A DNA stretch of 64,000 nt from an uncultured Woeseiaceae bacterium (GTDB taxonomy: Bacteria; Pseudomonadota; Gammaproteobacteria; Steroidobacterales; Woeseiaceae). A model generated the notes under the pieces. It did no database searches. It saw only the letters and a list, made by a program, of their open reading frames with translations, and was not told where the DNA came from. Each line of letters begins with the position of its first letter. The first letter of the stretch is position 1. Location of the stretch: positions 1 through 64,000 of the forward strand of contig CAJJBK010000001.1 of NCBI GenBank assembly GCA_905182415.1, written 5' to 3'. Positions 1 to 64,000 of this stretch are shown here, in pieces. A program made the translations under genes and the position numbers.

Positions 1-1586
1 AAATGAAAAAACGACTGCGTCAAGGCGCAAAACTTATAGTTCTTGATCCTCGTAAAATTGATTTAGTAAAAAGTCCACATATTAAAGCTGAGTATCATTT
101 ACCGCTGTTACCGGGCACAAATGTACCTTTAATAAATGCGCTTGCTCATACGATCGTAAAAGAAAATTTACTTGATGAGGAATATATAAAAGAAAGATGT
201 GATTTAGAATCTTTTGCTGCTTGGAAGCAATGTGTAATCAAACCCGAGAATGACCCAGATAATGTTGCTGGTATTGCTGGTGTAGATGCACAAATGATAA
301 GGGATGCGGCTCGCTTGTATGCCAACGCAAAAAGAGGCGCAATTTATTATGGTCTTGGTGTTACTGAACATAGTCAAGGATCGACCATGGTTATGGGAAT
401 GGCTAATTTAGCGATGTCAACTGGTAACATTGGTTTCTCTGGGGCTGGTGTTAATCCACTCCGAGGACAAAATAATGTCCAGGGATCATGTGATATGGGC
501 TCCTTCCCACATGAATTACCTGGCTATCAGTCAGTTAAAGATGAGGCTATTAGAAGTGTTTTTGAAGAGAATTGGAATGTAAAGATTGATCCTGAACCTG
601 GCTATCGTATTCCTAACATGTTCGATGCAGCGATAGCTGGAAAATTTATGGGAATGTACATTCAAGGAGAAGATATTGCTCAATCGGATCCTAACACACA
701 GCATGTAGAAGCAGCACTAGGCAATATGGAATGTATTGTAGTACAAGATTTATTCTTAAATGAAACAGCAAAATTTGCTCATGTTTTCCTTCCTGGAACT
801 TCATTTCTAGAGAAAGATGGCACTTTTATTAACGCAGAAAGACGAATCAATCGAGTCAGGCCGGTTATGAAACCAAGGCAAGGTATGGCGGAATGGAAAA
901 TTACCCAAAACCTTGCTAATGCACTTGGTTATCCAATGAATTTCAATAGTGAATCTGAGATTATGGATGAAATTGCTTTATTGACCCCAACATTCAGAAA
1001 TGTTTCTCATGATTTTCTAGATCGATTTGGGAGTGTTCAGTGGCCTTGTAACGAAAAAGCGCCCACAGGAACACCTATTATGCATATTGATAATTTTGTC
1101 AGAGGAAAAGGTTTATTTATTGAAACAGATTATGTGGCTACCGAAGAGAGGACCACAAGAAAATTCCCATTAATTTTAACGACTGGAAGAACACTCACAC
1201 AATATAATGTGGGAGCGCAAACAAGACGAACAGAAAATATTGTCTGGTATCGTGAGGATCTTCTTGAGATTCACCCGCATGACGCAGAGACAAGGGGTAT
1301 TAAGGATGGCAGTCGAATCTCTCTTGCTAGCAGAAAAGGGGATATTACATTAACCGCTAAAATCACTAAAAAAGTCCAGCCAGGAGTGGTTTATACGACT
1401 TTCCATGACCCTGAAACTGGTGCTAATGTTGTCACTACTGAATACAGTGATTGGGCGACTGATTGTCCAGAATATAAAGTCACTGCGGTTCAAGTTGCGC
1501 CTGCCACTCATCGATCAAAATGGCAAAATGAATTCCACATTCGCTCCAAGAAAGAAGGCAAAATACTTGAGACTGTCAAGCATTAG
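1..1586 (+). CDS. Formate dehydrogenase alpha (molybdopterin) subunit, 5' truncated by window edge
   Basis: Only the C-terminal part (about 527 residues) is present; the reading frame is open at the left edge, so the ATG at base 3 is internal. The protein is the catalytic subunit of a cytoplasmic NAD-linked type formate dehydrogenase, oxidising formate to CO2 at a bis-MGD molybdenum or tungsten centre. Visible are the molybdopterin-oxidoreductase core with its glycine-rich MGAM-type region around residues 120-170 (TGNIGFSGAGVNPLRGQNN) and the C-terminal dinucleotide-binding domain from about residue 390 (TTGRTLTQYN, then GANVVTTEYSDWATDCPEYK), which is typical of this family. The Fe-S domains and the Cys/Sec ligand would lie upstream, outside the window. 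No fdhD or delta-subunit gene follows. Confidence 0.93.
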   Translation, partial: MKKRLRQGAKLIVLDPRKIDLVKSPHIKAEYHLPLLPGTNVPLINALAHTIVKENLLDEEYIKERCDLESFAAWKQCVIKPENDPDNVAGIAGVDAQMIRDAARLYANAKRGAIYYGLGVTEHSQGSTMVMGMANLAMSTGNIGFSGAGVNPLRGQNNVQGSCDMGSFPHELPGYQSVKDEAIRSVFEENWNVKIDPEPGYRIPNMFDAAIAGKFMGMYIQGEDIAQSDPNTQHVEAALGNMECIVVQDLFLNETAKFAHVFLPGTSFLEKDGTFINAERRINRVRPVMKPRQGMAEWKITQNLANALGYPMNFNSESEIMDEIALLTPTFRNVSHDFLDRFGSVQWPCNEKAPTGTPIMHIDNFVRGKGLFIETDYVATEERTTRKFPLILTTGRTLTQYNVGAQTRRTENIVWYREDLLEIHPHDAETRGIKDGSRISLASRKGDITLTAKITKKVQPGVVYTTFHDPETGANVVTTEYSDWATDCPEYKVTAVQVAPATHRSKWQNEFHIRSKKEGKILETVKH

Positions 1587-1755
1587 ATCTCTTGCCAGGC
1601 GGCAAAGAACATATTGGACTGGAAATACTTAAACCATTAAAACAAGATAAGAATAATCTTCAGATGAAAACGGATTACCAAATTATCTTTGGATACCAAA
1701 AAAGCTTCTAGTTAAGATTTCGTAAATTTTCAAAACTACAAAAAGCATCCTATAA

Positions 1756-2373
1756 CTAATTCGATTTATCCAATAAAGTAAAGATCGTCCCCTCCATGGT
1801 CAAGCTATACATTAATCCTCTGCTATCAAATATAAAAGCGATAATAGGATCTAAAATTTTATCGCTATCAATTGATTGACCAAGACCTTTATCAATAATT
1901 GTGACGGTACCGTCTACTCCAACTTTCCAGCCAGGATTATTACGAAAATTATTCAAAACATCTTCAGTCATAAAAACCACAACAATTGCTTTTGCTTGAG
2001 CACCAACTTGAAAGCCCAATGATCCTGATGAAAGTCGATAATAACCTACACTGGAACCTGCTACCCTAAGAACGCCTTCGCCAGTCTCAATACCAACACC
2101 CATTCCAACTTTAATCACTCTCGGAAATATCAAATAACCATAAGCTTGATCAATATATAAAGTTGAATCATCAATTTCTTTGCTTAATAAACCTAAAGCT
2201 GTATTGGCATCACGATCAATTTCAGCAGCGGTCGCTTCAACAATATCCTTCAGAGAGCTCTTGACCGACTGCATAGCTTGGTTGAGTGTCTCATTGAGTT
2301 GCTGTGCTTGTATAAAAGTACCAAACAACAGCATGAAGAAAAATACGGTAAGTCTTTGTTTTACTGAATTCAT
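1756..2373 (-). CDS. Secreted SYLF/YSC84-domain lipid-binding protein
   Basis: A 205-residue protein with an N-terminal signal peptide (hydrophobic residues 8-22, likely cut after IQAQ). The remainder matches the SYLF (Ysc84) fold: an AYGYLIFPRVIKVGMGVGIE-type segment, then a GYYRLSSGSLGFQVGAQ segment, then KAIVVVFMT. SYLF domains bind phosphoinositides in eukaryotes; the bacterial exported members have no settled role but are thought to bind lipid or membrane. It is the last gene of the leftward run hutF-C-U-H-G-sorA-sorB and starts 16 bases after sorB, so it may be co-transcribed. The fold call is solid; the function is open. Confidence 0.85.
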   Translation of the reverse strand: MNSVKQRLTVFFFMLLFGTFIQAQQLNETLNQAMQSVKSSLKDIVEATAAEIDRDANTALGLLSKEIDDSTLYIDQAYGYLIFPRVIKVGMGVGIETGEGVLRVAGSSVGYYRLSSGSLGFQVGAQAKAIVVVFMTEDVLNNFRNNPGWKVGVDGTVTIIDKGLGQSIDSDKILDPIIAFIFDSRGLMYSLTMEGTIFTLLDKSN

Positions 2374-2389
2374 TTTTATTTTCCTGTTA

Positions 2390-2731
2390 TCACATTATTG
2401 GCATTAAATTTTTTGCTATTGGAGCTCTTCTTCGGTTTGCTTGTGGCGGATATGAATTTGACAAATAATTCAATATACCTTCCTCAGTGATCGCGTCAAA
2501 TTCCCATAGATTTTGCGTTTCTTGCATCCATTGAATCATGCTTCGCCAGCCTTCTTTATCTGCTCGTTGGGCAGTTACGAGTCTATAAGAATGGCAAGCT
2601 CCACAATGCATTCTGACAAGCTCCCACCCCGGTGCAATAAGAAGCCCTGTATTTAAATCCTTATCGACAGCAAATACATTGGCTGACGAGAGAAAAAGTA
2701 ATATTAAAATTAATTTAGGCATAAATATCAA
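2390..2731 (-). CDS. sorB: Sulfite dehydrogenase-type cytochrome c subunit (SorB-like)
   Basis: A 113-residue periplasmic monohaem cytochrome c. It has a signal peptide (residues 1-21, ending VFA) and one haem-binding motif, C43-G-A-C46-H47; Met residues near the C-terminus could supply the axial ligand. In SorAB enzymes this subunit takes electrons from the molybdenum subunit and passes them to soluble cytochrome c, hence towards the oxidase. Its start overlaps the sorA stop: a TTG at 2731 shares TTGA with the TGA of sorA, while an ATG at 2722 is the alternative. The call rests on the haem motif plus adjacency to sorA; sequence similarity to known SorB was judged only by eye. Confidence 0.82.
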   Translation of the reverse strand: MIFMPKLILILLFLSSANVFAVDKDLNTGLLIAPGWELVRMHCGACHSYRLVTAQRADKEGWRSMIQWMQETQNLWEFDAITEEGILNYLSNSYPPQANRRRAPIAKNLMPIM

Positions 2732-4044
2732 GCAACGATATTAATAGCTATTCGATGGCATGCATTGTTTAAATAGCCACGTGGATTCCATTGCGGAAGG
2801 ATTACTGGTTGCGAGTTTCCATAATCATCTTCAGCTCTGATCCAGACCTCATAATAGCCAGTTTCTGGAAAAATTATATCTTGTATCCAGTGTTGCCATG
2901 CGAACTTATTTATTGGTTTCTCTAACTGGGTCAACTGCCAATTTGCACCAAAATCAATAGACGCATATACGTTTTTTACACTAAAATCACCGGCCCAAGC
3001 ATGGCCTCTTATTCTCAATTTATTTTTTAGATTATGAATAATTCCAGACCTTGGATAAGTAATAATCGATTTCACCGGCATAGACTCAATAATACACATA
3101 TCCTCATCAGCCACTTTTGTTCCAGGTGCTACTGGCTTGCAAGGTACTCGATAAGATTGGCCATTCATTTTCGGGCCATCGTGAATTTGATCCCTAATTA
3201 ATATCTTAGAGAGCCATTTTCCACTTACCGATGCTGGCCATCCTGAGCAAATCATTCTCAATGGAGCGCCATGAATTAATGGCAGTGGTTCGCCATTCAT
3301 ATCCCACACTAAGAGCGATTCATTTTCCAACGCTTTGTATAAAGGAACGCCACGTGATATTGGTTTTTTCGCAGGATCACCAGAAAGGTGTCTGTCTTTT
3401 CCTTCGTATGCAACATAGACAGCATCTTCTTTAATACCAGCATACTTAAGGACATCACTCAATCTAACTCCGGTCCATTGTGGGCAGCCAATTGCGCCTG
3501 TTGACCATTGATTACCTTTGGCAGGTGGAAAAAATTCAGATCTTCCATTGCCACCACACTCAAGTTGTAATTGTAAAGTATGATGAGCAAAGTTATTTTT
3601 CAGCTCATTAAGAGTAATAGTCTTAGTTTCAACACAAGATTCACCTTCAATAGTCAGCTCCCATTTATCTGGGTTAACAGTTTCTTGACTAGGTTGAATG
3701 CCATTATTTCTTATGAATAATCGTGAGGCAGGAGTCACCTTATCATCAAGAAGATGTGGGGGAGTTTCAGCATTAACAGGCCTATCATTTAGTAACGTTA
3801 GACCGTCCTTTCCATATAACTCAAATAATTGATCAGTTTGAGAAAATGCTGCTGGTATTAGTCCAGCAGGCATGTTGCTTGCAAATGGAATTGACGCACC
3901 TAAAGCAGCACCCATGGAAATAAGACCGCTTTTTCTTAAAAAACCTCGCCTCGTTAACGGGTCACTCTTTCTGCCCCATAATATTTCATCTGCCAACACT
4001 GAATTGTTTTCATAAAGCTTGTGCAATCCCATTATTTTTTTCAT
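2728..4044 (-). CDS. sorA: Sulfite oxidase-family molybdoenzyme, Tat-exported (SorA-like)
   Basis: A 438-residue oxidoreductase of the sulfite oxidase family, predicted to act in the periplasm with the downstream cytochrome. It carries a Tat leader (TRRGFLRKSG at residues 31-40, followed by a hydrophobic stretch). The Mo-molybdopterin domain contains the invariant cysteine in LECGGNGRSEF (C163), and the C-terminal half is the Ig-like dimerisation domain ending NPRGYLNNACHRIAI, as in SorA. Expected reaction: sulfite to sulfate with electrons to cytochrome c. It starts two bases after the hutG stop, so it appears to belong to the hut transcript, which is unusual. Other sulfite-oxidase-fold enzymes use different substrates, so sulfite itself is an inference. 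Confidence 0.88.
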   Translation of the reverse strand: MKKIMGLHKLYENNSVLADEILWGRKSDPLTRRGFLRKSGLISMGAALGASIPFASNMPAGLIPAAFSQTDQLFELYGKDGLTLLNDRPVNAETPPHLLDDKVTPASRLFIRNNGIQPSQETVNPDKWELTIEGESCVETKTITLNELKNNFAHHTLQLQLECGGNGRSEFFPPAKGNQWSTGAIGCPQWTGVRLSDVLKYAGIKEDAVYVAYEGKDRHLSGDPAKKPISRGVPLYKALENESLLVWDMNGEPLPLIHGAPLRMICSGWPASVSGKWLSKILIRDQIHDGPKMNGQSYRVPCKPVAPGTKVADEDMCIIESMPVKSIITYPRSGIIHNLKNKLRIRGHAWAGDFSVKNVYASIDFGANWQLTQLEKPINKFAWQHWIQDIIFPETGYYEVWIRAEDDYGNSQPVILPQWNPRGYLNNACHRIAINIVA

Positions 4045-4046
4045 GT

Positions 4047-4868
4047 TCAGTCCAGAGATTTATTGTATTTTTCTGCAGCCATCATAAATGCTTCAAGCAT
4101 CTTTTTTAAGGTAATCATTAATTTTTTTGCTAGAACACTATCATAGGTTAATAAGGACTCATTCATATAGCAACTTTGTGCAATTTCAAGTTGAATTGCA
4201 TAAATCTGATCCTGAGGTACGCCATAATGACGGGTTATAAAACCACCTTTAAATCTCTGATTCGATACTGATGAATAATTTGATTCACTAGCTATTCTAG
4301 TTACTGCTTCTTCAATCTCCAAAGGGCAGCTCTGACCAGAATTAGTGCCAGTATTTAAATCAGGTAACTTTCCATCAAACAAATCAGGGACATATGTCTT
4401 TATCGAATGTGCGTCCCATAATAACGCATAGCCAAATTCTATTTTCTTCTGATTAAGTACTGCTTTTATTTTCTCATGATAAGGAGACCAATACGATGCA
4501 ATACGCTGATTTATTTCATCTGCATTAATATCACTCTTTGGAGAATAAATATTTTTATTAGAAAATGTCTTCAAAGGGCATAAGCCTGTTGATTTTTGAT
4601 CCTCATATAGCTTTATATCCTCCGAAGATCGATTTAAATCAACCACATATCTCGAGTAATCAGCACTAATAACGCTTGCTTCAAGTTCATGATTAAAATT
4701 ATAAAGGTTATTCACATACCAATCAGTATCGGGCAACGTAAGTGCTTCTTTAGTCATTTGATTAGACATTCCTACTTTTAACTTTCTTCCATCATGAGGG
4801 ATACTCAACAGTAATGGTGATCGCCCATGCTGAAATGTAAATGGATCAGATGTCTTTACAAGATTCAT
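4047..4868 (-). CDS. hutG: N-formylglutamate deformylase (HutG)
   Basis: A 273-residue cytoplasmic hydrolase that converts N-formyl-L-glutamate to glutamate and formate, the last step of the five-step histidine route. Family marks are SIPHDGRKL near the N-terminus, DTDWYVNNLY, YVVDLNRSSED and ALLWDAHSIKTYVP, which carry the putative metal-binding His and Asp residues. The start overlaps the hutH stop by four bases, giving translational coupling. It completes hutF-hutC-hutU-hutH-hutG; the formate it releases could feed the formate dehydrogenase whose gene ends at 1586, though the two are convergent rather than one operon. Confidence 0.95.
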   Translation of the reverse strand: MNLVKTSDPFTFQHGRSPLLLSIPHDGRKLKVGMSNQMTKEALTLPDTDWYVNNLYNFNHELEASVISADYSRYVVDLNRSSEDIKLYEDQKSTGLCPLKTFSNKNIYSPKSDINADEINQRIASYWSPYHEKIKAVLNQKKIEFGYALLWDAHSIKTYVPDLFDGKLPDLNTGTNSGQSCPLEIEEAVTRIASESNYSSVSNQRFKGGFITRHYGVPQDQIYAIQLEIAQSCYMNESLLTYDSVLAKKLMITLKKMLEAFMMAAEKYNKSLD

Positions 4869-6385
4869 TTAGAGAATATTTCGTGCTCTTTCGGGCACAA
4901 TTCTCCAGTAATTATGAGCCTAGATAAATGCTCAATATCTGGAGCTAGCGATCGATCATTATTTAAAGGATCTGATATTGCACGTATATTATTCATAATA
5001 TTATGTAACTTTTTGGAGGTATTCATAGGTTTATGAAAATCAACGCCTTGTGCGGCACTTAAATATTCAATCGCAATCACATGAGCCAGATTTTGAGTCA
5101 TAGTCAGAAGACGATAGGCTGCATGAGTAGCCATACTAACATGATCTTCCTGGTTCGCAGAGGTGGGTATGCTGTCGACACTCGCAGGATATGCTAGATT
5201 TTTATTCTCAGACACCAGTGCTGCAGCTGTGACCTGAGGAATCATAAAACCCGAGTTTAAGCCACTTTCTTTAACTAAAAAAGCAGGTAATCCGCTTAAT
5301 TGTGGATCTATTAGCAAAGCACACCTTCTTTCAGCTATAGATCCAATTTCAGCAATGGCTAAGGCAAGATGGTCAGCTGCAAAAGCTATTGGTTCAGCAT
5401 GAAAATTACCGCCAGATAAAATTTCTTTAGTGTCTACAAATACTAAAGGGTTATCAGTAACGGCATTAGCTTCAATAACTAAAATTGATGAGACATGGTG
5501 CATAATATCTAAACATGCCCCCATAACTTGTGGCTGGCATCGAATAGAATAAGGATCTTGTACTCGATCACAGTCATTGTGTGAAATCATAATTTCACTG
5601 CCTTGAAGCAAATATTTTAATTTTTTTGCAACAACTTTTTGACCATAATGACCTCTGGCATCATGTATGCGAGAATCGAATGGTTTTTGACTCCCTTTTA
5701 TTGCATCTACCGTTAATGCACCCGCATATATGGCCGCTTGGAATAAGTTCTCTAATTCAAAATACGCACTAATTGCTATAGCTGTTGAGACTTGCGTTCC
5801 ATTTAGTAGAGCCAAACCTTCTTTTGGTCCCAATTTCAAAGGCTCAAGTGAACAGGCTTTCAAAGCTTCTTCAGCGCTGATAACTTTCCCATTGAAAGAT
5901 GCGTGCCCCTCCCCAATAAGTACTTGGGAAAGATGTGCTAAAGGCGCCAGATCACCTGAGGCCCCAACAGAGCCTTTCGCGGGTATACAAGGAAATATTT
6001 GATGATTAATAAGATCACATAAGCGTTGTATGACATTATTACATACCCCCGATAAACCTTGAGAAAGAGCCATTATTTTAAGTACAACAATGATCTTAAC
6101 TATCTTCTCTGGCAAAAATTCACCCACTCCTACTGCATGTGAGCAAACTAAATTTCTTTGTAACTCCTCTAAATCTTGATTTTCTATTCGAATCTTAGCT
6201 AGCTTACCAAAACCAGTATTCACCCCATAAACAGTTTCATTGTTATTAATCGAGGCTTGAATTTGTTGAAAAGCAAGATCAACTTTATCTTTAACAGATT
6301 GATCAATTGATATCTCTATAGATTCAGAAGCAATTTTTCTTAAGGAGTCTAAATCTAATGGTTTGTTATCTATATGTAATTTCAT
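4865..6385 (-). CDS. hutH: Histidine ammonia-lyase
   Basis: A 506-residue lyase, the usual family length, that removes ammonia from L-histidine to give urocanate. The Ala-Ser-Gly triad that cyclises into the MIO cofactor is at residues 142-144 within GSVGASGDLAPLAH, and YGVNTGFGKL (53-62) provides the conserved catalytic tyrosine region. Further family blocks such as ALLNGTQVSTA and VQDPYSIRCQPQ are intact. It lies between hutU (nine-base gap) and hutG (four-base overlap), as part of a tight leftward operon probably controlled by the operator at 10182-10191. Confidence 0.98.
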   Translation of the reverse strand: MKLHIDNKPLDLDSLRKIASESIEISIDQSVKDKVDLAFQQIQASINNNETVYGVNTGFGKLAKIRIENQDLEELQRNLVCSHAVGVGEFLPEKIVKIIVVLKIMALSQGLSGVCNNVIQRLCDLINHQIFPCIPAKGSVGASGDLAPLAHLSQVLIGEGHASFNGKVISAEEALKACSLEPLKLGPKEGLALLNGTQVSTAIAISAYFELENLFQAAIYAGALTVDAIKGSQKPFDSRIHDARGHYGQKVVAKKLKYLLQGSEIMISHNDCDRVQDPYSIRCQPQVMGACLDIMHHVSSILVIEANAVTDNPLVFVDTKEILSGGNFHAEPIAFAADHLALAIAEIGSIAERRCALLIDPQLSGLPAFLVKESGLNSGFMIPQVTAAALVSENKNLAYPASVDSIPTSANQEDHVSMATHAAYRLLTMTQNLAHVIAIEYLSAAQGVDFHKPMNTSKKLHNIMNNIRAISDPLNNDRSLAPDIEHLSRLIITGELCPKEHEIFSK

Positions 6386-6393
6386 TGTTAAAC

Positions 6394-8067
6394 CTAATTT
6401 TTTATCATTGGTAAATTGAGATCATGCTCATTTGCACAATCAATGGCGTCTTTATAGCCAGCATCCACATGACGCATAACTCCTGTCGCCGGATCATTCC
6501 ATAAAACACGTGAAATTCTTTGGTCTGCCTCAATGGTACCGTCACAAACAATGACTAATCCAGAGTGTTGAGAATAACCCATACCAACACCGCCCCCATG
6601 ATGTAACGAAACCCAGGTCGCACCGCCAGCAGTACTTAGGAGTGCATTTAGCAAAGGCCAATCTGAAATCGCATCGGAGCCATCTAGCATAGCTTCAGTT
6701 TCACGATTAGGACTGGCAACTGATCCACTATCTAGATGATCTCGCCCAATTACAACCGGTGCACTTAATTCACCATTTCTAACCATCTCATTAAATGCAA
6801 GCGCCATACGATCTCGCTGCCCTAGACCTAACCAGCAAATTCTTGCGGGCAATCCTTGGAATTTTATTTTATCTTGTGCTGCATCTATCCATCTATGTAA
6901 ATGCATATCATCAGGTATCAATTCTTTCACTTTTGCATCGGTTTTATAGATATCTTCAGGGTCACCAGATAGTGCTACCCAACGAAATGGTCCTATGCCT
7001 CGACAAAAGAGAGGTCTTACATAAGCTGGAACAAATCCAGGAAATGCAAAGGCTTCTTTTACGCCTTCGTCATAAGCCACTTGCCTTAAATTATTACCAT
7101 AATCAACTGTTGGAATTCCAGCATGATGGAATTCCAGCATTGCTTCTATATGTTTCGCCATTGATTTTTTTGCAGCTTTGGCTACTGCCTCAGGATCAGA
7201 GATTTGTTTCTCATACCATTCTTTAATAGTCCATCCAATAGGTAAATAACCATTTACAGGATCATGTGCCGAAGTTTGATCCGTGACAATATCTGGTTTG
7301 ATATCTCGTTTAATCATTTCTGGAAGAATTTCTGCAGCATTACCTAACAAGCCAACAGATAAAGGCATATTCTTTTGTATTGATTGATTGATTAAATCCA
7401 TTGCCTCATCAAGTGAATCTACTGCACGATCAAGATATTTACTTTCCAATCTTTTTTCGATTCGTTCAGCACTACACTCTATCGCTAACATAGATGCTCC
7501 TGCCATTGTGGCTGCAAGCGGTTGTGCGCCTCCCATTCCACCTAAACCAGCGGTAAGTATCCAACGACCATTCAAATCGCCATTAAAATGTTGCCGCCCC
7601 ATTTCCACGAACGTTTCATATGTGCCTTGCACAATCCCTTGGCTGCCAATATAGATCCAAGAGCCGGCTGTCATCTGACCGTACATCATTAAACCTTTCT
7701 TATCTAACTCTCTAAAATGCTCCCAATTCGCCCAAGCTGGGACCAAATTTGAATTTGCAATCAATACTCGAGGAGCATTCGTGTGAGTTTTAAATACGCC
7801 AACTGGTTTTCCAGATTGGATCAATAATGTTTCATCGTCATCAAGTGCAGTCAAGCTCGATACAATAGAATCAAAACACTCCCAATTTCTTGCTGCTTTA
7901 CCGATTCCACCATACACAATCAGCTCATCAGGATTTTCTGCTACTTCTGGGTCAAGGTTATTCATTAGCATCCTCAAAGGCGCTTCTGTTAACCAACTTT
8001 TGGCTGTAAGCTTTGATCCTACTGGTGATTTAATTACGCGCTTTTCTTTCATAATAGTTCTCATCAT
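6394..8067 (-). CDS. hutU: Urocanate hydratase
   Basis: A 557-residue enzyme, exactly the usual length, that hydrates urocanate to 4-imidazolone-5-propionate with tightly bound NAD+. Visible family marks are [11 protein letters not shown] near residue 52, the glycine-rich [23 protein letters not shown]-binding loop near residue 172, and the active-site cysteine block [16 protein letters not shown] near residue 408. The start overlaps the hutC stop by four bases (ATGA type). Earlier Met choices differ only by a few residues (MMRTIMKEK). Second enzyme of the hut pathway here. Confidence 0.98.
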
Positions 8068-8810
8068 AATTTATTTAATGTTGTGATATTTTTCTCTTGT
8101 GGCGGTTTATAATGTCCAATCAGTTCGTACCGATCGCCAGGATGAAAGAATCTTCCGTAAGTTACTGGCTTACCTAAAACCCATGTTCGCCGGGTAATCA
8201 AAAGACATGGCTGACCCTGATCAATTTGCAAAAGGTTGCTTATAGCATTCTCAGGTATTACCGCTTTAACCACTTGCTCTGCCTCTTGGAGCGGTGCGAT
8301 ACCACTCAGATAAGCACTTGGAGTTACAAGAGAAAAATCTTGTTTCATAAAACCAGGAGCAAATGAAGTATCAACAAAACGATCTTCAATTTGAATTGGT
8401 ATATCATTTTCATAATGCACCAACAAAATATGAGCTACCTCCATATCTTTATTTATATTCATTGCCTTTGCGATATCTTTAGGAACAACTTTCTTTACAT
8501 GCTTTATGACTCTTGAAGAATACTCATGGCCTCGCGATTTCACTTCATCAGCAATATTTCTCACCTCAAGTAAATGTGATGTTGCTTTGAGATCAGAAAC
8601 AAACGATCCAACTCCTGCTTTACGATCTAAATAACCCTCATCGTTCAATTCACGCAATGCTCGATTTGCTGTCATTCTTGAAACTCCCATTGAGACAACA
8701 AGTTGGTTTTCTGATGGTACTCTTTGTGATGGCTTTAGAGCTCCACTTGATATCTGATCAATGATTAATTCTTTGAGCTGCTGATAACGAGGAGTTTTCC
8801 TTAACATCAT
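8064..8810 (-). CDS. hutC: Histidine utilisation repressor, GntR family (HutC)
   Basis: A 248-residue transcription factor. The N-terminal GntR winged helix (about residues 8-75) contains [26 protein letters not shown], a classic helix-turn-helix, followed by a UTRA effector domain (about 95-235). HutC proteins bind operators related to TGTATATACA and release them when urocanate binds. A perfect copy lies in the hutF-hutI intergenic region at 10182-10191. The gene is embedded between hutF and hutU with overlapping stop/start codons on both sides, so it would repress its own operon. Confidence 0.95.
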
Positions 8811-10162
8811 CAGTCTCTCGATTTTCTGTTAGATATTTTATGCATGGCTATCTGGAAGTTTTTCTTGATAAGAGGATCAGTCATAAGCCACTCTCCATGA
8901 ATCATAATTCGATTTACTAAAGAATTATGATTGGAAAAAATAATCGCATCCAATAACGTATTAGTTTCATGCGCTACAAGAGAGGGATTGTCACTGGACA
9001 GCTCAAGAAAGTCTGCATAGCCTCCTTTTTTAAGTGAGCCTATTTTCTTATTACCTGAGGCAAGCGCTCCTCCATCTAAAGCCATGTTAAATAAACAATA
9101 TCCACTACTTCGATCTTCTGAAGATGTTATATTTCTCTCTAGCTTCACCAATCTTTGCACATACTCCAACCAACGTAATTCCTCAAAAGGATTAATCGAA
9201 ATATTACTGTCCGAACCTATAGCTAACTTTCCACCTTGAGTCACATAATCATGTAACTTGAAAATGCCATCACCTAAATTTGCTTCAGTAGTTGGACATA
9301 AACAGACAACAGCCCCTGATTTTGCCAGAATATTTAACTCTTCTTCATCTAGATGTGTCGCATGAACAAGGCACCAATTCTCGTCAACAGCGTAATTATC
9401 TATTAACCATTCAACGGGCCTCTTCTCATATATCTCATAAAAGTCCATTACCTCTTTTTGTTGTTCAGCAATATGCAAATGAAAAGGAACTTGTTCTTCT
9501 TTAGCGAAATCAACTATCTTTTGCATAGAAGCATTTGTCACTGCACGCAAACTATGTACCCCAATTGCCAAAGAATGTCGTTTAGCAAGAATTGATTTTG
9601 CGTATTGATAGTGAAGAATTAGCTCTTCACAAGTAAGATAAAATTGCTCCTGCCTAGCTGATAATATCTCGTCTTTAAAACCCCCTCTTTGATAAAGGAC
9701 AGGGGTATATATTAATCTAATGCCAGTAGAAGTAGCCGCCTCAACAAGTGCCTCTAATAAAGTATGATTGAACTCATCTGTCCCTTGCTCTCGATGTAGA
9801 TAATGAAATTCCACAACCGAGGTATAGCCATTCTCAAGCATCTCTTGATAAGCCTGCGCTGCTATTGCAGAAATAATTGAAGCATCAACCTGTTCTACAA
9901 GTTGATACATGGTCTCGCGCCATGTCCAAAAATTATCTTGGGTACTGGCAGGCTTAAATTCAGTAAGTCCACTCATGGCTCTCTGAAAACTATGATTATG
10001 CGCATTGCATAAACCCGGTATAAGGATATCAATAATCTCATCCTGAGATTGAGTCGTAGCATCAAGCTTAATATCTTGGATTACTCCATTAGATATATCC
10101 AAACGAACATTTTTCTGCCAGCTATCCTCTAAATATATATTTTTTGCGTAAATTGATTGCAT
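8810..10162 (-). CDS. hutF: Formimidoylglutamate deiminase
   Basis: A 450-residue amidohydrolase-superfamily enzyme that deiminates N-formimidoyl-L-glutamate to N-formyl-L-glutamate and ammonia, the branch used with HutG. Metal-binding blocks are CNAHNHSFQRAM near residue 52 (H-x-H), HLHIAEQQKEV, LVHATHLDEEEL and GSDSNISINP (catalytic Asp). It is the first gene of the leftward hut operon, with its start 82 bases from the divergent hutI start. The presence of hutF plus hutG rather than hutE shows that the five-step pathway is used. Confidence 0.95.
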   Translation of the reverse strand: MQSIYAKNIYLEDSWQKNVRLDISNGVIQDIKLDATTQSQDEIIDILIPGLCNAHNHSFQRAMSGLTEFKPASTQDNFWTWRETMYQLVEQVDASIISAIAAQAYQEMLENGYTSVVEFHYLHREQGTDEFNHTLLEALVEAATSTGIRLIYTPVLYQRGGFKDEILSARQEQFYLTCEELILHYQYAKSILAKRHSLAIGVHSLRAVTNASMQKIVDFAKEEQVPFHLHIAEQQKEVMDFYEIYEKRPVEWLIDNYAVDENWCLVHATHLDEEELNILAKSGAVVCLCPTTEANLGDGIFKLHDYVTQGGKLAIGSDSNISINPFEELRWLEYVQRLVKLERNITSSEDRSSGYCLFNMALDGGALASGNKKIGSLKKGGYADFLELSSDNPSLVAHETNTLLDAIIFSNHNSLVNRIMIHGEWLMTDPLIKKNFQIAMHKISNRKSRD

Positions 10163-10181
10163 AATTATTCTAAAAATTAGT

Positions 10182-10191
10182 TGTATATACA
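10182..10191. promoter_or_regulatory. Candidate HutC operator between hutF and hutI
   Basis: A perfect 10-base palindrome, TGTATATACA, sits in the 83-base space between the divergent hutF and hutI starts. It equals the core of known HutC operators in Pseudomonas and enteric bacteria. A hutC gene is adjacent, and I saw no second copy in the window. One site here could control both transcripts. The hutI ribosome-binding site (GGAG at 10235-10238) is downstream on the + strand. Confidence 0.8.
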
Positions 10192-10245
10192 GGCTATTAC
10201 ATGCTACTTTTTAAAGCAAGAAATACCATCTAATGGAGCAATATA

Positions 10246-11457
10246 ATGACTGAGTGGGACCTTTTAATTACTGACGTTGATATTGCAACGATGGCAAATA
10301 ATGGAACTCCTTATGGCTTAATTAAAAATGGTTCATTAGCTATTTCGGAGGGTTTAATTGTTTGGCTAGGACCCATGAAAGACTTGCCTAATAAAACAGC
10401 TAAAGAAACACTATCAATGCCTGGTAAATGGTTAACACCTGCTTTAATTGACTGTCATACTCATCTTGTATTTGGTGGTAATCGTGCTTGGGAATTTGAA
10501 GCAAGAGCTAAGGGAAAGAGTTACGTAGATATTGCTAATGAAGGTGGCGGCATAGTGTCAACTGTAAACGCAACTCGTGATTGCGATATCAACGTTTTGA
10601 CCGATACCTCAAGGGCACGTTTATTATCTCTTCGTCAAGAAGGCGTCGGAACCATTGAAATTAAATCCGGTTATGGCCTTGATTTAGAAACTGAAATAAA
10701 AATGCTAAAAGTTGCATCCAATCTTGAAAATGAAGGTATCTCAGTTCATAAAACTTTTCTAGGTGCGCATGCGATACCACCTGAATATAAAAATAACAGT
10801 GATAGTTATATTCAATACCTTTGCGAGGAAGTTCTTCCAGAAATAAATAATCTTGGACTCATCGAAGCTGTTGATGCGTATTGCGAAAAAATTGCCTTCA
10901 GTAACAATCAAATTGAAAAACTATTTGAAAAAGCAATCTCCTTAGGATTGCCTGTTAAGCTTCATGCCGATCAGCTATCTAATTCGAATGGGGCAAAATT
11001 AGCCGCAGATTTTAATGCTTTATCAGCGGATCACCTTGAATATACTTCGATGGAAGGAGTTCATGCTCTTGCGGAAGCTGATTGTGTAGCCGTACTTCTT
11101 CCTGGCGCATTCATGACATTACGCGAAACACAATTACCGCCAATTCAAGAACTTCGTAATTCTGGTGTTTCCATGGCAGTAGCCACAGATTGTAATCCAG
11201 GTACGTCACCACTTTGCTCAATAAGACTAGCAATGACGCTAGCATCAAATACTTTCAATCTAACACCTGAAGAATGTTTAGCAGGGGTTACAAGAGAAGC
11301 AGCTAAAGCTTTGGGTGCAACAAATACAAAAGGCACTTTGGAGCAAGGCAAACAAGCTGATATTGCTGTTTGGGATATAAATCATCCGAATGAACTATCT
11401 TATTGGCTCGGGTTAGATCAATTATCTGCTTTATATATCAAGGGAAAAACACACTAA
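10246..11457 (+). CDS. hutI: Imidazolonepropionase
   Basis: A 403-residue amidohydrolase that opens 4-imidazolone-5-propionate to N-formimidoyl-L-glutamate, the third hut step. Marks are DCHTHLVFGGNRAWEFEARAKG near residue 70 (H-x-H metal site and substrate loop), IEIKSGYGLD, FLGAHAIPPEY, KLHADQLSN and ATDCNPGTSP (catalytic Asp). The ATG at 10246 has a GGAG ribosome-binding site eight bases upstream. It is transcribed away from the rest of the hut genes from a shared control region that holds the HutC-type operator. Confidence 0.97.
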   Translation: MTEWDLLITDVDIATMANNGTPYGLIKNGSLAISEGLIVWLGPMKDLPNKTAKETLSMPGKWLTPALIDCHTHLVFGGNRAWEFEARAKGKSYVDIANEGGGIVSTVNATRDCDINVLTDTSRARLLSLRQEGVGTIEIKSGYGLDLETEIKMLKVASNLENEGISVHKTFLGAHAIPPEYKNNSDSYIQYLCEEVLPEINNLGLIEAVDAYCEKIAFSNNQIEKLFEKAISLGLPVKLHADQLSNSNGAKLAADFNALSADHLEYTSMEGVHALAEADCVAVLLPGAFMTLRETQLPPIQELRNSGVSMAVATDCNPGTSPLCSIRLAMTLASNTFNLTPEECLAGVTREAAKALGATNTKGTLEQGKQADIAVWDINHPNELSYWLGLDQLSALYIKGKTH

Positions 11458-11478
11458 TATTTGTCTTGCGTATATAAT

Positions 11479-11649
11479 TTAGGCGAGATAATCCTCCGCC
11501 CATTGAGTTAACAACTTTTTATTAATTTTGCCATTCGGCATTAGCGGAAGCTCATCGACAATATGAAAAACCTTAGGAATTTTGTAATTGGCAAGATTTC
11601 GACTTGCATGAATTCTGACTGTGTTCTCTGAAGTTTTGCCGGCATTTAG
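11479..11649 (-). pseudogene. C-terminal relic of an acyl-CoA/AMP-dependent synthetase
   Basis: An open stretch of 56 codons plus a stop on the minus strand, with no start codon of its own. It reads as the C-terminal AMP-binding domain of an acyl-CoA ligase: HASRNLANYKIPKVFHIVDE, then LPLMPNGKINKKLL, which holds the family's catalytic-lysine motif (PxxxxGKxxxxxL). An in-frame stop (TGA at 11650-11652) cuts it off, and no remaining ligase sequence lies upstream. It is therefore a remnant of a deleted gene rather than a working gene. It is not a copy of the matB C-terminus in this window, which differs in sequence. Confidence 0.8.
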
Positions 11650-11744
11650 TCAGCTCTTAATCAATATATAAGCAAATAACTGAGTTTACTTTTCTGTATC
11701 ATTAGAACTTCATCTATTTAATTAAATTATTAAAAACCTATTAA

Positions 11745-12959
11745 ATGAATATTGAATTTGCAGTAAAGCGAAGATTCATCGTTGTTCTTGGCTGCCTAAC
11801 CGGCATGGGTGCGCTCACAATCGATATGAGCCTGCCATCAATACCCAATATGGTAATTGATCTTTCCAGTAATTTATCCGCTGGACAGCTTATTATTGGA
11901 ATTTTCTTGGCCGGTTTTGCCCTTGGTCAGCTGCCAGCAGGTTTATTATCTGATCGTATCGGTAGAATCCCAATATTATTAAGCGGGACTTTAATTTTCA
12001 TATTTGCTGGCATTGTCACCTCCTTAGCCACATCCATGGAAATGATGTTAGTAGGAAGATTTCTCCAAGGACTAGGGGCATCAGCTAGCGTGGTGGTATC
12101 GCGAGCTATAGTCAGAGACATCGCTAGCGGTAAAAAAGCCGCCAGCATTCTGTCTATCATGGTTATGATATTTACTGCAACGCCGATGCTAGCACCGATT
12201 ATAGGCGGTTATTTGGTATCACAATTTGACTGGCGAGCTCCATTTATTGCAATCACGATATTTGGTGTCATTATATTTTTCAGTATCACTCATGGATTGC
12301 ATGAAACAAAAATACCAGAAAAAAATAAGCGTATTAAAGAGCAGTTATTTGCTGGTATAAAAGAATTTTTTAGTCACAAACAAAGCATGATTAGCATGCT
12401 ATTAATTGTAATTCCGACGATGGGCTATATGTCCTTGATTAGCGCTTCTTCTTCATTGATTATAGGGATATACGATTTTCCAGTTAAATGGTTTGGTACT
12501 ATATTCGCTCTCGCTGGATTGGCCGTGTTGATTGGTTCAGCAATTAATCGACGTTTACTAAAGAAATTTAATATATTACAAATAGTGGGATTAGGGGCAT
12601 TTTTGGTAGGGCTTGGGTCCATATTTTTGATGTATTTTGCCTGGCAAAATCAAGCGAGTTTCATTTGGTTGTGGTCTAGTGTCTGTATTTATATGTTTGG
12701 TACCAGTTTTTTGATTTCTAATGCAACGGCTATGGCTCTTGATCCAGTGCCAAAAACAGCTGGAATAGCAGCTTCAATCATAGGTACATTACAAAATTTA
12801 TGCTCTTCATTAGGCGCTATAACTACAGGTATTATTTACAATAATTCAATAAGAAATACCATTTTAGTAATGGCAATTTTTGGCTTTTTGACTTTAATAA
12901 TCTATGTATTAAGCTTTAGAGTTATGAAGCATCATATTGTAAGTTTGAATTTAACTTAA
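11745..12959 (+). CDS. MFS multidrug exporter, Bcr/CflA type
   Basis: A 404-residue inner membrane protein with twelve predicted transmembrane segments. It begins FIVVLGCLTGMGALTIDMSLPSIP, and DMSLPSIP is a hallmark of the Bcr/CflA drug-resistance subfamily. The MFS motif A loop (GLLSDRIGRIPILL) follows TM2 and the VVSRAIVRDI-type motif is in TM4. It is expected to export small hydrophobic compounds by proton antiport; the substrate cannot be read from sequence. Its end overlaps the convergent nitroreductase gene by four bases. Confidence 0.9.
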   Translation: MNIEFAVKRRFIVVLGCLTGMGALTIDMSLPSIPNMVIDLSSNLSAGQLIIGIFLAGFALGQLPAGLLSDRIGRIPILLSGTLIFIFAGIVTSLATSMEMMLVGRFLQGLGASASVVVSRAIVRDIASGKKAASILSIMVMIFTATPMLAPIIGGYLVSQFDWRAPFIAITIFGVIIFFSITHGLHETKIPEKNKRIKEQLFAGIKEFFSHKQSMISMLLIVIPTMGYMSLISASSSLIIGIYDFPVKWFGTIFALAGLAVLIGSAINRRLLKKFNILQIVGLGAFLVGLGSIFLMYFAWQNQASFIWLWSSVCIYMFGTSFLISNATAMALDPVPKTAGIAASIIGTLQNLCSSLGAITTGIIYNNSIRNTILVMAIFGFLTLIIYVLSFRVMKHHIVSLNLT

Positions 12960-13519
12960 TCGATGTAAGTTATAATTTCATCTATTTCCTTGCGATTCTG
13001 TTTAGGTAAAATCTTAGGATAGCCATACCAGATAAGCCCTACAATGAATTCCTTGTTGCTGTCTATATCTAATAACTCATAATAACGTTGGTCTCTAATT
13101 ATTGGACCAGTGGCCCACTTCGATGCTAATTTTGCTTCCGACAAATACAAACTAAAATTCTGTATGGCACAGCACACACTTGCATAATCCTCCTGTTGGG
13201 TTAATTCATCCTCAGATTTCTTACAAGTAACAATCAACCATCCTGGTCTTTTTTTTGCGTCCTGTGCTTTGAAATTACCTATTTCTTCGCCCTTCTTTTC
13301 AGTCACGATAATACGAATCAAATCAATACTTCTCTTAATTACATCATCATTTAAAAGATAAAAATGCCAAGGTTCAGTGAGATGATGGTTTGGCGCCCAG
13401 CGAGCGACCTCGATAGCATCTTTGATAATATTAGGATCCACTGATCGTTGTTCGAACATTTTAATCGTTCGTCGACCTCTTATCGTTATTGCCAATTGTT
13501 GTAATGATTCATAAGACAT
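12956..13519 (-). CDS. Nitroreductase-family FMN oxidoreductase
   Basis: A 187-residue soluble flavoprotein of the nitroreductase fold. The N-terminal FMN-phosphate contact region RGRRTIKMFEQRSVDP and the ARWAPNHHLTEPWHFYLL block are typical; the C-terminal VGLIWYGYPK supplies the usual FMN-binding turn. The family reduces nitro compounds, quinones or flavins with NAD(P)H, and the true substrate is unknown. It overlaps the convergent MFS exporter gene by four bases and stands apart (36-base gap) from the next upstream leftward gene. Confidence 0.88.
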   Translation of the reverse strand: MSYESLQQLAITIRGRRTIKMFEQRSVDPNIIKDAIEVARWAPNHHLTEPWHFYLLNDDVIKRSIDLIRIIVTEKKGEEIGNFKAQDAKKRPGWLIVTCKKSEDELTQQEDYASVCCAIQNFSLYLSEAKLASKWATGPIIRDQRYYELLDIDSNKEFIVGLIWYGYPKILPKQNRKEIDEIITYID

Positions 13520-13555
13520 AACAAATATAATTCCTTGATTAATAAATTTTTCGTA

Positions 13556-14878
13556 CTATATTACGACGTCATTCTGATTATTATATTTTCTTCCTAGATA
13601 AACGCCAGTAAAAGCCCACAAACCCGCCAAGCAAGCGGCAATCAATGCAATGAAATTTAAACCAAGCCCAAAAGATGCAGTCAATAACGTATAAAACCAA
13701 GCTGTCAACATATCACCTCCACGATAAATCACGATATCAATAACTGGTTTTGCCTTATAACGAGCCTCATTACTGACCATGGTAAATAACATTTCTCTAC
13801 CTGGTTTAGTGATTGCATAATTTCCAGCTCTTCTTATTATTTGCAAACCTATCAAAACCATCAATATCGGAGAAACAGCCACTGCCATCCAACCAACAAT
13901 CATCAACAAAGGAATTATTGCCAAAGTCATTGGCATTCCAAAGCGTTTAGTTATTCGACTGGTTGCAAAAATTGCTGTTGTTATAGCCAATAAATTGACA
14001 GCTAGATCAATAGAAGCCCATATTTGGGTACGAGTGTCTCTATCAAAATCAATTAAGAACTTTCTAAGCTCAAAATAAACAAATGTATTCATAGCAACAT
14101 AAAGTAAGATAAAAATCCCAATTGAAACAAGATATGGGTCTTTAATGAGTGTCATAAAACCGGATAAAAGATCTCTTTCTAATTTTTTATTGGATCGCTG
14201 AGTATCTAGATTTTTATTGCCTAATTCAGTAGTTTTTAGTGACTCCAGGTAATTAATTATAGGTACAGGAAGCAGTAATATTCCTGCAGCAATCAAGAGT
14301 AAATTCATCACACCAAGGTCACTTGCAAATAGAATTGGTATCGTGGGGCCAATAATAGCGCCAATACTAGCGCCTGAGGCAATAAAACTAAATAAGCGAG
14401 GTGCTTGTTCAGTAGAAAATAAATTTGAAATAAAGCTCCAAAAAACAGATACATGAAATAAGCTAAATACACTAAGCCATACATAAAAGCATTTATTTAA
14501 AAAATCTGGATCGGGTATTACAGCAGCAAATAAGTAAAACAAAACAAAGGACAATGAAAAAAAGATATAAACACCTGGAACAACATATTTAAGCTTTACT
14601 CTAGATATGATTGCTCCATGCAAAGTAACGGCAATGAAGCTAAAGAAGAAAGTCGAAGTCCATAGCCAACTTAATTCAGGATCTGACCAATCGCTCGACA
14701 TAGCATCTCTTAGAGGTCTGAGAATAAAGTACGCGGTCATTAATAAAAAAACAAAACAAAATGACAATAAAGTAGCCTTAAGCTCATTTGGCTTTATATG
14801 AACTACTTTAAAAATTAGCTGCTGTAATTGTTTTTTAATCATTGGAGGCACAAATTTGTCTAAATGTTTGAATTGCAT
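13556..14878 (-). CDS. MFS/ATP:ADP translocase-like membrane carrier
   Basis: An integral membrane protein with about twelve transmembrane segments. The N-terminal block NELKATLLSFCFVFLLMTAY, followed by FILRPLRDAM, is the signature of the bacterial NTT-like carriers (COG3202 relatives) of free-living proteobacteria. Whether it exchanges nucleotides is unknown. The open frame begins with a TTG at 14896, but the ATG at 14878 has a GAGAG just upstream, and an ATG at 14842 (MIKKQL) would leave only an eight-base overlap with the kinase-like gene upstream. The long overlap favours one of the inner starts; 14878 is a compromise. Confidence 0.75.
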   Translation of the reverse strand: MQFKHLDKFVPPMIKKQLQQLIFKVVHIKPNELKATLLSFCFVFLLMTAYFILRPLRDAMSSDWSDPELSWLWTSTFFFSFIAVTLHGAIISRVKLKYVVPGVYIFFSLSFVLFYLFAAVIPDPDFLNKCFYVWLSVFSLFHVSVFWSFISNLFSTEQAPRLFSFIASGASIGAIIGPTIPILFASDLGVMNLLLIAAGILLLPVPIINYLESLKTTELGNKNLDTQRSNKKLERDLLSGFMTLIKDPYLVSIGIFILLYVAMNTFVYFELRKFLIDFDRDTRTQIWASIDLAVNLLAITTAIFATSRITKRFGMPMTLAIIPLLMIVGWMAVAVSPILMVLIGLQIIRRAGNYAITKPGREMLFTMVSNEARYKAKPVIDIVIYRGGDMLTAWFYTLLTASFGLGLNFIALIAACLAGLWAFTGVYLGRKYNNQNDVVI

Positions 14879-15920
14879 GCTCTCGTGGTATCTCAATCAA
14901 TCTTTCAAGTAATTTAAGAGAAGTATCATCAGAATTAAGCACTAAGTACGGATCATCTGAATCACGAAATGATTTGCGCCATGCTGCGATGGCAACAGTC
15001 GTTGCAAGACGAACTTTTATTAAATCAAATAAAATACTTATCTCATCAAGAGTAAGTTTCGTTACATTATTATATCCTGCAATAAAGTTATTCATTAAAT
15101 ACAGTGGATTACCATCATCCGTATCTAAATAAGAAGCCGCTACGGCAATATCGATAATTAAAGGAGAATAAACCATATCGCCAAAATCTATGACACCACA
15201 GACTCGTCTCATTCCTTTTGTATCAATCAAGACATTATCTGGATTCATATCGTTATGAATAACTTGCCAACGCAAGGAATCAAAAACTGGTAATGCGTAA
15301 TCCTCAAAAGCAGTTAAGACTTCATTCACCATTTTTTTGGAGTGATTATCTGAAATATGCCCCGTTATCTCACGCAAAAATAATGCTTGCTTCATATCCC
15401 ATAACAAACTTTGATTTGATCCTGGGTGAATAAAATCTTTTAATGCTTTGCCTAGACATGCCAAATATCTACCCATATCACTTGCTACATAGAGATCTGG
15501 TATTGAGTTATCTGATGACCACATAGGTTCGCCATCTAGATACGTTACCACTCTTGCATTAAAAACTTTTCCATCTTTGCTAATTTGAATTGAATCAAGA
15601 TTCAATTTTGAATTCTTTATTTCAGGCGTAATGATAGAATCATCTTTTTTGAGCTGGATATGTGTGAGCGCTTTAATTTGAAAATCAGTAACCTCTATAT
15701 CCTCTTCAGAATTTGCTATTTTAAAAACATATCTTTTTCCTAACACAGTACTAATTAGAAAATTCTGATCCCTCTCACTCACTAGTTCTTTTACTGTTAC
15801 ATCTAATCCATAATTTTCCCTAATCATATCAACAGCCTCATGAGCTGAAAAATTAGGTGCTTCAGATAAAATAATATCCAGCGGATTTTTTTGATTCGCG
15901 TCCATCGAATTTTTTTTCAT
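14835..15920 (-). CDS. Aminoglycoside-phosphotransferase-fold kinase, hydroxylysine kinase-like
   Basis: A 361-residue small-molecule kinase (a start at MDANQ, five residues in, is also possible). The kinase-like fold shows SERDQNFLI and YVFKIAN (nucleotide-binding lysine) in the N-lobe, the catalytic loop VIHNDMNPDNVLI (Asp and Asn) and the Mg-binding VIDFGDM. ERDQNFL together with VIDFGDM resembles the 5-hydroxy-L-lysine kinase (HYKK) branch. Many bacteria carry this kinase fused to a class III phospho-lyase; here a matching phospho-lyase-like gene lies separately at 30597-31892. It overlaps the downstream carrier gene. The substrate is inferred. Confidence 0.78.
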   Translation of the reverse strand: MKKNSMDANQKNPLDIILSEAPNFSAHEAVDMIRENYGLDVTVKELVSERDQNFLISTVLGKRYVFKIANSEEDIEVTDFQIKALTHIQLKKDDSIITPEIKNSKLNLDSIQISKDGKVFNARVVTYLDGEPMWSSDNSIPDLYVASDMGRYLACLGKALKDFIHPGSNQSLLWDMKQALFLREITGHISDNHSKKMVNEVLTAFEDYALPVFDSLRWQVIHNDMNPDNVLIDTKGMRRVCGVIDFGDMVYSPLIIDIAVAASYLDTDDGNPLYLMNNFIAGYNNVTKLTLDEISILFDLIKVRLATTVAIAAWRKSFRDSDDPYLVLNSDDTSLKLLERLIEIPREHAIQTFRQICASND

Positions 15921-15972
15921 AACTATTCTCTTACTATTGGTTACTCAAATAAATAATCTATTGGTATTGAGG

Positions 15973-16515
15973 CTATTTTTCATTTCTCACAATCGGTCTA
16001 TGAACTGCTAATTCCTGATCATTAAGAGCATCTAACTCATGTGGAAAAACAACCCATTGATCTGTTGTATGTATAAAATAATCGGGGATGTATTTAGTTT
16101 TATTTCTTTCTGGTTTGTACCAAGGAACAGCCACACGGATTTCGGATGGGTGATTCTCACCACACTCTTCGACCAGTGCATCCATCACAGCAGCATAAGT
16201 TCTTCCTGTATCAAAAATATCATCGATAATTAATAATTTATCTTGTTGTGAAATATTTTTTACCAAATTACTCATGTCGTCGATATGAATCTGATTTGAT
16301 TGTTCAAAATTCGTGTATGAGGATGTCTTCAATACCATGTGATTAATTTTAATATTTTTAAATTTAAACAACTCATGAATAGCTACTCCAATTGGACCTC
16401 CTCCGCGCCAAAGAATTAACAAAAAAGTTGGCTTATATTTACTTTCAATCACCTGCAAGCCAAGACGATATGAATCATCAAGTAACTCTTGAGCCGTAAG
16501 AATAATTTTTTTCAT
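15973..16515 (-). CDS. Purine phosphoribosyltransferase (hypoxanthine/xanthine type)
   Basis: A 180-residue type I PRTase. The PRPP-binding loop is LLIIDDIFDTGRTYAA (about residues 93-108), preceded by the ILWRGGGPIG loop and followed by a YKPERNKTKYIPDYFIHTTD region like that of archaeal/proteobacterial xanthine-hypoxanthine enzymes. It would convert a free purine base plus PRPP to the nucleotide in the cytoplasm. It is divergent from adenosine kinase (108-base spacer) and lies next to nucleoside hydrolase and NupC genes, so salvage of imported purines is the likely role. Exact base preference is unclear. Confidence 0.83.
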   Translation of the reverse strand: MKKIILTAQELLDDSYRLGLQVIESKYKPTFLLILWRGGGPIGVAIHELFKFKNIKINHMVLKTSSYTNFEQSNQIHIDDMSNLVKNISQQDKLLIIDDIFDTGRTYAAVMDALVEECGENHPSEIRVAVPWYKPERNKTKYIPDYFIHTTDQWVVFPHELDALNDQELAVHRPIVRNEK

Positions 16516-16559
16516 ATTAAATATCGCTACAAAATAATGCTTAACCCAAATAATACACC

Positions 16560-16565
16560 TATAAT
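16560..16565 (+). promoter_or_regulatory. Candidate -10 box upstream of adenosine kinase
   Basis: A perfect TATAAT lies in the spacer between the divergent phosphoribosyltransferase and adenosine kinase genes, 58 bases before the preferred ATG at 16624. I could not match a convincing -35 box at the proper distance, so this is only a candidate. A second TATAAT (16605-16610) sits too close to the ribosome-binding site to be useful. Confidence 0.35.
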
Positions 16566-16623
16566 AGTGACTTAGAAGATAAAAATAATGCAGTTTTGCA
16601 CATTTATAATAGGAAAGAAATCA

Positions 16624-17607
16624 ATGCAAAATAAAGTTCAACTCTTAGGGATAAGTAATGCAATTGTCGATATTCTGGCGCAGGTAACAGATGAATTTCT
16701 AGAAGACCTTAAAGCGCAGCCAGGATCAATGATACTTATTGATGAATTAACCGCATCTGATTTATATAAAAAATTATCAGTTAAAAAAGAAATGTCAGGT
16801 GGATCTGTTGCAAATACAATTGCTTGTTTTGCAAATTTTGGAGGTGAAGCTGGTTATATTGGTCAAGTAAAAAACGATTCGTTAGGTCGAATATTCGTCA
16901 ATGATATGCGATCTTTGGGCGTTGATGTGAGATTAACTCCTGCCGAGAATGGATCACCAACTGCTCGGAGTCATGTATTAATAACCAAAGACGGCCAGAG
17001 AACTATGCAAACATACCTAGGTGCCTGCACAGAACTAGCTGCGAGTGATATTAACCAAGGTACCATTGGCGAGTCGGGGATTATTTTACTCGAAGGATAT
17101 CTATGGGATATTGAAGATGGTCGCTCTATTGCCGAAGAAGCCATGAAAATAAAACTGAAAACAAAGGCACAAATTGTACTATCTCTGTCCGATTCATTTT
17201 GTGTTGAACGACATCATCAAGCTTTTAAAGATATCATTAATCAAGGTATTGATATTGTTTTTGGCAATGAAGATGAGGCGATGGCTCTCACAGAAACAGA
17301 TTCTGAAGAAGAAATGATTAAAAGACTCTCCTCCCACACAAATATACTTTTTGTTATTACACGAGGTGAAAAAGGCTCATTAATTATTGATGGGATTAAT
17401 ATCATCCAGCAAAAGGCGAATTATACTAATAATGTAATTGATACAACCGGTGCTGGTGATACCTATACCGCGGGTTTCCTATACGGCTTAACTCAAGAAA
17501 AATCCCTCCAAGAATGTGCTCAGTTAGGTTCATGGGCCGCCTCTAAAGTCATACAACAAGTTGGAGCAAGACTTGATAAAACGATTACCCAAGAATACGA
17601 AATATAA
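16624..17607 (+). CDS. Adenosine kinase, PfkB family
   Basis: A 327-residue ribokinase-family enzyme, predicted to phosphorylate adenosine to AMP. The N-terminal substrate region SGGSVANTIACFANFGGEAGYIGQV and the C-terminal PfkB signature DTTGAGDTYTAGFLYG (catalytic Asp in GAGD) are intact, and the domain layout fits the bacterial adenosine/PfkB kinase group often annotated as adenosine kinase. The frame is open from an ATG at 16588, but the ATG at 16624 has AGGAAAG six bases upstream and is preferred. Its neighbours are all purine salvage genes; inosine or guanosine are possible alternative substrates. Confidence 0.87.
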   Translation: MQNKVQLLGISNAIVDILAQVTDEFLEDLKAQPGSMILIDELTASDLYKKLSVKKEMSGGSVANTIACFANFGGEAGYIGQVKNDSLGRIFVNDMRSLGVDVRLTPAENGSPTARSHVLITKDGQRTMQTYLGACTELAASDINQGTIGESGIILLEGYLWDIEDGRSIAEEAMKIKLKTKAQIVLSLSDSFCVERHHQAFKDIINQGIDIVFGNEDEAMALTETDSEEEMIKRLSSHTNILFVITRGEKGSLIIDGINIIQQKANYTNNVIDTTGAGDTYTAGFLYGLTQEKSLQECAQLGSWAASKVIQQVGARLDKTITQEYEI

Positions 17608-17615
17608 CTAATTAT

Positions 17616-18557
17616 TTAAGCAAAATTCCTTAAACGCTCAGTCAATAATGTATAAAAACCATCTGCATCGATAGTATGCATCCAAGTAACATTAGGTTTG
17701 GTATTTCCTATACCCCAAAAATCAACCGCAGTATGACCCATGGTTAAATTTGATCCAGTTTCAATACTTACATGACAAGGTTTTCCTTGAAATAAATCGG
17801 GCTCCAAGAGCCAAGCAATAGTACATGGATCATGAAGTGGGGCACCATCAAATCCATATTTTGCAGAGTCGTATCTTGCAAAAAACTGAAGCATTCCGGC
17901 CGTCGCTTGGGCTGCCGGATTATTTATCTTACTAATTTTAGCCACTCGTTCTTTGGTTGTGAGTACTTGGTGGGTCACATCCAAACTCATCACAATAATT
18001 GGCAGTCCAGAATCAAAGACCACGTGAGCGGCATGGGGATCAACCAGAATATTAAACTCAGCAGAAGGCGATAGATTCCCTCCTTCTCGCATAGCTCCTC
18101 CCATCAAAACAATTTGCTTAATATTATTTAATATCGATGGTTCTTTAATTATTGCCATCGCTATATTAGTTAATGGGCCTGTTGGAACAAGAGTAATTGA
18201 TTTATCTGTTGAGGCTTTCAGTGTTTCAATAATAAAATCAACCGCATGAGTTTCATCAATTTTTTTAACTGGCTCATAGATATCAATTCCATCTAAACCC
18301 GACATACCATGTACATTCTCGGCAGTTACTAAATTCAATAACATTGGCCTTGAACAGCCCGCATAAACTGACATGTCTTTATTTCCGGCAATATCACAAA
18401 TAATACGAGCATTTCTCTGTGTAAGCTCCAAAGGAACATTGCCTGCCACAGCGGTGATACCAAGAATATCTAATTCATCAGATGAAGCCATTGCCAAAAA
18501 TAGTGCAACCGCATCGTCTTGACCTGGATCACAATCAATAATTATTTTTTCACGCAT
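17616..18557 (-). CDS. Inosine-uridine preferring nucleoside hydrolase
   Basis: A 313-residue hydrolase with the family's N-terminal calcium site IIDCDPGQDDAVAL and the internal AEFNILVDPHAAHVVF and LHDPCTIAWLL blocks, which carry the catalytic and ribose-binding residues. It cleaves ribonucleosides to free base and ribose. The open frame reaches 18608, but MREKIIIDCDPG at 18557 gives the normal family N-terminus and leaves a 16-base gap to nupC instead of an overlap. With NupC upstream and PRTase nearby, it would turn imported nucleosides into bases for salvage. Confidence 0.93.
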   Translation of the reverse strand: MREKIIIDCDPGQDDAVALFLAMASSDELDILGITAVAGNVPLELTQRNARIICDIAGNKDMSVYAGCSRPMLLNLVTAENVHGMSGLDGIDIYEPVKKIDETHAVDFIIETLKASTDKSITLVPTGPLTNIAMAIIKEPSILNNIKQIVLMGGAMREGGNLSPSAEFNILVDPHAAHVVFDSGLPIIVMSLDVTHQVLTTKERVAKISKINNPAAQATAGMLQFFARYDSAKYGFDGAPLHDPCTIAWLLEPDLFQGKPCHVSIETGSNLTMGHTAVDFWGIGNTKPNVTWMHTIDADGFYTLLTERLRNFA

Positions 18558-18573
18558 AATATGAGTAGCCTCG

Positions 18574-19761
18574 TTAAGAAACAAATAATAAGCCAGCAAA
18601 TGCTGCACTCATTAGATTCGCCAAAGAACCAGCAAGTACAGCCTTGAGGCCAAAACGAGCAATAAATTCTTTTCTCTCTGGGACCAATATACCCATTGAT
18701 CCCATTAAAATTGCAATTGAGGCAAAGTTTGCAAATCCACATAAAGAAAAAGTGACAATAACGATAGTTTTTTCACTCATACCAGACAAATATTCAGTCA
18801 AATGACTGAAAGCAACAAACTCATTTAAAATTAATTTTTCCCCGAATAATGCTCCTGCTGCTTGTGCTTCATCCCAAGGAATACTTAATAAATACATAAT
18901 TGGAGAAAAAATCCAACCAAGTATTTTTTGCATAGTCAGATCTTCAATACCAACTAAAGAGCCCACACTTACAAATAAACTGTTCATCATAGCAATCAAC
19001 GCCACAAAAGCAATTAACATAGCACCAATACTAACTACCAATCTAGCACCATCACTCGCCCCAACGGCTGCTGCCATGATGATATTCGTATGAGGGCTTT
19101 TTGTGGCATTGATATCTATATTTTTAATCCCAGAATCATTATTAGAGTCATCTGGCATTATAATTTTTGCCATCAGCAAACCACCCGGAGCTGACATAAA
19201 ACATGCCGCCAAAAGATATTCCAATTGGGCGCCCATTTGGGCATACGCTAAAAGTACAGTACCCGCAACGGATGCTAAACCTGAAACCATTATTGCAAAC
19301 ATTTGAGCATCGCTTACTCTGCTTAGATATGGCTTCACAGCCAATGGCGAACTGTCCATTCCTAGAAATATATTCGCTGCAGCATTCATTGATTCAATGA
19401 TATTTGTACCCAGTATCTTATTAAGTGCACCGCCAATTACATTAACAAATATCTGCATTATTCGAAGGTGGTAAAGGACTGCAGTTAAAGCTGATAGAAA
19501 AATTACTACGGGAAGTGCATTAATTGCAAAACTCCATTCGTTAGCTAATGGACCAAATACAAATGAGACACCTTCTTGAGAAAAATCAATAATATGTCTG
19601 GCGCCATTACTGAGTGTTTGGATTATGAGCTTTCCAAAATCCAGCGTTAGAACAAAATATGCAATCAGAAATTGCAATAAAAACGCCATTACAATTATTC
19701 TAATATTGATTGCTTTACGATTTTCAGAAAATATCCAAGCTATAGCGAGGATTGCACCCAT
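18574..19761 (-). CDS. nupC: Concentrative nucleoside transporter (NupC/CNT family)
   Basis: A 395-residue inner membrane symporter with about nine to ten transmembrane segments. Family marks: IAWIFSENRKAIN at the N-terminus, FLGMDSSPLAVKPYLS, MFAIMVSGLASVAGTVL, and FLSALTAVLYH. It imports nucleosides with Na+ or H+. The first ATG at 19761 gives an N-terminus about ten residues short. The expected residues (ISLLG) are encoded just upstream in frame but without a start codon; an ATG at 19792 would supply them if one base of the TT at 19777-19778 were absent (see findings). Confidence 0.93.
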   Translation of the reverse strand: MGAILAIAWIFSENRKAINIRIIVMAFLLQFLIAYFVLTLDFGKLIIQTLSNGARHIIDFSQEGVSFVFGPLANEWSFAINALPVVIFLSALTAVLYHLRIMQIFVNVIGGALNKILGTNIIESMNAAANIFLGMDSSPLAVKPYLSRVSDAQMFAIMVSGLASVAGTVLLAYAQMGAQLEYLLAACFMSAPGGLLMAKIIMPDDSNNDSGIKNIDINATKSPHTNIIMAAAVGASDGARLVVSIGAMLIAFVALIAMMNSLFVSVGSLVGIEDLTMQKILGWIFSPIMYLLSIPWDEAQAAGALFGEKLILNEFVAFSHLTEYLSGMSEKTIVIVTFSLCGFANFASIAILMGSMGILVPERKEFIARFGLKAVLAGSLANLMSAAFAGLLFVS

Positions 19762-19881
19762 ACCTAATAGACTAATAATATATATTCTCCATTTAACCCA
19801 TAACCAAAAGAAGGGGCTGTAGCTTTTAAAAGAATTATACTATAGGTTATCTTAATAATTTTAAATACACATAAAAATATC

Positions 19882-21294
19882 ATGCATAGAAATATAAATT
19901 TATCCTACTTGTTGCTTTTCCTAGTAATGGTCTCATCCAATTCCTGCACTCAAGGAGTCAATACTGAAAAACGTCATGTAGATATCATCTTAGAAGCAGA
20001 TCATATCCTCACAATGAACTCTTCAGACACTATTCTCAAAAATGCAGCTATCGCTATAAATAATGGTGTGATTTTAGATATAGATGATAAAAAAATCATA
20101 GATCAAAAATATCGGACTGATCAGCGAATCTCAGGCAAAAATAAAATTGCACTACCTGGGTTAATCAATGGCCACACTCATGCTGCAATGACATTACTTA
20201 GAGGTATTGCCGATGATCGCTCTCTCATTGATTGGCTAAATAATTACATATTTCCATTAGAACAAGAATTTGTTGACGCAGATTTTGTCAGAATTGGCAC
20301 AGAACTAGCTTGCTGGGAAATGATCAGAGGTGGTACTACAACTTTTGTCGATATGTATTTCTACCCAGAAGTTATCTCTAAAGCTGTTGCTCAATGTGGT
20401 CTTAGAGGTCTAATTTCATCGACAGTTAGTAATAACCAAACACCTAACGCTAAAAATGCTCAAGATGCCATTAATGGAGGCAAAGAATATATTGATCGTT
20501 GGACAAATAAAACTTCTACCATCACTCCAATTTTAGGCCCTCATGCAATCTATACTTTGAATCTTGATCAATTAAAAGAGACACGTCGAGTAGCAAATCT
20601 CACTGATACTCCAATCAGTATTCACTTATCTGAATCAGAGTTTGAATTAGAATACTCAAAAACAACTTATGGAATGACGAGTATTGAAGCGCTTGATTCG
20701 ATTGATTTCTTCAAAGGAAGAACTATTGCAGCGCATGTGGTTTGGCCTACAAAAAAAGAAATTGAAATTCTTGCAGAACGTAATGTGGGAGTAATTCATA
20801 ATCCCACATCTAATATGAAATTGGCTAGTGGTATAGCACCAATCACGGAAATGTTAGATGCTGGTATTCTTATTGGGATAGGTACTGATGGAGCGGCCAG
20901 CAATAATGACTTAGATATGTGGGAAGAAATGCGTTTAGCAGCGCTTTTGCAAAAAGTTACTCAAATGAATCCCGAGGTTTTACCTGCCACAACGGTATTA
21001 AGAATGGCCACAACGAATGCTGCAAAAATAATTGGCCTCGACGAAAAAGTAGGCAAACTCGAAATTGGAATGGATGCTGACATAATACAAGTTGCATTCG
21101 ATGATGTTCATCATCAGCCTAATTATGATATTGCATCCCATTTAGTATATGTAACGGATGAACAAGATGTTGAAACTGTTATTGTGAATGGAAAATTATT
21201 GATGCATAAGGATCAATTTTTTACCTTAGATACGGAAAAAATATCTAAAGAAGTAGCTATTATGTCAACCAAAATAGCTACTTCAATCAAATAA
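19882..21294 (+). CDS. Exported MtaD-like adenosine/methylthioadenosine/SAH deaminase
   Basis: A 470-residue amidohydrolase of the TrzN/AtzB/MtaD group, which deaminates S-adenosylhomocysteine, methylthioadenosine or adenosine. Blocks seen: GLINGHTHAAMTLLRGIADD (H-x-H metal site), RGGTTTFVDMY, GVIHNPTSNMKLASGIAP and IGIGTDGAASNNDLDMWEEM (catalytic Asp), a close match to MtaD. Unlike the usual cytoplasmic enzyme it has a signal sequence (residues 7-18), followed by SNSC22, a weak lipobox. It is therefore predicted to be periplasmic or a lipoprotein, acting before nucleoside uptake by the divergent NupC. Confidence 0.88.
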   Translation: MHRNINLSYLLLFLVMVSSNSCTQGVNTEKRHVDIILEADHILTMNSSDTILKNAAIAINNGVILDIDDKKIIDQKYRTDQRISGKNKIALPGLINGHTHAAMTLLRGIADDRSLIDWLNNYIFPLEQEFVDADFVRIGTELACWEMIRGGTTTFVDMYFYPEVISKAVAQCGLRGLISSTVSNNQTPNAKNAQDAINGGKEYIDRWTNKTSTITPILGPHAIYTLNLDQLKETRRVANLTDTPISIHLSESEFELEYSKTTYGMTSIEALDSIDFFKGRTIAAHVVWPTKKEIEILAERNVGVIHNPTSNMKLASGIAPITEMLDAGILIGIGTDGAASNNDLDMWEEMRLAALLQKVTQMNPEVLPATTVLRMATTNAAKIIGLDEKVGKLEIGMDADIIQVAFDDVHHQPNYDIASHLVYVTDEQDVETVIVNGKLLMHKDQFFTLDTEKISKEVAIMSTKIATSIK

Positions 21295-21295
21295 A

Positions 21296-21655
21296 TTAGT
21301 GCTCAGCGCCGCTATTGTGATAAACAGGGACAAAATCACTTTCAGTGAAAAATTCTACCCGCGTTAGAAATGTATAATCACTTTCTATAGCCATAAGGCC
21401 GATAAATATAACAACAAATACGGGCGGCAATAAAATAGCTAATTGCAATGCCTTTCTCTCCCATGTCATATGCATAAAGATAGCTGTTATAAAATAAGCT
21501 TTAACAAACATGAAAACTAAAATCAATGTCCATCTTAATGTGCCTTGAAGTTGAAAATAATCAACCGCATATGAAAACCCACTGACTACAAATAATAGTA
21601 TCCAAACTGAATAATAGATACTTAAAGGATGTTGGTTTTGTTCAGAACCTGACAT
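21296..21655 (-). CDS. Cytochrome c oxidase subunit IV-like protein
   Basis: A 119-residue membrane protein with three predicted transmembrane helices. The stretch VKAYFITAIFMHMTWERK is characteristic of the prokaryotic cytochrome c oxidase subunit IV (COX4_pro/CyoD-like) family. It is the last gene of the leftward oxidase operon, 18 bases after the second subunit III gene, and its end is one base from the convergent deaminase gene. The role is structural or assembly support within the oxidase. Confidence 0.87.
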   Translation of the reverse strand: MSGSEQNQHPLSIYYSVWILLFVVSGFSYAVDYFQLQGTLRWTLILVFMFVKAYFITAIFMHMTWERKALQLAILLPPVFVVIFIGLMAIESDYTFLTRVEFFTESDFVPVYHNSGAEH

Positions 21656-21673
21656 ATGAAAATACTCCCATCA

Positions 21674-22363
21674 TTACCATAAGTAGAAAAATGCAAAAAT
21701 AAATACCCACACAAGGTCGACAAAATGCCAATACAAACCTGCAATTTCGACAATCTCATAATTGTTACCACGTCTTTCATAGAAGCCATTCTTTACCCTA
21801 AAGGCAACCACAAGCAAGTAAATAACACCGCCCGTGACATGCAATCCATGAAAGCCCGTAATCATAAAAAAGGCAGACCCAAATTGAGCCGCACCCATTG
21901 GATTATACCAAGGCCTAACACCTTCATCGACAATCAATTTAGTCCACTCAAACATTTGCATTCCTACAAAAGAAGCACCCAGCACGGCAGTTGCCACCAT
22001 TAGCCAAAATGTCTTTTCTTTTTCTTTCCGATAACCCATATTCACGGCCATCGCCATCGTTCCACTTGAGGTAATTAGAATGAAAGTCATTATAGCAATA
22101 AGCAATAATGGTATCGGCTCTCCACCCATGCTCAATGCAAATACTTCACTAGTAAGTGGCCAAGGGTCCTGAACAGACATTCTTACTGTCATGTAACCTA
22201 TCAAAAAGGTGCTAAATATAAACGTATCACTTAGTAGAAAAATCCACATCATTGCCTTACCCCAAGGCACATGAAAAGCTTGTTTATCGGCAGAGTAGTC
22301 AGCAACTGCACCTGCAAAGGTATCTCCAGCTTCTACTGCTTCTGTCATAGGTGCATCTGACAT
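21674..22363 (-). CDS. Cytochrome c oxidase subunit III
   Basis: A 229-residue membrane protein with about six to seven helices. GKAMMWIFLLSDTFIFSTFL and the C-terminal MITGFHGLHVTGGVIYLLVV, then AGLYWHFVDLVWVFIFAFFYLW, are signature subunit III blocks. It is the second of two subunit-III-fold genes in this operon and the more canonical one. It supports proton uptake and stability of the catalytic core. There is a 19-base gap to the preceding gene. Confidence 0.95.
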   Translation of the reverse strand: MSDAPMTEAVEAGDTFAGAVADYSADKQAFHVPWGKAMMWIFLLSDTFIFSTFLIGYMTVRMSVQDPWPLTSEVFALSMGGEPIPLLLIAIMTFILITSSGTMAMAVNMGYRKEKEKTFWLMVATAVLGASFVGMQMFEWTKLIVDEGVRPWYNPMGAAQFGSAFFMITGFHGLHVTGGVIYLLVVAFRVKNGFYERRGNNYEIVEIAGLYWHFVDLVWVFIFAFFYLW

Positions 22364-22382
22364 ATGTAATCCTTCTTCTTAA

Positions 22383-23045
22383 TTAAGTTGAAATCATTAA
22401 ACTAAATAACAATGCCCAAACCAGCAATAAAAAATGCCAATAAACGGTACATAGATCTACACTTATACGAATGGATTCAATATCAGTGTCTTTAGATACT
22501 CTAATCACCGATCTACCCCAGACATATAGACCCCCTAAAAGATGAAGTCCATGCATAGCGGTTAAGACATAGAAAAATGCGATCGAAGGATTCGTATTAA
22601 CATACATACCCTTATCTATAAGTTGTTGCCAAGCACTATACTGACCAACAAGGAAGAGTATTGAAAAAATTCCTGCGGTAATTAATCCCAATCTAATCTG
22701 TTTCGCATTTTTCTTTAATGCAACTGAGCTGGTCCACTGGTAAGCAATACTTGCAAGCACCAAAAAGCCAGTATTAACCCAAAGTACTACTGGCTCGTTC
22801 ATGGGGCTCCAATCTGGCATCGTCATTCTCAATGTATATGCACTAGCAAATAATGCAAACATTGAGGTTGCAACAGCTAAAAATGTAGTAAGTCCAATTG
22901 TTTGTGCATTTGATTTAAGAGACTTCCCAGAAACAGCGTCCGCCTCAGCATCGGATACCCATGGCTGCATATTAAGAGTCTGTCTTAGCAACCAAAAAAT
23001 TAAAGTTGCCATAATAACAGCCAGAAATATAAGCGTTATTGTCAT
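22383..23045 (-). CDS. Second cytochrome c oxidase subunit III-like protein
   Basis: A 220-residue membrane protein with the subunit III core: FFYVLTAMHGLHLLGGLYVW, then TVYWHFLLLVWALLFSLM at the C-terminus. The N-terminus is divergent, with a hydrophilic segment (residues 30-48) after the first helix. Its start overlaps the end of the subunit I gene by four bases. Two tandem subunit-III-fold genes in one oxidase operon suggest either a heterodimeric subunit III or one copy taking another structural role. Confidence 0.9.
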   Translation of the reverse strand: MTITLIFLAVIMATLIFWLLRQTLNMQPWVSDAEADAVSGKSLKSNAQTIGLTTFLAVATSMFALFASAYTLRMTMPDWSPMNEPVVLWVNTGFLVLASIAYQWTSSVALKKNAKQIRLGLITAGIFSILFLVGQYSAWQQLIDKGMYVNTNPSIAFFYVLTAMHGLHLLGGLYVWGRSVIRVSKDTDIESIRISVDLCTVYWHFLLLVWALLFSLMIST

Positions 23046-24835
23046 TTCTCTTGATCTGTCTCAAATGAAAAACCAGTGCTTACACCATGCTCACGACCAA
23101 CAGGCACTTCGCTAGCAGGCACAGTTTGTGGCGTATAATCTTGTTCTTGTCCTGGAACACTATAATCATAAGCCCATCGGTGCACTACAGGTAAATCATG
23201 CCCCCAATTTCCATGTTTTGGCGGTTGATCAGGTGTCAGCCATTCAAGTGACGTGGCACCCCAGCAATTTTTTTCAGCTTTCTTTCCCTTCCATAGACTC
23301 ATAAAGATATTTATGAAAAAGAGTAATTGAGCAGCAGCTAAGATAATTGCAGCAACTGTGATACTAGCATTCAACATTTGTGCTGATTCTGGTAAAAAGT
23401 CAGTTGTGCCCATTGAGAAATAACGTCGAGGAACACCTTGAAAGCCTAGATAATGCATTGGCAGATAAACCGAATACGCTCCTAGGAATGTCAACCAGAA
23501 GTGCCATTTGCCCAGTGTTTCGTTAAACATTTTACCAGACATCAAAGGGAACCAATGATAAAGAGAGGCGAATACCACTAATACTGGAGAAACACCCATC
23601 ACCATATGAAAGTGCGCGACTACAAAATATGTATCTGATAACGGTAAATCAATTACAACATTTCCTAAAAATATTCCTGTCAAGCCTCCATGTATGAATG
23701 TAAAGATAAATGCAATAGCAAATAACATAGGAACCCTAAGATGAATATTACCTTGCCAAAGCGTTAGGACCCAGTTGTATACCTTCAAAGCCGTGGGAAC
23801 AGCAATAATGAGTGTTGTGGTGGCAAAGAAAAATCCAAAGTATGGATTCATTCCACTAACATACATATGGTGAGCCCAAACTATAAAACTGAGACCACCA
23901 ATTGCAAGGATCGCCCAAACCATCATTCTGTATCCAAAGATATTTTTACGTGCGTGTGTGGCTAATACATCTGATACGAGTCCAAATGCTGGGAGTGCAA
24001 CTATATATACTTCTGGATGACCAAAGAACCAAAATAGATGCTGGAACAAAATCGGACTTCCATCATTGTAACTTAACTGCTCACCAGCAGAGATCATCGC
24101 TGGCATAAAGAAACTAGTTTTTATTGTGGTATCTAGAATCATCATGATTGCACTCACCAAAAGTGCAGGAAAAGCCAATAATGCTAATACGGTTGCCATG
24201 AAGATGCCCCATATAGACAAAGGCATACGCATCAACGTCATGCCTTTGCATCTAGCCTGTAAGACTGTAGTGACATAATTTAATCCACCCATCGTGGCAG
24301 CAACAATAAACACTGCCAATGAGACCAACATCAAAATAATCCCCATTCCGGCCCCTGGTGTACCAGCAGAAATTGATTGAGGTGGATAAAGCGTCCATCC
24401 AGCACCTGTCGTACCTCCAGGAACAAAGAAGCTTGCAAGAAGGATTATTACAGACAGTAAATAAAACCAAACACTAAGCATGTTTAAAAATGGAAAGACC
24501 ATATCACGCGAACCGCACATCAATGGTATTAGATAATTACCAAAGCCACCGAGAAAGAGGGCGGTTAATAGATATACCACCATGATCATGCCGTGCATAG
24601 TAACAAATTGATAATAACTTTCAGGGTTAATCACTGCGAAGGAATTTGGGAACCCTAATTGCAGTCGCATTAATATTGATAGACCTAAAGCGATTAATCC
24701 GACAAGAATGGCGATACCACCATATTGAATGGCAATCACTTTATGATCTTGACTCCATACATATTTCGTTAAAAATGTTTGTGGATCATGGTGCTCTTGC
24801 TCATGATCTCTATCTGCAAATGCTACAAAGGCCAT
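23042..24835 (-). CDS. ctaD: Cytochrome c oxidase subunit I
   Basis: A 597-residue haem-copper oxidase catalytic subunit with twelve core helices. The binuclear-centre block QHLFWFFGHPEVYIVALPAF contains the CuB His, the cross-linked Tyr and the helix VI Glu of A-type enzymes. MYVSGMNPYFG and the VIDLPLSDTYFVVAHFHMVMGV block provide the remaining CuB/haem ligands. The C-terminal extension (about residues 530-597) is hydrophilic and lies on one side of the membrane. It reduces O2 to water and pumps protons. It follows the subunit II gene after 57 bases. Confidence 0.97.
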   Translation of the reverse strand: MAFVAFADRDHEQEHHDPQTFLTKYVWSQDHKVIAIQYGGIAILVGLIALGLSILMRLQLGFPNSFAVINPESYYQFVTMHGMIMVVYLLTALFLGGFGNYLIPLMCGSRDMVFPFLNMLSVWFYLLSVIILLASFFVPGGTTGAGWTLYPPQSISAGTPGAGMGIILMLVSLAVFIVAATMGGLNYVTTVLQARCKGMTLMRMPLSIWGIFMATVLALLAFPALLVSAIMMILDTTIKTSFFMPAMISAGEQLSYNDGSPILFQHLFWFFGHPEVYIVALPAFGLVSDVLATHARKNIFGYRMMVWAILAIGGLSFIVWAHHMYVSGMNPYFGFFFATTTLIIAVPTALKVYNWVLTLWQGNIHLRVPMLFAIAFIFTFIHGGLTGIFLGNVVIDLPLSDTYFVVAHFHMVMGVSPVLVVFASLYHWFPLMSGKMFNETLGKWHFWLTFLGAYSVYLPMHYLGFQGVPRRYFSMGTTDFLPESAQMLNASITVAAIILAAAQLLFFINIFMSLWKGKKAEKNCWGATSLEWLTPDQPPKHGNWGHDLPVVHRWAYDYSVPGQEQDYTPQTVPASEVPVGREHGVSTGFSFETDQEK

Positions 24836-24892
24836 TCGGCTCCCCTTACTTTTCTATCGATTTGAAATTGAATATTTATATCTAAACTTCTT

Positions 24893-26251
24893 TTATAATG
24901 TATTTATGTAAGCCACAAGATCGTCTATTTTCTTATCATCTTGCAAAATTCTTGCCATAAAGCTCATCTGCTTACCATAATAATCTTTAGGGTGCTGACC
25001 TCTAACCCCATGCTTGAAATTCTTTAACTGTCTTTGTAAATACCAGTCAGTCATCCCAGCCATTCTAGGTGCATTCATTTCTTTAATCCCCTGTGCATTA
25101 CCACCATGACAGTAGGCACAAACCGCATAGGATTTTTCTCCGCTCTGGATATCACCTGTAATTGTTTTTGGTGCTGGATTATCAGGAAAAGTTTGAATAT
25201 GTGCGATTACATTATCAATAGCCTCATCATTAAATAGAACCATTGACATTGGTGCCATCTGCTGGCCATAAATATCATCTTTGTGAGAGCCACGCAGACC
25301 GCCTTTATAATTCTCCAATTGTTTTCTTAGGTACCATTCACTCTGGCCTGAGATTTTTGGGGCATTCAAAACAGTCATGCCTTCACCTTGTTGTCCATGG
25401 CATGCAGCACATATAGCATATTGTGTAGCTGCAGTACTTGGCTCTGGGTTATAGGCAAGTCGGACCTGTGTATCATTAAATGTTGGGTTAGATGCCACCC
25501 ACTTTTCAAAGTCTTGGCCGTCCTCAACAATGACTGCTCCACGCATTGCATGGTGAGCGATACCACATAACTCTTCACATAAAAGATCATAACGACCAGT
25601 TTTTGTCGGCGTGAACCATAAGCTGGTAACCATGCCGGGAACCATATCCATTTTCACTCTAAACTGTGCCACAGTAAAATTATGCAACACATCCTTTGAA
25701 CGTAAATTCAAATTAACTGGCACATTAATAGGTAAATGAAGTTCAGGGCTGCTTATGAGGATATCATCTTGTCCAACCGGATCATCATAATCCATACCAA
25801 ATGGGTTATCATGCGTTATTAACTTGCCGCTTACATTACCAAACTCACCATCTGCACCCGGCAAACGGTAACTCCAATGCCACTGTTGACCTAATACCTC
25901 TACTTGCATTGCATTTTCAGGTACATCGACAAAACGCCCCCACACAAACAGTCCCGGGGCTAGCATTGCAACAATACCAATAGTAGTAAAAATAGTTAGC
26001 CAGGTTTCTAATTTGGTATTTTCGGGATCGTATGAAGCTTTTTTGCCAGGTGCTGTTTTATATTTAATCACGGCATACGCCATGAATAAATTGATCGCGA
26101 CAAAAACGAAACCAGTCACCCAAAATGTAAGATTAATTGTGTCGTCGATCTGGCTCCAATTTGATGCCAATGGAGTAAACGTCCAAGGACTTATAAAATG
26201 GAATACCACTGAACCCACAACCAAAAGAATTAGAACAATTGCCATTGACAT
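24893..26251 (-). CDS. Cytochrome c oxidase subunit II with two fused cytochrome c domains
   Basis: A 452-residue protein: two transmembrane helices (about 5-20 and 40-60, with a third hydrophobic stretch 87-103), then a cupredoxin CuA domain (GQQWHWSYRLPG at 121-132; ligands His190, Cys225, Cys229, His233, Met236), then two tandem cytochrome c domains with haem motifs CAACH (281-285) and CAYCH (378-382) and candidate axial Met residues in QMAPM and QMSFM. Ordinary aa3 subunit II ends after CuA, and caa3 types add one haem; this one adds two. Electrons should run cytochrome c, haem c, CuA, haem a. It is the first gene of the oxidase operon, with AAGGA upstream of its ATG. Confidence 0.95.
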   Translation of the reverse strand: MSMAIVLILLVVGSVVFHFISPWTFTPLASNWSQIDDTINLTFWVTGFVFVAINLFMAYAVIKYKTAPGKKASYDPENTKLETWLTIFTTIGIVAMLAPGLFVWGRFVDVPENAMQVEVLGQQWHWSYRLPGADGEFGNVSGKLITHDNPFGMDYDDPVGQDDILISSPELHLPINVPVNLNLRSKDVLHNFTVAQFRVKMDMVPGMVTSLWFTPTKTGRYDLLCEELCGIAHHAMRGAVIVEDGQDFEKWVASNPTFNDTQVRLAYNPEPSTAATQYAICAACHGQQGEGMTVLNAPKISGQSEWYLRKQLENYKGGLRGSHKDDIYGQQMAPMSMVLFNDEAIDNVIAHIQTFPDNPAPKTITGDIQSGEKSYAVCAYCHGGNAQGIKEMNAPRMAGMTDWYLQRQLKNFKHGVRGQHPKDYYGKQMSFMARILQDDKKIDDLVAYINTL

Positions 26252-26600
26252 ACTCGATGAATCCTTAATTTATTTTATCAAAAATCATAATTACGACTTT
26301 ACTTACTCTCTAGTGCGCAATTTTTTTTTCTCACAATTTAAATAATTGTCAAAATATTACTTACTTAAAGTTTATTAGATAGGAAAAATATTATATTTAT
26401 CAATAATTTATTATATTTTTAAATATTTCATTATTTTCAAAATAAATGTCTCTCCCCCCCTTAAATATCTAAGTTACTGCGAAATATAATGTATTCATAA
26501 AATGATTGCCATAACTCTAAAATATTCGTTACATTATGAAAACAAATATAAGCTATTTTTAATATGGCAATCAGGATTGCACAATTCTAAGAAATGTGAA
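26252..26600. other. 349-base AT-rich region without a gene, upstream of the oxidase operon
   Basis: This is the longest gene-free stretch in the window and lies upstream of the leftward oxidase operon. It is extremely AT-rich, with a T9 run (26321-26329), a C7 run (26454-26460) and many TATTTA-like words. Read on the minus strand it contains TTGACA (26347-26352), a perfect -35 word, but no good -10 at 16-18 bases. It probably holds the oxidase promoter. I see no small gene, RNA or repeat array in it. Confidence 0.5.
26333..26349. promoter_or_regulatory. Inverted repeat in the oxidase promoter region
   Basis: ACAATT-TAAAT-AATTGT: perfect six-base arms with a five-base spacer, overlapping the candidate -35 word TTGACA on the minus strand and 82-98 bases upstream of the subunit II ATG. 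The position suits an operator, but in such AT-rich DNA chance occurrence is likely. It does not match an FNR or Anr box. Confidence 0.25.
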
Positions 26601-28289
26601 TTATGCCTCAAAAGTAGTCTTTCCTCCAAGCACGGTTCTAAGTATTTTTATGTCTATAATTTCATCTGGATTCACTTCATGTGGATCTTTTTCGAGAATG
26701 ACAAAATCTGCCAACTTACCTGCTTCCAATGAACCTTTACTGTCTTCTTCAAAAGAAGCATAAGCCCCATGCATAGTACAAATTCTCATGGCTTCTGAAA
26801 CTGAAATTCTCTGATCAGGACCCCAAACTCTTCCACGCACATCTTTTCTTGTTACCATGCTTTGAATGGCCATCATCGGTTCAAATGGTCCAGGAGTATA
26901 ATCAGATGCAGGTGCGACTGGTATACCGGCATCCAGAAAACTGCGATGCGCAAACATACTTTGCATTTTTTCATAGCCATAATCAACCCACTTATTTCCA
27001 TGATAATAAGCATAGGTATAAAATGGAGTAGGAATAACTCCGGTTAATTTTATTCGGTTCAAAAGCTCATCATTTACTAACGAGCAATGCTCTATTCGAT
27101 GCCTTGGATTGGCACCATTATGATTTTTAAGTACTTTCTCATAAGCGTTCAAAACCATGTTAATAGCCACATCCCCATTAGCATGAATACCAACTCTAAA
27201 ATCATGGGCAACAGCATCATCAACTGCTGCATAAACCTCATCTTGAGTCATTGTTAAAATACCATAATCATCGGGTTTGCCCTCATATGGTGTGCTCATG
27301 CTCATGGTCCTTTCCGAAGCTGATCCATCAGCTGCAAATTTCACCGCGCCTATACGGATCATATCATCGCCATAACCCGATCCTATTCCAGCTTCCTTCA
27401 ATCCACTGTATACCTGGCTGCCTCCATTTGGCATAAAAGAAACTCTAAAAAATAATTCATCATTTCTTCTGGCATCTTGATATGCCAATAGATCATTGCG
27501 ATTTCCACTAGCGTCAGTGGTTGAAGTTAATCCTGCAGCCGCCATATTTTGAGAGCTGATACGAGCAGCTTCCTGGCGGACACTGCGATTCATAATTGGC
27601 CAAGTGCCGACTTTAAAAAATGCATCAACCGCATGCTCCGCAACCTTTCCAGTAAATTTTCCATTTTCACGATAAAATTTTCCTCCTACTGGATCAGGAG
27701 TTTCCATAGTTACTCCAGCAATCTCAAGAGCCATGGAATTAACTACAGCAGTATGACCTCCACGGTGAGCAACATATACCGGATGCTCTTTTACTACTTC
27801 ATCAATGTCACTAATATCTAACGGTCTTTCATCAGAAAACTTAGTATCGTCGTACATCACACCTCTCACCCAATGCCCCGGTGGAGTTTGTGAAGCCTTC
27901 CAAGCTAGTGCTTTTTTTACCTCATCGATATTAGGCAGATTAACATTAACGCCTATCGCTTCTTCAGCAAATAAAGGATGGCTATGTGCGTCAATAAATC
28001 CTGGCGTTACAACATGATCTCTTGCATCGATCCTCTCTGTACTGGCCCCTGCAAAAGGTAAAACTTCTTCAAGATCACCGATTGCTAATATACGATCACC
28101 CTTAATTGCCATTGCTTGAGCAACGGGCATATAAGGGTCCATGGTAAGAATTTTTCCCGTGACTAAAATATCGGCTTGACCGGTTACATAGGCTGCATTT
28201 ACTTCATGTGAGATTGAAGATACACCTAAGCCAAAAGGTATCGTAGCTGCTGAAGTACTTAAAAAATTTCTTCTTGAATATTTACTCAT
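26601..28289 (-). CDS. Tat-exported YtcJ-like amidohydrolase
   Basis: A 562-residue metal-dependent hydrolase of the YtcJ/amidohydrolase_3 group with a Tat leader (SRRNFLSTSAATIPFGLG, residues 4-21). Metal-site blocks: VTPGFIDAHSHPLF (H-x-H), then a metal-binding region including GIHANGDVAINMV and RIEHCSLV, and ASDYTPGPFEPM with the catalytic Asp. The family hydrolyses amide or related C-N bonds of varied small molecules; the substrate here is unknown. A second YtcJ-like enzyme in this window (35689-37428) is a predicted lipoprotein instead. The next gene on the same strand starts 72 bases away. Confidence 0.88.
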   Translation of the reverse strand: MSKYSRRNFLSTSAATIPFGLGVSSISHEVNAAYVTGQADILVTGKILTMDPYMPVAQAMAIKGDRILAIGDLEEVLPFAGASTERIDARDHVVTPGFIDAHSHPLFAEEAIGVNVNLPNIDEVKKALAWKASQTPPGHWVRGVMYDDTKFSDERPLDISDIDEVVKEHPVYVAHRGGHTAVVNSMALEIAGVTMETPDPVGGKFYRENGKFTGKVAEHAVDAFFKVGTWPIMNRSVRQEAARISSQNMAAAGLTSTTDASGNRNDLLAYQDARRNDELFFRVSFMPNGGSQVYSGLKEAGIGSGYGDDMIRIGAVKFAADGSASERTMSMSTPYEGKPDDYGILTMTQDEVYAAVDDAVAHDFRVGIHANGDVAINMVLNAYEKVLKNHNGANPRHRIEHCSLVNDELLNRIKLTGVIPTPFYTYAYYHGNKWVDYGYEKMQSMFAHRSFLDAGIPVAPASDYTPGPFEPMMAIQSMVTRKDVRGRVWGPDQRISVSEAMRICTMHGAYASFEEDSKGSLEAGKLADFVILEKDPHEVNPDEIIDIKILRTVLGGKTTFEA

Positions 28290-28361
28290 AAACCCCTTCC
28301 TAAATTAAAATATATGAAACCATTAAATTATTGATTCGAGATAATTAAAAGTGCGGCCTTA

Positions 28362-28859
28362 TTAAGCACTTTTACCTAACTTTAAAGCCTCAAATTCATC
28401 TGTAACAGAGTCAACCATAATCGACTGATTTTTATATTCTAGCACCCAAAATAATTTGTATGCCTCCTCTTCATTGTCCAAAAGAATATCGTAATTACCA
28501 AGCGTCCTAAATTTACGATTTAAATGATCAATAAGATAGCGTTTTGCTTTTATTTGGGCAGTCTCTATAGTTATTTTCTTAGTCAGTAACTGGCCCTCTG
28601 GTACCACTTTTCTTTCAGTAGTAAATAAATCTGATGTGGCTGCATGACCACTACAGGCATCCACCATAGCATTTATTGCAAAGCTTTTACGGCCATATAA
28701 AAATGGCATTTTACAGTCCGCTTTAAAATAAAAATAAGGATAATAAAAATGACTTATTTTTAATAACTCATCACTCCTTAAAATATTGGAAGCTATTTTT
28801 TCAATTCTCACCTGAGATACATCATGCTGAATAACTGAAATTAAATTATCTTGACTCAT
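28362..28859 (-). CDS. Uncharacterised protein coupled to a solute symporter
   Basis: A 165-residue protein I do not recognise. It has no signal peptide or transmembrane helix and looks soluble and cytoplasmic. Notable features are an aromatic cluster (SHFYYPYFYFKADC, about residues 36-49), two Cys residues and a C-terminal half of mixed charge with LFWVLEYKNQSIMVD. Its start overlaps the end of the sodium/solute symporter gene by four bases (ATGA type), so the two are translationally coupled. It may be a regulatory or accessory protein for that symporter. Confidence 0.75.
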   Translation of the reverse strand: MSQDNLISVIQHDVSQVRIEKIASNILRSDELLKISHFYYPYFYFKADCKMPFLYGRKSFAINAMVDACSGHAATSDLFTTERKVVPEGQLLTKKITIETAQIKAKRYLIDHLNRKFRTLGNYDILLDNEEEAYKLFWVLEYKNQSIMVDSVTDEFEALKLGKSA

Positions 28860-30421
28860 TTTTTCTTTCCCAAAAATCTCTCAAGTTCTAATGCTTCGGT
28901 GGACAAGGAGTTCTTAAGTGGAGCGCTATCAAGACTTGGAATTGATCTTACTAGTGATGATTCATCAATTAATTCAAGTACATTTTGTGGCACAGGATAT
29001 TTTGATTGAGTCAGCAAACTAACTAGAATCATAGTTGAGGTTGAGGACACGACACCCGCTACCATAGGTGCAATTGATGTCATTGCGGTAATTTCTAAAT
29101 ACTGCCAAAAAAATGCAGTTAATGCCCCTGCAATGATTGATGAAAGTGCTCCTGGTGTATTGGCTTTTCTCCACCACACCGCACAAACATAAGCGGGTAG
29201 AAATGCACTGCCTAACACTGATGTGGTGAATATCACTACATTAAAGATAGACGGTGGTTCTTTTAGAGCAATGAAATAACCAATGATGGCTATTGCCAAT
29301 ACCAGTCCTCTTGAAACCCAAATCATCTGTTTCTCTGATGCGTTAGGGTTAATAAAACGTTCATATAAATCGCGAGCTGCGATCGTGCCTGTTTGTAATA
29401 AAAGCGAGTCAGCAGTTGACATTATCGCCGCCATAATTGCTGCCATAACTAGCCCAGTAGCGGCTGCCGGCAATAATTTATTTGCAACTTGAAAGATAGC
29501 CATTTCTGGATCAGTCATATTCGGAAGAATTAACACTGCGAAAATACCGATCAAATATGGCGTTGGCACGAAAAATAAATTCCAAACTGTTGCCCATGCA
29601 CCAGCTGATCTAGCAGTTGAAGGAGATTTCATAGCCATGTGTCTTGTAACAACATGCGGCCAGCCAAGATAGCCAACTGAAAAAATTAAAAGTGCTCCCG
29701 CCACAACACCCCATTGACCTTCAAATCCTAGGTCTTTTCCCCACAAAGAAAGTAAGGTGGGGTCAAGAGTATGCAGTGCATTATTTGCTGCAGTAAATCC
29801 TCCTAATTCATATAAAACTGCAATAAAAATCCAAAGTACCCCAATCAACATCACCAAACTTTGAAAAAAATCTGTATAAGCGACCGCTAAATAACCCCCC
29901 ATAAACGTATAAAGAACAATAACAGTTACCGCAATTGCTAGAGCGATGGGATAAGGTATGCCAGTTACTAGGGCCATTCCTTTTCCGCCCGCGATAAATT
30001 GTGCAAGCACATAAAAACCAAGCAAAAATACTGTAAGCGAACCTGAAATTAACCTAAGAGCGCCAGAAGGATAGCGTTTTTCTAAGTACTCTATAGCCGT
30101 AAGCGCCCCAAATAATTGGGACAGCTTTCGCATTCTTCGTCCAATGATTGAAAAATTTAACACTCCTCCGCCGATATCACCCACGGCATACCACAAAGCC
30201 CAGTAACCTTGAATATAACCAAGTCCTCCTGCACCAAGAAACATAAAGCCACTCATTGAGGTGGTTTGAAGAGTTAATGCTGTTGTCGCAGGACCAATTT
30301 TTCGTCCGCCAAGTAAATAGCTCTCTAAATCTTTACTGCCACCGTTACGAAGAGCCCAATAACCTATCCCCAAAACCACTATGTAATAAATGATTAAAAA
30401 AAAGATTACAGTAGTATTCAA
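28856..30421 (-). CDS. Sodium:solute symporter (SSS family)
   Basis: A 521-residue inner membrane transporter with about thirteen transmembrane segments. The SSS signature is seen in LQTTSMSGFMFLGAGGLGYIQGYWALWYAVGD and in GWPHVVTRHMAMKS, and the Na+ site region in IMAAIMSTADSLLLQTGTIAARD. The solute (amino acid, carboxylate or other) is not readable. The first codon of the frame is TTG at 30419-30421, whose last bases form the TGA stop of the small membrane protein gene (TTGA overlap), which supports this unusual start. The C-terminal tail is hydrophilic. Confidence 0.92.
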   Translation of the reverse strand: MNTTVIFFLIIYYIVVLGIGYWALRNGGSKDLESYLLGGRKIGPATTALTLQTTSMSGFMFLGAGGLGYIQGYWALWYAVGDIGGGVLNFSIIGRRMRKLSQLFGALTAIEYLEKRYPSGALRLISGSLTVFLLGFYVLAQFIAGGKGMALVTGIPYPIALAIAVTVIVLYTFMGGYLAVAYTDFFQSLVMLIGVLWIFIAVLYELGGFTAANNALHTLDPTLLSLWGKDLGFEGQWGVVAGALLIFSVGYLGWPHVVTRHMAMKSPSTARSAGAWATVWNLFFVPTPYLIGIFAVLILPNMTDPEMAIFQVANKLLPAAATGLVMAAIMAAIMSTADSLLLQTGTIAARDLYERFINPNASEKQMIWVSRGLVLAIAIIGYFIALKEPPSIFNVVIFTTSVLGSAFLPAYVCAVWWRKANTPGALSSIIAGALTAFFWQYLEITAMTSIAPMVAGVVSSTSTMILVSLLTQSKYPVPQNVLELIDESSLVRSIPSLDSAPLKNSLSTEALELERFLGKKK

Positions 30422-30552
30422 GACTGGCCCTTGTCATTGGAATCTTTAGGCCAGTTGCGTGTTCGATAAAGGAAAACTAATGTGTAAGTTATCCAAAATA
30501 AAGGAAACCCAAAAACCAACAAAGTTGTTTCCCATGGTAATCCAAACATCAT
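30418..30552 (-). CDS. 44-residue membrane protein, putative symporter accessory subunit
   Basis: A small open frame starting at an ATG at 30552 (a second ATG directly follows) and ending in a TGA that overlaps the symporter TTG start. It encodes one transmembrane helix (residues 11-29, LLVFGFPLFWITYTLVFLY) followed by a basic, polar tail (RTRNWPKDSND). Small single-span proteins are known immediately upstream of SSS symporters, for example the DUF485/DUF3311-like partners. The stop/start overlap and codon-like composition make it likely to be a real gene. No closer family was recognised. Confidence 0.72.
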   Translation of the reverse strand: MMFGLPWETTLLVFGFPLFWITYTLVFLYRTRNWPKDSNDKGQS

Positions 30553-30596
30553 GAATCCTTTAATTGAAATTAAATCTAGTTTTTACTCACTACATC

Positions 30597-31892
30597 TTAA
30601 CTGAATTTCTTTACTACATTTTCTAATTGCTCGAGAAAGAAAGTGGCATTCTCTTCAGTAAAAACCATCGGCGGTCTCAGTTTCAATATATTTTCATCAG
30701 GTCCGATGGTGTTCGTCAAAATACCTCGTTCTTTTAATTCCTGAACAATTTTAGTAGCCGTTTTTGTCGCTGGATTTTTTTTACTATCCTCTATCATTTC
30801 AATTGCAATAAAAAATCCACTACCTCGAACATCTCCAATGAGAGAATATTGTTCTGCGATAGATTTAATACCCTCTTTTAAATATGTACCTACTTTCAAT
30901 GCATTATCCTGAAGATCTTCGTTTTCAATAACCTCCATGACAGCCATTGCGGCAGCGCAAGATACGGGATTACCGCCAAAAGTATTAAAATATCCAGTTT
31001 TATTCGAAAACTTTTCAACGAATGGGCGTTGTATCACTGTTGCCGCAATGGGATGCCCATTACCCATAGGCTTGCCCATGGTAACAATATCAGGAACAAA
31101 ATTATCAGGCTCATAACCCCAAAAAGATTTACCGGTCCGTCCAAAACCTGGTTGCACCTCATCAGCTATAAATAATCCACCGGCCTTACGAACAATTTCT
31201 GCAGCTTTTCTTAAATAACCAGGGGGGGCACCTACGACACCACTGCTAGAGATAATTGTATCTATGATAAATGCCGCGACTTTAATATTTCTTTTTTCTA
31301 ATGTTTGCACTGCAGTTTCAATGTGTGCTGCATATTTTTCTGCGGCATTCTTACTAGTATATAAACCACGATATGTATCAGGAGCCGGAACAGTCACGAC
31401 ATAATCTGATCGATCTTCAGGCTCATTATCTTCAGTAGATATTTCAGCTATCGCTTCGGAGTTTCCATGGTAAGCATCTTCGGTGACAATAATTCCAGTA
31501 CCTTCCGTATAAGTTCGTGCAATCCTGAGTGCAAGTTCGTTTGCTTCGGTGCCCGTACAACTGAACATTGCAACATCGAGTGCATCGGGCATTTTATTCA
31601 GAAGTCTTTCTGCATAATGCAGGACATTATCATGAAGATAACGAGTATGTGTATTTAATATGCCTACTTGTTTTCTGATGGCTTCTACGACCTGAGGGTG
31701 GCAATGCCCGACATGCGCCACATTATTGTACATATCCAAATAACGCTTGTTATTATTATCAAAAAGCCATACGCCCTCACCCTTCACAATATTCAATGGG
31801 CGATTATAAAATAAACGATAAGCTGGACCGAGAAATCGCTTGCGTCTTTCAAGCATGGAATCAAGAGGAAGATTTTTTTCTTTGTAATTCAA
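30597..31892 (-). CDS. Class III PLP enzyme, phospho-lyase-like (ETNPPL/PHYKPL group)
   Basis: A 431-residue PLP protein of aminotransferase class III fold. The PLP lysine is K274 in TMGKPMGNGHPIAATV, and the N-terminal block DMYNNVAHVGHCHPQVVEAI plus ILNTHTRYLHDN closely resembles the animal phospho-lyases acting on phosphoethanolamine or 5-phosphohydroxylysine, more than GABA aminotransferases. It would cleave an amino-alcohol phosphate to aldehyde, ammonia and phosphate. A hydroxylysine-kinase-like gene lies at 14835-15920. Fused bacterial proteins join those two domains, which supports the pairing. A plain transaminase activity is the alternative. Confidence 0.82.
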   Translation of the reverse strand: MNYKEKNLPLDSMLERRKRFLGPAYRLFYNRPLNIVKGEGVWLFDNNNKRYLDMYNNVAHVGHCHPQVVEAIRKQVGILNTHTRYLHDNVLHYAERLLNKMPDALDVAMFSCTGTEANELALRIARTYTEGTGIIVTEDAYHGNSEAIAEISTEDNEPEDRSDYVVTVPAPDTYRGLYTSKNAAEKYAAHIETAVQTLEKRNIKVAAFIIDTIISSSGVVGAPPGYLRKAAEIVRKAGGLFIADEVQPGFGRTGKSFWGYEPDNFVPDIVTMGKPMGNGHPIAATVIQRPFVEKFSNKTGYFNTFGGNPVSCAAAMAVMEVIENEDLQDNALKVGTYLKEGIKSIAEQYSLIGDVRGSGFFIAIEMIEDSKKNPATKTATKIVQELKERGILTNTIGPDENILKLRPPMVFTEENATFFLEQLENVVKKFS

Positions 31893-31937
31893 TTTCTGAT
31901 TATATTTCTTGTAAATTCTTTATTATTTAAGAGGGCA

Positions 31938-32675
31938 CTATTTTTCTTCAGTTTTTGCAAAAAAACCTGCCAAAGTACCTGCAATCAAGAGGAAAATACC
32001 CATGAAAAATAGAAACTCTGGATAACTTCGAGTTACAGCACAATAGCATGAAATAGAAAAGTTAAACGCTTGAAAAAAATTGATATACAGGCCATCACGC
32101 TTCATCATTTTTGGAAACTTAAATGTTGATACCATACCAATAGCTAAAATAAACATGAAAATAGGGACATATAAATTAATCAACTCAGCATCTAGAATAC
32201 CGTCATAACGTAATAACAAAATAACTGCTGTAGCGGTTAGGCCTCCACCTGCTGCCGTAATTGGAATACCTGAAAACCAACCTTTCATTGGCTTATCAGA
32301 TGATAAATTATATCTTGCCAATCGAAGTGCACCCGCAAGAACAAAAGCACTCACTGAAATTGAGAGAACCCAGAATTCTAACGAATAGCGATCTATATCA
32401 TTAAGATACATTACTGCGTTTAACATTAATATTGCTGGTGCGACACCAAAAGACACTAAATCTGCCATGGAATCAAACTCGGCACCAAACGGTGATGTTG
32501 CATTCAATAATCTCGCAGAAAGACCATCCATTACATCCAAAATTCCACACCATATAATCATCCATGCTGCTTGTTCTATATTGCCGGTTTGACTGGTAAT
32601 AATTGAGGCAAAACCCAGTAAGAGACTGGCTGCTGTAAACATATTTGGTATACTATAACGTACGATATTTTTCAC
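31938..32675 (-). CDS. pssA: CDP-diacylglycerol-serine O-phosphatidyltransferase
   Basis: A 245-residue inner membrane enzyme of phospholipid synthesis with several transmembrane helices. The CDP-alcohol phosphatidyltransferase signature (D-x2-D-G-x2-A-R-x8-G-x3-D-x3-D) is complete in DVMDGLSARLL and GAEFDSMADLVSFG. It makes phosphatidylserine from CDP-diacylglycerol and serine, the precursor of phosphatidylethanolamine. No phosphatidylserine decarboxylase gene is in the window. It is flanked by 45- and 111-base spacers, so it is probably a stand-alone gene. Confidence 0.9.
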   Translation of the reverse strand: MKNIVRYSIPNMFTAASLLLGFASIITSQTGNIEQAAWMIIWCGILDVMDGLSARLLNATSPFGAEFDSMADLVSFGVAPAILMLNAVMYLNDIDRYSLEFWVLSISVSAFVLAGALRLARYNLSSDKPMKGWFSGIPITAAGGGLTATAVILLLRYDGILDAELINLYVPIFMFILAIGMVSTFKFPKMMKRDGLYINFFQAFNFSISCYCAVTRSYPEFLFFMGIFLLIAGTLAGFFAKTEEK

Positions 32676-32786
32676 TTTACATCACCTTACTCGTTATCAA
32701 ATGATCGCTTAAAGCAGGATTATATCACGTTTATAAAACCCGAATCCCATACAAAAATTTCAATAAAATTATCGAATTACCTCTGA

Positions 32787-33602
32787 TCACTCATCCTCGA
32801 TTTTCCAGTCAGGCAAACGTTTATTTAGAAAAGCATTTATACCTTCTTTTGCCTCATCTTTTAACATGTCATGAGTCATCACCTCAGAGCATAACTTATA
32901 AGCTTCGTTCAAAGGTTGGTTCAACTGACGATAAAATGTTTCCTTACCAAGCGAAACTGTAACCGATGATTTACTTGCTATCAGAGCAGCTAACTTTGTT
33001 GTTCTTGCCGATAAATGAGACTCTTCAACCACATGATTTACTAAGCCAATTTCCTTTGCTTTACTCGCATCAATCATTTCGCCTGTCAAAAGCATTTCCA
33101 TGGCATGTTTATTAGCTATATTCCTAGATAAAGCAACCATCGGTGTCGAACAAAAGAGACCAATATTTACTCCTGGCGTAGCAAATGTGGCTTGATCTGA
33201 AGCTATTGCAATATCACAGCTAGCAACCAACTGGCAGCCAGCAGCAGTGGCCACACCAGAGACTTCAGCAATGATTGGTTTAGGACTATTGATAATTAGT
33301 TGCATTAGCGCTGAACAACTAGAGAATAATTCAGCATAGAATGCACAGCCTTGATCGGAGTGTTTTCGTGCTGCAGTCATTTCCTTTAAATCATGGCCCG
33401 CGCAAAATGTCGGAGCTATGGCTGCAATAATAATAACTTTTATTTTTTGATTTAATGACGCGTTCTGAATTGCGTCACTCATTTGTCTTATCATCTCCAA
33501 GGACAAAGCATTTCGACGCTCGGAGTCATTTAGTGTCAAACGTAAGATATTTTCATCTAATTCTTCTTTTAATAATACTTTAGTTTCATTATTATTTTTA
33601 TT
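32787..33602 (-). CDS. Enoyl-CoA hydratase/isomerase family protein lacking both catalytic glutamates
   Basis: A crotonase-fold protein of about 271 residues. The oxyanion-hole block TFCAGHDLKEM and the second block GVATAAGCQLVASCDIAIAS, then FATPGVNIGLFCSTPMVAL, place it with the ECHDC3-like branch. At the two positions that hold the catalytic glutamates in mitochondrial hydratase it has Gln (in AAGCQLV) and Gly (in FATPGV). It is therefore unlikely to be a standard hydratase; hydrolase, isomerase or binding roles are open. The frame opens at an ATG at 33632, but the ATG at 33602 has GGAAAAAAG just upstream and is preferred. Confidence 0.85.
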   Translation of the reverse strand, partial: NKNNNETKVLLKEELDENILRLTLNDSERRNALSLEMIRQMSDAIQNASLNQKIKVIIIAAIAPTFCAGHDLKEMTAARKHSDQGCAFYAELFSSCSALMQLIINSPKPIIAEVSGVATAAGCQLVASCDIAIASDQATFATPGVNIGLFCSTPMVALSRNIANKHAMEMLLTGEMIDASKAKEIGLVNHVVEESHLSARTTKLAALIASKSSVTVSLGKETFYRQLNQPLNEAYKLCSEVMTHDMLKDEAKEGINAFLNKRLPDWKIEDE

Positions 33603-33753
33603 CATACTTTTTTCCAAAGAGTTACCTTGCATTATTCAATTTCTCTAATTCTAAACAAGGATACCAATTCATTATCTCTCAGAGTTAAGGCCTTAAACTA
33701 TTGTAGCGGCTTGATGATTATTTACACCTAATTGCTTAAAGATTAAATCATTT

Positions 33754-35103
33754 TCATATGTCTTTTTTAGTGAAACAAGAAAAAACTACTCCTATAACAA
33801 TCCAAATAAAAACAAGCATCCATTCATAAGGCCAAATCAATGCTGCTGGGCTACCTGGAAAATATAATCCAGCTAAGGCTAACGACAAAAAAAATGCAGA
33901 AAAACCTACCAAGCGCCCATAACGAACTCGATATGGCCTAATCATTTCCGGCTCACGATAACGCAATACTAAAAAAGAAAATGCGACAATTACGTAAGCA
34001 GTAACAATACCCAGTCCGCCAGCATTCACAAGCCATAACAGTGCTGGTCTTCCAAAAAAGGGGGCAATCATTGAGATTGATCCTATCAATATAATCGCTT
34101 TATAAGGGGTATTGTATTTGGGGTGTAGGTGACTCAAAAACGACGGTAATTGCCCCGCAACTGCCATCGCATAAATAGCACGACTGCCGCCAATTAAAAA
34201 AGCATTCCAACTTGTTAATAATCCACCAATGCCAGCTATCACAAGCAAATTACCCATTAATCTAGAATCAAATAAAAAAGTGGCTGCATCGGCGGCAGGT
34301 AATTTCGAGGAAAAAATAAACTGGCGATCAAGTGATAAAGAGATGGCTAATATTATTAAAATATACCAAGTAATTGCCATTAAAATTGACAATATGATTG
34401 TATGACCAATTCTATTAAATGAAATTTTTAGTTCTTCGGCTGCTTGTGGAATGACATCAAAACCAACAAACATAAAAGGGACCATCATCAATACACTCAG
34501 AAAACCTTGAGACTGATTTTGAAAGAATGGCTTCATATTACCTATTTGTCCTGTTTTGCTAGCACCCATGACTAAAATAAAACCACCTATAAGAATCATT
34601 CCAGTGACTAATAACTGGATCTTTGCTGCCGTCTTAATACCCATAATATTGATCAAAGAAACTAAAAATGCCCCAATTACTCCAACCATGACCCAACTAG
34701 TATGAACATCCCAGTCTAATATCGTCCATAAATAACCGTGATTCAGGTTTGGTAGTATATATTCCACTACCGTTGGTAATGCCACTGCCTCAAATGAAAC
34801 AACCGAAACATAACCAAATAATATAGACCAAGTACAAACAAAAGATGCAGTTGATCCCAGGGCTCTATGGGAATATGTGTGCTCTCCACCAGCTACAGGC
34901 ATGGCTGATGCTAATTCAGCATAAGTGAGTCCCACGAGCAAAACTACACAACCACCAACCAAAAAAGCCGATACAGCACCTAAGCTCCCGGCGTTCATGA
35001 TCCAGGTACCGGACATAACCACCCAACTCCAGCCAATCATAGCGCCAAACGAGAGTGCTATAACTTCCCTATAACTTAAGATTCTGGTTAATTTTCCCTG
35101 CAT
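33754..35103 (-). CDS. APC superfamily amino acid permease
   Basis: A 449-residue inner membrane transporter with twelve predicted helices. LSFGAMIGWSWVVMSGTWI at the start replaces the usual G-S/A-G-I-F loop of helix 1, and the YAELASAMPVAGGEHTYSHRALG block and GFDVIPQAAEEL block are typical of APC/AAT permeases. It probably takes up amino acids or amines. It lies 59 bases downstream of a cupin lipoprotein gene and shares strand with an exported amidohydrolase and a FAH-family enzyme, so it may import their product. Confidence 0.9.
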   Translation of the reverse strand: MQGKLTRILSYREVIALSFGAMIGWSWVVMSGTWIMNAGSLGAVSAFLVGGCVVLLVGLTYAELASAMPVAGGEHTYSHRALGSTASFVCTWSILFGYVSVVSFEAVALPTVVEYILPNLNHGYLWTILDWDVHTSWVMVGVIGAFLVSLINIMGIKTAAKIQLLVTGMILIGGFILVMGASKTGQIGNMKPFFQNQSQGFLSVLMMVPFMFVGFDVIPQAAEELKISFNRIGHTIILSILMAITWYILIILAISLSLDRQFIFSSKLPAADAATFLFDSRLMGNLLVIAGIGGLLTSWNAFLIGGSRAIYAMAVAGQLPSFLSHLHPKYNTPYKAIILIGSISMIAPFFGRPALLWLVNAGGLGIVTAYVIVAFSFLVLRYREPEMIRPYRVRYGRLVGFSAFFLSLALAGLYFPGSPAALIWPYEWMLVFIWIVIGVVFSCFTKKDI

Positions 35104-35162
35104 TAATCTATTTTCATTTTGGGCATAAGGTAACGTCTTGCTTGTTCAATATAATATGAAGA

Positions 35163-35663
35163 TTATCGACTAACAATCAAGGAAATTTCTCGTAACTCCT
35201 CTTCTTCCAAGGCTTTTATCTCTTTTCCATGAGGCCATATAGCAAGTACACGTGCACCATCATCCGAATCCGAACGATGCACCACTAAATCTGGTTTAGT
35301 TACGATTCCTAACATACCTGGCATTAATATATGTGATTTTCCATTCACAATATGATCAAGTCTACCCTCAAGAACATAAAGTAATTCCAATTCATGCATG
35401 TGAGCGATATCTTGATAACCGGGAGGAAAATATATTTCAGCTACCTCAACCTTGGTATCTTTAAAATTAGCTTCTTCGAGTAAAACTTTAATCCAACCAA
35501 CATTTTTTTCGTCATCCCATTCAAATTGCCTTGTACCGGATGACTGAAATTCATACTCAGGTACTACATTGACTTTGGTTTTTTCTGATTCAGAACAAGC
35601 TACTAATAATAGAAAAACCAAACTAACAAAAAATAAACAGTTATTGCTCTTATTAAATTTCAT
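35163..35663 (-). CDS. Cupin-domain lipoprotein
   Basis: A 166-residue protein with a clear lipoprotein signal: hydrophobic residues 10-22 and lipobox LVAC (Cys23). The mature part holds one cupin barrel: motif 1 around HMHELELLYVLEGRLDHIVNG (two His and Glu as candidate metal ligands) and motif 2 around MPGMLGIVTKPDLVVHRSDSD. It would sit in the periplasm, anchored to a membrane. The role is unknown; perhaps ligand binding or small-molecule isomerisation related to the adjacent permease and amidohydrolase (25-base gap). Confidence 0.82.
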   Translation of the reverse strand: MKFNKSNNCLFFVSLVFLLLVACSESEKTKVNVVPEYEFQSSGTRQFEWDDEKNVGWIKVLLEEANFKDTKVEVAEIYFPPGYQDIAHMHELELLYVLEGRLDHIVNGKSHILMPGMLGIVTKPDLVVHRSDSDDGARVLAIWPHGKEIKALEEEELREISLIVSR

Positions 35664-35688
35664 ATTATCCCTCTATTAATAAATAGAT

Positions 35689-37428
35689 TTATCGTTCATA
35701 TACAATTGACCCATTGACAATGGTCATTAGAATCTGCCCATCTAATAGATCAACAGGACTATCGTCTGATATTAAGAATGGATCTACATTCATAACACTT
35801 AAATCTGCCCATCTGCCAACATCTATAACGCCAGTCACATCTTCTTTGAAACTGGCATAAGCCGACCAAGAAGTATAAGCACGAATGGCTTCGTCTACAT
35901 TAATCGCTTCTTTTTTATACCAACCACCCTCAGGAAGAGAATTTTTATCTTGCCGAGTAATGGCCGAATGCAAGCCATAAAAAATATTATGATCTGATCC
36001 CGGATTATCAGAGTTAAATGTTAAATGAGCTTTATTCTGCCTTAAAGATCTCCAAGCATAAGCCCCTTTAATTCGCTTCGCCCCCAAACGGACCTCAGCC
36101 CAAGTCTTATCTTCGACTGCATGCTGTGGCTCCATTGAAGCAATTATGCCAAGCTGCCCAAGTCGAGGTAAATCATCCGGATGAAGGATTTGAGCATGCT
36201 CGATCCTATGACGATTAGATTTAGTTGAAGGAGATTCGTCAAAGACTCTTTCCAATATATCTAAAACCTCACGATTGCCAGCATCACCAATAGCATGAAT
36301 TGCAACTTGAAAACCTTTTTGCATAGCTCGGGTCATTAATACCTCGTTAAAGCCGTATCCATTACCGCTAATCCCTCGATGACCGGGCAAATCTGAATAA
36401 TCAGATAATAACCTCGCGCCTCTTGACCCCAAGGCTCCATCGTAATAGGCCTTTACAGATCGAGTAACCAACATACTGTCTATATCCTCATCAGGACCTT
36501 TATTGATCCATTTCTCCATCAATGATTCATCCCTGAGTGACAACATTCCATAAACCCTAATTGGCAGTAAATTTTGTTCTTCGAGTTGCTCTAAAGCTCT
36601 CATCATTGATGTATCAAGCCCTGCATCATGCACTGCTACAAAACCATCTTCTGCCATTTGATTGAGACCAGCTAGAGCTCTAATCATCATGGCCTCTTGC
36701 GATGGTGGCGGGATAGCATCTCTTACTAAAGGTACCGCTCGATTTAAAAACAGGCCGTTCGGCTCTCCATCAAGACCCAATCTAATCTCTCCACCAACAG
36801 GTACTTTCGTGGTTGAATTAATACCGACAACATCTAATGCTTTCTGATTAACCAGCCCTCCAAAACTATGTAAGCTTGATAAGAATACTGGATGATCAGG
36901 AACAAATTTAGTTAATAGATCCTTGTCCGGATATCGGTTCGCCCAAACCCCCTCATCCCATCCACGGCCAACAATCCAGTCTCCTTTGGGAGTTATCTTA
37001 GCTCTTTCGGCAACTCTTGCCACCATTTCTTCTTCGGTTGATACTCCAATTAAATCAACTCTCTCAAGTGCTGCACCCACACCAAAAATATGTGTATGAG
37101 AATCAACTAAGCCAGGTAAAACAGTGGCTCCAGCAAGATCGATAATTTGAGTGCTTTCTCCTTTATATGAGAGTGCTTTGGTAGTTTGACCAACAAATTT
37201 AATTTTACTGTTCTGGATAACCACTGCATTTGCATCAGGCCGCCACCCTTCTTTATTAGGTGCCTTAGAAGATAAAATACCATTAGTGTCTGGTTCATCC
37301 CATCGCATTGTATAAATGCGAGCATTGGTAAGGATCATATCGGCCCCAAGCTCGGGTTCCTTGTTCTGACTACATCCAGTTAAAATTAAGCCAAATAACA
37401 ATAAAATACTCTTATTCATTTCTTTCAC
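35689..37428 (-). CDS. YtcJ-like amidohydrolase lipoprotein
   Basis: A 579-residue amidohydrolase_3 protein with a lipoprotein signal (LILTGC, Cys19 from the first Met). Metal-site blocks: LPGLVDSHTHIFGVG (H-x-H), DGFVAVHDAG, AIHAIGDAGNREVLD, RIEHAQILHPDD and TFNSDNPGSDHN (catalytic Asp). The substrate is unknown; the family hydrolyses amides and related bonds. It starts an apparent leftward group with the cupin lipoprotein and the amino acid permease, suggesting extracytoplasmic release of an amine or amino acid that is then imported. A start at MNKS, three residues in, is equally likely. Confidence 0.88.
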   Translation of the reverse strand: MKEMNKSILLLFGLILTGCSQNKEPELGADMILTNARIYTMRWDEPDTNGILSSKAPNKEGWRPDANAVVIQNSKIKFVGQTTKALSYKGESTQIIDLAGATVLPGLVDSHTHIFGVGAALERVDLIGVSTEEEMVARVAERAKITPKGDWIVGRGWDEGVWANRYPDKDLLTKFVPDHPVFLSSLHSFGGLVNQKALDVVGINSTTKVPVGGEIRLGLDGEPNGLFLNRAVPLVRDAIPPPSQEAMMIRALAGLNQMAEDGFVAVHDAGLDTSMMRALEQLEEQNLLPIRVYGMLSLRDESLMEKWINKGPDEDIDSMLVTRSVKAYYDGALGSRGARLLSDYSDLPGHRGISGNGYGFNEVLMTRAMQKGFQVAIHAIGDAGNREVLDILERVFDESPSTKSNRHRIEHAQILHPDDLPRLGQLGIIASMEPQHAVEDKTWAEVRLGAKRIKGAYAWRSLRQNKAHLTFNSDNPGSDHNIFYGLHSAITRQDKNSLPEGGWYKKEAINVDEAIRAYTSWSAYASFKEDVTGVIDVGRWADLSVMNVDPFLISDDSPVDLLDGQILMTIVNGSIVYER

Positions 37429-37454
37429 CTTTCATGCTCCAATTAAAAATTATT

Positions 37455-38138
37455 TTAAATAATATTAATTTCTATATCACCAATACCATCAATTTTACCT
37501 TTAACATTATCACCCGATACAATCTTTCCAACTCCTGATGGTGTGCCAGTAAATAATATATCTCCGGGCACAAGTTCGAAAAATGCTGATAACTTGGAAA
37601 TTGATTCTGGCACACTCCAAATCATTTCATTGATATCTCCATCTTGTCGAATCGAATTATTCACCATCAATCGAATTTTACCATTAACAGGGTGCCCAAT
37701 ATCTGCAGCCAACTGCAATGGGGAAATGGGTGCTGCTTGATTAAATGTCTTACCAGTATCCCAGGGACGGCCTAATTTTTTTGCTTCAGATTGAAGATCA
37801 CGACGAGTTAAATCAATACCAACAGCATAACCAAAGACGTGCTCAAGAGCGTTTTCTGGTTGAATATTCTTGCCACCTTTATGAATAGCGACCACCAATT
37901 CAATCTCATAATGTAAATTATCTGTCATAGAAGGATAATTAACATCGCCACCATTAATGAATAATGTATCGGTCGATTTTATAAAATAAAATGGAGATTC
38001 ATGCACAACATCTCCGCCCATCTCGATTACATGATCAGTGTAATTTCTCCCTACACAATAGACCCGATTAACTGGAAACTCCAAAAGGCTTCCATTGACA
38101 GGTAATTTCTTTTGCTCAATATCAAATAAATCCATCAA
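37455..38138 (-). CDS. Fumarylacetoacetate hydrolase (FAH) family protein
   Basis: A 227-residue cytoplasmic enzyme of the FAH/FAHD1 group, acting on acylpyruvates, oxaloacetate or related 2-oxo acids. Metal ligands are in LHYEIELVVAIHKGG (two Glu) and AVGIDLTRRDLQ (Asp), followed by the family block KLGRPWDTGKTFNQAAPISP and FTGTPSGVGKI near the end. Its length fits the short FAHD1-like form. It lies 26 bases upstream of the YtcJ-like lipoprotein gene on the same strand, with the divergent class V PLP gene on the other side. Confidence 0.92.
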   Translation of the reverse strand: MMDLFDIEQKKLPVNGSLLEFPVNRVYCVGRNYTDHVIEMGGDVVHESPFYFIKSTDTLFINGGDVNYPSMTDNLHYEIELVVAIHKGGKNIQPENALEHVFGYAVGIDLTRRDLQSEAKKLGRPWDTGKTFNQAAPISPLQLAADIGHPVNGKIRLMVNNSIRQDGDINEMIWSVPESISKLSAFFELVPGDILFTGTPSGVGKIVSGDNVKGKIDGIGDIEINII

Positions 38139-38281
38139 TAATATCCATAATTATTTATTTTGTAATACGATAGCATGGACAAGAGATGGTGGATATTTCA
38201 CTTTGACTGAAAAAAATAATTATGCTTCTATTGGGGATATAAAATCTTAATTAAATTTTGTAATTAACTAAAGGATTGATC

Positions 38282-39520
38282 ATGGATATTAAGCGTCGGC
38301 ACTTTATCAAAGCAATCACTGCTGCTCCAATAGCGGGCAGTCTTATTGGGTATAAAATTGCAGCTGCAGATATTGCAGGTGTTTCTCCTGAAAAAGCATT
38401 TGGATTCTCTGACAACAAAGTACCTATGAATGCAGCTAATTTATGTCCAATGCCAACTGCAATAAATAAATCCATAGATTCTTTTAGTGATGATTTAGAT
38501 TTCGATATGAGTGGTCAAAATAGATCGCGTATCATGGCAATAAAAGAAGTTGCCCGAAATGGACTCGGAAAGCAGCTCAATATAAGCGCTGATGATATTG
38601 CTATTACTCGAAATACCTCTGAAGCCAATAATATTGTAGTCCAAGGGATATCACTTCAGGCGGGTGATGAAATTTTATTATGGGATCAAAACCATCCTTC
38701 CAATGATGTCTCATGGTCAGTAAGAGCGAAACGCAGTAACTGTATAATTAAGCATATTAATGTCCCCGTTAATACTCAAGATATCGATAAGGTAGTCGAT
38801 TTATTCCTCGAGAAAATTACCGATAAAACCAAAGTAATCTCGTTTACTCATATTTCAAATATCACTGGTTTTAGATTACCCGCACAAGAGATATGCCAGG
38901 CAATAAAAGCTAAGCATGGACAAGTACATATTCACGTAGATGGCGCTCAAACCTGGGGTTTGATGGATGTAGATCTTGATGCAATGGGATGCGATACTTT
39001 TAGTGGTAGTTCTCATAAATGGTATATGGGACCCAGAGAAATAGGTTTATTGGTTGTGCGCCAAGAAAGTATAAATCGTATCTGGCCTGGAATCGTCAGT
39101 ATCGGTTGGGGTAATGCTGCAGAAACCAATGCTAAAGGCGCGAGAAAATTCGAAGCATTTGGTCAGCGAAATGATGCAGCCCTTGCAGCTCTCTCCGAAA
39201 CAGTTAATTTTCATACCTCAATCACCCCTTCAGGTGTTGAGAGGAGAGCTATAAAAATTGCAGATTATCTTCGACAATCATTGATTGATATCGATGTAGA
39301 GTTTGTCTCGTCACATCATTCGAATTTCACTAGTAATGTAATTATTCTAAAAGCACCCCAAGAAAATAGACGTCAGCTACTCGATAATGTACTCAAGGAT
39401 GGAGGTGTAATACTGGCTGGAACTGGAGGGTTGAGGCTTTCTCCTCACATATACAATACAGTCGATCATGTTGACCGTGCGGTAAGAGCAATTAACAAAT
39501 CCAGAAAACTATTGGGATAA
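38282..39520 (+). CDS. Tat-exported class V aminotransferase-fold PLP enzyme
   Basis: A 412-residue PLP enzyme related to isopenicillin N epimerase and cysteine desulfurases. Counted from the first open codon (38276), the leader KRRHFIKAITAAPIAGSLIG (6-25) is Tat-type. PLP-binding blocks: TRNTSEANNIVVQG, VDGAQTWGLM (Asp222 and Gln) and SGSSHKWYMGP, with the Schiff-base Lys248. The ATG at 38282 has AAGGA just upstream and is preferred over the TTG at 38276. A precedent for an exported class V PLP enzyme is PvdN of Pseudomonas pyoverdine maturation; the substrate here is unknown, and no siderophore genes are in the window. Confidence 0.88.
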   Translation: MDIKRRHFIKAITAAPIAGSLIGYKIAAADIAGVSPEKAFGFSDNKVPMNAANLCPMPTAINKSIDSFSDDLDFDMSGQNRSRIMAIKEVARNGLGKQLNISADDIAITRNTSEANNIVVQGISLQAGDEILLWDQNHPSNDVSWSVRAKRSNCIIKHINVPVNTQDIDKVVDLFLEKITDKTKVISFTHISNITGFRLPAQEICQAIKAKHGQVHIHVDGAQTWGLMDVDLDAMGCDTFSGSSHKWYMGPREIGLLVVRQESINRIWPGIVSIGWGNAAETNAKGARKFEAFGQRNDAALAALSETVNFHTSITPSGVERRAIKIADYLRQSLIDIDVEFVSSHHSNFTSNVIILKAPQENRRQLLDNVLKDGGVILAGTGGLRLSPHIYNTVDHVDRAVRAINKSRKLLG

Positions 39521-40573
39521 TTATTTAGTCGTAATCTCATGCTGAGCATCGTCTTCTGAACCCATGATAATTGCCAACCACTGAGTTTGTTCGTCACTCT
39601 CTAAGGTCATTTTTAGTGCCATAGTTAAGGGCACAGAAAGGATCATACCAACAGGGCCAAATACCCAGCCCCAGAAAAATAAACTGATGAAGACTATCAA
39701 AGGAGATAATCCAACTCCATAACCGAGTAATTTGGGTTCAATAAAATTTCCGTATACAAGATTGATGGCAAAAAATGCAATTGCTGTAGTAATCGCATCA
39801 CCAACCCCCAGTTGAACTAATGCCATCAATACTGCGGGCACAGCCGCAATGATCGAGCCTATAGTAGGTACATAATTCAAAAGAAAAGCAAACATACCCC
39901 ACAACAAGGGGAAATCAAGGCCGATCCATGATGTTGCCAATGCAACAGAAGTACCTGTAGCAATACTCATAATGGTCTTAATTCCTAAATAACGTCCTAA
40001 ATTAGCTACAAATATTTTTTGCCTCACGAATGAATCACGTTTGCGTTTGAAGGCGGCAAGTAATTTAATTTCAAAGGCTGATGCTTCCAGTAAAATAAAA
40101 ATCATTGTAAACATAATCAAGAATGCATTTGTCAGAACATCACGCAATGCATTCAATAGCGATGCCGCAAGACTCATTGCCCAACCAGGATCCAGAATTT
40201 GACTAAAATTCAGAGAAGTCTGATCGCCTGAAAAATAACTAGGTGCAGCACCCATAAAATTCTCTAGTATTGTATCCAACCTTTCTTGGTATTCGGGTAA
40301 AGCCGTTGTAAATTCTGCAATTGATGTTCCTAATACACCACCAATAGACAATAGGAGAAGCATTATAGATGCTACAATAATCAAGGCTGCTAAGAATGCG
40401 GGTATCTTTTTACTTTGCAGCCAAAACAATGGTCTCAAAGTAATTAAAGCAAGAAAAATTGCCAATAAAAAAGGAATAATTAGTGCTGCAGCTGCTTGTA
40501 GAGCATAAATAATAATAAATAATGCAGCTAAACTGATAAGGATTGAATAATTGTTACTTTCAGTTTGCTTCAT
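39521..40573 (-). CDS. AI-2E (TqsA/PerM) family membrane protein
   Basis: A 350-residue inner membrane protein with about seven or eight helices. The N-terminal paired helices, the central SPLIVFISLFFWGWVFGPVG block and the FLLNYVPTIGSIIAAVPAV block are the AI-2E/PerM signature. Family members have been linked to autoinducer-2 export and to Na+/H+ antiport, so the substrate is unclear. The stop directly abuts the convergent class V PLP gene, with no spacer for a terminator. It starts 36 bases after the cupredoxin gene and may be the last gene of the copper operon. Confidence 0.88.
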   Translation of the reverse strand: MKQTESNNYSILISLAALFIIIYALQAAAALIIPFLLAIFLALITLRPLFWLQSKKIPAFLAALIIVASIMLLLLSIGGVLGTSIAEFTTALPEYQERLDTILENFMGAAPSYFSGDQTSLNFSQILDPGWAMSLAASLLNALRDVLTNAFLIMFTMIFILLEASAFEIKLLAAFKRKRDSFVRQKIFVANLGRYLGIKTIMSIATGTSVALATSWIGLDFPLLWGMFAFLLNYVPTIGSIIAAVPAVLMALVQLGVGDAITTAIAFFAINLVYGNFIEPKLLGYGVGLSPLIVFISLFFWGWVFGPVGMILSVPLTMALKMTLESDEQTQWLAIIMGSEDDAQHEITTK

Positions 40574-40609
40574 TATCGCTAGCCTCTATTTCAATTTAGT
40601 GAATCAAAT

Positions 40610-41281
40610 TTAACGCTTCTGACGCATACGCACAAGCCATGATGTTAAAGAATATCCTAAAAACAAAACAACCAGTGACAAATATATTAAATTATCTGGC
40701 AAGTAAGAAGCTCGATAAAAGGGATCAGTGATTCCAGTTACGGCCCATAAATCTCCATTACCCTCTCCCACAACGAGTTGACCTCGCATCCCCATTTCCA
40801 TATGTTGAGCCATATCACAATGAACCAAATAATTTCGGTTCTCACTTGGAACAATGAATGTTCCAGTCGTAGATTTTCCAGCCATTGATTCTATATGAAA
40901 CATTCCAGCTGGATATAGATATTTAGGAAGGCCATGCACCATCCATTGATGACGAACATCATCTTCATTGATAAACGTTATTGTCACTCTTGTACATGGA
41001 TCAACTTTCCATTCATGCTCACTCATACCAAAAATTGTTCCAGGAATTTCTTTCGCGTATCTTTGCCCAGCGCTTACGGTAATATTCTTTTCTCCAGAAA
41101 TACGCTCGCAGCCCAACGGTAAATTATTATGATTACTATTCATAACAATACTGCCATTGTCTCCATTCATTGAATGATGGCCAGACATTGAGTGACTGTC
41201 AGACATTGAATGCTGCAATCCATATGACGGATGAATAAAAAATAGAGATAAAAAGATGCCCCATAATTTTTGATTAATCAT
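40610..41281 (-). CDS. Membrane-anchored type 1 copper cupredoxin
   Basis: A 223-residue protein: signal peptide (residues 1-21), a short Met/His-rich stretch (SMSDSHSMSGHHSMNG, 25-40) able to bind copper, one cupredoxin domain, and a C-terminal transmembrane helix (about 194-214) with a basic tail. Type 1 copper ligands are His111 (in VRHQWMVHG), Cys155 and His160 in HCDMAQHMEMGM, and Met163 or Met165. It would be an extracytoplasmic electron carrier tied to the inner membrane. Its start overlaps the multicopper oxidase gene end by four bases, so it is probably the electron partner of that enzyme. Confidence 0.85.
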   Translation of the reverse strand: MINQKLWGIFLSLFFIHPSYGLQHSMSDSHSMSGHHSMNGDNGSIVMNSNHNNLPLGCERISGEKNITVSAGQRYAKEIPGTIFGMSEHEWKVDPCTRVTITFINEDDVRHQWMVHGLPKYLYPAGMFHIESMAGKSTTGTFIVPSENRNYLVHCDMAQHMEMGMRGQLVVGEGNGDLWAVTGITDPFYRASYLPDNLIYLSLVVLFLGYSLTSWLVRMRQKR

Positions 41282-42978
41282 GATCTACCTTTATTTCTTT
41301 GTGTAAATATTGACCGTAATATTGCCAGGAAACTCCCAAAAAATAACGTCAGCAAGAGAATCCTAATTAATAATATATTGTCTTTTCCAGGTTCAGAGTA
41401 AAAAGCTGGGATATAGCTCTCCCAAACCGGAATCTTTTTTCTATAATAATCGGCGCTGAAATATTGGGCATAATCGACCCCACGAGTCATTGGCCAACCT
41501 GATTCATCAAGATATGCTTTATCAACTATGGCACTTATATTCCCTCCGGGGGCGACACCATCAGTAGTCGTACCTTTATTCTGGTGATCATGATACAACC
41601 AAATACCAGGTCCATAAGTTTTAGTGCCATCATTTGTAAAAGAAAGATCTATATCATAACGCTGTGATGTTGCCATCCAAAGAACATCTTGAGGAGTTTG
41701 GCTTAATTTGGGTAATTTGACTCCATCTCTTTCAATAACAGTAAATTTATGCCCATGAGTATGTAAGGCAATGCCTTTACTACCTCCATTTACAACCCGT
41801 AATCTTGCTTTTTCACCCTCTCTAGAAACGATCAAAGATTCTCTAAAAGTATAAGGAAATGAACGTCCATTTAAAGTGAAATAGTCGACATTTGCATCCG
41901 TGATATCGTAATCACGATGCATCGATTGTGTAATTAATCTTGGGTCATTATTTTCTTGAATTCTAACTCCAAGCTCTTTATCAAGATCAAGATAATGTAA
42001 ATCATATTCACTATCGTATGACTCTTTTAGAGATTGCGATGGAGCCCTTACTTTACCGGCCCCTAAGTTCATTGTTTGTAAATTATTATTTGGTCTATTT
42101 TCTTCTATTATGAATAAACCTTGTAAGCCCATCTGAACATGAACATGCGGCTGAACATGACAATGATAAAACATGGTTCCAGCTTTCCTGGGTGTTAAAT
42201 CATAGGTTCGTGATTGCCCGGGAAGAATAGGTAATTCACTTGTTAAAGGAACACCATCATTACCTTCCCCATTACTATCAATAAAACCATGGTCGGCGCC
42301 ATGCAAATGCAATGTATGTGGCATATAATGAGTATTCTCAAGTGTAATCTTAACCACATCTCCTTGCTCAACACGAATTGCTGGTGAAGGAAGTTTTAAT
42401 GAATATCTGGCTTCTTGAGTTTCAAAATTTTCAACGGCCATTCCAATTAGTTTTGGAGCAAATACCCATATACCGGGTTGAACGCCTGGAGCGATATCGT
42501 AAGTTGTAACTGGTCTTTTCGAGATTGGAGAACTGCCATTTAGTTCCGCAACTTCTAAGCGAATGTGAATTTCATCTGGATCGCCATCCCCATCGAGGTC
42601 TCTACCTTTTACAATTGCATCTGAGCTTAATCCACTGCGTTGCAATGTTTCTTTGCTGACATTGTTTGTACCCAATACAAATGCTGCTACACCATATGGG
42701 TTATCCGCCAAACAAGGTAACGATTCCTCAATGTTGACTCCGTCGATAATTTGAGAAGCACGCCAACCTGATGGATCCTCGGGGCATGCCAACTCGGATT
42801 CTGAATTTGAAGTCATTGTTGATTGTGGTAAGGGACGATAGTTTTCCGCACCAAACCAAGAGGTAAGCGTTAAGCGCATATCAAAGGGATACCATTGAGA
42901 TGGATATACCAAAAACATAGAAAGTATTAAAATTACTAATAGTAAATACTGTTTTTTAGAATTTTTTATTTGCATCAA
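41278..42978 (-). CDS. Two-domain multicopper oxidase with N-terminal extension and C-terminal membrane anchor
   Basis: A 566-residue protein: N-terminal signal or anchor helix (11-25), an extension (about 50-195) with a Ca2+-binding-like DLDGDGDPDE (128-137), cupredoxin domain 1 (about 195-295), domain 2 (about 365-485), and a C-terminal transmembrane helix (about 536-556). Copper ligands: H224-L-H226-G and H272-C-H274 with His278 and Met283 in domain 1; H406-T-H408-G-H410 and H463-D-H465 in domain 2. The type 1 copper set is thus in domain 1, as in so-called type C two-domain oxidases. It would oxidise metal ions, amines or phenolics and reduce O2 in the periplasm. Confidence 0.87.
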   Translation of the reverse strand: MMQIKNSKKQYLLLVILILSMFLVYPSQWYPFDMRLTLTSWFGAENYRPLPQSTMTSNSESELACPEDPSGWRASQIIDGVNIEESLPCLADNPYGVAAFVLGTNNVSKETLQRSGLSSDAIVKGRDLDGDGDPDEIHIRLEVAELNGSSPISKRPVTTYDIAPGVQPGIWVFAPKLIGMAVENFETQEARYSLKLPSPAIRVEQGDVVKITLENTHYMPHTLHLHGADHGFIDSNGEGNDGVPLTSELPILPGQSRTYDLTPRKAGTMFYHCHVQPHVHVQMGLQGLFIIEENRPNNNLQTMNLGAGKVRAPSQSLKESYDSEYDLHYLDLDKELGVRIQENNDPRLITQSMHRDYDITDANVDYFTLNGRSFPYTFRESLIVSREGEKARLRVVNGGSKGIALHTHGHKFTVIERDGVKLPKLSQTPQDVLWMATSQRYDIDLSFTNDGTKTYGPGIWLYHDHQNKGTTTDGVAPGGNISAIVDKAYLDESGWPMTRGVDYAQYFSADYYRKKIPVWESYIPAFYSEPGKDNILLIRILLLTLFFGSFLAILRSIFTQRNKGRS

Positions 42979-42979
42979 T

Positions 42980-43558
42980 CTAGTCCGTTCTTATCATCCG
43001 AAATAAATAAGTACCAAATATAAGTATAAGGCCAAAGAAAACAATAATTGACCATGACAAATTACTCGCCCCAACACTAAACGGAAAAACCGATGAGTAA
43101 ATATTATTGTTAGTCGGATGGCCGGCTGTGACAATACCTACATAATCACCGTTCTCTAGAAATTCATGGGTCACAGCATAGGATGCATTGGTTTTAATAA
43201 TTGGTTCCTGATAAAAAACCGTAACACGATCAATATCTTGAATTTTTATTATGTCAGCCATTTGCACAAACTCACCTTTATCAGTCACATTTTTAATAAT
43301 ACGGAAATCTACGGGTACCTGACTTAAACTTTTATGCAGATAATCTAGGACGAAAATTGTATTCCCTGCTTCATCAAGATCCTCACAAAATTGCTTATCA
43401 CCAGATGTATCTGGTTGGTAAGCAGTGAAATGAGCCTCATAAAATCCAATCGAGATGATACAACTATCCTCAGAGAGCAAAACACCTCCGCCCGCTAGGC
43501 AATTTGACATCCAACTTATTAGAATCAACATCACCGACAAATTATAATTTTTTGTCAT
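42980..43558 (-). CDS. Unrecognised periplasmic protein with C-terminal membrane anchor, copper module
   Basis: A 192-residue protein of no family I recognise. It has a signal peptide (residues 1-22, ending CLA), a periplasmic domain of about 140 residues with two Cys (about residues 32 and 58), and a C-terminal transmembrane helix (about 167-188) with a short cytoplasmic RMIRTD. The domain looks beta-rich, with alternating hydrophobics, for example DRVTVFYQEPIIKTNASYAV. It is the first gene of a tight group: one base separates it from the multicopper oxidase, which overlaps the cupredoxin. All three have the same anchor topology, suggesting one membrane complex. No His/Met-rich copper motif is visible in it. 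Confidence 0.8.
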   Translation of the reverse strand: MTKNYNLSVMLILISWMSNCLAGGGVLLSEDSCIISIGFYEAHFTAYQPDTSGDKQFCEDLDEAGNTIFVLDYLHKSLSQVPVDFRIIKNVTDKGEFVQMADIIKIQDIDRVTVFYQEPIIKTNASYAVTHEFLENGDYVGIVTAGHPTNNNIYSSVFPFSVGASNLSWSIIVFFGLILIFGTYLFRMIRTD

Positions 43559-43660
43559 AACGCATTTTAATCTAAAGTTATGAAATTAATGTAATAATTA
43601 ATTGTAAAGTTTTGTGACAAATCCAATCATTCAAATAAAAAATATAAACTTGAATAAAAC

Positions 43661-45109
43661 TTACCCTTTATTTTTATCTAATTTTTCAATAGTAAAACCT
43701 GTAAATCCATAAATCATTGAAATTACTGGATTGATTAAATTAAAAAAGACATACGGTAAATATGTAAAAGTAGGGACGCCAAGGGTAGCTGCCATGTACG
43801 CGCCACATGTATTCCAAGGCACCAAAGGAGAAGTTAGTGTTCCAGAATCCTCAATTACTCTCGAAAGATTTTTCGGATCAAGGTTGCGTTTTTTGAATTC
43901 TGCTTTAAACATTTTACCTGCTAACACAATCGAAATATATTGATCGGCACATACTATATTGATGCTAATGCAACTGAGGATAACTGTAGTAATTAAGGAA
44001 CCAGTTGATTTAGCTGCCTTAAGAGATGAGCTGATGATTGTTTTCAGCATTCCTGCATGCTCAAGAACAGCACCAAATGACATTGCACTAATTACAAGCC
44101 ACATAGTGTTAAGCATAGATTGCATACCACCACGTGAAAGTAAGCTGTCTATCTCTGGGATACCAGTCGCTGAGGTATAACCAGTTGCTAAGGCTAGCCA
44201 AATACCTTTAATTAAGGATAACGTCGGAGATAAATCATTTGAGTCTGCAAAAATCATGACAGCTTCCGGCTGCAGAAAAAATGCCATAACTCCGCCCAAT
44301 AATGCGCCAAATAAAATTGTAGGTAATGCTGGAATCTTACGAATGGCCATAAGGAAAACTACCAATAAAGGCAACAATGCTAATAAAGTAATATTGAAAG
44401 TGGCATCTAATGTTTCAGTCAAAAGAGTTATTGTAGAATCTTCTATATCTGAATCTACACCAAAACCTAATATCATAAAAATTACCAAAGCCAATAAAAA
44501 TGATGGAGTAGTTGTCCAGACCATGTGCTTTATGTGCGCAAATAAATCAGTACCTGTAACTGCAGGAGCCAAATTAGTAGTGTCTGAAAGTGGAGACATT
44601 TTATCGCCAAAATAAGCTCCTGAAATTATAGCGCCTGCGGCTATAGCGGGTGATAGATTTAAGCCAATCGAAACAGCTATCAGAGCCACACCCAGAGTGC
44701 CTGCAACAGTCCATGAGCTCCCGGTAGCTAAAGCGGCAATCGCACAAATAAGACATGCTGCGGGATAAAATATTTTTGGATTAAGTAACTCAAGGCCATA
44801 AAAGATCAGTGTTGGCACAGTCCCAGAAATTAGCCAAGTTCCGATCAACGCACCCACACAAAGAAAAATTAATAATGCGCCCATGGCGGTACTGATACTA
44901 GCAACCATGGACTCCAGTATATTTGACCAAGTATGTCCAATTTTAATGGCCACCAAACTTGCAATGGCTGCACCGATTATCAGAGCAATTTGATTCGGTC
45001 CATACGATGAATCAGATCCAAAGAAAAATACTGAAAATCCCAACATAAAAACAAGGCTCATGATTGGTATCAATGACTCTAATAAAGAAGCTTGGCGTGG
45101 TTCACTCAT
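43661..45109 (-). CDS. Na+/H+ antiporter, NhaC family
   Basis: A 482-residue inner membrane protein with about eleven to twelve helices. GDKMSPLSDTTNLAPAVTGTD is a hallmark of NhaC proper, with the AGAIISGAYFGD helix before it. It probably exchanges Na+ for protons, although some NhaC relatives exchange organic acids or amino acids. It is 37 bases downstream of an M28 peptidase gene on the same strand. Two other NhaC-superfamily proteins in the window (48319-49776, 59377-60789) are of a different branch. Confidence 0.9.
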   Translation of the reverse strand: MSEPRQASLLESLIPIMSLVFMLGFSVFFFGSDSSYGPNQIALIIGAAIASLVAIKIGHTWSNILESMVASISTAMGALLIFLCVGALIGTWLISGTVPTLIFYGLELLNPKIFYPAACLICAIAALATGSSWTVAGTLGVALIAVSIGLNLSPAIAAGAIISGAYFGDKMSPLSDTTNLAPAVTGTDLFAHIKHMVWTTTPSFLLALVIFMILGFGVDSDIEDSTITLLTETLDATFNITLLALLPLLVVFLMAIRKIPALPTILFGALLGGVMAFFLQPEAVMIFADSNDLSPTLSLIKGIWLALATGYTSATGIPEIDSLLSRGGMQSMLNTMWLVISAMSFGAVLEHAGMLKTIISSSLKAAKSTGSLITTVILSCISINIVCADQYISIVLAGKMFKAEFKKRNLDPKNLSRVIEDSGTLTSPLVPWNTCGAYMAATLGVPTFTYLPYVFFNLINPVISMIYGFTGFTIEKLDKNKG

Positions 45110-45146
45110 TAATTGTTCTCATTTATAAATTTTCAGAAATTTAATT

Positions 45147-46505
45147 CTAATCAAAAGATCCCATTATTCCTGGAAATACTACTGGAGACTCATACCCGTC
45201 ATTAGAGACACTTGCTACACCAAAAAAATAATTATCAATGACAATATTTTCTAATGTGTAATTATCCACCAAACCAACATATCGACTGTTGGTCCATTGA
45301 GGACTAGACGTGAGGCGCCAATATATCTTATATCCTCTTAAATTCTCAGCAACATTACTTTCTGGGAGAGTCCATTCAAGGCTAGTATTAGCGCTTACCG
45401 CGCCCTTTATCTCTACATTAGAGGGAAAAGGAGGAGCTGATGCCATGCCGGCTAATGAAACAACATTCAATGCGGTTAATTTTTTTGCATATTCAAAATC
45501 CACGCCCTCAATCACGTCACCGTATTCAATGCCATTTTCCAACCTAATATCTTGATGTTGACGGTGATAATGTTCGTGCGTTTCCATGATTCTCACACCA
45601 GGAATACCAAGCTCATTAAAGGGACGATGATGTCCACCTCTTCCAAAACGATCAAGTCGATAAATCATCATCACATCAAGGTTAGTTATAAATTGGTCGG
45701 CCATATTATCTACGTAACGAGCAATATTCCTTGATGGCGAATCTACTTCTCCGCCTCTATAGCGTCTTTTTAGAGCCTCATCTTTGGATTCAAGAAAGCG
45801 AGTACCTTCTGAGAACACTCTGGCTGACGAATTATCTGTAACGCCATCAATACCCGTAATATTGCCGATCATATCGTTGTTTAAAACTGCTTTTATTTGC
45901 CAGCCTTTCTCTAAGGCATGACGTGCCACGATCTCTCCGCCAAATAAGCCTTGTTCTTCACCAGACAACCCAGCATAAATAATAGTTCCAGGAAACCTTG
46001 ATTTAGAGAGGACCCTAGCTGCCTCAATAACACCAGCCATACCGCTGGCATTATCGTTAGCTCCTGGCGAGTCTGATGTATAATCCATGGGATCACTCAC
46101 TCGAGAATCTATATCACCACTCATCATAACCATTCTATTGGGATCTACGCTGCCTCTTTGAATAGCTAAAATATTGACAACCTCTGTTGCTCTTGGCACT
46201 CGCTCTTTCCCAGAAACAACACCACTGACTCGAATAACTTCAAGGCAATTATCACAAGCTGATGAGATTTTATTGAATTCATTTTCAATCCATCGACGAG
46301 CTGCACCAATACCTCTCTTGTCTGAGTTGGTTTCTGATAAAGTATGTCGTGTCCCATAACTAACCAACTGTCTTATATCAGCTTCAATTCGTTGACTTGA
46401 GATTTGCTCTGGTAATATTTCCCTTATATCTTCAAAATCCTCTGCAAATACAAAAGAAGATGAGAGAGAAGCAAGTACTATCGAGACTCTAAAAAAATGA
46501 TTCAT
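45147..46505 (-). CDS. Secreted M28-family metallopeptidase with C-terminal FN3-like domain
   Basis: A 452-residue exported zinc aminopeptidase-like enzyme. It has a signal peptide (residues 1-21, ending FAE), then the peptidase domain with metal ligands around SPGANDNASGMAG, the catalytic LSGEEQGLFGGE and a His-rich MIYRLDRFGRGGHHRP region. The C-terminal 90 residues (about 362-452) resemble a fibronectin type III domain (SLEWTLPESN then YKIYWR). It would release amino acids from peptides outside the cytoplasm. It lies upstream of the NhaC gene. Confidence 0.87.
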   Translation of the reverse strand: MNHFFRVSIVLASLSSSFVFAEDFEDIREILPEQISSQRIEADIRQLVSYGTRHTLSETNSDKRGIGAARRWIENEFNKISSACDNCLEVIRVSGVVSGKERVPRATEVVNILAIQRGSVDPNRMVMMSGDIDSRVSDPMDYTSDSPGANDNASGMAGVIEAARVLSKSRFPGTIIYAGLSGEEQGLFGGEIVARHALEKGWQIKAVLNNDMIGNITGIDGVTDNSSARVFSEGTRFLESKDEALKRRYRGGEVDSPSRNIARYVDNMADQFITNLDVMMIYRLDRFGRGGHHRPFNELGIPGVRIMETHEHYHRQHQDIRLENGIEYGDVIEGVDFEYAKKLTALNVVSLAGMASAPPFPSNVEIKGAVSANTSLEWTLPESNVAENLRGYKIYWRLTSSPQWTNSRYVGLVDNYTLENIVIDNYFFGVASVSNDGYESPVVFPGIMGSFD

Positions 46506-46545
46506 TTTAATATTAAGACTCTCTAATGAATGCTTCTATTCAGCA

Positions 46546-47652
46546 TTAAAGTTTTGGTGTTAACTTTAACATCCGAGCACCTTTTTTATCTTCCAGCAGC
46601 CAAAGTGCACCATCAGGACCCTCCTCAACTGAACGAATACGTTTGCCCATGTCAAAGCGTTCTATTTCTTCGGCCGATGAACCAGAAAACTTTACATGTA
46701 CCAGAGATTTCGAAGACAATCCCGATATAAAACCATCGCCTTTCCAGTCAGAAAATAGATCACCTTGATAAATTATAAATGAGCTTGGAGAAATTACTGG
46801 AGTCCACCATTCTTTCGGATCTACAAATTCGGGCCTTGTGTGATGATCTGGAATTTCTCCCATATTGTAATGCCTACCATTTGAAACCAGAGGATAACCA
46901 TAATTCGCTCCCTTAAATACTCGATTCAATTCATCTCCACCTTTTGGTCCCATTTCTGTTTCCCAAAGTTGTCCATCTGCATCGAAATCAAAACCCAACG
47001 GATTGCGGTGCCCTAGTGACCATATTTCTGCAGCAACTCCGCCACGAGCATAAAAAGGATTATCCTCTGGAATGCTGCCATCATCATATAAGCGAAGGAT
47101 TTTACCTAAATTCATGTTCATATCCTGAGCTGGATCAAATTTTTGACGATCGCCCGAAGAGATATACAAAAAGCCATCACTGGAAAATTCTATTCGGTGG
47201 CCGTAGTGACCACTTCCAGTAACTTTTGGTACCTGCCTCCAAATATATTTTATCTCAGTAAGCTCAGCACTATTGTTTTTGATATTTAATTTTGCTCTAA
47301 TAACAGCTGCACCTTTCTTGTCTTTATCATCTTCGTCAGTTTCTGCAAAACTCAAATAAAGCATTTTATTCTCTGCATAGTCTGGATGAAGTGTGACATC
47401 CCCCAAACCACCTTGGCCATCATAGGCAACAGAAGGGATCCCTTGAACTTCAATCATGTCTCCACTCTTAGGATTCATCATCAAAAGACGCCCCGATTTT
47501 TCAGTAACCAAGATATCTCCATCAGGTAGAAATGCCATTGCCCAAGGACTATTAAAACTGGCAATTCTCTCTATTTCAAATGGGGGTGGATTCTGACTTA
47601 ACGCAGATCCCATGGAAAAAAATAGTAGATAGATAGATAATATTATTCTCAT
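46546..47652 (-). CDS. PQQ-dependent aldose/sugar dehydrogenase-like protein (soluble type)
   Basis: A 368-residue periplasmic beta-propeller of the GDH-B/Asd/sorbosone dehydrogenase family. It has a signal peptide (1-20). Blocks: SPWAMAFLPDGDILVTEKSGRL, GQGGLGDVTLHPDY, GSGHYGHRIEFSSDG with catalytic His (149/152), and LWETEMGPKGGDELN. Such enzymes oxidise aldoses with PQQ and pass electrons to the respiratory chain. No PQQ synthesis genes occur in the window. There is a 37-base gap to the upstream RidA gene. Confidence 0.9.
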   Translation of the reverse strand: MRIILSIYLLFFSMGSALSQNPPPFEIERIASFNSPWAMAFLPDGDILVTEKSGRLLMMNPKSGDMIEVQGIPSVAYDGQGGLGDVTLHPDYAENKMLYLSFAETDEDDKDKKGAAVIRAKLNIKNNSAELTEIKYIWRQVPKVTGSGHYGHRIEFSSDGFLYISSGDRQKFDPAQDMNMNLGKILRLYDDGSIPEDNPFYARGGVAAEIWSLGHRNPLGFDFDADGQLWETEMGPKGGDELNRVFKGANYGYPLVSNGRHYNMGEIPDHHTRPEFVDPKEWWTPVISPSSFIIYQGDLFSDWKGDGFISGLSSKSLVHVKFSGSSAEEIERFDMGKRIRSVEEGPDGALWLLEDKKGARMLKLTPKL

Positions 47653-47689
47653 TTCTTATTCCTCATAACTGTATTAATTAATAATTTTC

Positions 47690-48238
47690 TTACACTTTTA
47701 TTTCAAACATTGATTCAATCTCAACAGCAGCATTCAATGGCAATGTGTTAACACCAAGGGCAGCCCTGGCAGACAATCCTGCATCACCAAAGACATCACG
47801 TAATAACTCCGAAGCGCCATTTATAACATTCGCCTGTTTAGTGAAGTCATCTGTAGAATTTACAAATCCTCGAATTTGTATACATTTAACAACTCGATCA
47901 AGATCACCATCACAAGCTGCTTTGAGCTGGGCGATTATCCTTAAACCAACTTGTTGCGCCGCGATATAGCCATCATCAACCGTTAAATCTTTTCCTAACT
48001 TACCATATGTTGGAGTATCCAAACCATTTGGGGGGATCTGTCCTGCTATAAATACCTGATTGCCCGATATTCGGTAGGGAACATAAACTGCAACAGGCCG
48101 AGCAGCTTCCGGTAAGATAAATCCTAATTGCTTGAGTTTTATTTCTGCACCATATGACGCTTGTGAATTTGCACTTTTGGAAACACCCAAGGCGACTGCT
48201 GCTGTTCCCAGCATTTCAAAAAATAATCTCCTATTCAT
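47690..48238 (-). CDS. Exported RidA/YjgF-family protein
   Basis: A protein of 182 residues. The RidA domain (about residues 40-182) shows GNQVFIAGQIPPNG and the C-terminal ARAALGVNTLPLNAAVEIESM with the conserved Arg. RidA proteins hydrolyse reactive enamines and imines released by PLP enzymes. This one has an N-terminal leader, NRRLFFEMLGTAAVALGVS, with a Tat-like RRxFF core, so it should work outside the cytoplasm, unlike classical RidA. The ATG at 48238 (MNRRLF) has GAAGAAA upstream and is preferred; an ATG at 48256 is possible. Confidence 0.85.
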   Translation of the reverse strand: MNRRLFFEMLGTAAVALGVSKSANSQASYGAEIKLKQLGFILPEAARPVAVYVPYRISGNQVFIAGQIPPNGLDTPTYGKLGKDLTVDDGYIAAQQVGLRIIAQLKAACDGDLDRVVKCIQIRGFVNSTDDFTKQANVINGASELLRDVFGDAGLSARAALGVNTLPLNAAVEIESMFEIKV

Positions 48239-48318
48239 TTTCTTCAAACTCTCCATTGTTTTTTAAAATATCCTTTGTAAAGAATAATATACTTTTTTTA
48301 TCGGACTTCTAAAAGAAT

Positions 48319-49776
48319 TTAATGACGAAGATACCTAAGAATAATTATGGTCAATATTTGCAATAAGAACATACATAAGACAATCCTTGTCATTGAGGTG
48401 AGTCCAGCTATCAAAAAACCGATCGAAGCAATTATACCATTTGTTAGTGCATAAGGAATTTGTGTACGAAAATGTGACAATGGCTCAATACCTGCGCCAA
48501 TTGAAGAGAGGATAGTTGTTTCTGATATGGGTGATGAATGATCACCAAACAAAGCACCCGAGAGAACCGCGCCAATGATTATTGGAAACTCATTTCCCGT
48601 AGCTAAAGCAGAAGGAATTGCCAGGGGCATCATGATGATAATGGTTCCCCAAGAAGAACCAATAGCAAAAGATATAACGGCAGATACAAGAAAAATCACT
48701 AACGGCAATAAACTTGGGCTCACTATTTCCTTGGCTACATTACCGACATATTGCCCCGTCCCAAGCTCCTCACTAACTTGACCCAATGCCCATGCGAGAA
48801 TGAGTGTCGCAGCAATAGGGAGCATTCCAGATATGCCCTCTATATAGACAGAAAACAAATCACTGAGTTTTTTTGCTCCTTTATATAGCACCAAAGAAAT
48901 AAGGGTGACGGTAGCCAAAAAATATGCGGATGCAAGTGCCGCTCTAAAATCAGAACCTGGTATCTGTTTATCTGGGAATCCATGGATATTAAGAACAGAA
49001 AATAATGTTACACCTAATACCAAAAGAGGGAGCCAAACAAAAATTGCTGCAATATTTTTAGAATGATTTTCAGATGACTCGTGTGAAATTTTTGTTGCAC
49101 TTTCTGCGAGTCGCATTTGCCCGTAATCAAAACCCAATATTGATAATATCGGAACAATACTAATAGCTAGCCAAGCATAAAATTGATATGGAATAGCAGA
49201 AATAAAAACTTCCCATTCACTGGTAATTATCTGGTTAATCTCAAAGCTATCCTTGATAACACTCATCGTAAATACCCCCCATCCAATAAAGGGAATTAAT
49301 ATTGCAATCGGGGATGAGGTTGAATCAATTATGAAAGCTAACTTCTGTCTTGAAATGCCATATCGATCGAATAAAGGCTGAAATACAGGTCCCACTATTA
49401 GTGGTGTTCCAAGATCAGAAAAAAATATAAGAATGCCGCTAAACCATGCACTAATCTGAGCTGATGCTTTGTTAACAATATATTTCATAGTGGTCTTTGC
49501 GAAAGCTATGCCACCACCCGAATACTGGATTAATTTTACAAAACCACCAATAAACCCTAGTAATACAAGAATACTAGCGTTATATGTATCGGCAATTTCG
49601 GGAACTAAGTAGTCAGTTATTACTAAGGGAAGAAATAAAAGTGGCGACGTTGAATGGAGAAGAAAGACGCCTAGAATAACTCCTGAGAATAATCCTAAGA
49701 GGACATTTCTTGAGCTTAATGAGACACATAGTGTCGCGACTACAGGTAAAAGAGATACAAAGCTCGTTTCACTCAA
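48319..49776 (-). CDS. NhaC-superfamily Na+/H+ antiporter or amino acid exchanger
   Basis: A 485-residue inner membrane protein with about twelve helices. It resembles the 59377-60789 protein: DRYGISRQKLAFIIDSTSSP and GALFGDHSSPISETTILSSIGAG, in contrast to the GDKMSPLSDTTN of classical NhaC at 43661-45109. This branch is often annotated as a Na+/H+ antiporter but includes likely organic-solute exchangers. It is followed by an exported RidA gene (62 bases) and preceded by glutathione peroxidase (12 bases). Confidence 0.87.
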   Translation of the reverse strand: MSETSFVSLLPVVATLCVSLSSRNVLLGLFSGVILGVFLLHSTSPLLFLPLVITDYLVPEIADTYNASILVLLGFIGGFVKLIQYSGGGIAFAKTTMKYIVNKASAQISAWFSGILIFFSDLGTPLIVGPVFQPLFDRYGISRQKLAFIIDSTSSPIAILIPFIGWGVFTMSVIKDSFEINQIITSEWEVFISAIPYQFYAWLAISIVPILSILGFDYGQMRLAESATKISHESSENHSKNIAAIFVWLPLLVLGVTLFSVLNIHGFPDKQIPGSDFRAALASAYFLATVTLISLVLYKGAKKLSDLFSVYIEGISGMLPIAATLILAWALGQVSEELGTGQYVGNVAKEIVSPSLLPLVIFLVSAVISFAIGSSWGTIIIMMPLAIPSALATGNEFPIIIGAVLSGALFGDHSSPISETTILSSIGAGIEPLSHFRTQIPYALTNGIIASIGFLIAGLTSMTRIVLCMFLLQILTIIILRYLRH

Positions 49777-49788
49777 AGTAAATATTTA

Positions 49789-50334
49789 TTATATATTTTC
49801 TTGGAGTGCCTTTTCTAACGCACCAATTATCACATCATCATATGGCTTTGTTCTGGTACTAAAATCAGTAATAAGTTCACCATCTCTTCCTATCAAATAT
49901 TTATGAAAATTCCATTGTGGGTAACCTCCAGCAGAATCAGCTAAGCCATGATAGAAAGGATGAGCGTTATTTTTTTTAACCGTTGTTTTTTCAAACATTG
50001 GAAATTTCACGCCATAAGTAAGACGACAAAAATCTTGTATCTCTTCTTCGGTTCCTGGTTCCTGACCTCGGAAATCATTAGAGGGAAAACCAAGTACTAC
50101 CAGACCTTCATTGCCATATTCTTCATTAAGTTTCTCTAAACCTTCGTACTGATAAGTAAATCCGCACTTGGATGCAGTATTCACGACCAGAACAACCTTA
50201 CCTGAATAAGCCTCACACAAATTAACTTCTTCGCTTGACGCTAATTTTTTAAAATTATGATCTAAAAGTGTACCTTTACAAGCCAGTGCAGTGATGCTTA
50301 ATAAGCACAGTATAATTGTTGTAAGACTTCTCAT
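49789..50334 (-). CDS. Exported glutathione peroxidase-family thiol peroxidase
   Basis: A 181-residue protein with a signal peptide (residues 1-18; ALAC19 could be a weak lipobox). Catalytic Cys57 lies in NTASKCGFTYQYEGLE, and GFPSNDFRGQEPGTEEEIQDFC and PQWNFHKYLIGRDGEL supply the Gln, the resolving Cys region and the Trp-Asn pair of the family. It has Cys, not selenocysteine. It should reduce peroxides in the periplasm, probably with thioredoxin-like donors. Two AAATATATTT palindromes lie in its upstream region. Confidence 0.9.
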   Translation of the reverse strand: MRSLTTIILCLLSITALACKGTLLDHNFKKLASSEEVNLCEAYSGKVVLVVNTASKCGFTYQYEGLEKLNEEYGNEGLVVLGFPSNDFRGQEPGTEEEIQDFCRLTYGVKFPMFEKTTVKKNNAHPFYHGLADSAGGYPQWNFHKYLIGRDGELITDFSTRTKPYDDVIIGALEKALQENI

Positions 50335-50357
50335 AGCTTTTCCTTTGTATAAATGGA

Positions 50358-50389
50358 AAATATATTTAAATTAATTTGGAAATATATTT
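50358..50389. promoter_or_regulatory. Pair of AAATATATTT palindromes upstream of the peroxidase gene
   Basis: Two identical ten-base palindromes, AAATATATTT (50358-50367 and 50380-50389), spaced 22 bases start to start, two helical turns, and each preceded by TGG. They lie 24-55 bases upstream of the glutathione peroxidase ATG, within the 222-base spacer to the divergent gamma-glutamyltransferase. The arrangement resembles paired operators, but the AT-rich background makes chance possible. Confidence 0.25.
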
Positions 50390-50556
50390 TACGATAAATA
50401 TTTTTTACATTTCAATAATACTAAATTTTGCATTAAAGTTTGAATGTATTTGTATCTAATATTAGCATACCTACTCAATTTATTATTTACTTTGCAACAA
50501 AATGATTAATAATAGAACATCAATTTAAATCTAAATCACTAAAAATAGGTGCCATT

Positions 50557-52284
50557 TTGCTCAACATAAAATCCTCAAGACTTTTTATATCAATCGGTGT
50601 TTTATTATTCATCGCATCAACCAACCTGCATGCTGCTGGAAAAACTGCCGAACGAGGCAATAACGGTGCTGTAGCTTCGTCTTCATTGATAGCTTCAGAA
50701 GTAGGTGTTCAAATATTAAAAGAGGGAGGAAATGCAATCGATGCAGCTGTGGCTACGGCCTTTGCGATGGCGGTCACACACCCAACAGCTGGTAACATAG
50801 GTGGAGGTGGATTTCTCGTTTATCATGGAGTAAATGGGGAAACCACCACATTTGATTTTCGTGAAAAAGCACCACTCGCATCAACTAAAAATATGTATCT
50901 CGATGCGGAAGGTAAAGTTATTAATAATGAAATAGGACCTATTGATCATTTTAGCATCAAAGCTGTAGGTGTTCCGGGAACAGTTGCTGGTTTAGAGTTA
51001 GCGCATCAACGTCTTGGATCACTCGAATGGGCAAAATTACTCAGTCCTGCAGTTAAGTTAGCTCGCCAAGGAATACCAATCACTTTTAAGTTACATGATG
51101 ATTTTAATAACCAAAGAAGAAAATCCTGGTTTGGTAAGTACCCTAGCTCACAAAAAATCTTTTACAAAGATCAAGGTAAACCTTATTTAGTCGGAGATGT
51201 ATGGAAACAAAATGATCTAGCTAACACTCTAGAACGTATTCAGTCTAATGGTAAAGAAGGTTTTTATGGTGGTAAAACTGCAGAGTTAATAGCTAATTTC
51301 ATGACTGCTAATAATGGCCTTATCACACTTGAAGATCTGAAAAAATACGAAGCGGTTGAACGCAAACCAATTAAAAATAACTATCGTGATTATGAAATCG
51401 TCAGCATGCCACCACCAAGTTCGGGTGGAGTAATAATATCTGAAATGCTAAATATCCTAGAACAATATGATCTCAACCAAATTGGTCATAATTCAGCTCA
51501 ATATCTACATATTTTAACTGAGGCAATGCGTCGCGGTTATGCGGATCGAGCAAACTATCTTGGTGATCCTGACTTTAATGAGGATATGCCTCTCGAGCGT
51601 TTATTATCAAAAGAACATGCCGTTAACTTACAAAAAACCATTGATTTGAATACAAAATCAGAAAGTGATCCGGCGTTATTTGCAGAAATCTACGAAAGCG
51701 ATGAAACCACTCATTTTTCAGTGGTAGATAAAGAAGGCAACATGGTCTCTCTAACATATACCTTAGAATTTGGTTATGGATCACATATTGTAGTGGAGGG
51801 AGCAGGTTTCCTTTTAAATAATGAAATGGGTGACTTTAATGAACAGCCTGGAGTAACTAATATAAAAGGAGAAATTGGTACCCCTCCGAATCAAATAAGA
51901 CCAGAACAAAGAATGTTGTCCAGCATGACTCCAACAATAGTAGCAAAAGATGGAATACCACTTTTCGCTACCGGCAGTCCAGGTGGAAAAACCATCATTA
52001 ATACCACTATGCAAACTATCCTCAATGTGGTTGACCATGGAATGACCATTGCTGAAGCAATAGAGGCACCTAGAATTCATCACCAGTGGCTTCCTGATAT
52101 CACAACCTTTGAGAAACGAGGAATTTCAGCTGACACACAAGCTATCTATGAATCTTACGGACATAAAATTCGTACAAGGAACTCAATAGGAAGTGCGATG
52201 GGAGTCTATCGCGATCCTGAAACTGGTATAGTTTCTGGGGCTGCTGATTCTCGTGCTGAGGATAGTGGCGCAGCAGTTTACTAA
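50557..52284 (+). CDS. ggt: Gamma-glutamyltransferase
   Basis: A 575-residue periplasmic proenzyme with a signal peptide (residues 8-26, ending LHA). The autoprocessing and catalytic site is Thr384 in SDETTHFSVVDKEGN, giving a large and a small subunit. Further blocks: GGNAIDAAVATAFAMAVTHP, GNIGGGGFLVYH, TFDFREKAP and the gamma-glutamyl-binding TPTIVAKDG with FATGSPGGKTIINT. It hydrolyses glutathione and gamma-glutamyl peptides to scavenge amino acids. The start is a TTG at 50557, supported by AGGTG seven bases upstream. The gene is divergent from glutathione peroxidase and ends two bases from the convergent amidase. Confidence 0.96.
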   Translation: MLNIKSSRLFISIGVLLFIASTNLHAAGKTAERGNNGAVASSSLIASEVGVQILKEGGNAIDAAVATAFAMAVTHPTAGNIGGGGFLVYHGVNGETTTFDFREKAPLASTKNMYLDAEGKVINNEIGPIDHFSIKAVGVPGTVAGLELAHQRLGSLEWAKLLSPAVKLARQGIPITFKLHDDFNNQRRKSWFGKYPSSQKIFYKDQGKPYLVGDVWKQNDLANTLERIQSNGKEGFYGGKTAELIANFMTANNGLITLEDLKKYEAVERKPIKNNYRDYEIVSMPPPSSGGVIISEMLNILEQYDLNQIGHNSAQYLHILTEAMRRGYADRANYLGDPDFNEDMPLERLLSKEHAVNLQKTIDLNTKSESDPALFAEIYESDETTHFSVVDKEGNMVSLTYTLEFGYGSHIVVEGAGFLLNNEMGDFNEQPGVTNIKGEIGTPPNQIRPEQRMLSSMTPTIVAKDGIPLFATGSPGGKTIINTTMQTILNVVDHGMTIAEAIEAPRIHHQWLPDITTFEKRGISADTQAIYESYGHKIRTRNSIGSAMGVYRDPETGIVSGAADSRAEDSGAAVY

Positions 52285-52286
52285 AA

Positions 52287-53816
52287 CTAGAGTGATCGCT
52301 GAAGGTTAGGTCTTCTATTTAAATGGTCTGTACTGGCTTCATAGGCCATTGCAAATTCAATTAGTTTCGCGTCCTCACCCATTCGACCCATAAATTGAAT
52401 ACCCATAGGCCTACCCTGAGCATCAAAACCTACTGGTAAATTAATTACCGGAAGCCCCGCTAGGGTTCCTCCAATTACTACCTCCATCCATCGATGGTAA
52501 GTGTCCATTTTTACTCCGTTGATTGATTTTGGCCAGTGCGAATCAATCGAAAAAGGAAATATTTGAGCAGAAGGTAACGCCAAAAAATCATAATTATTAA
52601 ATAATGCTAATAAAGATTCATACCAGCTGGTTCTTATCTTTCCTGCCTCATGCAATTGGTGCCCATTTATATTAAAAGCTCCTTCAACCTCCCAAATTAA
52701 TTCAGGTTTGAGTAATTTTCTAGTGTTTGGATCATCGTAATATTTTTTAGCCCAAAGACATGACCAATGACGCAATGTTAGCCATGCTTGCCACAATCTT
52801 TGCATCTCAAATTTAGGCATACAAAATTCTGTCCTAAGACCTTCATCCTCAAGGTCATTTAGAGCTGTCTCACATAATTGCAATACGCCTTTTTCGGTAG
52901 GTAAATAACCATTATAGTCACCCATCCATCCAATCTTAAGATCTCTTAGATTCGGTGCTTTAAGATCGTCATAATTAGGCAATGGATCCTTTAAACTCAA
53001 TGGAACTCTGTTATCTGGACCAGACATAATGGATAACAACCTCATCATGTCCTCAACATTTCTACCCATAGCCCCATCTGTAGATAATTGCTGATAAAAA
53101 CTATCCGAATTCACATAATAGGAGGGGACTCTTCCTTGGCTTGGGCGAAAACCTATAACATTATTATAAGCAGCTGGGTTCCTTAAGGAACCCATCATAT
53201 CGCTTCCGTCCGCCACAGGTAACATTTGTGTGGCTAATCCAACAGCCGCACCACCACTGCTTCCACCGGCGGTAAGCGAGGGATTATAAGCATTGCGTGT
53301 TGGTCCAAATACTGGGTTGTAGGTTTGCGAGCCATAACCAAATTCAGGTACATTTGTTTTACCTACAAAGATTGCACCAGCCGCTCTCAAGCGAGAGACA
53401 AATAAATCATCTGCTGATGCATATGTTCCGGCGAAGATTGGTGAACCCTCACTGGTTGGAAGGTCCGTTGAATAAGCTAAATCTTTAATAGCATGAGGCA
53501 TACCATGCATCCAGCCTCGATAACTGCCTTTTGATAACTCAATGTCTGCAGCCTTTGCTTGTCCAATTAATAAATCTTCATCAGGTATACTTACGATAGC
53601 ATTATATATTGGATTGTATTTAGCTATTTTCGTCAGATATGCCCGCATTACCTCTTCACAACTTACCTTCTGGGATCGAATCATAATTGATAATTCTGAT
53701 GCGCTAAAATGAGTTATCTCAGAAGATAATTGCCCTTGTGCAATATTAGTTAAACCACTTAACAAACCGATAGAACTGAATGTTTTGATAACATCACGAC
53801 GAGTAATTTCTTTCAA
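52287..53816 (-). CDS. Tat-exported amidase signature family protein
   Basis: A 509-residue amidase with the Ser-cisSer-Lys triad: Lys111 in MPHAIKDLAY, the cis-Ser in TAGGSSGGAA (186/187) and the nucleophile Ser210 in DGSDMMGSLRNPAA. The N-terminus (TRRDVIKTFSSIGLLSGL) is a Tat-type leader, so hydrolysis of amides would occur in the periplasm. The substrate is unknown (amide, acylated amino acid or peptide amide). It lies 25 bases downstream of a short spacer after MadM on the same strand and converges on ggt with a two-base gap. Confidence 0.92.
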   Translation of the reverse strand: MKEITRRDVIKTFSSIGLLSGLTNIAQGQLSSEITHFSASELSIMIRSQKVSCEEVMRAYLTKIAKYNPIYNAIVSIPDEDLLIGQAKAADIELSKGSYRGWMHGMPHAIKDLAYSTDLPTSEGSPIFAGTYASADDLFVSRLRAAGAIFVGKTNVPEFGYGSQTYNPVFGPTRNAYNPSLTAGGSSGGAAVGLATQMLPVADGSDMMGSLRNPAAYNNVIGFRPSQGRVPSYYVNSDSFYQQLSTDGAMGRNVEDMMRLLSIMSGPDNRVPLSLKDPLPNYDDLKAPNLRDLKIGWMGDYNGYLPTEKGVLQLCETALNDLEDEGLRTEFCMPKFEMQRLWQAWLTLRHWSCLWAKKYYDDPNTRKLLKPELIWEVEGAFNINGHQLHEAGKIRTSWYESLLALFNNYDFLALPSAQIFPFSIDSHWPKSINGVKMDTYHRWMEVVIGGTLAGLPVINLPVGFDAQGRPMGIQFMGRMGEDAKLIEFAMAYEASTDHLNRRPNLQRSL

Positions 53817-53841
53817 TTTAAAAATAATAAGATCCTTTGTT

Positions 53842-54609
53842 TTAATTTATTAATGTATTCACAATTAAAAATAAAATCGAAGGAGCAAGCAAACAACCAA
53901 CCCCGGTATAAAATGTTGCTGTCATCGCCCCGTATGGCACTAACTCTGGATCTGTTGCAGCCAAACCGCCCGCAACGCCACTAGTGGTTCCCATTAACCC
54001 TCCAAAAATCATCGCAGACTCAGCATTATCCAATTTTATATATGGAGCAATAAATGGTGTCATAATCATCACCAGAATTGACTTTATTAATCCAACAGCA
54101 ACGCTGAGGGCTATTACTTCAGAACTAGCTGATAAAGCTGTTCCTGTCACAGGCCCAACGATATAAGTAGCAGCTCCTGCACCAATTGTGGTAATTGAAA
54201 CGGCATCGTCATAACCAAACATTAACGCCACAATAGCACCAATAATAAATGATAAGATCACTCCAAAAATAATTGAAATAGCACCAATCATCCCTGCGTT
54301 TTTAAGATGTTTGAGGTCGACGCCAAAAGCAGTAGCAACAATGGCAAAATCTCGAAACATTGCTCCGCCAAGAATGCCAACACCAGTAAATATTGAGATA
54401 TCTGCAAGGCCCTTGTCCCCTTCTGAAACATACCCACCAATATATGCAAGAAATAGTCCAATTGTAATGGCAATAGCAGAACCATGAATTTTCCCATTAG
54501 TCATATGATTAGAGATCCAGTAGGAAAGAGCTGTTACTACACCAACAAATAAAAATGCCGTAATAATTGAATTATTCGACAAAGCGCTAAATATGGCTTC
54601 CTTAAGCAT
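53842..54609 (-). CDS. madM: Malonate transporter subunit MadM
   Basis: A 255-residue inner membrane protein with about eight helices. FGGLMGTTSGVAGGLAATDPELVPYGAMTATFYTG and TGVGILGGAMFRDFAIVATAFG are MadM marks. With MadL it forms a two-component Na+-dependent malonate carrier. It starts two bases after madL ends. The divergent matB (malonyl-CoA synthetase) confirms malonate as the substrate. Confidence 0.93.
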   Translation of the reverse strand: MLKEAIFSALSNNSIITAFLFVGVVTALSYWISNHMTNGKIHGSAIAITIGLFLAYIGGYVSEGDKGLADISIFTGVGILGGAMFRDFAIVATAFGVDLKHLKNAGMIGAISIIFGVILSFIIGAIVALMFGYDDAVSITTIGAGAATYIVGPVTGTALSASSEVIALSVAVGLIKSILVMIMTPFIAPYIKLDNAESAMIFGGLMGTTSGVAGGLAATDPELVPYGAMTATFYTGVGCLLAPSILFLIVNTLIN

Positions 54610-54611
54610 GA

Positions 54612-54971
54612 TTATTCTCTATTGTTGAGACGGTATAGAAGAGGAATCATTAAAAAACTGATAATCACAACAAGTACTCCTGCTGTGACGGCCATCCATC
54701 CTCCTGAAAGTGCTGCAAAAACATTCTGTTTTGCAGCCATTGCCACAACGATAGGAATGTACATTGCGCTCCAAAAATTCACACCAGATTTAGTAATGGC
54801 ATTTATTTCAAAAAATGGAGTTCTTTTATTAGCAATAATAATAAGTAGGAGCATGGCAATACCAATACCACCAACATTAGCATCTACACCGATCAATTTA
54901 CCCAGCAGGTCCCCTAAAAAAACACCAACCAACATACAAAATGCCAGTAAAGCTACTCCATATACCACCAT
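54612..54971 (-). CDS. madL: Malonate transporter subunit MadL
   Basis: A 119-residue membrane protein with about four helices, the small subunit of the malonate carrier. GVALLAFCMLVGVFLGDLLGKLIGVDANVGGIG and NFWSAMYIPIVVAMAAKQNV are family marks. It is divergent from matB with an 85-base spacer that probably contains both promoters, and is followed by madM after two bases. Confidence 0.93.
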   Translation of the reverse strand: MVVYGVALLAFCMLVGVFLGDLLGKLIGVDANVGGIGIAMLLLIIIANKRTPFFEINAITKSGVNFWSAMYIPIVVAMAAKQNVFAALSGGWMAVTAGVLVVIISFLMIPLLYRLNNRE

Positions 54972-55056
54972 TTATAATCTCCACTATTGTGCTCACTGCC
55001 ATTAATTGTTTATCATTCAAATCATGTTTTAACATTTATTTTTAATAAGGAACAGC

Positions 55057-56583
55057 ATGTCAGTCGAAAACATTAATCTTTTCACGCATTTTGACAATGC
55101 CCTCAAAAAGGTTGGAGAAAAACCCTTATTAATTCTTGATGATGGAATCACCCATAACTATAAGACATTAATAAATAAATCATCACAGATTGCCTCATTT
55201 TTCAAATCGATCAATATTTTGCCTGGAGATAGAGTCTCGATACAGGTAGATAAAAGCCCTGAATCACTCTTTCTTTACTTAGCTTGTCTGCAAGGCGGTT
55301 TTACTTATCACCCTTTAAATCCAAGCTATACAGCAAATGAACTTGATTTTTTTATTGGCAATGCTGAACCGAGTATCATTATATGTGACGAAAAGAATCT
55401 ACCTATATTTGAAAATTTGGCTAAGAAAAATAATATTAAATATGTTTTTACTCTTCAATCAAATGGGGATGGAACATTATTTGATTCATTGGATGCATCG
55501 GCATGTAACTTTCAAACGTTTGATACACCGCCCAGTCATACAGCTGCTCTTCTCTATTCATCAGGAACAACGGGCACCCCTAAAGGTATAATGCTCACTC
55601 ATGAGAATTTGATTAGTAATACTAAGACACTAGTAAAAACTTGGAAATTTACAGAGCAAGATATATTGATGCATGCTTTGCCCATCTTTCATGTGCATGG
55701 GCTGTTTGTTGCAATAGGATGCGCCTTATCAACCGGAGCTTCAATGTATTGGTTGAATAAATTCGATCCCATCAAAGTAGTACAAAATATAAATCAATGC
55801 TCGGTGTTAATGGGAGTACCAACATTTTATACCAGATTATTAGCGACAAAAAAAATAACGCGAAGCAACTGCAGGAATGTTCGGGTATTTATTTCTGGTT
55901 CAGCGCCTTTATTAGAAGAAACATTTCACGATTTCGAAAGCATGACTGGTCATAAAATACTCGAACGATATGGTATGACTGAAACCAATATGAACACCAG
56001 CAATCCAATAGATGGATCACGTAAACCTGGGACAGTAGGCCCCCCTTTGCCGGGCATCGAAATAAAAATTGTGGATGATAATGATAAGCGTGTCGATAAA
56101 GATGTTATTGGTAATCTTCTAGTGCGTGGCCCCAATGTTTTTAAGGGTTATTGGAAAATGCCTGAAAAAACTGCAGAGGATTTTACTGCCAATGGATTTT
56201 TTAAAACCGGAGATAAGGCAAAAATTGATGCAGATGGTTATGTATCCATCGTTGGTCGATCAAAAGACATGATTATAACTGGTGGACTAAATGTCTACCC
56301 AAAAGAAATCGAGTTAATCATTGATGATATTAAAGGCGTTAAGGAGTCAGCTGTAATTGGTATATATCACAGAGATTTCGGTGAGGCGGTCATTGCAGTT
56401 GTCATTTGTTCAGAGACCCAAAATCTCAACGAGACGGATATTATTGATCACAGTAAGCAACATTTAGCTGGATACAAAATTCCAAAGAAAATAATTTTTG
56501 CTGACGCACTGCCTCGTAATTCAATGTCAAAAGTACAAAAAAATATCTTGCGAGAACACTATAAGGATTTATTCAATCCATAG
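55057..56583 (+). CDS. matB: Malonyl-CoA synthetase (MatB)
   Basis: A 508-residue AMP-forming acyl-CoA ligase that converts malonate, ATP and CoA to malonyl-CoA. The P-loop-like motif LLYSSGTTGTPKGIMLTHEN, the RYGMTETNMNTSNPIDG motif (a MatB mark), GFFKTGDKAKIDADG and the C-terminal catalytic lysine in PRNSMSKVQKNIL are all present. An AAGGA ribosome-binding site precedes the ATG at 55057. It is divergent from madLM. No malonyl-CoA decarboxylase (matA) is in the window, so malonyl-CoA may feed fatty acid synthesis directly or be decarboxylated elsewhere. The end overlaps the convergent peptidase gene by 11 bases. Confidence 0.95.
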   Translation: MSVENINLFTHFDNALKKVGEKPLLILDDGITHNYKTLINKSSQIASFFKSINILPGDRVSIQVDKSPESLFLYLACLQGGFTYHPLNPSYTANELDFFIGNAEPSIIICDEKNLPIFENLAKKNNIKYVFTLQSNGDGTLFDSLDASACNFQTFDTPPSHTAALLYSSGTTGTPKGIMLTHENLISNTKTLVKTWKFTEQDILMHALPIFHVHGLFVAIGCALSTGASMYWLNKFDPIKVVQNINQCSVLMGVPTFYTRLLATKKITRSNCRNVRVFISGSAPLLEETFHDFESMTGHKILERYGMTETNMNTSNPIDGSRKPGTVGPPLPGIEIKIVDDNDKRVDKDVIGNLLVRGPNVFKGYWKMPEKTAEDFTANGFFKTGDKAKIDADGYVSIVGRSKDMIITGGLNVYPKEIELIIDDIKGVKESAVIGIYHRDFGEAVIAVVICSETQNLNETDIIDHSKQHLAGYKIPKKIIFADALPRNSMSKVQKNILREHYKDLFNP

Positions 56584-58228
56584 AAAACTTATCGCCGAAG
56601 AAATCATTGTTATTCCATGTGGGTCGGTCCTCATCATTGGCAATAATAAGACCTAAAACCAATCCAGTTCTGACGAAATGCTCAGTTCCCTCAATACTAA
56701 AAGGTAGATTCAAATCATCAGTTGGTTGGTGGTAATGATTTTTCAAGAAATTATCTAACTCTTTGGCTCCATCAATACTTAAATCCGAGGATATGGTTCC
56801 GGCTTTTAGTGCGAGTGCCGGAATACCTTCTTTAACAAAAGAAAATTGATCGGATCTCACAAAACGAACTTCTTCGGGAAGTGGATCAGGGGTAAATAGT
56901 GCTCCTGTATATTGCGTTGCCTGCTCCATAGACAAATAAAGTGAGCTGTGCTCAGCACCAAAAGCATGTATATCGGCTACAGGGAAACCAAGATATGGCA
57001 TATCAATATTTATATTAGCAATAAGATCTTCAATTGGTACTGTTGGGTTTTTTACAAAATATGATGATCCCTGTAATCCTTTTTCTTCGGCTGTTAATGC
57101 AGCAAAAATAATAGATCGTTTTGGTCGCTGCTCCATAGACATAATACTACTGGCTATTTCTATAATAGAACCTATGCCCGCGGCATTATCATAAGCTCCG
57201 TTATGAATATGATCATTGCTACTACCAACTCTAATACCGATATGATCAAGATGTGCTGTATAAATTACGTATTGATTTCGGAGGATTGGATCTTCACCCT
57301 CAATAAATCCAATGATATTTGAGGATATTACTTCTCTCTGAATCGAGGACCGCTTAAGGGTAGCAGTAACCCCCATATCAAAACTATTAGTCGAGCCTTC
57401 GGCATGCAAAGTAAAAATTTGATTCAAATCATGCCCAGATAATTCAAATATTTTTTCTGCCCCACTCTGACTGATAGTGGCATTTCCTTGCAACTGAATA
57501 TATCCATTAAATGGCTCATTGATTTTATTGAGCCAGCGCATGCCCGGTGAACCTACTCCAGGAAGATATCTTGCCCAAGGTCTCCTTTTTTGATCTACAG
57601 GTGTTCGCAATGTAATAATTCCAGATGCACCCAAATCAATTGCCAACTGAGCCTTGGTTCGACCAGAAGAATAGAATGCGCGTTGATCAGTATCAAACTG
57701 TGATGGTGCACCACTGAGGACGACTATAATTTTATCTTTAATATTTACACCCTCGAAATCATTATGATCATATTCGGGGGCATTAATTCCATAGCCAACA
57801 AACACTAATGGCGCATTAATTTCTTCATCTTTACTGCCAAAACCGCCAGAACGGATATAATCATCTCGAAAATCAAGATCTATAGAATGATTTTCTTTAT
57901 GGATTGTCATCGCAGTTGATTCAATATCGAGTCTTGATTCAATAAAACGTATTGGTTGCTCGTAACTATTACTTTCACCAAGAGGTTGAAGTCCAAGATC
58001 CTTAAAATTTTGAACGACATAATGGGCGGCTTTATCATAATACTCAGTTCCAGCTTCACGACCCTGCATGTCGTCGCTCGCTAGTATTTCCATGTGCTTA
58101 CGAACATCTTCACCCTTCAACCCCTTCACAATAGGATCAATATTTTCTAAGTAATGAATTTTATTTGAACCAGGATCACTACAAGCGATGATTGAAATTA
58201 AAAATAATCCAATAATTAATCGTTTCAT
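56573..58228 (-). CDS. M28-family metallopeptidase lipoprotein with PA domain
   Basis: A 551-residue exported zinc aminopeptidase-like enzyme. It has a lipoprotein signal (LISIIAC, Cys16). A protease-associated insert lies at about 130-290 (NAPLVFVGYGINAPEYDHNDF, GASGIITLRTP). The catalytic core has the ligands AHLDHIG, GAYDNAAGIGSI and ALTAEEKGLQGS. It would release amino acids from peptides at the cell envelope. It overlaps matB at the convergent 3' ends by 11 bases. Confidence 0.92.
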   Translation of the reverse strand: MKRLIIGLFLISIIACSDPGSNKIHYLENIDPIVKGLKGEDVRKHMEILASDDMQGREAGTEYYDKAAHYVVQNFKDLGLQPLGESNSYEQPIRFIESRLDIESTAMTIHKENHSIDLDFRDDYIRSGGFGSKDEEINAPLVFVGYGINAPEYDHNDFEGVNIKDKIIVVLSGAPSQFDTDQRAFYSSGRTKAQLAIDLGASGIITLRTPVDQKRRPWARYLPGVGSPGMRWLNKINEPFNGYIQLQGNATISQSGAEKIFELSGHDLNQIFTLHAEGSTNSFDMGVTATLKRSSIQREVISSNIIGFIEGEDPILRNQYVIYTAHLDHIGIRVGSSNDHIHNGAYDNAAGIGSIIEIASSIMSMEQRPKRSIIFAALTAEEKGLQGSSYFVKNPTVPIEDLIANINIDMPYLGFPVADIHAFGAEHSSLYLSMEQATQYTGALFTPDPLPEEVRFVRSDQFSFVKEGIPALALKAGTISSDLSIDGAKELDNFLKNHYHQPTDDLNLPFSIEGTEHFVRTGLVLGLIIANDEDRPTWNNNDFFGDKFSMD

Positions 58229-58341
58229 TATATTTTTTCCTTAACTTTGATCTCAATTACTCAACAATATATATTCGTTAGTAAGTAAATATCAATTAAA
58301 CCACTAATTAAACTGATTATAGTTCAGTCTGGGTAAAATAC

Positions 58342-59373
58342 ATGAAAGTCATTCACACAAAACAACAACTAATTCATGCGCCTGAAAAATTTATGGTAAC
58401 TGGAAAATTACAAACACACCCAGAGTCACCTGAACGTGCAGAAATACTTATGAATGCTGCAAGAAAATTTGGTCTCACAGAAGAATCGCCCCTAAATTAT
58501 CAATTAAAATATATAACCAAAGTTCATACCCAAAGATATATTCACTACTTACAAACTATTTACCAAAGATGGGAGCGAAAAAAACATACTTCACTTGAGG
58601 TAATGCCCGGTATTCATCCCGATCGCAGAGATTGTGGTTACCCAGATTCTGCGGAAGGTCAAATTGGCTTTCACCATGCTGATTTATCTAGTCCAATTGG
58701 TCCATATACATGGGAGGCTGCTTTCTGGAGCGCTCATTCTGCAACTCATGCCGCCATATTAGTAAATAATGGAGAGCAAGCTTGTTATGCTCTATCAAGA
58801 CCTCCGGGACATCATGCGGCTAAGGATTATGCAGCTGGTTTTTGCTATCTAGGAAATACAGCAATTGCTGCCCAAACATTAAAAGAGAAGTTCAATAAAA
58901 TTGCCATATTAGATATTGATGTGCATCACGGGAATGGTACGCAAGATATCTTTTATGAACGTGATGATATATTCACCGTCTCAATTCATGCTGACCCTAT
59001 TCGCTTCTATCCATTTTTTTGGGGTCATGCGAATGAAACTGGCAAAGATAAAGGGGTGGGTTTCAATCTAAATCTGCCTTTAATTCGCGGTACAAAAGAT
59101 AATGATTATCTAAGTACACTTCGCTCTGCATTAGAAAAAATAGAAGATTTCGCACCTGATGCCTTGGTTATAGCTCTAGGTCTCGATGCTTACGAAAAAG
59201 ATCCATTACAAGGTTTATCTATTACCACCGAAGGCTTCAAGAAAATTGGTCTTGCGATAGGTGATACAATGCTACCGACTGTAATTATTCAAGAAGGTGG
59301 CTATCTCTCTCCTGAGTTAGGGGTTAACCTCTCTTCTTTTCTTGAGGGATTCATTATTGGAAGGAAAATATAA
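58342..59373 (+). CDS. Histone deacetylase-superfamily protein, acetylpolyamine amidohydrolase-like
   Basis: A 343-residue zinc hydrolase of the arginase/deacetylase fold. The charge-relay pair is H157-H158 in SRPPGHHAAKDYAAGFCY, zinc ligands are Asp193 and His195 in LDIDVHHGNGTQD plus the late ALGLDAYEKDPL, and the tyrosine is in the C-terminal IIQEGGYLSPELG. The loop HHADLSSPIGPYTWEAA is typical of the acetylpolyamine amidohydrolase group. It would release acetate from acetylated polyamines or similar amines. It is followed after three bases by an NhaC-superfamily transporter, so import of the substrate or exchange of a product is likely. Confidence 0.88.
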   Translation: MKVIHTKQQLIHAPEKFMVTGKLQTHPESPERAEILMNAARKFGLTEESPLNYQLKYITKVHTQRYIHYLQTIYQRWERKKHTSLEVMPGIHPDRRDCGYPDSAEGQIGFHHADLSSPIGPYTWEAAFWSAHSATHAAILVNNGEQACYALSRPPGHHAAKDYAAGFCYLGNTAIAAQTLKEKFNKIAILDIDVHHGNGTQDIFYERDDIFTVSIHADPIRFYPFFWGHANETGKDKGVGFNLNLPLIRGTKDNDYLSTLRSALEKIEDFAPDALVIALGLDAYEKDPLQGLSITTEGFKKIGLAIGDTMLPTVIIQEGGYLSPELGVNLSSFLEGFIIGRKI

Positions 59374-59376
59374 GCT

Positions 59377-60789
59377 ATGTTAAACGAACCTCAATGGTAT
59401 TCTGTTTTACCACCAATCATTGCCATTATTTTAGCGATAAAAACGAAACAAGTTCTGCCTTCATTATTCGCCGGAATCTGGATTGGCTGCACACTTCTCT
59501 ATAATTTTAATCCATTGATTGGTCTTGCTAAGGGTTTTGATAGTATCATTGATGTTTTTAGTGATCCTGGTGATACTCGCATTTTGATTTTCACCCTCCT
59601 TATTGGCGCATTAATTACAACCATCGAAAAATCCGGAGGTGTAAGCGGTTTTGTTGCCTTCTTAGAGAATCGAAAATGGGTACATACTGGTCTTCGAGCA
59701 CAAATTCTAGCGTGGATGACAGGAATTGTAATTTTCATTGAATCCAATATTACTTCATTGGTCGCGGGTTCAGTAAGTAGACCATTGTTTGATCGCTATA
59801 AAATCTCAAGAGAAAAATTAGCTTATCTTATCGATGCGACTGCTGCGCCGGTTTGTGTAATGGTGCCATTGAATGCTTGGACGGCTGTAATTATAGGATT
59901 GATCGCTTCCACCGGCATGGAGAATGCTTTTGGAGTGTTCATACAATCCATACCTTATAATCTCTATGCAATTACTGCGATTATCTTAGCATTCATTGTA
60001 GTTTGGAAAAATATCAATTTAGGGCCAATGGCCGCAGCAGAAATCAGAACTCAACAAGGTCAAATCAGCTGGCAGAGTAACGAGCATTCAACAGAAATAC
60101 CTGATAATTCAAACGAAAAATCATCGGATGCCAAAGAAAGTTCTGCCATATTTATGATCCTACCAATATTAACAATGACTCTTTCGATGCCTGCTTTCCT
60201 TTTTTTAACGGGTGGTGGAAATATAATGAAAGGCAACGGTCCTACAGCCATTTTTTGGTCCATATGTGCCGCCTTATTTGTTTGTTGGGCCATGTTATTG
60301 ATTAAAAAGAGACACAATATATCTGAATTAATGCAATTTTTTATGGAAGGAGCCGGAAAATTACTTCCCATTGCAACCATACTGCTATTGGCATTAACGT
60401 TAGGTGATGTTGCAAAATCTCTAGGTACTGGACCCTATGTGGCAGGTATTGCAGGAGCAAATGTGCCTGCTGTTTTCTTAGCTCCTTTGGTATTTCTAGT
60501 GTCCGGTTTTATCGCATTTTCAGTGGGTTCGAGTTGGGGTACTTTTGCGATCATGATTCCCATTGCCATATCCATTGCCACAACCCTTGGTCTTTCAGTG
60601 CCGATGTTCTTAGGGGCGGCTCTTTCTGGTGGAATTTTTGGAGATCATGCCTCACCTATTAGTGATACCACAGTTGTTGCCTCAATGGCGGCAGGAACTG
60701 ATCATATCGAACATGTCAGAACTCAGTTGCCTTACGCCATGATAGCTGGCATTATTTCAATTATTGGCTTCATCTTATTAAGCTTATGA
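59377..60789 (+). CDS. NhaC-superfamily transporter coupled to the deacetylase gene
   Basis: A 470-residue inner membrane protein with about twelve helices, of the same branch as the protein at 48319-49776: LFDRYKISREKLAYLIDATAAP and GGIFGDHASPISDTTVVASMAAGTD. Its ribosome-binding site (GGAAGG) lies inside the end of the deacetylase gene, three bases from its start, giving coupled translation. The partner suggests transport of an acetylated amine, a free amine or acetate rather than simple Na+/H+ exchange, but this is inference. The end overlaps the convergent dapF by six bases. Confidence 0.87.
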   Translation: MLNEPQWYSVLPPIIAIILAIKTKQVLPSLFAGIWIGCTLLYNFNPLIGLAKGFDSIIDVFSDPGDTRILIFTLLIGALITTIEKSGGVSGFVAFLENRKWVHTGLRAQILAWMTGIVIFIESNITSLVAGSVSRPLFDRYKISREKLAYLIDATAAPVCVMVPLNAWTAVIIGLIASTGMENAFGVFIQSIPYNLYAITAIILAFIVVWKNINLGPMAAAEIRTQQGQISWQSNEHSTEIPDNSNEKSSDAKESSAIFMILPILTMTLSMPAFLFLTGGGNIMKGNGPTAIFWSICAALFVCWAMLLIKKRHNISELMQFFMEGAGKLLPIATILLLALTLGDVAKSLGTGPYVAGIAGANVPAVFLAPLVFLVSGFIAFSVGSSWGTFAIMIPIAISIATTLGLSVPMFLGAALSGGIFGDHASPISDTTVVASMAAGTDHIEHVRTQLPYAMIAGIISIIGFILLSL

Positions 60790-61662
60790 TAGTAACCCAC
60801 TGTAAACATAGGCAACTGGGCCACTCATAATAAGTGAATCATCATCAAGAAGCTCAATGTCAACATAACCAGCCGGCATAATCACTTGCATTTTATTTGA
60901 AACATCGAGCTTTTTTTTATTGGCAGCATAAACAGCTGCGCAAGCACCTGATCCGCAAGCTGATGTTAAGCCCGCACCTCTCTCATAAACCTCAAGTTTA
61001 AGAGTCTGCTGATCCATGATTTCTGCCACACCCACATTCACCTGCTCTGGAAATAAAGAATTTTTTTGTACAGCTGGTGCCCATTTTTCAATATTAATAC
61101 CCTCGATACTATCAACAAAATAAGTAACATGAGGATTTCCAATATTTGAAATGACTGGGTTAGATAATGGTCCAGACTCTAATTTCACATTAAGGGTATC
61201 TATATCGATTGATAGGGGTATTTTTCTGGGGTCAAGAGAGGCGATACCCATATTGCACTGCACTCGAGAATCTTTCAGTTTATGGCATTCCAATACACCA
61301 GCCAGCGTTTCGATTTTCACTGTCGCCAGAGTTTCATTTTCCATTAACAACGAAGCCACACATCTAGTTGCATTACCACATGCCTCCACCTCGCGACCAT
61401 CAATATTAAGTAGCCTCATAAATACCTTTGCACCAAACTTTAAGCCATCGCTGCTTGGTTCATTTAATATAATTAGTTGATCAGCACCAATGCCCGTTTT
61501 CGGGTTACAGATTCTGGATATTTCAGAGTTGTTAGGAAAAAAAGGAACATCGCGCCCATCAAAAATAACAAAATGGTTTTCTAAGCCATGCATTTTTATA
61601 AAAGATCGTCCCGTTGATTTAATACCAAAGAAATTTGTATATATATTCTTGTTTCGAGTCAT
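60784..61662 (-). CDS. dapF: Diaminopimelate epimerase
   Basis: A 292-residue PLP-independent epimerase converting LL- to meso-diaminopimelate for lysine and peptidoglycan. The active-site cysteines are Cys95 in EACGNATRCVA and Cys236 in RGAGLTSACGSGACAA; KMHGLENHFVIFDGRD is the N-terminal mark. The forms ACGNATRCVASLLM and ERGAGLTSACG, and the IETLAGVLE block, recall the alphaproteobacterial DapF type more than the gammaproteobacterial one. The N-terminus is about 20 residues longer than usual; no later Met before the conserved KMHG. Confidence 0.93.
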   Translation of the reverse strand: MTRNKNIYTNFFGIKSTGRSFIKMHGLENHFVIFDGRDVPFFPNNSEISRICNPKTGIGADQLIILNEPSSDGLKFGAKVFMRLLNIDGREVEACGNATRCVASLLMENETLATVKIETLAGVLECHKLKDSRVQCNMGIASLDPRKIPLSIDIDTLNVKLESGPLSNPVISNIGNPHVTYFVDSIEGINIEKWAPAVQKNSLFPEQVNVGVAEIMDQQTLKLEVYERGAGLTSACGSGACAAVYAANKKKLDVSNKMQVIMPAGYVDIELLDDDSLIMSGPVAYVYSGLLS

Positions 61663-61760
61663 TTTTACGCAGAATTAGATCATTATTTTTTTAATTGATG
61701 TAAGTTATTATACTACCTAACGATTTAAATCATAATATTTCTACGGCAGGATAATTGATT

Positions 61761-62462
61761 ATGACTCAAAAATTATACAGACAAGACGCTTATCTTAAGA
61801 CCAATATTTCTGGAGTGACCTCAAGCATTGATAATATAATTATCCTCGAAAGCAGTATATTTTATCCTTTAGGTGGAGGACAGCCCGGTGACATAGGAAC
61901 ACTTTCTTGGGATGGTCATGAGGCTAAGGTAATTAACACCACAATAAATGAAGCAGGTGAAATCCAACATATCTTATCTGCAGAAAGCCCCATTCCTAAG
62001 ATGGGCGAAATACTGACCACTGCGATTGACTGGGAAAGACGATACTTACATATGCGCATGCATACTGGGCTGCATTTATTGGGTTCAGTTTTAAAATATG
62101 GAGTAACAGGAGGCAATATATCCGCTTCTAAAAGTCGTTTAGACTTTGATATGGAAGAGCCTGTCGATAAAGAAAAAGTTGCCCAAGACTTAATAAAATT
62201 GGTTGATGAAAATCATTTAATACAATCTAAATGGATCAGTCAGAAAGAACTCCGTGAGCAACCAGAACTAATCCGTACTATGTCTGTTAAACCTCCATCA
62301 ACAGATCAAAATATTAGATTGCTAGCGATAGGGGATATTGATCTTCAACCTTGTGGAGGCACTCATCTCAATTCAACTGGAGAAGTGGGGCAAATACGTA
62401 TTGGCAAAGTTGAAAAAAAAGGTAAGCGAAATCGACGCGTTTATATAGAATTAATAGATTAA
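61761..62462 (+). CDS. Alanyl-tRNA editing protein (AlaX type)
   Basis: A 233-residue trans-editing hydrolase that removes Ser or Gly wrongly attached to tRNA-Ala. Zinc ligands are the H-x3-H in RMHTGLHLLG (His103 and His107 counted from the first open codon) and C200-x3-H204 in QPCGGTHLNSTGEVG. The length (AlaX-M like) includes the N-terminal beta barrel GGGQPGDIG. The open frame starts with a TTG at 61755, but the ATG at 61761 with AGGA upstream is preferred. It stands 45 bases upstream of the HisC-like aminotransferase gene on the same strand. Confidence 0.92.
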   Translation: MTQKLYRQDAYLKTNISGVTSSIDNIIILESSIFYPLGGGQPGDIGTLSWDGHEAKVINTTINEAGEIQHILSAESPIPKMGEILTTAIDWERRYLHMRMHTGLHLLGSVLKYGVTGGNISASKSRLDFDMEEPVDKEKVAQDLIKLVDENHLIQSKWISQKELREQPELIRTMSVKPPSTDQNIRLLAIGDIDLQPCGGTHLNSTGEVGQIRIGKVEKKGKRNRRVYIELID

Positions 62463-62507
62463 TCTTTCTGGTCAAGGTTAGTATAAAATAATAACAAGGA
62501 GATTAAG

Positions 62508-63605
62508 ATGGCTATGGAAATTACAAGACGCTCATTACTAAACGGGATACTGCTAGGCACTGCAAGTATGACAGTGAGCCCAACTGTACTCTCTATGGTA
62601 GGGCCTAATCCAAGTATCGTCCGCCTAAGCGCTAATGAAAATCCATACGGCCCAAGTAGTAATGCCTTAAAGGCTGCTGCCCAAGCTAGCAATAAGGGAG
62701 CTTATTATCCGGGTAAAATTGCCGCTGAACTCATGCAAATGATCGCGGATAAAAATAAATTAGAAGTTAATCAAGTAGCAATCAGCTCTGGTTCCAATGA
62801 GGCACTTTCAGCGGCTGTTGTGGGTTGGGGGAAGGAGGGACAAATAATTTCTCCCTCTTTTACTTATGACTTGCACCTGGGTTATGCTCAAAGAATAGGA
62901 ACAAAAGTGCTTCGAGTGCCACTTGATAATGACATGTCTATTGATCTGGATGCCATGCAAGCTGCTGTAGATAAATCAGTGAGTATGGTGTATCTGTGCA
63001 ATCCAAATAATCCAACTGGAAAAACGATTGATGGCGATACGTTAAGAAAATTCTGTCGTGCTGTTGGAAAAAAAGTGACAGTCTTGGTTGATGAAGCCTA
63101 CAACGAATTAACCGACAACCCAGAATATACCTCGATGGTCGACCTTGTCCGAGAAGGTGAAAATGTCATTGTGATGCGAACCTTTTCAAAATTATATGGC
63201 ATGGCTGGAATGCGAGTAGGTTATGCATTGGGCAGAAAAGACCTCATAAAAAAAGTACGTAATCATATTATGGCTTGGCCTAATATTGTAGGTCTTGCAG
63301 CTGCTCATGCTTGTTATAATGAGAACGATTTTATCGAATACTCAATTGATAAAATCAATCAAGGAAGAGACTTGGTGAATGAGGTATTTATCCAACAGGG
63401 AATCGAGCCACTGCCATCGGAAACTAATTTTGTCCTTGCTGATATAGGTAGAGATGTAAAAGATTTCGAAATAAGGATGCGACAAGAAAATATTCTGGTT
63501 CATCGAGCTTATTCACTGTATCCGAATCATTTGCGAGTAAGTATGGGAAAGATGGAAGATTTACGGGAATTTGCCGAAGTATTTAAACGGGTTTATAACA
63601 GTTAA
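62508..63605 (+). CDS. Tat-exported class I/II aminotransferase (HisC-like)
   Basis: A 365-residue PLP aminotransferase of the histidinol-phosphate aminotransferase group. It has a Tat-type leader (TRRSLLNGILLGTASMTVS, residues 6-24), then SANENPYGPS, ISSGSNEALSA, YLCNPNNPTGK, VLVDEAYNE and RTFSKLYGMAGMRVGYA with the Schiff-base Lys228. HisC is normally cytoplasmic. This export signal and the lack of his genes nearby argue against histidine synthesis and for periplasmic transamination of another amino acid. An AAGGAG ribosome-binding site precedes the ATG at 62508. Confidence 0.9.
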   Translation: MAMEITRRSLLNGILLGTASMTVSPTVLSMVGPNPSIVRLSANENPYGPSSNALKAAAQASNKGAYYPGKIAAELMQMIADKNKLEVNQVAISSGSNEALSAAVVGWGKEGQIISPSFTYDLHLGYAQRIGTKVLRVPLDNDMSIDLDAMQAAVDKSVSMVYLCNPNNPTGKTIDGDTLRKFCRAVGKKVTVLVDEAYNELTDNPEYTSMVDLVREGENVIVMRTFSKLYGMAGMRVGYALGRKDLIKKVRNHIMAWPNIVGLAAAHACYNENDFIEYSIDKINQGRDLVNEVFIQQGIEPLPSETNFVLADIGRDVKDFEIRMRQENILVHRAYSLYPNHLRVSMGKMEDLREFAEVFKRVYNS

Positions 63606-63606
63606 C

Positions 63607-63999
63607 TCATTGACTTTTGGCTGAATATGAATCAGCTTCATCAACTGATAACTCTTTAATTTTGAAATTCCAGTTAGTCAAAGAAGAGCTAATTCTGAGG
63701 CGATAACGTCCATCTTTATTGAACATCTTAACGCCATTACCCGCATATTTTGTCTTAAGAATTCTACCGATGAGAAAACCGGTTTTTGCATCAACCAAAG
63801 ATACCTCCAAACCCATACTTTCCTTGAAATTACTGTTAACTCGCCAATCAAGAATCCAAGGCTCCTTAACTACAAATTCGGCAGTAGTGATCGACTTATT
63901 TCCGTTAAATTCCCGAACTAAACGTTCGGCATTCGCTGTACCGGATAAAACCAAAAAAGAAAGGTATATCAAGACAAAAGATGCATAGTTATTTTTCAT
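63607..63999 (-). CDS. Small secreted protein of unknown function
   Basis: A complete 130-residue protein with a signal peptide (residues 7-24, cleavage after ANA). The mature domain of about 105 residues looks beta-rich: FVVKEPWILDWRVNS, then LEVSLVDAKTGFLIGRI, then GRYRLRISSSLTNWNFKI. The pattern resembles a small C2- or pre-peptidase-like beta sandwich that binds or protects. No catalytic motif is visible. Its 5' end is one base from the window edge, so upstream regulation cannot be judged. It converges on the aminotransferase with a one-base gap. Confidence 0.75.
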   Translation of the reverse strand: MKNNYASFVLIYLSFLVLSGTANAERLVREFNGNKSITTAEFVVKEPWILDWRVNSNFKESMGLEVSLVDAKTGFLIGRILKTKYAGNGVKMFNKDGRYRLRISSSLTNWNFKIKELSVDEADSYSAKSQ

Positions 64000-64000
64000 G

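Follow-up and report, generated by a model that had tools for sequence, protein, structure and literature searches.

The copper membrane monooxygenases (CuMMO) are pMMO and AMO. In the main text of the report on PmoD from Methylocystis sp. Rockwell (PDB 6cpd; Fisher et al. 2018, PMC6189053), PmoD proteins are described as having a signal peptide, two invariant cysteines and a C-terminal helix, and their genes are reported only from genomes with a CuMMO, that is, those of methane- and ammonia-oxidising bacteria. The same text states that a tested representative of the Cx9HxnC class of PmoD binds copper and forms no CuA site, and that PmoD genes are known beside multicopper oxidases (MCO) in methanotrophs, where the class is Cx8MxnC. 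A pmoD of M. capsulatus, MCA2130, lies beside an MCO and is less expressed without copper (PMC6688271). Methanotrophs also have pairs of a partner protein and a MauG-like peroxidase, namely MopE/SACCP, CorA/CorB and MbnP/MbnH (PMC3621798).

Here we describe a trio of genes in the window, the whole 64-kb stretch of DNA that was analysed, which comes from the genome of a marine Woeseiaceae bacterium whose assembly is 1.8 Mb and 99% complete. The trio (Table 1) is transcribed in the order 192-residue protein, oxidase, cupredoxin. The oxidase gene begins with a TTG at its 42978 end, an ATG at 42975 being equally likely; its junction with the gene for the 192-residue protein is 1 base, or 4 bases with the ATG start, and the oxidase and cupredoxin genes overlap by 4 bases, in agreement with the tight packing and 1-4-base junctions of the original prediction. 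That prediction also gave all three proteins an N-terminal export signal or helix and a C-terminal membrane helix, and both are seen by hydropathy. The N-terminal hydrophobic stretch is present on each protein, that of the cupredoxin being weak (KD-19 0.9), and the C-terminal helix reaches KD-19 maxima of 2.3 in the 192-residue protein, 2.6 in the oxidase and 1.9 in the cupredoxin, and is common, by the same measure, to nearly all relatives of the oxidase and cupredoxin.

Wherever dS was computable, dN/dS of the trio genes was 0.03-0.11, and they are therefore genuine genes; they are under purifying selection, and their conservation spans the Woeseiaceae and some neighbouring families. Promoter and terminator scans gave no clear excess over shuffles. 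The NhaC-type gene upstream is the same neighbour in most of the Woeseiaceae loci L034-L047, the AI-2E permease gene downstream is a frequent conserved neighbour in this family, and both probably lie outside the function of the trio. Three NhaC-type antiporter homologues are present in the window as a whole.

Table 1. Positions of the trio, its neighbours and other loci named in the text (positions without a locus number are those of the window)
Feature	Position	Strand	Basis
PmoD/AmoD-family protein, 192 aa	42980..43558	-	PDB 6cpd sequence, profile and model matches; invariant C33, H43, C58
Two-domain multicopper oxidase, 565/566 aa	41278..42978	-	Pfam Cu-oxidase_3/_2; PDB 3g5w and 2zwn; ligand conservation
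Cupredoxin, 223 aa	40610..41281	-	Pfam Cu-oxidase_2 fragment, E 2.7e-5; invariant copper ligands (27/27)
NhaC-like Na+/H+ antiporter family gene, upstream of trio	43661..45109	-	Pfam PF03553
NhaC-type antiporter homologue	48319-49776		
NhaC-type antiporter homologue	59377-60789		
AI-2E-family permease gene, downstream of trio	39521..40573	-	Pfam PF01594
CopA-like multicopper oxidase, 707 aa	L003:232-2355		PF07732
Trio in G191, with cytochrome c oxidase gene set	L167:5545-13406		
Trio in G098, with cytochrome c oxidase gene set	L050:1-7298		
PmoD-YtkA(-peroxidase) loci	L051-L053, L055-L060, L122-L133, L135-L165, L181		

The 192-residue protein had been regarded as unrecognised, but it has a known family: its membership of PmoD/AmoD is well supported. 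On its own it matches Methylocystis PmoD (6cpd) over residues 32-162 (phmmer E 7.3e-11), and a profile of 25 relatives run against PDB sequences finds 6cpd at E 5.4e-20, with the next match at 0.97; no model in Pfam or NCBIfam matches the protein. A structure model made with the window sequence and seven close relatives (pLDDT 67, pTM 0.59) has 6cpd as its top Foldseek match (E 1.5e-11) and aligns to it in VIA-align with Z 17.4 at 2.2 A over 127/127 residues. The second-best VIA-align entry is CrdA, a copper resistance protein of H. pylori (Z 8.9), which on this model comparison may be distantly related to the PmoD fold and is given as a lead only. A weak PDB match to perfringolysin was set aside as chance, and Foldseek matches to GH158, TapA and the like as general beta-sandwiches.

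With 6cpd, as described in the main text of PMC6189053, the window protein shares a signal peptide (judged by hydropathy, whose N-terminal maximum is 1.8 and C-terminal maximum 2.3), a periplasmic domain that is a cupredoxin-like beta-sandwich, two invariant cysteines, a single C-terminal transmembrane helix and a histidine at the position of His51. The residues C33, H43 and C58 are invariant among 25 diverse members and form the motif C33-x9-H43-x14-C58, which belongs to the Cx9HxnC class. H43 is the residue at the His51 position; unlike CuA-class 6cpd, the window protein has no equivalent of Met49, a position taken by E41, and it lacks the motif of the CuA-forming subclass, Cx7MxHxnC (C41, M49, H51).

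The oxidase has two cupredoxin domains, at 194-294 and 362-486, and none further. Its Pfam matches (Cu-oxidase_3/_2) fall at 194-294 and 362-455, and both domains align in order with PDB entries 3g5w (E 1.7e-31) and 2zwn (E 1.2e-28), which we take to be type C multicopper oxidases; the two-domain architecture that had been predicted is thus upheld, and a three-domain alternative fails on alignment. As in 3g5w and 2zwn, domain 1 alone supplies the type 1 copper ligands (H221, C273, H280 and M283), both domains have trinuclear histidine pairs (H224, H226, H272, H274, H406, H408, H463 and H465), and the spacing is HCH-x5-H. Both sets of ligands are kept in 29-30 of 30 relatives. The placing of type 1 copper in domain 1 had been foreseen correctly, whereas the motif proposed for it, HCH-x3-H-x4-M, is to be replaced by HCH-x5-H-x2-M, because H280 occurs in 30/30 relatives and H278 in only 24/30. 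There are three cysteines in the mature part, none of them in domain 2.

What sets the window oxidase apart from 3g5w and 2zwn is an N-terminal extension of about 130 residues with a calcium-like loop and a cysteine pair, membrane helices at both ends, and a gene linked to that of PmoD. The loop (DLDGDGDPD) had been noticed from the start and is real, since all five aspartates (D127, D129, D131, D133 and D135) are kept in 29/29 full-length relatives; the pair C65/C89 (TTG-start numbering) is kept in the same number. Type C enzymes are homotrimers that hold the trinuclear copper between subunits; the monomer model of the window oxidase, with a pLDDT of 40, is too poor to be of use. The only other PF07732 multicopper oxidase in the window's genome is CopA-like; its middle is rich in Met and His, and its C terminus matches CopB weakly.

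The cupredoxin has a signal peptide, a C-terminal membrane helix, a type 1 ligand set (H111/C155/H160/M165) and, in keeping with its first description as Met/His-rich, a Met- and His-rich N terminus. Nine residues are invariant in 27/27 sequences: H111, M114, H116, M127, H154, C155, H160, M161 and M165. Because M114, H116, M127, H154 and M161 are among them, the sequence suggests that the copper chemistry of this protein goes beyond the mere carrying of electrons. A weak PDB match to AMPK was dismissed as chance.

A search for PmoB (PF04744) was negative in all 149 genomes, the window's own and its relatives, and positive in ten PmoD-bearing controls. PmoA was not found in the 35 order members tested (the window's genome and 34 relatives), nor PmoC in the window's genome, six relatives and G191, a genome of another family; the controls, four of them for PmoC, were again positive. 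Neither PmoA nor PmoB was found in G191. When 46 PmoD-bearing genomes were tested for PmoB and PmoA, 10 had both and 36 neither, the latter including the window's genome and the closed genomes G013 and G191. The published CuMMO-only distribution of PmoD thus does not hold in these genomes, and a search of part of the literature, in the main text of the papers, turned up no PmoD described from an organism without a CuMMO. The PmoD-MCO pairs of methanotrophs (MCA2130, PMC6688271; PMC6189053) are like the window in that a PmoD homologue is next to a multicopper oxidase, but their hosts oxidise methane, and their class as given in the main text of PMC6189053 is Cx8MxnC, whereas that of the window is Cx9HxnC; that main text makes no mention of a cupredoxin as the third gene.

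The same trio is present in four CuMMO-bearing genomes (G158, G397, G283 and G490). In two of these, G158 (L171) and G397 (L170), pmoB, pmoD, oxidase and cupredoxin follow one another on one strand, and the G158 locus is headed by pmoC; the trio of G283 and of G490 is apart from pmoB. Four more CuMMO genomes have the oxidase away from PmoD, usually with a cupredoxin. PmoC/AmoC matches number 9 in G158 and 6 in G397. In the oxidase tree a branch with support 100/99 holds the CuMMO-free oxidases together, those of G158, G397 and G285 lying beside them. The window module is homologous to a module of the CuMMO-bearing genomes. Sister oxidases are present in CuMMO genomes, in two cases immediately behind pmoB-pmoD, and this might mean that the trio is what remains of the accessory module of a lost copper monooxygenase and has no specific role. 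We consider this very improbable in view of the strong purifying selection, the invariant copper ligands and the retention of the trio across many CuMMO-free genera, and a degenerate remnant is rejected on the dN/dS of 0.03-0.11.

A PmoD-like gene occurs in 73 of the 149 genomes. In 19 of the 73, PmoD, MCO and cupredoxin are in a row, or at least PmoD and MCO are an adjacent pair by coordinates, and the trio is also adjacent in G191; a neighbourhood search thus shows the 192-residue protein recurring beside such oxidases, in 19 order members and G191. Among 369 gammaproteobacterial genomes, with the presence of the oxidase called at E <= 1e-50, PmoD was found in 13, the oxidase in 11 and both in 10. 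Without the window's own genome the counts for the remaining 368 are 12, 10 and 9 (Fisher p 7e-15, calculated on genomes that are not independent draws), and relatives of the oxidase are strongly tied to PmoD. In the phylum sample a single additional PmoD genome turned up, which has eight copies, and a pattern search of viral contigs found no relative.

Our best reading, to which we give about an even chance, is that the trio is a periplasmic module of PmoD type, anchored in the inner membrane, that acts as a relay of copper handling and oxidation; methanotroph-like genomes share it, but here it would load, detoxify or route copper without a CuMMO. Of the membrane-bound oxidase or copper-handling complex originally proposed, it is the copper-handling membrane module that fares best. 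The PmoD-like protein would be a membrane-tethered copper carrier that uses C33 and H43, and perhaps C58, and not a CuA ligand set, and the Met/His-rich cupredoxin would collect copper and pass electrons singly. The two-domain oxidase would take electrons from Cu(I), directly or by way of the cupredoxin, and reduce O2 to water, with copper being loaded, detoxified or routed at the outer face of the inner membrane. We infer that the trio proteins bind copper, that Cu(I) is the electron source and that the proteins contact one another. The identity of PmoD, the invariant ligands of oxidase and cupredoxin, the association of PmoD with the oxidase, the adjacency of the three genes, the same trio in CuMMO-bearing genomes, the negative searches for CuMMO genes and the purifying selection all speak for this reading, as do the published copper binding of a Cx9HxnC PmoD and the lower expression of the M. 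capsulatus gene without copper. Against it speaks that the host has a CopA-like oxidase elsewhere and that the trio's oxidase shows no clear CueO-like Met-rich loop.

Also against it is a second set of partners. In 53 of the 73 genomes PmoD is joined or fused to a YtkA domain (PF13115), and in 52 of these 53 loci a CCP_MauG di-haem peroxidase (PF03150) comes next, the contig of L131 ending after YtkA; in one more of the 73 the contig ends beside PmoD. The two arrangements were found together in none of the 73 genomes. In the PmoD tree, where several CuMMO PmoD rows are long-branched and only the CuMMO-free split is used, a branch with support 99/100 sets apart the 36 CuMMO-free rows of both arrangements. 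Thus 52 sister genomes pair the same PmoD clade with a haem peroxidase, which does not readily fit copper oxidation. The YtkA loci resemble MopE/SACCP, CorA/CorB and MbnP/MbnH, in which a partner (copper-binding in MopE) is beside a di-haem MauG-like peroxidase (PMC3621798), and the window locus differs from these in carrying an MCO and a cupredoxin. The PmoD proteins described here differ from published PmoD in their partners: a two-domain oxidase with its cupredoxin or, for the sister genera, YtkA with a MauG-type peroxidase. PmoD-MCO neighbours are known in methanotrophs, and it is the CuMMO-free setting and the YtkA/MauG-type partner set that are unusual.

An electron-transfer relay would make use of this exchange. 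PmoD would be redox-active, with a periplasmic oxidase dedicated to keeping it oxidised, and the module would dispose of electrons or oxidant with no copper handling, MCO with cupredoxin (O2) and MauG-type peroxidase with YtkA (H2O2) being interchangeable. Such a relay fits one PmoD clade with either MCO and cupredoxin (19) or YtkA and CCP_MauG (53, one truncated), never both in a genome, and partner enzymes that are both periplasmic and oxidant-reducing by family; yet without Met49 of the CuA site the protein is not expected to form a good centre for electron transfer, it has no evident electron donor, and we think the relay unlikely, if worth keeping in mind. Because oxidase and cupredoxin are swapped for di-haem peroxidase and YtkA, the role of PmoD is perhaps redox-linked, and this swap is the strongest reason to consider such a role rather than copper storage alone.

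Some loci have respiratory genes as neighbours. In G191 a complete set of cytochrome c oxidase genes is followed directly, after a short gap and on the same strand, by the trio, and the trio of G098 is convergent with an equivalent set; subunit II beside the trio carries cytochrome c domains in both. Together with oxidase genes near two PmoD-YtkA-peroxidase loci (L057 and L058), this would suit a module that delivers copper to the haem-copper respiratory oxidase and loads or protects its CuA/CuB sites. It is, however, an improbable role, as the trio has NhaC and AI-2E transporter genes, not oxidase genes, beside it in the window and in most Woeseiaceae, and cytochrome oxidase is far commoner than the module.

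Copper handling by a membrane-anchored module thus remains the reading we prefer; the three-gene observation is confirmed and its earlier interpretation partly supported. What is unusual is PmoD without CuMMO genes, PmoD beside a multicopper oxidase being in itself already known in methanotrophs. Because PmoD was known only alongside CuMMO, it has been regarded as a missing link in the oxidation of methane and ammonia, and a conserved, selected clade of PmoD in CuMMO-free genomes breaks this rule. Since PmoD is present in a genome without the monooxygenase, the family must have a job of its own. Tentatively, PmoD may lie at the centre of a periplasmic copper redox system that stands by itself, and not be an accessory of CuMMO by need. 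Its oxidising partner would be interchangeable, either the two-domain copper oxidase with cupredoxin, using O2, or the di-haem MauG-type peroxidase with a YtkA domain, and CuMMO organisms would have recruited or inherited the oxidase version in their pmo operons. The function of PmoD is open to study without the monooxygenase, and the two-domain oxidase and cupredoxin are partners worth testing, including in those pmo operons that carry the same trio.
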